DNA from: a virus
IMG/VR virus record: IMGVR_UViG_3300038825_001399
Coordinates: 933-25,313 of that record
DNA length: 24,381 nucleotides
Direction: 5' to 3' (one strand)
The position numbers and the translations under genes are program-made. The notes under the pieces are model-generated. The model was not told the origin of the DNA and made no database searches. It saw only the letters and a program-made list of their open reading frames with translations. Shown piece after piece: positions 1 to 24,381 of the stretch. Positions within the stretch are counted from its first letter, which is position 1. Each line of letters starts with the position of its first letter.

Positions 1-69
1 AGCTCAATCGGATAGAGCATCGGCCTTCTAAGCCGAGGGTTGCAGGTTCGAGTCCTGCTGGGCGCACCA
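1..69 (+). tRNA. tRNA-Arg (anticodon TCT), 5' end cut by window edge
   Basis: The D-arm (from position 2), anticodon arm (stem 20-24 with 32-36), variable loop and T-arm with the TTCGA loop are all visible. The 3' acceptor strand, discriminator A and an encoded CCA end at 69. The seven-base anticodon loop 25-31 places TCT at 27-29, which reads AGA and AGG arginine codons. About eight bases of the 5' side (acceptor strand plus position 8) lie before the window. AGA looks like the favoured Arg codon in the genes downstream, which fits a phage-borne tRNA that supplements the host pool. The encoded CCA is common in bacterial and phage tRNAs. Confidence 0.93.
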
Positions 70-91
70 ATTTTAATAATGGAGATATAAT

Positions 92-313
92 ATGAAAGGT
101 TATTATTTAATTTCTTACGAAGATGGTTATGGAAATAATCGTGAAGCCGCTTTTAGATCACTCGAAAAAATTACAGAAGCATTCTATGACTTAATTTCAG
201 ATAGAAAAAGAAATCGTAAGCTTGATAATTTTTGGATTGAAGATACAGATAAAAATATTATCAAAGCTTACGATAATGAGGAAAGATGTGAAATAAATCC
301 AGATGATTTATAA
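92..313 (+). CDS. Small phage protein of unknown function (73 aa)
   Basis: I do not recognise this protein. It starts at an ATG preceded by GGAG about eight bases upstream, 22 bases after the tRNA. The product is hydrophilic and charged, with an aromatic-rich start (GYYLISYEDGYG), a basic middle (DRKRNRK around residues 37-43) and an acidic C-terminus. There is no signal peptide or membrane segment. Its TAA stop shares the A with the ATG of the next gene (TAATG), so the two are probably translationally coupled. It may be a small regulatory or host-takeover protein, but nothing in the sequence shows a function. Confidence 0.7.
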   Translation: MKGYYLISYEDGYGNNREAAFRSLEKITEAFYDLISDRKRNRKLDNFWIEDTDKNIIKAYDNEERCEINPDDL

Positions 314-693
314 TGGGTCTTGACCAATACATGATGAAACGTAATGGAAACCTAACTTCAGGCGACACTGATGAGGTTGATGTAGTCGAGATTGCTTACT
401 GGCGCCCACACCCAAAGAGGCGTCACATTCAAAATTGGATGGAAGAAAAGTGGCGTGAACTCGGCAATACTGGTGAGTTTAATTGCGTATCGCTTGACAT
501 GACTCATGAACTCTTAGATAAACTCCAAGAGGATGTTGCACATAATAAACTTTGCGAGTATGATGCGAGTGGTTTCTTTTATGGCTCTTTTGACTTCACA
601 GAAGAGGATGAGCGATATCTATTGAGTACCATTCTGGAATGCCGTAAGGCCATTGATGATGGATGGCATGTTTTCTACGATAGCTGGTGGTAA
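313..693 (+). CDS. Conserved phage protein with MGLDxY start (126 aa)
   Basis: The N-terminal MGLDQYM, a central EIAYWRPH segment, a GFFYGS motif near residues 87-92 and a C-terminal aromatic FYDSWW resemble a family of small conserved proteins common in phages and some bacteria. In that family, an MGLDMYL-type start is followed by a YWRK motif and a FFFG motif. No biochemical function is established that I can name. The protein is soluble, rich in acidic and aromatic residues, and contains no membrane segment. The start overlaps the stop of the upstream gene (TAATG), which implies coupling. The gene ends just before a late-promoter-like AATAAATAC, so it probably belongs to the upstream, non-late unit. 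Confidence 0.8.
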   Translation: MGLDQYMMKRNGNLTSGDTDEVDVVEIAYWRPHPKRRHIQNWMEEKWRELGNTGEFNCVSLDMTHELLDKLQEDVAHNKLCEYDASGFFYGSFDFTEEDERYLLSTILECRKAIDDGWHVFYDSWW

Positions 694-701
694 TCATTCA
701 A

Positions 702-709
702 AATAAATA
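702..709 (+). promoter_or_regulatory. Candidate T4-type late promoter (AATAAATA)
   Basis: The octamer differs from the T4 late promoter consensus TATAAATA at one base and is followed by C, as at 2969. It sits right after the stop at 693 and before the accessory cassette, where a transcription unit boundary would be expected. It is weaker than the exact octamers at 2961, 6709 and 14414 because of the mismatch and because no well-placed start codon follows at the usual 26-34 nt. Confidence 0.45.
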
Positions 710-716
710 CTTGTAA

Positions 717-851
717 ATGAAACATCTAGATGATTTTCTTTTTTATTTTCCAACTGGAATGCGTTCCGTATTTGCAACAGGAGTAGTCATGCTTATAGAA
801 ATACTTTATGTTGCTGTTATTGCGATTTGTTGTTGGATGGTAGTGCGTTGA
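717..851 (+). CDS. Very small single-pass membrane peptide (20-44 aa)
   Basis: An open frame runs from ATG 717 (44 aa) to TGA 849-851. A second in-frame ATG at 789 is preceded by AGGAG at 779-783 with five-base spacing, and gives a 20-residue peptide, MLIEILYVAVIAICCWMVVR. That peptide is one hydrophobic segment ending in Arg. The ATG at 717 has no ribosome site and lies only eight bases after the putative late promoter, so 789 is the better-supported start. The stop overlaps a TTG (848-850) that may start the metallopeptidase, so this reading frame may also act as a coupling leader. I recognise no family, and it could be non-coding. Confidence 0.4.
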   Translation: MKHLDDFLFYFPTGMRSVFATGVVMLIEILYVAVIAICCWMVVR

Positions 852-1318
852 TTATACTAGATATAACAGGTGGCATAAAACGAGACAGGATACTTGCTGA
901 GAAAGTAATTGGGTTTTGTATCAAAGAGTTATTGCCTCGTCATCGTAACCTACTCATAACTTGTAGGCTCAAAAACATAATTAATGATGGCGCATACGGG
1001 TGGTGTTGGGAAGGCGATGAAAAGAAAAGTTATGAAATTGAAATAGACGGCAGGCTTTCACGAGAGGGCATTCTAGAGAATGTTGATGATGGTGTGTATG
1101 CATTTATTGAAACTATTTGTCATGAGATGGTACACGTTATGCAGTATGCAACTAAATCGTTGGTGCAACGCGGCGGTGCTCTTCAATACTGGAAATGTAA
1201 AGATAAAAAATATAGAAACTATGCGAAGACTGACTATGACAAGCAGCCATGGGAAGCACAAGCATATAGAATGCAAGATGTATTATCAGAGAAATTCATA
1301 AGAACTTATAATGAGTGA
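848..1318 (+). CDS. SprT/neutral-type zinc metallopeptidase-like protein
   Basis: The zincin motif HEMVH (residues 92-96 from the TTG at 848) gives two zinc-binding histidines and the catalytic Glu. A downstream PWEAQA (about 134-139) matches the PWExEA motif of phage SprT-like metallopeptidases, whose Glu is a plausible third ligand. No ATG lies in frame before the active site. TTG 848 gives 156 residues, begins at the first hydrophobic strand and overlaps the stop of the upstream peptide. TTG 827 would add seven residues. No signal peptide is seen, so it would act in the cytoplasm. The substrate is unknown; host protein degradation or virion maturation are possibilities. It is the first large gene of the accessory cassette. 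Confidence 0.72.
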   Translation: MIILDITGGIKRDRILAEKVIGFCIKELLPRHRNLLITCRLKNIINDGAYGWCWEGDEKKSYEIEIDGRLSREGILENVDDGVYAFIETICHEMVHVMQYATKSLVQRGGALQYWKCKDKKYRNYAKTDYDKQPWEAQAYRMQDVLSEKFIRTYNE

Positions 1319-1323
1319 TTGAA

Positions 1324-1494
1324 ATGGAAGGTTTGCTATTGTTGTTAGTGGTTGGGTTTCTAATGTATTATTTGATACGGCACCCTTTGATATCATTATC
1401 AGTAGCGCTTCAAGTGTTAGGTTTATTGATTCTAGGTACAATTGGACTTAGTATAATATTTGTTTGCATTGTTTTAATTGGACATGGATTATAA
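1324..1494 (+). CDS. Small two-helix membrane protein (56 aa)
   Basis: ATG 1324 opens a 56-codon frame, five bases after the metallopeptidase stop. GAGTGA at 1313-1318 is a possible ribosome site five bases upstream. The product is almost entirely hydrophobic. A first segment (about residues 3-18) is followed by the polar break RHP at 19-21, then a second long segment (about 23-52) ends in GHGL. This suggests a membrane hairpin or one long helix. Its TAA shares a base with the ATG of the methyltransferase (TAATG, 1492-1496). I cannot assign a family. Holin or antiholin is conceivable from size and topology, but nothing specific supports it. Confidence 0.58.
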   Translation: MEGLLLLLVVGFLMYYLIRHPLISLSVALQVLGLLILGTIGLSIIFVCIVLIGHGL

Positions 1495-2108
1495 TGAAAT
1501 ATAAAGAATGGTACACGCCAGGATATGGCACAGAAAAGGTCGGCCCGTTTCTCGTTGGTTTGATGCAAATGGCCCGACCACAAAAGGTATTAGAGATTGG
1601 GTTTGGTTACACCACGCCTTTTCTTATGGAAGGTTTGAAAAATAATTTTGAATTGCATTGGGATGGTAATTGCGATCCTGAATTCATGAAAACAAAATAC
1701 GATCCACGATTGGTCGTGATTGATGATCAGAGTTTAGAAACAGATGAGACTAGAGCAGACAATAGGCGAAAGTTGATTACTGACAATGCAACAAACACGG
1801 TTGACTTCATTGAAGGCAACTTTATGAATCCAGATATTATGTCTCAAGTGAAAGACACCTATTCTGAATTTGATATGTGTTGGTTTGATTGCGGCGGCCC
1901 AATCGAATTGCAATTCTTTCTTGATAATTATTTTGATATAGTCAAAGAGTATTTTGTCGTTCACTTTACTTTCTTCAAAGGTAAAGAAAACAAGAATGGT
2001 GAAACTATATCAAAGTTTCTAGAAACCAATTCACATATACAGCGATTAGATATAATTGAACCACATAAGTATCGACAGGGCAGTATTACTATATTGAGAA
2101 GAACTTGA
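1494..2108 (+). CDS. Class I SAM-dependent methyltransferase-like protein
   Basis: The product is 204 residues from ATG 1494, which overlaps the preceding stop. A TTG at 1464 would extend it by ten residues but would run deep into the membrane-protein gene. Motif I of Rossmann-fold methyltransferases is visible as VLEIGFGYT (residues 32-40), after an amphipathic helix. A later FDMCWFDCGG (126-135) occupies the position of the motif IV strand. The C-terminal beta-rich part ends in GSITILRR, as in small-molecule or O-methyltransferases. The substrate is not deducible; DNA methylation is unlikely because no DPPY or NPPY motif is present. Within the cassette it lies two genes upstream of an oxygenase-like protein. 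Confidence 0.68.
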   Translation: MKYKEWYTPGYGTEKVGPFLVGLMQMARPQKVLEIGFGYTTPFLMEGLKNNFELHWDGNCDPEFMKTKYDPRLVVIDDQSLETDETRADNRRKLITDNATNTVDFIEGNFMNPDIMSQVKDTYSEFDMCWFDCGGPIELQFFLDNYFDIVKEYFVVHFTFFKGKENKNGETISKFLETNSHIQRLDIIEPHKYRQGSITILRRT

Positions 2109-2110
2109 TT

Positions 2111-2323
2111 ATGAATTTTTCGCTAGAGTATTGCCTTAGTCTAGAAGAAAAAATAGAAACCCTAGAGAAGAGATGTGATATGCAACAAGAAATTATAGAT
2201 GATGTTAATTTCTTGTTGAGATATTATATGAATAATGTTGAAAGGAAAATGAAAGATTATGAGCAGTTTGTCAAATCTTGCGAAGACATTGGAGAGAAAG
2301 AACAAGCCGTCATCGATGTTTGA
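2111..2323 (+). CDS. Small coiled-coil protein (70 aa)
   Basis: ATG 2111 follows the methyltransferase stop at 2108 by two bases. A TTG at 2105 would overlap it. The product is highly charged and predicted to be helical: LSLEEKIETLEKRCDMQQEI (10-29) shows leucine/isoleucine heptad spacing typical of a coiled coil, and a second helix follows (MNNVERKMKDYEQFVKSCED). No enzymatic motif is present. Its last codons overlap the start region of the oxygenase-like gene in another frame. Function unknown; it may be an adaptor or a small structural protein. Confidence 0.62.
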   Translation: MNFSLEYCLSLEEKIETLEKRCDMQQEIIDDVNFLLRYYMNNVERKMKDYEQFVKSCEDIGEKEQAVIDV

Positions 2324-2954
2324 GAGAACACCGCTCTCAAAAAATTTTATAGAAAAGTTTCCTGTTATCAGTGTGGACTTGATGCCTTTGGCTTCAAAAG
2401 AAATTCCTGATCAGGACTTAACACTTAATGAGAATCTTGAAAGACAGATTCGCGAATACGGTGATACCCAACACAAGAAAACCAATGTCAAAGCACATAT
2501 GACTGATTGGTTCATGCATGATAACTCTAAAGGTTTTCAGTGGGTTTGCAATAGAGCAATTGATATTGCAACAGAGAACAATCCACACCAATTAGATATG
2601 ATTGCTTATGATTGTTGGGGTGCCATATATAAAGATGGTGATTATACAATCATGCATAATCATTGGCCGCATCTTTGGAGCTTTGTTTACTATGTGAACT
2701 GCCCTGAAGGTTCAGCACCATTGAACTTTGACAAGGCTGAGAAACCTTTGCGAGTTATGCCAAAGACAGGTATGATGGTTATGTTTCCTGGCTGGGTTAA
2801 TCATTCGGTTCCCGCACATATTGGTGATGATAGAATTGTCATCGCTGGTAATCTCACAATAAATCCTTTCTCACACATCCAGACACTAGAGAATCGTGGA
2901 TTAGGCCAATGGCGTTCTGTCTACGGTAACAGGGGCAACGTTAACAGGTTGTAG
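2316..2954 (+). CDS. 2OG-Fe(II) oxygenase-like protein
   Basis: The fold signature of small phage 2OG-Fe(II) oxygenases is visible. There is a HNHWPH segment (His at residues 114, 116 and 119 from ATG 2316), then SFVYYVN, a GMMVMFPGW turn, a distal NHSV histidine (163) and Arg173 in DRIVIAGN, which would bind 2-oxoglutarate. The proximal ligand is an HxH rather than the usual HxD, as in some members of the TIGR02466-like group, so activity needs testing. ATG 2316 gives 212 aa and an eight-base overlap with the previous gene. ATG 2259 would add 19 residues and overlap by 65 bases. The substrate is unknown. It closes the accessory cassette, directly before a strong late promoter. Confidence 0.7.
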   Translation: MFERTPLSKNFIEKFPVISVDLMPLASKEIPDQDLTLNENLERQIREYGDTQHKKTNVKAHMTDWFMHDNSKGFQWVCNRAIDIATENNPHQLDMIAYDCWGAIYKDGDYTIMHNHWPHLWSFVYYVNCPEGSAPLNFDKAEKPLRVMPKTGMMVMFPGWVNHSVPAHIGDDRIVIAGNLTINPFSHIQTLENRGLGQWRSVYGNRGNVNRL

Positions 2955-2960
2955 TTCACT

Positions 2961-2968
2961 TATAAATA
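2961..2968 (+). promoter_or_regulatory. T4-type late promoter (TATAAATA) for the hub genes
   Basis: An exact TATAAATA octamer, followed by C, lies in the 40-base gap between the oxygenase-like gene and the gp5-like gene, 34 bases upstream of GTG 2995. T4-like phages use this octamer as the -10 element of late promoters, recognised by gp55 with the gp33 co-activator and sliding clamp. No -35 element is expected. It should drive the hub/spike unit. Confidence 0.75.
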
Positions 2969-2994
2969 CTTCGATAATAGGAGTGTTTGTAATT

Positions 2995-4113
2995 GTGAAA
3001 CTTCAAGATGTTTCAAACTTTGCTGGACTTGATGGTTTTTGCTGGTTTGTTGGCCAAGTAGAAGCTCGTGTAATAACACACGATGCTGGAACAAGAACTA
3101 TAACACAAACTACATATGATGAAGATGGTGAACCAAATGGAACTGAGCAAGTCCAAGTTTCCGGCGTAACAACAATTCCCGATCCTTTACGATTGGGTAG
3201 AGTCAAGGTTCGCTGTATAGGTTATCATACTCAAGACAGAGATCAGTTGCCCACTGAGGATTTACCGTGGGCGACTGTGCTGCATCCAATAACATCCCCT
3301 GGCATTAGCGGTGTCGGAACAAATCCATTTCTAATAGAAGGAACCACAGTGTTTGGTTTCTTTCTTGATGCACATGATAAACAGCATCCTGTTATTCTAG
3401 GTTGTTTTGCAGGACGTGATGCACCAGGCGCATCATCTGATTATCGTGTATCATCAAGAACTGGTGCAACAGGACAGACACTTGCAGATGCAGAACCATA
3501 CGAACCGACAGGCGAAGTAGAGGATGATGTAGAAGATGTTGTTACTTGTGCAGAAAATGGTGTGTTTGGCCCATCCACCATAGATAATCGCGGCAGAACA
3601 ATATACTCAAATTATATAGAAGGCACAGCAAATTCTAACATCAGAGGACTTCTTAAAGAGTACGGTGGCCCAGATGTCGTCAGGGAAGTTGGAAATCTAC
3701 CCGATAGTCAAATTCTATGGTGTGCCGCTTGGGCATCAGCCGCACTCAATCGTTGTGGATTTAAAAGTCCAAACACAATGGGATCTCAAGTATTCGGAAC
3801 TAGAGCATCTCAGTATGGTGATGTGATAGCAACGGGTAAAGACTTTTCTGTAGATAAACTTAAAAAAGGAGATGTAATAGTTTATAAGTGGCCAGCGGGT
3901 AGTGGTTCTACAGGTCATGTTGGATTTTATACTGGTGAATCAAAACCATTCACAGATATTAATAATAAGCCAGCGGTGCGGATTGGTGTTTTGGGTGGAA
4001 ATCAAAGCAACGCATTATCTTCAAAACTAATGTCTACTAAACATATTGCATATGTTGTTAGACCGAGAAGGACAAGTGCTTCACTAACGGCCTCTGCGGC
4101 TAGAGAGATTTAA
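2995..4113 (+). CDS. 5: gp5-like baseplate hub protein: OB-fold plus NlpC/P60-CHAP-like peptidase
   Basis: This is a baseplate hub protein with a cell-wall-cutting domain, acting in the tail tip at infection. Residues from about 62 to 140 carry the gp5 OB-fold signature, DPLRLGRVKVRCIG then LPWA and a late PVILGCFAG. After an acidic linker, residues 230-357 match a Cys/His peptidase of the TIGR02594/NlpC-P60/CHAP type, with WCAAW (Cys243), KKGDVIVY, GHVGFY (His308) and LGGNQSN (Asn336). T4 gp5 has a lysozyme here instead. GTG 2995 was chosen because AGGAG at 2979-2983 precedes it and the product then begins MKLQD. GTG 2983 lies inside that ribosome site. The T4 spike beta-helix is absent and is encoded separately at 5633. 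Confidence 0.88.
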   Translation: MKLQDVSNFAGLDGFCWFVGQVEARVITHDAGTRTITQTTYDEDGEPNGTEQVQVSGVTTIPDPLRLGRVKVRCIGYHTQDRDQLPTEDLPWATVLHPITSPGISGVGTNPFLIEGTTVFGFFLDAHDKQHPVILGCFAGRDAPGASSDYRVSSRTGATGQTLADAEPYEPTGEVEDDVEDVVTCAENGVFGPSTIDNRGRTIYSNYIEGTANSNIRGLLKEYGGPDVVREVGNLPDSQILWCAAWASAALNRCGFKSPNTMGSQVFGTRASQYGDVIATGKDFSVDKLKKGDVIVYKWPAGSGSTGHVGFYTGESKPFTDINNKPAVRIGVLGGNQSNALSSKLMSTKHIAYVVRPRRTSASLTASAAREI

Positions 4114-4114
4114 A

Positions 4115-5620
4115 ATGATTGCAGATCCTAAATTACCAGGCAAAGTATTGGCCGCAGTTGAAGGAATTCAATTTGATGAATTTGGCGAAACTTTAATAAA
4201 AACAGCAGAGTCCGTTAGAGATGTCATTCCTGACTTAATCGATAATGAGGTTTTGAGTAGTTTACAAAGTGCTGCAAAAGGTCTTGAAGGTTTATCTATA
4301 CCAACAAGTCTTGCAGATATGCCCGACATCGCAAAAGAACTTTCTGGTGAGATCAATTTAACAAAACAAAAACTTGATGATGTGATCAGTCAGTCACTTG
4401 GTGGTCTAACAACAAGTGCGGCTACTCTTGCTCCATTGATGAAGAATAAATCTGTTGAAGTGCTCGGGCAACTTCGCAAAGTTATTCCACAGATACCTGA
4501 GCTTCCTAACATAAATTTGCAAGGCCAACTTGGTGATTTGCTTTCCAAGAAACTCGGTGGATTAAATGTGGCATCGCAATTGTCGTCTATAAAGGATACA
4601 TTTGGTGAGGCATTAACAAACAAAGGCATAGACTTAGATAATCTAGTTGATACTTTGACATTCGCTGCAGACCCTAATGTGCTAACACAATTGGGTGATA
4701 TGGATGATTTGATTGATAATATGAAATCAAAGATAGAGAATCTCGGCAATCCGTTAGGAGAACTTACTAAGTCGTTTGAGATATTTCAAAATATTGGTGG
4801 GTCACTAACTGATGATGTTGCTGAACAAATAAAGGAAACAATGGACTCACTTGATAGAACAGAAATTATTAATACCCTTCCAGAAGAAATTCAAATTCCA
4901 TCAATAAACAAGCAGGCGTTGAAAAGTTTGAAGAATAACCTTACCTCTCAAGTTGGCCAACTAGAAGGACTTAAAAATAAACTGAAAGGTTTAGTTGGTA
5001 AAGGTAGTGGCGACATATCTGATATAATCTCTAAGGTTGTTCCTAATCTTGAAAAACTTCCCTCTGGTGAAATTGTAGAGAAAGCAAAAAAGTCTCTTTT
5101 GGCTGCTGTTGACTCTGTACAAGAACAAGCAACTGAATTGAATCTAAATGCTAACATAACATTGATAACCAAGAAACTAGAAAACAATATTGCAGCATTT
5201 ACTGCTGGAGAGGGTAAAGGAAAAATTGTTTTTGATGATATTGCTAAGAAAGTTAAACTAGAACTTTCAGATGTAAAAGAAGAAATTGCGAAACTTGATA
5301 TACCCAAAGATTTGGATAAAGTGATGAGTCAAGTTACAGAGCAAATGAAATCTGTTGATGGAGAAATCCTAAAATTCTCTCAGGCATTATCTGAGAACGC
5401 TCCTACTCTAAGAAAAAATGTTCAGGAGCAAGTAAACAATCTTCCTATAGAACTCAAAGGTCTGTTTTCTGCTGGACAGGAAACTCCTTTAGACTTGACT
5501 GCTCTTTCTAGTAAAATAGAGGATGCAGGTAAACTTTTAGAGGGGGCTGCTGATAAACTTAAACCACAACTAAAAAAGGGTGCTTCACGACTGAGAGAAG
5601 CGGTTGAAGAGATCATATAA
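4115..5620 (+). CDS. Long helical protein between hub and spike genes (501 aa)
   Basis: ATG 4115 follows the hub gene stop by one base, and the next gene is the spike, so the product is probably a hub or spike-associated virion protein. The sequence is almost wholly amphipathic helix. Leu, Ile and Val recur at helical spacing with many Lys, Glu, Asp and Ser, and Pro/Gly breaks divide it into segments (IPEL, IPSI, LPEE, LPSG). There are no Cys residues and no transmembrane or signal segment. The style recalls apolipoprotein-like or tape-measure-like helix bundles. I cannot name a T4 counterpart: gp27 is beta-rich and does not fit. A tube-lumen component, spike chaperone or hub plug are all possible. 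Confidence 0.72.
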   Translation: MIADPKLPGKVLAAVEGIQFDEFGETLIKTAESVRDVIPDLIDNEVLSSLQSAAKGLEGLSIPTSLADMPDIAKELSGEINLTKQKLDDVISQSLGGLTTSAATLAPLMKNKSVEVLGQLRKVIPQIPELPNINLQGQLGDLLSKKLGGLNVASQLSSIKDTFGEALTNKGIDLDNLVDTLTFAADPNVLTQLGDMDDLIDNMKSKIENLGNPLGELTKSFEIFQNIGGSLTDDVAEQIKETMDSLDRTEIINTLPEEIQIPSINKQALKSLKNNLTSQVGQLEGLKNKLKGLVGKGSGDISDIISKVVPNLEKLPSGEIVEKAKKSLLAAVDSVQEQATELNLNANITLITKKLENNIAAFTAGEGKGKIVFDDIAKKVKLELSDVKEEIAKLDIPKDLDKVMSQVTEQMKSVDGEILKFSQALSENAPTLRKNVQEQVNNLPIELKGLFSAGQETPLDLTALSSKIEDAGKLLEGAADKLKPQLKKGASRLREAVEEII

Positions 5621-5632
5621 AAGAGCAATACT

Positions 5633-6691
5633 ATGACGATACAAACAACAATACGCGGACCAAACCCTATACAAGACTCAGGCAAAGGTGGACATTCGGA
5701 CCAAGGCACACCTGAAGGTTCAAAGGGCACTTTACCTGATGGAACTCAAGGTCAGGAACTTGAACCTAACACTAAAAGAGCCAGGTCATTAGAACACAGA
5801 AAAGAAAATGGAAACGGTATACCTGTAGCGACTAAACCAAACTTATCATCTGTATCAGATGATCCAAAGGTTTCCGGTACACCAGAAGATCCTGAACAAT
5901 TGCGAATGAGTGAGCCACATTATGCTGGTGTTGATCCCAATGATGAAACTTATGTGAGTGCTCAGTATCCTTATGTTCACGTTGAAAAAAGTGAAGCCGG
6001 TCACCTTAGAGTTGTGGATGATACTCTTGGTGGCGAACGATTGCTCACTCAACACAAGACAGGAACACTTGATGAGTATTTACCAAACGGTGACAAAAGA
6101 GTAAGGATTATAGGCGATGGATATGAAATCATTGCTGGACAAAAAAATATATTCATTGGAGCAGGAGGTAGAGCTAGTAGAGAAGATGCTCTGAACCTTA
6201 CTGTTAACGGTAATGTTCGTCAACTAGTAAAGGGTGATTACATTCTAGAAGTTGAAGGCGATTACCACGAAAAAGTTCATGGTAGTAGATATACAAAGAT
6301 TGGTGCCAAAGGTGGCGGTGGTAATTATGAGGTAGAAATACGAGGCAACTATTCTGCACAGATTAACGAAGACTATAAATTACACGTTACAGAAGACTAT
6401 GACTTGGTGGTTGATAAAAATAGAACAAGTATTATAAACGGTAAGGATACACTTGGCGTTACAGAAGGACTTTCACTTATATCAACTACGGGAAACATCT
6501 TGTTGTCGGCTATGAAGAATGTTGCTATCAACACAAACGATAGTGCTGAAGGAACCATTTCCTTGAAGGCAGCGAGTAATATTGATACTCGCTCCACTAC
6601 AACGACAGATATAACCGCTGGAACTATACTTAATCTTCATTCTGGTGATCAAACGCCAAGCCCAACCAATAGTATAAATTTAAATCCGTGA
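5633..6691 (+). CDS. gp5 C-terminal beta-helix spike protein
   Basis: The product is 352 residues and should form the trimeric membrane-piercing spike under the baseplate. Residues 1-100 are a polar, Gly/Pro/Asp-rich, presumably disordered arm. Residues 112-150 (YPYVHVEKSEAGHLRVVDD onward) match the region that precedes the needle in gp5/VgrG proteins. From about 150 to 345 short beta-strand repeats dominate (for example LEVEGDYHEKVHGSRYTKIG), with alternating hydrophobic and polar residues and periodic Gly/Asn turns as in the gp5 triple beta-helix. In T4 this domain is the C-terminus of gp5, joined to OB and lysozyme domains; here it is a separate gene, 12 bases after the helical protein. 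No metal-binding PAAR-type tip is apparent. Confidence 0.85.
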   Translation: MTIQTTIRGPNPIQDSGKGGHSDQGTPEGSKGTLPDGTQGQELEPNTKRARSLEHRKENGNGIPVATKPNLSSVSDDPKVSGTPEDPEQLRMSEPHYAGVDPNDETYVSAQYPYVHVEKSEAGHLRVVDDTLGGERLLTQHKTGTLDEYLPNGDKRVRIIGDGYEIIAGQKNIFIGAGGRASREDALNLTVNGNVRQLVKGDYILEVEGDYHEKVHGSRYTKIGAKGGGGNYEVEIRGNYSAQINEDYKLHVTEDYDLVVDKNRTSIINGKDTLGVTEGLSLISTTGNILLSAMKNVAINTNDSAEGTISLKAASNIDTRSTTTTDITAGTILNLHSGDQTPSPTNSINLNP

Positions 6692-6708
6692 TTCTTCTCC
6701 ACATCCCT

Positions 6709-6716
6709 TATAAATA
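6709..6716 (+). promoter_or_regulatory. T4-type late promoter (TATAAATA) for the wedge genes
   Basis: An exact TATAAATA lies in the 46-base gap between the spike gene and gene 25, 29 bases before GTG 6738. CGGAG at 6727-6731 is the ribosome site on the short leader. It should drive 25, 6 and the gp7-position gene, which are packed without further gaps. Confidence 0.75.
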
Positions 6717-6737
6717 ATAAAAATAACGGAGTGTTCA

Positions 6738-7205
6738 GTGTCCACAGTAGAAAGAACAGGTTCATTTAAAGAACTCACAGCACTTAGAGATGCAGAAAGA
6801 AATAATGAATCAACTCTAAATGTTAAGACATATAGAGACTTAGACCTGTTCTTTACACGGCGGTCAAGAGATAGCGATGTTAATGTTCTTACAAACATCA
6901 CAGCAGTCAAGAGGTCAGTTCGAAATTTAGTTTTAACAAATTTCTATGAGAAGCCTTTTCATCCTGAGATTGGTTCTGGTGTCAGAGACTTGTTGTTTGA
7001 AATTGTCAGTCCATTAACTGCAATTGCATTGGCACAATCTGTGGAGGATGTCATCAACAACTATGAGCCTAGAGCATTGTTGTTGGGTGTTGACGTTATC
7101 GATAACATAGATGCCAACGCATATGATATAACAGTAACCTTTGAAGTGATAAATGCTCCAGGCGAAATAGTTCAATTAGATGTGCTATTGGAGGCATTAA
7201 GGTAA
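6738..7205 (+). CDS. 25: Baseplate wedge protein gp25
   Basis: This is a gp25-like sheath-initiator/wedge protein. It joins gp6 and the sheath at the core of the baseplate. The family hallmark EPR is at residues 110-112, within SVEDVINNYEPRALLLGVDV. It is preceded by the usual ITAVKRSVRNLVLTNFYEKP and GSGVRDLLFEIV segments. At 155 aa it is slightly longer than T4 gp25 (132 aa), mainly through a charged N-terminal arm of about 30 residues. GTG 6738 is chosen for its CGGAG ribosome site and its 29-base distance from the late promoter. Its TAA overlaps the ATG of gene 6 (TAATG at 7203-7207), so the two wedge partners are translationally coupled. Confidence 0.95.
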   Translation: MSTVERTGSFKELTALRDAERNNESTLNVKTYRDLDLFFTRRSRDSDVNVLTNITAVKRSVRNLVLTNFYEKPFHPEIGSGVRDLLFEIVSPLTAIALAQSVEDVINNYEPRALLLGVDVIDNIDANAYDITVTFEVINAPGEIVQLDVLLEALR

Positions 7206-9115
7206 TGGCAAACAACCAAAAATTAGATATTTCTGAACTTGATTTTGACGCAATAAAAAGTAATCTCAAAACTTTTTTGAAGAATCAAGACCAATTTCTT
7301 GATTATGATTTTGAAGGTTCCGGTATGAGTGCATTGTTAGATGTGCTCGCATACAATACTCACTATTTAAGTTTCCATGCTAATATGGTTGCCAATGAAA
7401 TGTTCATTGATAGTGCTGCTTTGCGTTCAAGTGTGGTGTCTCATGCCAAGACTTTAGGATATGAAGTCAGATCAGTTCGTTCTCCAAAAGCTAGAGTGAA
7501 TGTTTTTCTTAATGATCGGTCACTCCCCACAGCAAATATGAACGCTGGTCAAGTGTTTACTACTAAAATTGATAATGTCAATTATCAGTTTGTCACTGTA
7601 TCTGATTTTACTGCTTCTCAAGTTGGTTCAGGTCTTCTGTTTTCAGATGTGCCAATTTATGAGGGCACGTATGTAACAACAAGATACACAGTTGATAGCA
7701 CTAATGTTAATCAAAAATTTATATTGACAAGCAATTTAGCAGATACATCTACTCTTACTGTTAAGGTGCAAAATTCCTCAACTGATAGCACTACCGAAGC
7801 ATATACAAAAGCAACAGACATCACACAGTTGACAGGAACGAGTGCTGTTTACTATCTGCAAGAAATAGACGATGGTAGGTTTGAAGTATACTTTGGTGAT
7901 GGTGTTGTAAGTAAGGCTTTGTCTGATGGTAACATAGTTATTCTTCAATACGTTGTCACTAACATTGGTGAAGCAAACGGTGCTTTTTCTTTTACTGCCT
8001 CTGGTGCAATCAACACGGTTACCGATATTGATACGATTACTATTGAAGATGCAAATGGTGGATTGCCAGCAGAAAGTATTCAGTCTATCAAACTCTCAGC
8101 TCCTCTTGACTATGCCGCACAGGGACGTTGTGTTACTACAGATGATTATAAGGTCTTTGTGAAAAAACTTTATGCTAATGCTGAAAATGTTCAAGTGTTT
8201 GGTGGAGAAAATGGTTCTTTCGATCCTAGTCTTGGTGTCATAAGCACACCAGAGTATGGTAGAGTGTTCATTTCTGTAAGTAATACTCAAGGAACAAATC
8301 TTAGTCTTGAAGAGAAAACTACTTTGATACAAGCTTTAGAACCGTTTAAGGTTGCATCGATTACACCTGTTATTGTGGATCCAGACTACACAGATATCTT
8401 TCTCACAGTGAACTTTAAGTTTGATTCTAATCTAACGACTAAGACAAAAGACACTTTAGAAACTGAGGTTACATCGACACTCACAACATACAATACAACA
8501 GAACTTTCAAAATTTGATGCCGTGATACGAAACTCCTCTTTGTTAAGAGCGATTGATGATACAGATGCATCCATAACTGGTAGCTCTGCTGTCCCAAGAC
8601 TTGCGAAATATTTTTCACCTACTTTAAGCAGTGCCAGAGACTATAATTTGTTTTTTAACAATGCATTGTTTAATCCTCATGCTGGTCATAATCAAGAACT
8701 TGGTGGTATTTTAACTTCTTCGGGATTCAATATCTTTGGTAGAACTGAAGAACACTTTTTTGATGATGATGGTAATGGTAACGTGAGAGCTTACTACGTT
8801 GCTCTAGGTGGTGATCGAGTTTATACAAATCCAACAATCGGCACCGTGAACTATGTCACTGGTCATGTTAAGATTAGTCAAATCAACATAACAGGTATCT
8901 CAGATATTGATGGTGAGGCCTCCACTCTTATTAGGATTGTAGTTGTACCAAACTCTCGTGACATCGTTTCACTTAGAAATCAAATCCTAGAACTTGATTT
9001 AATTAACACTACTGTAACTGGAGTAATTGATAGTATTGCTGTGGGAGATGACAGCGGTGGATCATCTTATGTTGCTCCCTCTGCATCTGTAAGTCCATCA
9101 GGTACAGGTTATTAA
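7205..9115 (+). CDS. 6: Baseplate wedge protein gp6
   Basis: This is a gp6-like wedge protein. In T4 it dimerises to form the continuous inner ring of the baseplate and relates to the J protein of P2-like phages. The N-terminus is diagnostic: LDFDAIKSNLKTFLKNQDQF (11-30), then GSGMSALLDVLAYNTHYLSF (39-58) and MFIDSAALRSSVVSHAKTLG. A beta-rich middle contains YFGDGVVSKALSDGN and LDYAAQGRCVTTDDY. The C-terminus is a Ser/Gly/Pro-rich tail (about the last 20 residues). At 636 aa it is close to T4 gp6 (660 aa). It is coupled to gene 25 by start/stop overlap, and the next gene begins two bases after its stop. Confidence 0.95.
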   Translation: MANNQKLDISELDFDAIKSNLKTFLKNQDQFLDYDFEGSGMSALLDVLAYNTHYLSFHANMVANEMFIDSAALRSSVVSHAKTLGYEVRSVRSPKARVNVFLNDRSLPTANMNAGQVFTTKIDNVNYQFVTVSDFTASQVGSGLLFSDVPIYEGTYVTTRYTVDSTNVNQKFILTSNLADTSTLTVKVQNSSTDSTTEAYTKATDITQLTGTSAVYYLQEIDDGRFEVYFGDGVVSKALSDGNIVILQYVVTNIGEANGAFSFTASGAINTVTDIDTITIEDANGGLPAESIQSIKLSAPLDYAAQGRCVTTDDYKVFVKKLYANAENVQVFGGENGSFDPSLGVISTPEYGRVFISVSNTQGTNLSLEEKTTLIQALEPFKVASITPVIVDPDYTDIFLTVNFKFDSNLTTKTKDTLETEVTSTLTTYNTTELSKFDAVIRNSSLLRAIDDTDASITGSSAVPRLAKYFSPTLSSARDYNLFFNNALFNPHAGHNQELGGILTSSGFNIFGRTEEHFFDDDGNGNVRAYYVALGGDRVYTNPTIGTVNYVTGHVKISQINITGISDIDGEASTLIRIVVVPNSRDIVSLRNQILELDLINTTVTGVIDSIAVGDDSGGSSYVAPSASVSPSGTGY

Positions 9116-9117
9116 AA

Positions 9118-12100
9118 ATGGGTGATTCAGAACTAACAACCAAGGTGTCAAATCTGATTGATGGTCAGGTTCCTGATTATATTCAGGCTGACCATCCTAT
9201 ATTTGTTGATTTTCTGAGACAGTATTATAAGTTTCTAGAATCTGCACAAATAACCATAACAGGAACAGTAGATCAGGTTTTGCTTGAAACCGCATCAACT
9301 AGTTTTCTTACGTTAGATGGTACTGATAGATTTAGTTCAAACGATTCAAGTAAAATTGTTTTTGAGGACAGCACAGGTAAGTTTGAGGTTGGCGAAACAA
9401 TCACTGGTGGGACAAGTAAAGCAACTGCTACAATACTAGTAGACGACAATGAAACTCTTTACATATCTGCCAACCAAAAATTCAAAGAAGGCGAAACAAT
9501 CACTGGTGGCACTAGCGGTGCAACTAGCACTTTGGTCAAGTATCGTGCCAATCCTGTACAGAACATTCAACAACTTTTTGAATATGCAGATCCAGATAAC
9601 ACGGTAGATCATTTTCTAAATGCCTTTAGAGATTCCTTCATGGAATCCATACCTACATCTCTTGCAAGTGGTGTATCTAAACGAAACCTGATTAAACAAA
9701 TCAGAGATTTGTATGCGGCAAAAGGCACGTCTGAAGGTCATAAACTCTTTTTTAGAATTCTGTTAGGACAGGAAGCTGAGATTTATTATCCTGAAAAGGA
9801 TATGTTGAGATTAAGTGATGGTAATTGGTCCAAACCTATTATCATACGATGTACTTCTGACACATCAGGTGCTGTTCCTGCTGACATGGTTGGTAAAAAC
9901 ATTACCGGCGCGTCATCTGGAACAAAGGCTCAAATTATTTCCGAATTTACTTTTCAGCAGGGTAGAGAGAGCGTAACTGAATTTTCTCTTCGCGAAGACA
10001 CCATTGAAGGTAGCGGTTTTACCATATCAGAAACGTTTACAGGTATATCTGAAACAGCAGACATCAACATGCAGTTCACTATTCAAGGAATAGTGACTAA
10101 CATTTCAGTAACAGATAGTGGATTACTTTATAGTAAAGGTGATAGTCTAACAGTAGACACATCAGTTGGTAACGGTAATGTTTCTGCTGAGGTAAGCGAA
10201 ATAACTTCAGGTGGGGTTAGTGATGTTTTTGTAGATAGTTCCGGCACTGGATACAAAGTTGGTGATGCGATTAAGTTTACAGCTGTAAGTGCTGATGCTG
10301 ACTCTGTTGATGCTCGTGCCTTTGTATCTGTTGTTGGTGGTAGGTTATCCACTGAAGACAGCACAGATAGTACGGCAGAAAATATTCTTTTAGAAAATGG
10401 TACAGATCAACAACTTGTTCATTCATCGATTCTATTGGATGGTACTGAACTAGTCGATGCTGCATCAGAACCTTATGCTGTTCTTGGCACTGATAGAAGA
10501 TTTAGTGATAGTGCATTATATTATTATCCTTTGTACGTTGATAAAAGAAAGGCACAAGTAAGTGCAACTAAAACAGGTGGAGCTATCTCTTCTGTAAATG
10601 TTGTCAATGCTGGTTCTGGTTATACAAACGGAACCTATTATGCAGCGGTGTCTGGTGATGGTAATAATCAAGGGACGGCTACAGGTGCTGTTATAAGAAT
10701 TGTCGTTAGAGAAAATAAGATCGCCTCTTTTGGCACTACATTTGCAACGGAAACTACAATTCATAGGTCAGGTAGTGGTTACACTTTTGGTAATATAAGA
10801 CTTACAAGTGGATTCACTTTTTCTGACCCAGAGTTGACAACTACCTCTGATATGGGTGGAAGTGATGGTTTGATATTAATCACACCAAACGTTGCGGTTG
10901 TGAAGGCCAATGCATATATCTTTGACCAATATCCCGGCATAACTTTTTGGATGCCAAGTGATAACCAGAATAATGCCAAGTCAACTTTTGATAGTAACAT
11001 TTATAGTTTGTTTGAAACTCGCAGGCCTGCTCTTAATGACGGTTCACAACTACGTCAAGAAGATGGAACAACCGGCACCGGATTAGGTGATAAACTTTTA
11101 TCTGAAGAATCTTTATTGTTGACGGATGCCTATGGTACATCGTCAGATGGTATTGTTTTAGAAACAGAAACGTTTGGTGAATCTGAACAGACTGAACTCA
11201 ATAGAGTGTTTTTAGCTAATTCTGGTAGTGGTTATACCTCACTACCGAATCTAAGTATCATTACAGAAAATGGTGCAAACGCAAACCTTATTGCAAACAC
11301 AACTGATATTGGTAAGGTGACCGAAATTAAGGTTACTGATGAAGGGTTCAAATATTCAGTTGCCCCAGATGTTTCATTAAATACAAATCTAATTCTCAAA
11401 GATGTTGTTGGAACATTTCTAACAGAAGAAGAACTTACTACTCATGATGGTTCAGTAGTTTCATATGATTCGGATACGCAAAAACTCGTAATAGATGCTC
11501 CACCAAATGATCGTATCAATTTAGAACAATCTAGTACATATAATGACGGTGTTCAATTAGAGGATTTTGATATCGTTGAGCCTGGTCGTCCAGATCACGG
11601 CCCTGTTGCTACAATCTATAAAGTTATTGATGAAGTTGGTTCTGGGTTTTTGCTCAATAACTCTGCTGGAGTAGAGTCAAATATTCTTTTAGAAAATGAG
11701 ACAGGTCAAATCTTGTTAGATGCTCATGATGCCGATGTTTTCCAAATTAGTTTAGAGACTGCTACTGATTCAAGTGCCTACTCAAACTTGGGTCAATCGG
11801 TAAAGCATGTCAATACTCCAGATGGTAGACTTCTTGGGGAAAACCTAGAAACATTTATCACAGAAAACACACCAAATGTAACTAGTGTATCATCTGGTAA
11901 AGCTTTATATGATCAGGTTATCTTTGACGGAGATCAATCTGATGGTTTAGGTAATGTTCTTCTTGAAGATGGTGGCCGGATACTAAACGAAAACTCTGGC
12001 AACAATCTTCTCTTGGATGGCACAGATGAATCTGGTTCTGATGCTGGTTCTGAATTATTAATGGAAAATGAAACTCTTGGTGATCAACTAGCCTTAGATG

Positions 12101-14406
12101 GTACAGACAATAGTGCGACAGATGCTGGTGATGAGGTTCTTCTGGAACCTGGCTCGAATGTTTTCAATCTTGTTGGAGATACTATCACATCGTCTAATGG
12201 TGCAACAGCAAAAATTCTCTCTCAAGGCACAGCAACAGCAGAGGCATCGTTCGGAACCACTTCAACTCGGGTAGGTCGATACATTAATAATGATAGTCAT
12301 ATCAGTGATAAAGATATCCGTGTTCAAGACTCTTATTTTTATCAACAGTTTTCTTATGAGGTAAGAGTCAACGCAGCCATATCTGAATATATGAATGAGT
12401 TAAAGGCATCTGTGCATCCAGCTGGTTTTGCTCCATTTGGTAAGATTGCAATCTCAACACAACTTTCAGCAGGCATTGGTGTCACTGCAGCTGGTGTTGC
12501 TGATGCTACAGTTGATGACACATTTACACCAGAACTTGCCTCACTGTTCAGGTTGATATTTGGTCCAACCATAAAAGTTAATCACGGCGTTCGTGAGAAT
12601 GTTCTTTCAACAGACGGTGAGAGCAGTTTGTTTGATTCTCTTTTGACAGAGAATGGTGTCGCTATTGGCGATAAACTTTTAGAAGAAACAGATGGCGATA
12701 ATCTACAGTTTGAAAGTGGGCTTGATATTGCGATAGAAAACTCTCCCAAATCTGGTGACGGTAGTGTTCTTTTGGAAACAGGCACTGGTGGTGGTTTGTT
12801 ACTTATGGAAACAGCACTTGGTGAGAATGGCATTCTTGATAGGTCGGTTTCAAAGGTAACAAAACTTAATGTTACGCCACAACTTGTTAAAACAAGAAGG
12901 TCTTATGGTGCGCCTTTACTTGCTAACACTTTGCCTGGGTCACTTTTCTTTGATAGACCTGGCGTTCAATTAGAAGCTGGTAATAGAGATAAAGCTCCTA
13001 TTATTATGCAAGATAATTTGGTGTTGGATGGTTTTGATGAATACCAAACTGGTGCTGGAGATAGAATAGTCTACGAGGACTTTTTGGATAACTCAACTTC
13101 CTCTACTGTCAAAATTGATGAAATAGGTTCATTATCAATATCAGATATTGTTAGTCTTAACACTGTGGGTTATATTGAAGGTGTGGGTCTAGAATCTGTA
13201 GGTGACAACATTTTACTTGATGGCACAGATAGTGATGCCACAGATGCAGGTAGTAGTTTGTTGTTGGATGGGACAAATGAAAAATCACTGGATGCAGGTT
13301 CAAGTCTTATTCTAAATGGTGTTGGGTTTAGAAACTTTACTGAGGAGCCTGAGGGTAGTATTGTATTTGAACAAAGTGCAGCATCTGATGAATTAGTTCT
13401 AGAAGATTTCATCGTGTTTGAGTTGAACGCAGATGAAGTAAGAAACGAGGTAATAATATCAGAGAACGGTCAAAACATATTGTTAGAAACCACTGGTAGG
13501 TTTAGAGATACTGAAGTTGGCCGCATAGCAGTTGAGTCTGGTTCTGAGGATAATGCTTTCCTTAAAAACGGTTCTGATGTAAACATTCTTAAACTGGAAA
13601 CAGAGACAGATGCAAATGGTTATCTGATAGGTGAGGATGATACCATCAGTGCTGTAGATCGTAGTATCAATGTTGTTATAGAAAGCGGTCTTCTTGAAAA
13701 TGAAAAGATAATGACTGAGGGTAGTTTGATTGAATTTGAAGGCGACACTAATGTTGGCACTATTCCAGAAAGAAATTTCGGTAACAGAAACGTTGTGTCT
13801 TTCACAAGAGAAGCCAGAGTTCATACAGAGTTAGTTGTGTCCAGAATAGCATTGCAGGATGAACGTGACACTAATGTGTTCATAGCAATGGATGGTACAG
13901 ATAGTTCATCAACAGATGCTGGTGATAATATTATACTTAACGGCACATCTGCTGTTCTGGATATTGAGGACAATATTCTTTTGAACGGTACTGACGCCGC
14001 ACAAAGTGATGCAGGTTCAGCAGTTATTTTGGATGCAAGTGCTTCTGGTACTGATGTTGGAGAAAATCTGTTATTAGATAGCACTGGTGGCCGAGACGAT
14101 GGTGATCGTATTCAACTTATGAGCACAATTTATAATCTGGTGCCAGGAAATGAGGGTGGTTTTGTTTTGTTGAATGGCACAGATGGTTCATCAACGAATG
14201 CTGGTGATGAATTGTTGTTAGAGTCTGGAACGATTGAATTCTTAGAACAAAACAGTATAAATGTGTCAGTTGGTGCCACAGCAGAAGCTGGTGGTCTTGC
14301 TTTACCAATAAGTGAAATTTCACTCGTTGGTGCAGCGCAGGCAAGTGCGTTTGATTCTACTCTTGGAACATTTGACTCAACAAATATAACCTTTGATGCT
14401 GCATAA
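9118..14406 (+). CDS. Large baseplate wedge/virion protein in the gp7 position (1762 aa)
   Basis: Its place between 6 and 8 and its N-terminal signatures indicate the gp7-type wedge protein of marine T4-like phages. These are VPDYIQADHPIFVDFLRQYY (18-37), then LIKQIRDLYAAKGTSEGHKL and EIYYPEKDMLRLSDGNW (about 190-240). A segment around residues 1077-1110 (FSYEVRVNAAISEYMNELKA, VHPAGFAPFG) is also typical. The rest is built from repeats: two GETITGGTS units in the first 140 residues, a GSGYTNGTYYAAV module near 487-590 shared with gp8, and many LDGTD..TDAG..LLLE units, densest after residue 960. T4 gp7 is 1032 aa, so repeats explain most of the extra length. It probably crosses the wedge and contacts fibres. 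Direct similarity to T4 gp7 is not visible by eye. Confidence 0.82.
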   Translation: MGDSELTTKVSNLIDGQVPDYIQADHPIFVDFLRQYYKFLESAQITITGTVDQVLLETASTSFLTLDGTDRFSSNDSSKIVFEDSTGKFEVGETITGGTSKATATILVDDNETLYISANQKFKEGETITGGTSGATSTLVKYRANPVQNIQQLFEYADPDNTVDHFLNAFRDSFMESIPTSLASGVSKRNLIKQIRDLYAAKGTSEGHKLFFRILLGQEAEIYYPEKDMLRLSDGNWSKPIIIRCTSDTSGAVPADMVGKNITGASSGTKAQIISEFTFQQGRESVTEFSLREDTIEGSGFTISETFTGISETADINMQFTIQGIVTNISVTDSGLLYSKGDSLTVDTSVGNGNVSAEVSEITSGGVSDVFVDSSGTGYKVGDAIKFTAVSADADSVDARAFVSVVGGRLSTEDSTDSTAENILLENGTDQQLVHSSILLDGTELVDAASEPYAVLGTDRRFSDSALYYYPLYVDKRKAQVSATKTGGAISSVNVVNAGSGYTNGTYYAAVSGDGNNQGTATGAVIRIVVRENKIASFGTTFATETTIHRSGSGYTFGNIRLTSGFTFSDPELTTTSDMGGSDGLILITPNVAVVKANAYIFDQYPGITFWMPSDNQNNAKSTFDSNIYSLFETRRPALNDGSQLRQEDGTTGTGLGDKLLSEESLLLTDAYGTSSDGIVLETETFGESEQTELNRVFLANSGSGYTSLPNLSIITENGANANLIANTTDIGKVTEIKVTDEGFKYSVAPDVSLNTNLILKDVVGTFLTEEELTTHDGSVVSYDSDTQKLVIDAPPNDRINLEQSSTYNDGVQLEDFDIVEPGRPDHGPVATIYKVIDEVGSGFLLNNSAGVESNILLENETGQILLDAHDADVFQISLETATDSSAYSNLGQSVKHVNTPDGRLLGENLETFITENTPNVTSVSSGKALYDQVIFDGDQSDGLGNVLLEDGGRILNENSGNNLLLDGTDESGSDAGSELLMENETLGDQLALDGTDNSATDAGDEVLLEPGSNVFNLVGDTITSSNGATAKILSQGTATAEASFGTTSTRVGRYINNDSHISDKDIRVQDSYFYQQFSYEVRVNAAISEYMNELKASVHPAGFAPFGKIAISTQLSAGIGVTAAGVADATVDDTFTPELASLFRLIFGPTIKVNHGVRENVLSTDGESSLFDSLLTENGVAIGDKLLEETDGDNLQFESGLDIAIENSPKSGDGSVLLETGTGGGLLLMETALGENGILDRSVSKVTKLNVTPQLVKTRRSYGAPLLANTLPGSLFFDRPGVQLEAGNRDKAPIIMQDNLVLDGFDEYQTGAGDRIVYEDFLDNSTSSTVKIDEIGSLSISDIVSLNTVGYIEGVGLESVGDNILLDGTDSDATDAGSSLLLDGTNEKSLDAGSSLILNGVGFRNFTEEPEGSIVFEQSAASDELVLEDFIVFELNADEVRNEVIISENGQNILLETTGRFRDTEVGRIAVESGSEDNAFLKNGSDVNILKLETETDANGYLIGEDDTISAVDRSINVVIESGLLENEKIMTEGSLIEFEGDTNVGTIPERNFGNRNVVSFTREARVHTELVVSRIALQDERDTNVFIAMDGTDSSSTDAGDNIILNGTSAVLDIEDNILLNGTDAAQSDAGSAVILDASASGTDVGENLLLDSTGGRDDGDRIQLMSTIYNLVPGNEGGFVLLNGTDGSSTNAGDELLLESGTIEFLEQNSINVSVGATAEAGGLALPISEISLVGAAQASAFDSTLGTFDSTNITFDAA
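9391..9509 (+). repeat. Coding direct repeat, 20 nt exact, 99-nt period (GETITGG units)
   Basis: The 20-base stretch at 9391-9410 recurs exactly at 9490-9509, both in frame, each encoding GETITGG. The period is 99 nt, or 33 codons. The following residues diverge (TSKATATILV versus TSGATSTLV). This is a tandem duplication of a short beta-structured unit in the gp7-position protein; related units occur in the gp8 and DUF4815 genes. Confidence 0.85.
12007..14230 (+). repeat. LDGTD..TDAG..LLLE protein repeat region
   Basis: Within the gp7-position gene, imperfect units of about 20 residues follow the pattern (I/L)LLDGTDxSxTDAGxxLLLE. Clear copies lie near 12007, 12088, 13018, 13207 (two adjacent), 13882 (four adjacent or degenerate) and 14164. 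Weaker ones lie upstream near 9310 and 10384. Units alternate acidic-polar turns with three- to five-residue hydrophobic strands, suggesting a stacked beta structure or short linkers. Asp-rich turns could bind calcium, but that is speculation. A two-unit copy appears in the fibre-like gene at the end of the window. Confidence 0.8.
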
Positions 14407-14413
14407 TAATCAT

Positions 14414-14421
14414 TATAAATA
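14414..14421 (+). promoter_or_regulatory. T4-type late promoter (TATAAATA)
   Basis: An exact TATAAATA lies in the 36-base gap after the gp7-position gene and 29 bases before ATG 14443, the same spacing as at gene 25. GAGGGG at 14431-14436 is the ribosome site for the downstream fibre-like gene. Confidence 0.72.
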
Positions 14422-14442
14422 ATAGAAGATGAGGGGCAATAA

Positions 14443-15141
14443 ATGGCATATCAATCAATAGGATTAGGTGCAACTGCTAATGATGGTAGCGGTGACACGC
14501 TAAGAGATGGTGCAACCAAGGTTAATGCTAACTTTGTAGAATTGTATACTGCTCTTGGTGATGGTAGTTCCATAAGTAGTGGTATCAGTGCAACGGCCAG
14601 TGTTATATCGTTATCTGCTCCTAATATTAGTGGTGTTGTTGCGGGAACACAAACCTCTGCCACAATTACTACACTTACATCCACGACTGTAAACGCAGGA
14701 ACATTAGCACTTGCGGCTGGTTCTATAACAGATAGTTCTGGTTCTATTAGTTTTGGTAACGAAAATATTTCTACTACAGGCACGGCAACTCTTGCCACTG
14801 TAGATATTAATGCGGGTGCTATTGACGGAACAACTATTGGTGCTAACTCAGCGGCAGCAGGTACTTTTGCTGCAATCACAGGTTCGTCTTTGGCCATTAC
14901 TGAGGATGGAACGATTGTTTTTGAGGGTGCCACTGATAATGGTAACGAAACCACATTAACAGTTGCAGACCCAACAGCAGATAGAACAATTACACTTCCC
15001 AATGAAACAGGAACTGTTATAACAACCGGCTCTTCTGATACGGTCACTGGGAATATGTTGAAGAGCTCTTCTACCTTGCTCATAGTAAATTCATCTGGTT
15101 CAACGTTAAAAACAGTTATTGGTGCTGGTAGTGCATCATAA
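14443..15141 (+). CDS. Small tail-fibre-like structural protein (232 aa)
   Basis: Residues 7-38 (GLGATANDGSGDTLRDGATK, then VNANFVELY) form the N-terminal attachment motif seen in many phage fibre and baseplate proteins. The middle is a low-complexity beta-type region of Thr, Ser, Ala and Gly repeats. Residues 155-192 (TIVFEGATDNGNETTLTV, then DPTADRTITLPNETGTVIT) match a short module very common in marine phage fibres. No enzymatic or chaperone domain is present. It has its own late promoter and strong GAGGGG site, and lies between the gp7-position gene and gene 8, where T4 has no gene. It probably decorates the baseplate or takes part in adsorption; the receptor is unknown. Confidence 0.75.
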   Translation: MAYQSIGLGATANDGSGDTLRDGATKVNANFVELYTALGDGSSISSGISATASVISLSAPNISGVVAGTQTSATITTLTSTTVNAGTLALAAGSITDSSGSISFGNENISTTGTATLATVDINAGAIDGTTIGANSAAAGTFAAITGSSLAITEDGTIVFEGATDNGNETTLTVADPTADRTITLPNETGTVITTGSSDTVTGNMLKSSSTLLIVNSSGSTLKTVIGAGSAS

Positions 15142-15144
15142 ATA
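15137..15144 (+). promoter_or_regulatory. Candidate late promoter (CATAAATA) for gene 8
   Basis: CATAAATA, one mismatch from TATAAATA, overlaps the stop of the fibre-like gene and lies 26 bases before ATG 15163. An overlapping TATAAATT (15143-15150) is a second possible match. The spacing fits the other late promoters in the window. AGGA at 15151-15154 serves as the ribosome site. Confidence 0.5.
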
Positions 15145-15162
15145 TAAATTAGGAAAATAGAA

Positions 15163-16659
15163 ATGGCAGCTATTATCACAGAAAAATTTAGACTTCATAA
15201 CGCCGACCAGTTTGAGGAATCATTCACTGAGTCTGCGAATAATACCTATTATCTTTTTATAGGTAAGTCCACACCATATACTTCGGGAACAAGCGGCGGT
15301 TCTGATTCATCGCCACCGACTCCTGTTGATGGCCCCTCTGATGAGTTCTTTTCGTGGGACGATATGCTTGCTGCCAAAAAGATTACTTCTTCCGAAATTC
15401 AACGTGTTATTCCACGTAGAAACTGGGTAAACAGTACCAAGTTTGATATGTACCGGCCGGACTATAGTGCTTCTGTGACAGCAACGTCTGGTGCTACTAA
15501 CTTGTACGATTCCACTTTTTATTTTATGACTTCTGATTTCCGTGTGTATAAGGTATTGGACAACAATGGTGGAACTGCTTATAGTGGCACTGAACCTACA
15601 AGCACTTCAAATGCTCCGTTTTCATTAGGTGGTTATGTGTTGCAATATATGTATTCTTTGACAAGTGCTCAGATTAATAGTTTTCTTACCGCTGATTTTA
15701 TGCCGGTAACTACAGATAGCACAGTCAGCGGAGCTGCAACAGATGGTGCGATTGATTCTTTGATTGTCACTGGTGGTTCTGGGTATACAAACGGAACCTA
15801 TTATGCAGCAGTTTATGGTGATGGTACAAGTCAAGGTACATCTTCTGGTGCGATTGTAAGAATCACCGTGTCGAGTGGTGTGATTCAACCCTTTGGTTTG
15901 ACGGCGGGAACAGATACTACAGTTCATGCAGCGGGAAGTGGTTATACTTTTGGCACAGTCAATCTTGCAAGTGGTTATACATTTTCTGATGCCGCCCTCA
16001 GTAGTGCCTCTGCAATCGGTGGTTCTGGTGGATCTATTTCAGTGGTAATTGGTCCAAAAGGTGGTCATGGTTTTAATGCTGTGCAAGAACTCGGCGGCCA
16101 TTATGTTATGTTGGGAACAACTCTAACAGGTGCCGAAGGTGATGATATTACAACAGGAAATGATTTTAGAAAGATCGGTCTTGTGGTTGATCCTAATACA
16201 TACGGAACATCTTCTGTTGCATCAATTACCACAGCAAGAATGACATACGCACTGAAACTTACCTCACAGTCTGGTACTTTTGATGTAGACGAAAAGATTA
16301 GTCAAGCTTCAACTGGTGCTATTGGTAAAGTTGTCGAATGGGATTCTACAAACTCAATTCTGTACTATTCACAGGAAAGATTTGGTGACTACGGAACAAA
16401 TGGCACCACTGGAGCATACGTTGCCTTTAGTGGTGCAAACGCTGTCACTGGAGCAACATCCAGTGCAACAGGAACGCCAGATGCAAATGCTGATGCTGCT
16501 GTAACCCTTGCTGGCGGTAACACAATTACGTTTACAGATGGATATGCGAACCCTGAGTTAGATGCTGATAGTGGAAACATTATCTACTTAGAAAATCGTA
16601 AACCAATCAGTCGGTCAAACGATCAGATTGAAGATATTAAAGTTATAGTGGAGTTCTAA
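15163..16659 (+). CDS. 8: Baseplate wedge protein gp8
   Basis: This is a gp8-like wedge protein, which in T4 forms a dimer bound to gp7 and gp10. The N-terminus (MAAIITEKFRLHNADQFEES, then NNTYYLFIGK) and the region RVIPRRNWVNSTKFDMYRPD (81-100) are characteristic. So is the C-terminus, with IIYLENRKPISRSNDQIEDI (473-492). At 498 aa it is well above T4 gp8 (334 aa). Most of the excess is a GSGYT beta-module at about residues 195-297, also present in the gp7-position protein. A further SGTFDVDEKISQASTGAIGK unit (370-389) belongs to the GExITG family. The stop at 16657-16659 abuts the next ATG with no gap. Confidence 0.93.
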   Translation: MAAIITEKFRLHNADQFEESFTESANNTYYLFIGKSTPYTSGTSGGSDSSPPTPVDGPSDEFFSWDDMLAAKKITSSEIQRVIPRRNWVNSTKFDMYRPDYSASVTATSGATNLYDSTFYFMTSDFRVYKVLDNNGGTAYSGTEPTSTSNAPFSLGGYVLQYMYSLTSAQINSFLTADFMPVTTDSTVSGAATDGAIDSLIVTGGSGYTNGTYYAAVYGDGTSQGTSSGAIVRITVSSGVIQPFGLTAGTDTTVHAAGSGYTFGTVNLASGYTFSDAALSSASAIGGSGGSISVVIGPKGGHGFNAVQELGGHYVMLGTTLTGAEGDDITTGNDFRKIGLVVDPNTYGTSSVASITTARMTYALKLTSQSGTFDVDEKISQASTGAIGKVVEWDSTNSILYYSQERFGDYGTNGTTGAYVAFSGANAVTGATSSATGTPDANADAAVTLAGGNTITFTDGYANPELDADSGNIIYLENRKPISRSNDQIEDIKVIVEF

Positions 16660-19600
16660 ATGCCTGAATCTACAAATCTAAATGTAGCACCGTATTACGA
16701 TGATTTCGATTCAACTGAAAATCATGTAAAGACATTATTTCGTCCAGGTTTTGCCATTCAAGCAAGAGAGCTGACAGGACTTCAATCTACAATTCAAGAT
16801 CAAATCGAAAAGGGATTCAGTCATGTCTTCAAAGATGGGACTGTAATAATCCCTGGTTCAACGTCTTATTTGGGTGGTGCTGAGGCCCCAAGATATATCA
16901 AGGTTCAAGGTAACTTTGGTGGCGAAACTGTTAATGTCTCGCAGTATGTAAATGAGGACAATCCCGTTACACTGACTGGAGCCTCGTCTGGTGTTACGTT
17001 TAGAGTCATTGCTGCAACTGAAGCAACGGAAACAGATCCGGCAACACTTTTTGGCGTTTATACTTCTAGTAATCTCACTGGAAGCAGAACTTTCACTGAA
17101 GATGTTACTACTATTTCTCGTAGCGCATTAGATGCTGCTGGTTTTGACTCATTCACTATTGGTGAAAACTTGAGTGCAGATGTAGCGGTGCAACATGGTA
17201 GCACATCATATCAAGCAAATGTTCCTTCACTAATAACAGAGGCATCTGAAGTTCAAAGGACATCTAAAACTGCAAACACTGCTTCAACCACACCTGTAAC
17301 TGGTAAATCTGTCATTGTAAAACAATCGGCCGGTGTGTTCTTTGTTAGAGGTTATTTTGTTGAAGTTGAAGATCAAACACTTGTTATAGAAAAGTATAAC
17401 AACAATTCAAGTGCAAGAGTTGGTTTCCAGGTTGTAGAAACGATTGTTACACCAGAGTCAGACACGAGTTTGGCTGACAATGCGACTGGTACATCGAATA
17501 TAAATGCGAAAGGTGCTCATAGGTTAGCTATTACGCTTACTTTAACATCTAAAGAATTAAACTCTAAAGACGATAAAGATTTTATTGAAATCCTCAGAGT
17601 AGAAGATGGTGTTCTTCAACAGTTTAATCGTGACACTGAATATTCCATTCTTGAACAAACATTGGCACGTAGAACGTTTGATGAATCTGGTGATTATACT
17701 GTAAGACCCTTTACTTTTGAGATGAAAGAGTCAGTCGATGTTAGTGTTGGTGAAACCGATTTTACTGGTGTCTATACTTCGGGTGATACCACAAGAGATG
17801 GTAATAAAGCCTCAGATGATTTTATGGCATTGCAAGTATCGCCAGGTAAAGCATATGTCAGAGGATATGAGATAGAAAAAATTGCACCTACTCTTGTTGA
17901 TGTTAAGAAAGGTAGAGATTTTAATACTATAAATGCGGGTGCGTCTCCTGTTGATTTGGGGAACTACCTTGAAGTTACAAATGTTTATGGTACGCCAGAT
18001 GTAACAGAGATTAGTGGTGAAACAGTTGGTTACAATGAATTGCAACTGTACGATACCAACATCTCAACGAGAGGTTCAGCAACAGGCATACAAATAGGTG
18101 TGGCTCGTGTAAGAACATATCAGTATGATTCTGGCACCGCTGGTGAAAACGATGCGACCTATCGACTGTATCTGTTTGATATCAATGCTATCACGTCACT
18201 TGTTATGAGTGATGATGTCAGTCCAACGATTTTATCTTCAAACTCTGGTGGCGGTCAACTAGTAACAGGTGTGACAAGTGGTGCCACTGGTTTGGTTATG
18301 GATTCAGGTCGTTCTGGTAACAATATTGTTAACCTAGTTAATGTTGTTGGTACTTTTAGTTCGGGAGAAAAAGTAACAATAACAGATTCTTCTGAGTCTG
18401 ACCAGATCATAGAGAGCTCAGGTAATGTTGACCTTACTATTAATGACGTTATAATCCCTGACTTGAAAAATGTTCGTTCAGTCTATATGCAGGACAATGG
18501 TGGCGATAGTGGCCAAGACTTCACTGCTGATGTTCAAACAACATTTGAAAGTGGAGGTTTGTCTTTCTTTGGTAGTCCAGAAGTTGGAACTACTCATAAA
18601 GAAGATGAACGTTATCAGTTGGAAGATGGTGGGACACTGGCTTTAGAAACTTTCACAGGCGGTGGTTCTCGTTCTTTTGCACCAGTTGCTAAACTTGTTG
18701 AACCAGAAAAGAATATTAATGTTTTCAATCTAACTAAAACTCCTGTTAAGACTTTGTTAACAGAAACAAATGATGGTGTCTCTGATACACAATACACTTT
18801 CCGTCAACAGTTTATTGCAACCGCAAGTTCAGCTGGTGCAATCACTTTATCTGCTGGTGGGGGCAACGAAACATTCCTGGGACACAGTGAATCAGATTAC
18901 ACAATCTCTATTTTAACTGGCGGTGGTGGTTCTGCCAAACAGGGTGATATTGTTAGCGCAGCAACTGGATTTGCTGGTGGTGGCACATCACAGTTGACTA
19001 TCACTAATCTTGGTGCGTTTGGTTCAGGTGGTGCAAAAGTTAAAGTTATGGCAACCTTGTTGAAGACTGCCGTAAGTCCAAAGACCAAGACAACGAGATT
19101 GATGAAACAACTTAAAGTGGACACTGGGACAACAGATTCATATGGCACTCGCCCAGGTGATAGAGAAATATCTTTGGGTCGTGCTGATGCGTTTGCCTTG
19201 GCGGCGGTGTATGAGGCGACTGCCGCTTCTACTGATGCGGTTGCTCCTACGATTAGTTTTACAACACAAACTGGCACATTCAAAAGAGGTGAAAAAATCA
19301 CTGGTAGTGTTAGTGGTTCAACTGCAAGGATTATCAATACAACAAGTCCAATGAGTGTTGTAATGACTGGCGCTCCTGACTCTGCGTTCTCAACTTCCGA
19401 TATTATCACTGGCGCATCTTCTGGTGCAACTGCAACACTAACTGCTGTTACTCTCGGTGATAAGCTTATTACAAGTGACTTTACTCTTGATAATGGTCAA
19501 AGAGATAACTTTTATGATATCTCTAGAATCATAAGACGTAGAGGTGCCGCGGCTCCTACAAACAGACTACTTGTAATCTATGATTATCTTGAACACGGCA

Positions 19601-22600
19601 CTGGCGATGTGTTCACCGTGGATTCGTACACTGATGAAGCAGATAGAATGGATTATGTTGATATTCCAAAATATAAAGATACCAGACTACAAAATACTTT
19701 TGACTTCAGACCAACAGTGGCGAATGTCACTGGTGCAGGAACAGACCATACGGCCGTTGATGAAATTACCGGATTTTCATTTGGTATTATGAGTCGTTCT
19801 TTTACTGGTACGGGTTCTTCTGCTAGTAAGTGTCCAAAACCAAATTCTCTGGCGCAAGCAGATTTTGAATATTATTTACCTAAGAACGCAATTGTTGAAA
19901 TGGCCAGTAACGGTAAGATTAGAGTTATTGAAAGCGCATCTGATGAACAACCCAGATTCCCAACACAATCTGAAAATGCGATGAAGTTGGCCAGTATACG
20001 CATTCCTGCTTATACATTTTCGGTTGACAATATTGTAATTACCAGAGAGAAACATCAACGGTTTACCATGAAAGATATTGGTAATCTTCAAACCCGTATT
20101 GGTAACCTTGAGTATTATACACACCTTTCTCTTTTGGAACGCCAAGCAGAGAGTTTTGAAATCACTGATGCGAACGGACTGAACAGATTTAAATCTGGTT
20201 TTATTGTTGATGCTTTTCAGGGTCATCGTCTTGGTGATGTTGAACACAAAGATTACAAATGTTCTATTGATATGGAGAGAAATGAACTTCGGGCTCAAGG
20301 AACATACAAAAATGTTAGTTTTGTAGAGTTAAACGCGACTGATGCAGCCAGAGCCAACAACAATTATCAAAAAACAGGAGATTTACTTACTCTACCTTAT
20401 ACAGAGATCGTTGCTCTTGAACAACCGTATGCAACACGAACTGAAAGAGTTACGCCTGTCCTTCTTTCAAATTGGACTGGACAAATAACATTGTCGCCCT
20501 CTGGTGATGACTGGTTTGAAACTGAAATTGCACCGGCTCTGATTATCAATGAAGAAGGGAACTTTAATTCTATAGCCGCATCCGCTAATATAGGCACTGT
20601 TTGGAATGCCTGGGAAACACAGTGGAGCGGTTTTCAAACTATAGAATACGGTGGTGAGTTTCAAGAATCGCGACGAGTAGGTCGTCAAGTCAGAACTGGT
20701 GTCAGAACAGAAGTTGTTGAGAAAGTTGATCTAGAATCTAGAGGAACGAAAGTAATCTCAACCGCATTAATTCCATTTGTAAGAGCAAAAGATATTACTT
20801 TTGATGGATTTGATTTTCTACCAAATACACAGGTATATCCTTTCTTTGATGCACAGGCTGTAAGCTCTTTCACTAGACCTTCGGCTGGGTTCTCAACAAA
20901 TGACGCAAGCTTGGTTAATGGTGATGCGATTATAACAAGTCCCAATGGTAGAGTCAAAGGAACTTTCTCTATACCTGATCCTAAAATTAGTGGTAATCCT
21001 CAGTTTAGAACAGGTCAAGTTTCTTTTAGATTAACTTCAAGTCCTACAAACATAGTTTCTACTGATCCCGTTACTGCTGGTGAAACAAACTATAGTGCTG
21101 TTGGTATTTTACAAACTGAACAAGAAACTATTATTGCAACAAGAAATGCTGAGTTAAGGCGAATATCAGTTTCACAATCTACGGAAATTAGAAGTGAAAT
21201 ACAATTTTTTAATAACGACATTAATGACAGCGATATCGGCGATGGAAGTGCAGCCGATGCTTCCGCCGGCGTTTCCGGCGCCACCTCCGGCGCCACCGGC
21301 GGTGTCAGCGGTGCTTGCACCGACCCTCTTGCTCAAACTTTCTTGGTTGATGTGAACGGTGGTATGTTTGTGACGAGTGTGGATCTTTTCTTTGAGTCAA
21401 AGGATGATAATCTTCCTGTTACAGTAGAAGTTAGGGAAGTGCAGAATGGTTTCCCTGGCCCGAGAGTTATACCTTTTGGAAGAGTGGTTAAAGATCCTGA
21501 TGATGTTGTTATTGACACTTCTGCTCAGACAGCGACTAACTTCAAATTTGAATCGCCAGTATATTTACAGAGTGGGCTGGAATACTGTATTGCCGTTATT
21601 ACTAATGTTCCAACATATAAAGTTTGGATTGCACGAATGGGTGAGACAGAGGTTCAATCTACATTGGCACAGGCTCAAGTTGGTGGAACTGCTGATGCTG
21701 CACAAAATGTTTTGTTCTCAGACAGAACTGTTTCGGAACAACCAGAATTTGGTGTTCTGTTCAAAGGTCACAACAACAGAACTTGGGCACCATCTTTAAC
21801 TGAAGACCTAAAGATGAATATCTATCGGGCAGAATTCAGCAAATCGACTGGCACAATTCCTCTGACGAATGATAGTAATCCGGTTAATACTCTTGAAAAG
21901 AATCCGTTAGAATTCTTGGATGGTAGTGCAGTGATCAAAGTGTTCCATCCAGATCACGGCATGTATTCTACGTCAAACAATGTGACTATCGCTAATGTGA
22001 AGTCTGGAATAACCACAACATTGTCTGCGGCGATAACTTCTTCTTCTACTACTATTGAATTGGCTTCTGGTACAAACTTTGATGACACTAGTGGTGTCTA
22101 TTCTAGAGATGCATCTAATGTGTACTTTATCAAAATTGATGATGAGATTATTTCATATACCGCAATCAGCACAAACACAATTAGTAGTGCAACTAGAGGC
22201 GTAGACTCAACGACTGCTGCATCTCATGATGAAGGTGCGACAGTTGAATTGTATATGTTGCATAAAATTCCGTTTACAGAAATCAATAAGACACATACTG
22301 CGGTTGCAAACGTTGAGATTGACAGTTATACTGTTTCTTCAACTGCGACGGCTGTTATTGATGGTACATCAAGCACAAGGTCTAGAAATGGTGGTACGGA
22401 TGCAACTGCCACGGAAAACATTTTGTATGATGTTGCCAAGTATCAAGTTGGTTTACTTGCACTTCCTGGTACAAGTGTAACGGCAAAGAAAAGGCCGTCA
22501 ACAGCAACAAGTCCAAGTGGTTCGGAAACTTCTTTCACAAAGACCTCTGCTGCTGATGCAATCAATGTTCCATTAAATGAGAATATATATTATAATGTTC

Positions 22601-23208
22601 CATATCTTGTGGCATCTGATATTAACCAAGACAATGAGATGTCTTCTGTGAAATCTTTGTCGTTAGATCTTACCTTGAGTTCAACCTCAAGTAATTTGTC
22701 TCCAGTTATTGACGCTCAAAGATTGTCTATGATTGCTGTTGCAAATAGAATCAATAACGTTGATTCTTCCTCAGATGTTTATCCAACATCTGAATATTTT
22801 GCTTCAACAGAACCAGACGGTGATAATAACGCTGCAATTTATTGTACAAAACAGATAGAACTTGAACAGAAAGCAACTGCATTGAAAGTGCTTCATTCTG
22901 CAAACAGAGGCTCTGATGCAGAAATAAAAGTTATGTATAAGATTTTCCGAGAGGATGACGAGACAGACTTTAACGAAACAGGTTGGAGATTCTTTAATGA
23001 TAATGGATCACCAGATGTTGCTGTTGGTGCTTCTACTGGTATAAATGATTTTCGTGAGTATGTTTATACTGCCGGTGTTACTGATGACGGTATTGGTACT
23101 GAACTGGATCCGTTTGTGTCATTTGCAATCAAGATTGTAATGCAAGCAACTAATTCAACATCAGCACCTAGAATCAAAGACTTCAGAGCAATCGCATTGG
23201 CGACATAA
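16660..23208 (+). CDS. DUF4815-type giant virion structural protein (2182 aa)
   Basis: The N-terminus (LNVAPYYDDFDSTENHVKTL, then LFRPGFAIQARELTGLQS) is diagnostic for DUF4815 proteins of marine T4-like phages, which are virion structural proteins near the baseplate/fibre genes. Other typical blocks are SPGKAYVRGYEIEKI (about residue 400), YDYLEHGTGD and DYVDIPKYKDTRLQNTFDFR (about 975-1020), MKDIGNLQTRIGNLEYYTHL (about 1140) and TDPLAQTFLVD (about 1555). Several GEKITGSVSG units recur. A GC-rich low-complexity linker (about residues 1530-1553) precedes TDPLAQ. A segment with IIKIDDEIISYTAIS-like character near 1830-1860 resembles surface beta-domains. The protein is far larger than T4 gp10 (602 aa), whose gene position it shares. 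An outer baseplate or fibre-anchoring role is inferred. Confidence 0.87.
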   Translation: MPESTNLNVAPYYDDFDSTENHVKTLFRPGFAIQARELTGLQSTIQDQIEKGFSHVFKDGTVIIPGSTSYLGGAEAPRYIKVQGNFGGETVNVSQYVNEDNPVTLTGASSGVTFRVIAATEATETDPATLFGVYTSSNLTGSRTFTEDVTTISRSALDAAGFDSFTIGENLSADVAVQHGSTSYQANVPSLITEASEVQRTSKTANTASTTPVTGKSVIVKQSAGVFFVRGYFVEVEDQTLVIEKYNNNSSARVGFQVVETIVTPESDTSLADNATGTSNINAKGAHRLAITLTLTSKELNSKDDKDFIEILRVEDGVLQQFNRDTEYSILEQTLARRTFDESGDYTVRPFTFEMKESVDVSVGETDFTGVYTSGDTTRDGNKASDDFMALQVSPGKAYVRGYEIEKIAPTLVDVKKGRDFNTINAGASPVDLGNYLEVTNVYGTPDVTEISGETVGYNELQLYDTNISTRGSATGIQIGVARVRTYQYDSGTAGENDATYRLYLFDINAITSLVMSDDVSPTILSSNSGGGQLVTGVTSGATGLVMDSGRSGNNIVNLVNVVGTFSSGEKVTITDSSESDQIIESSGNVDLTINDVIIPDLKNVRSVYMQDNGGDSGQDFTADVQTTFESGGLSFFGSPEVGTTHKEDERYQLEDGGTLALETFTGGGSRSFAPVAKLVEPEKNINVFNLTKTPVKTLLTETNDGVSDTQYTFRQQFIATASSAGAITLSAGGGNETFLGHSESDYTISILTGGGGSAKQGDIVSAATGFAGGGTSQLTITNLGAFGSGGAKVKVMATLLKTAVSPKTKTTRLMKQLKVDTGTTDSYGTRPGDREISLGRADAFALAAVYEATAASTDAVAPTISFTTQTGTFKRGEKITGSVSGSTARIINTTSPMSVVMTGAPDSAFSTSDIITGASSGATATLTAVTLGDKLITSDFTLDNGQRDNFYDISRIIRRRGAAAPTNRLLVIYDYLEHGTGDVFTVDSYTDEADRMDYVDIPKYKDTRLQNTFDFRPTVANVTGAGTDHTAVDEITGFSFGIMSRSFTGTGSSASKCPKPNSLAQADFEYYLPKNAIVEMASNGKIRVIESASDEQPRFPTQSENAMKLASIRIPAYTFSVDNIVITREKHQRFTMKDIGNLQTRIGNLEYYTHLSLLERQAESFEITDANGLNRFKSGFIVDAFQGHRLGDVEHKDYKCSIDMERNELRAQGTYKNVSFVELNATDAARANNNYQKTGDLLTLPYTEIVALEQPYATRTERVTPVLLSNWTGQITLSPSGDDWFETEIAPALIINEEGNFNSIAASANIGTVWNAWETQWSGFQTIEYGGEFQESRRVGRQVRTGVRTEVVEKVDLESRGTKVISTALIPFVRAKDITFDGFDFLPNTQVYPFFDAQAVSSFTRPSAGFSTNDASLVNGDAIITSPNGRVKGTFSIPDPKISGNPQFRTGQVSFRLTSSPTNIVSTDPVTAGETNYSAVGILQTEQETIIATRNAELRRISVSQSTEIRSEIQFFNNDINDSDIGDGSAADASAGVSGATSGATGGVSGACTDPLAQTFLVDVNGGMFVTSVDLFFESKDDNLPVTVEVREVQNGFPGPRVIPFGRVVKDPDDVVIDTSAQTATNFKFESPVYLQSGLEYCIAVITNVPTYKVWIARMGETEVQSTLAQAQVGGTADAAQNVLFSDRTVSEQPEFGVLFKGHNNRTWAPSLTEDLKMNIYRAEFSKSTGTIPLTNDSNPVNTLEKNPLEFLDGSAVIKVFHPDHGMYSTSNNVTIANVKSGITTTLSAAITSSSTTIELASGTNFDDTSGVYSRDASNVYFIKIDDEIISYTAISTNTISSATRGVDSTTAASHDEGATVELYMLHKIPFTEINKTHTAVANVEIDSYTVSSTATAVIDGTSSTRSRNGGTDATATENILYDVAKYQVGLLALPGTSVTAKKRPSTATSPSGSETSFTKTSAADAINVPLNENIYYNVPYLVASDINQDNEMSSVKSLSLDLTLSSTSSNLSPVIDAQRLSMIAVANRINNVDSSSDVYPTSEYFASTEPDGDNNAAIYCTKQIELEQKATALKVLHSANRGSDAEIKVMYKIFREDDETDFNETGWRFFNDNGSPDVAVGASTGINDFREYVYTAGVTDDGIGTELDPFVSFAIKIVMQATNSTSAPRIKDFRAIALAT
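21259..21322 (+). other. GC-rich low-complexity tract with tandem 12-mer and hairpin
   Basis: About 78% of the bases between 21261 and 21310 are G or C, against an AT-rich background. The 12-mer TCCGGCGCCACC occurs twice in tandem at 21274-21285 and 21286-21297. Several self-complementary 6-mers (GCCGGC, GGCGCC) lie around it. CGGTGCTTGCACCG at 21309-21322 is a perfect inverted repeat. In frame it encodes an Ala/Ser/Gly/Thr linker (VSGATSGATGGVSGAC) with GGC, GCC, ACC and TCC codons, unlike the GGT, GCT and ACA used elsewhere in this gene. Confidence 0.85.
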
Positions 23209-23209
23209 T

Positions 23210-23440
23210 ATGAGTGAAAGAGAATATAGAAAAGTTGAGGGAAACACAGACCTTGTAAGAGATATGAGTTCTGGTGTTATTGTAAATACAAATAGAAATG
23301 CTTATGAACGAGCAGTTGCTCGTTCCAAGGCTGCTCAGCAGCAAAGGGATGAATTAAGAAGTGTTACAAGAGAAATAAATAATATCAAATGCGAAATGCA
23401 TGAGATAAAATTTCTATTACAACAATTGGTAGGTAAATAA
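23210..23440 (+). CDS. Small coiled-coil virion-associated protein (76 aa)
   Basis: The product starts MSEREYRKVEGNTDLVRDMS, continues with GVIVNTNRNAYERAVARSKA, and ends in a charged helix with heptad hydrophobics (INNIKCEMHEIKFLLQQLV, residues 56-74). Small proteins with this layout, an RKVEG..DLVRD start, an NTN..AYE middle and a C-terminal coiled coil, are common beside structural genes of marine T4-like phages. Their function is not known to me. ATG 23210 is one base after the DUF4815 stop, and the next gene starts four bases downstream, so it is probably made together with them. It may be a small assembly factor, or may link fibre to baseplate through its coiled coil. Confidence 0.78.
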   Translation: MSEREYRKVEGNTDLVRDMSSGVIVNTNRNAYERAVARSKAAQQQRDELRSVTREINNIKCEMHEIKFLLQQLVGK

Positions 23441-23444
23441 AACG

Positions 23445-24381
23445 ATGGCTACAGTAACAGCAGCATCAGTCGCGACATCTGATAGTTTAGAAAGATTCAG
23501 ACAAGAGTTTAATACTTTACGTTCAGACGTTAGTAATGTTCAATCTGGTTCTTTAACCATTACTAACGAAGCAAACAACCGTATTCTTACTTCTGTAAGT
23601 GAGAATACTTTTAACGCAGAAGCAGGTTTGACCTATGATGGTTCAACTTTTGCTGTTTCTGGTGCAGTAACTATAAGTGGCCTTACAACTCTTAGTGGTA
23701 ACCTTGTTATACCTAATACCGGTAACATTGGTTCTGCTGGTGATACAGATGCTATTGCAATTGCCTCTGATGGTGTGGTAACATTTAGTCAAGCACCAGT
23801 GTTCCCAGATGGAAGCATAGCAGTTGCAGATTTAGATATTGATGGTGGTACAGACATTGGAGCTGCGTTAGCTGATGCCGACTTATTTATTATTGATGAT
23901 GGAGCAGGGGGCACAAATAGAAAAACCGCCGCTAGTAGGATCAAAACATACGTAGCAGACGTTACACTAACAACAGCCGCACAAGGTAACATAACTTCAC
24001 TTGGTACATTGACAGCACTGACTGTTGATAATATTGTTATCAATGGGACAAATATCGGACATACTTCAGATACAGATGCCATCGCTATTGGTTCAGATGG
24101 TGACGTTACTCTAACACAAGACCTAGAACTCCAACATGATGGTGCTATACTTTCCTTTGGTGCAAATGATGAGATATCACTGACTCATAACCATAATGTT
24201 GGATTGAAGATGACTTCAACAGCATATGCTCCTTTTGCTCGTAGAGGTGAGGATGTGTTCATTGTTCTAGATGGTACAGATGCTTCTAGTGCAAATGCTG
24301 GTGATAATGTAATCATGGATGCAAGTGCCGCAGGCACAGACGTTGGTGATGATATCATAGGAGAAGATGAAGTGTTTCTAC
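23445..24381 (+). CDS. Tail-fibre-like structural protein, 3' end beyond window
   Basis: ATG 23445 opens a frame that stays open for 312 codons to the window edge, so the protein is partial. Residues 12-38 form a short helical start (SDSLERFRQEFNTLRSDVSN). Fibre-type repeats follow: TITNEANNRILTS, AEAGLTYDGSTFAVSGAVTI and two copies of a SDTDAIAIxSDGxVT-like unit. A block ADLFIIDDGAGGTNRKTAAS (about 145-164) is widespread in marine phage fibres. Near the cut end, residues about 275-306 carry two LDGTD/GTDVG units like those in the gp7-position protein. No chaperone or enzyme domain is visible yet. It probably encodes an adsorption fibre or baseplate decoration protein. Confidence 0.8.
   Translation, partial: MATVTAASVATSDSLERFRQEFNTLRSDVSNVQSGSLTITNEANNRILTSVSENTFNAEAGLTYDGSTFAVSGAVTISGLTTLSGNLVIPNTGNIGSAGDTDAIAIASDGVVTFSQAPVFPDGSIAVADLDIDGGTDIGAALADADLFIIDDGAGGTNRKTAASRIKTYVADVTLTTAAQGNITSLGTLTALTVDNIVINGTNIGHTSDTDAIAIGSDGDVTLTQDLELQHDGAILSFGANDEISLTHNHNVGLKMTSTAYAPFARRGEDVFIVLDGTDASSANAGDNVIMDASAAGTDVGDDIIGEDEVFL

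Follow-up and report, generated by a model that had tools for sequence, protein, structure and literature searches.

A predicted papain-like hydrolase between the OB domain and a separately encoded spike in the tail hub genes of a marine T4-like phage

Proteolysis splits T4 gp5 at Ser351/Ala352, within the segment linking the lysozyme to the beta-helix, and the lysozyme is about 10% active while gp5C is bound (PMC3004832). In CBA120 gp5 the usual lysozyme is absent and a TIGR02594/CHAP domain is present at amino acids 150-282 (Kutter et al. 2011, PMC3184105), sitting between regions that match both flanks of T4 gp5 (PMC3184105), and so a lysozyme-to-CHAP swap in gp5 has been known since 2011. 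When gp5 proteins of Kuttervirus, Agtrevirus, CAU_YEP3 and Atu_ph04 were scanned, CHAP scored above its cut-off in all of them and TIGR02594 in the three tested. Acinetobacter phage Konradin gp5 has a T4-type lysozyme, and that of Ochrobactrum phage OC has M15_3 plus a phage tail lysozyme. Cyanophage gp5 was rejected as a direct model, since Pfam detected no enzyme, and a regular expression no spike motif, in that of P-SSM2, S-BM3, S-RIM2 and P-RSM6. A literature search turned up no paper describing a marine phage with a split gp5, which is weak evidence given a partial coverage of the literature.

Across 47 gp5-locus proteins scanned, CHAP was found in 6, M15_3 in 5 and a VgrG3-like C-terminal domain in 2, most having no known enzyme. 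Where M15 or VgrG3-like domains turned up in IMG/VR proteins, they sit at the C-terminus, beyond the beta-helix whenever a beta-helix was located, and not between OB and spike. Two of these marine gp5 proteins (L050:4001-6178 and L058:4001-6166) end in a C-terminal domain like that of the type VI secretion protein VgrG3 (E 1e-36 and 3e-26, respectively), a kind of cargo also borne by type VI secretion spikes.

The locus described here lies in a stretch of 24,381 nucleotides (the window) from the IMG/VR virus record IMGVR_UViG_3300038825_001399, and its sequence places the phage as a relative of the pelagiphages and of Melnitz. Very probably it encodes a marine T4-like tail hub in which a papain-like hydrolase, set between the OB domain and a separately encoded spike, would cut the wall at entry. 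The features are collected in Table 1.

Table 1. Features of the hub region, in window coordinates
Feature	Position	Strand	Basis or remark
TATAAATA, T4-late-promoter-like element before gp5	2961..2968	+	kept before gp5 in L002-L008
gp5-like hub protein	2995..4113	+	372 aa: OB domain, linker and papain-like hydrolase (predicted); 376 aa from GTG 2983
gp5 OB domain core	3181..3429	+	residues 67-149 (2983 numbering); T4 gp5 residues 18-109 align
NlpC/P60-CHAP-like hydrolase domain	3565..4089	+	AlphaFold model, Foldseek and VIA-align matches, profile E 2.4e-10
Predicted catalytic Cys243 (247 in 2983 numbering)	3721..3723	+	invariant 72/72; helix start in model
Predicted catalytic His308 (312)	3916..3918	+	invariant 72/72; on strand in model
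Probable third catalytic residue Asn336 (340)	4000..4002	+	invariant 72/72
501-aa ORF between hub and spike	4115..5620	+	no confident Pfam match
Separate gp5C-like spike (beta-helix)	5633..6691	+	T4 gp5 383-525 at 1.1e-11; 9f4a 343-541 at 3.8e-20
Baseplate wedge gp25	6738..7205	+	GPW_gp25 6.7e-9; phrog_261 1.8e-40
Baseplate wedge gp6	7205..9115	+	phrog_219 5e-167; Melnitz, Mosig and HTVC008M nearest cultured, 46-49% identity

The gp5 protein and its hydrolase domain

The gp5 reading frame is open up to the stop at 4113. The GTG at 2995, taken as the start in a first-pass annotation made from the letters alone, has AGGAG upstream at 2979-2983 and is kept in all relatives, and residues are numbered from it here; in the form starting at GTG 2983 all numbers rise by four. 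The N-terminus matches Pfam Gp5_OB above its cut-off (E 2e-13, 51.3 bits against 25) and the T4 gp5 chain in the PDB (E 7e-15), the OB core has invariant columns in alignments A1 and A3, and gp5 homologues are present at loci L002-L010. At one of these (L010:3995-4951) a frame change towards the end of the gene shortens gp5 relative to L008 and L009, loci otherwise almost the same, and is either an assembly error or a real variant.

The WCAAW, GDVIVY, GHVGFY and GGNQSN motifs, from which the first-pass annotation had read a Cys/His hydrolase of NlpC/P60-CHAP type behind a gp5-type OB fold, are all found where it placed them, and the Gp5_OB match, the profile searches and the predicted structure bear this reading out. 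The family matches it had anticipated exist at scores below the curated thresholds: the C-terminal half of gp5 gives E 1.2e-6 with TIGR02594 (28.8 bits, cut-off 70.55) and E 4.8e-4 with CHAP (PF05257; 21.0 bits, cut-off 26), and E 3.4e-3 with NlpC/P60, also under its cut-off. Among the relatives L006 and L008 score 39.2 and 33.5 bits with TIGR02594, and L006 passes the CHAP cut-off with 27.5 bits. A profile made from 65 TIGR02594-like domains on contigs of IMG/VR and GTDB, from which the window's own family was excluded, matches the hydrolase at E 2.4e-10 (the best of 20,000 shuffles reached 0.42) and the L006 and L008 domains at E 8.8e-14 and 4.6e-13. Because its scores fall under the curated TIGR02594 and CHAP cut-offs, the domain is on sequence grounds called a divergent homologue of these families.

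TIGR02594 loci for the deep hydrolase alignment were reached via Ackermannviridae and Atu_ph04; it replaced an early one (A2, 10 loci) that held 7 near relatives only, and a further alignment (A5, 8 rows) was dropped for the pattern scan, its sequences being too diverse. Across the resulting 72 sequences Cys243, His308 and Asn336 are the sole invariant columns, so that the Cys and His proposed in the first-pass annotation proved conserved throughout. All three residues align with, and are invariant among, the 65 TIGR02594-like domains, and they are retained in two hydrolase alleles of the window's lineage that are just 36-38% identical.

An AlphaFold model of the hydrolase domain made with the 72-sequence alignment (pLDDT 90.1, pTM 0.87) has the papain-like pattern, with Cys53 at the start of helix 52-63, His118 in strand 117-130 and Asn146 following strand 136-144. 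A model of full-length gp5 made from 8 sequences had a pLDDT of 40 and was not used, and so what is said of the fold concerns the hydrolase domain alone. Nearly all of the best VIA-align matches are NlpC/P60 or CHAP enzymes, with CHAP endolysins and NlpC/P60 endopeptidases at the top: LysIME-EF1 has Z 9.8 (124 residues superposed at rmsd 3.3), MepS Z 9.2 (100 residues at rmsd 2.6) and CHAPK Z 8.9, Z values of 8-10 being moderate; RipD structures and glutathionylspermidine amidases are matched as well. Foldseek against the PDB puts CHAPK at the top (E 0.014, probability 0.99), no PDB match reaching E 0.001, and against BFVD it finds the hub and tail lysozyme of a Serratia phage (E 7.7e-5). The model thus resembles CHAP and NlpC/P60 enzymes and not a non-hydrolase fold, and from sequence and model together the C-terminal domain of gp5 is almost certainly enzymatic.

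Gene order and a hydrolase segment swapped between relatives

The genes run gp5, 501-aa ORF, spike, gp25, gp6, an order kept in L006 and L007 and also in L008, where the middle ORF is in two frames. The beta-helix is absent from the gp5 chain itself and the spike is encoded two genes downstream, matching phrog_430 (2.5e-31) and, under its cut-off, Gp5_trimer_C (2.5e-5). A separately encoded spike had been foreseen in the first-pass annotation, which put the hydrolase between hub and spike without mention of the 501-aa ORF that intervenes. No enzyme domain was found in homologues of this ORF, which lie (E 1e-7 to 3e-25) downstream of a fused OB and beta-helix gp5 in 21 of the 51 IMG/VR loci examined, and so the 501-aa protein is a conserved gp5 neighbour in many marine T4-like contigs. 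Neither a T4-type Phage_lysozyme, in gp5 or elsewhere, nor a PAAR tip protein was found in the 34-kb record; a PAAR protein is present in a 54-kb relative. Conserved upstream of gp5 in the relatives is a small protein with an HEMVH motif (827-1318 in the window), a possible metallopeptidase, and past gp6 lies a 1762-aa structural protein (9118-14406) with many LLDGTDxxxxDAGD-like repeats, similar motifs being seen in the ORF from 23445.

Elements of the form TATAAATA occur in the window at 2961, 6709 and 14414, all on the plus strand, a structural ORF starting shortly after each one. Three such elements are no more than chance would give, as 12 of 100 shuffles reach that number; they are probably T4-type late promoters. 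Since the element precedes gp5 and gp25 and is found before neither the 501-aa ORF nor the spike, the arrangement suggests that gp5, the 501-aa ORF and the spike share one late transcript.

The relative L007 has the window's DNA at 91-99% identity from 2101 to 3450, then falls to 47-61% over 3451-4200, is back at 78% for 4201-4350, is low once more over 4651-4950 and reaches 89-98% over gp25 and the spike past its first residues. At the protein level its OB part shares 91% of residues with the window's and 72% with that of L008, whereas its hydrolase shares 38% and 69% respectively. These opposite affinities of the two halves imply that recombination near the OB/linker junction exchanged the hydrolase as a cassette. 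The exchanged segment may extend into the 501-aa gene, because the first 50 residues of that protein diverge too, at 35% identity to the window and 33% to L008, and so are not L008-like either. The joint divergence of the hydrolase and the N-terminus of the 501-aa protein suggests a role for the latter in fitting or controlling the enzyme. We offer this tentatively, and as somewhat doubtful taken whole, as part of a scheme in which the split genes would reproduce the T4 gp5*/gp5C maturation at the level of DNA, no proteolytic processing of the hub enzyme being needed, with the hydrolase as the exchangeable cassette.

What the hydrolase may do

By analogy with T4 the OB domain would seat gp5 in the baseplate hub, and the hydrolase, with its predicted Cys243-His308-Asn336 triad, would then be positioned between hub and spike. 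On contraction of the sheath the beta-helix spike, made from its own downstream gene, would punch through the outer membrane, and the hydrolase would open a way for the tail tube through the thin Gram-negative peptidoglycan by cleaving its peptide or amide bonds. The splitting of the genes would here stand in for the T4 proteolysis of gp5 to gp5* and gp5C. Judged by sequence, gp5 likely brings into the virion an enzyme that attacks the wall at entry by cleaving peptide or amide bonds, and a switch from glycan to peptide or amide cleavage, as the first-pass annotation had it, is what the family leads one to expect; we infer likewise that gp5 is present in the virion and active there, and that the host is Gram-negative.

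The same fold could be put to other uses. Non-catalytic NlpC/P60 proteins such as RipD exist, and a catalytically silent peptidoglycan binder that merely guides the tail to the wall would suit both the RipD structures among the fold matches and the scores under the curated enzyme cut-offs; it would not suit a domain in which no columns but Cys, His and Asn stay invariant and in which these persist in such divergent alleles, and we regard it as unlikely. A papain-like fold also serves substrates other than peptidoglycan, as the matches to glutathionylspermidine amidases illustrate, and the domain might be a cysteine peptidase or thioesterase acting on a protein of the host surface or on another virion protein. 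Most of the fold and profile matches are however peptidoglycan hydrolases, and the position equals that of the T4 lysozyme and of the CBA120 CHAP domain, which makes such a substrate very unlikely.

The first-pass annotation had gone further and suggested that the hydrolase stands in place of the T4 lysozyme and that this could reflect a different host wall, on the ground that its enzyme class differs from that of T4. By position the replacement holds, but nothing indicates a T4-type lysozyme at any earlier stage of this lineage: in gp5 of HTVC008M and Mosig, the cultured phages closest to it, no enzyme was found, and so no lysozyme that could have been replaced. CBA120 infects E. coli O157:H7 and so shares the host species of T4, and the class of enzyme is therefore a poor guide to the wall of the host; Ackermannviridae of Salmonella and Klebsiella show the same arrangement, and relatives range over no enzyme, VanY/M15-type, VgrG3-like and CHAP-like. 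Adaptation to a different wall is thus highly improbable, and a wall hydrolase used at entry is the reading carried forward.

Comparison with known tail hubs

What emerges is a T4-type hub whose enzyme slot is exchangeable within one marine phage lineage, the OB domain and the spike staying nearly constant, and whose OB and enzyme half and spike half can be separate genes. Together the exchangeable slot and the split genes allow tests of how a hub enzyme stays quiet until injection.

T4 gp5 has the same order of OB, enzyme and spike and likewise ends as two chains (gp5* and gp5C), but its enzyme is a glycan-cleaving lysozyme where the window has a predicted Cys/His hydrolase, and its two chains come about through proteolysis whereas the window has two genes with a third between them. 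Given the T4 cut at Ser351/Ala352, and that the window's spike aligns from about residues 343-383, the gp5 and spike genes of the window correspond roughly to gp5* and gp5C.

In the Ackermannviridae (CBA120, Kuttervirus, Agtrevirus) gp5 also has an OB domain followed by TIGR02594/CHAP in the lysozyme position; there, however, hydrolase and beta-helix are in one protein and the match is far above cut-off (1e-38), compared with a separate spike and a divergent hydrolase (1e-6) in the window. The 291-aa gp5 of Agrobacterium phage Atu_ph04, being OB plus TIGR02594/CHAP with no beta-helix in the chain, is like the window's in layout; it differs in a canonical TIGR02594 score and in that a simple motif search found no spike gene within 3.6 kb downstream.

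Closer by baseplate is Methylophilales phage Melnitz, with gp6 49% identical and an OB and enzyme gene apart from the spike gene, although its enzyme is VanY-like (a weak match, 1.1e-4) and the two genes are adjacent. The C-terminus of the Melnitz spike (L037:4656-6659) looks M15-like by eye (HNTGNAVDLQF), possibly giving two wall enzymes in one hub. HTVC008M and Mosig also have a related baseplate (gp6 47-49%), but in these the OB domain is fused straight to the beta-helix. In a hub of an otherwise known kind, what varies in the window is the separate spike, the divergent hydrolase and the exchange of the cassette.
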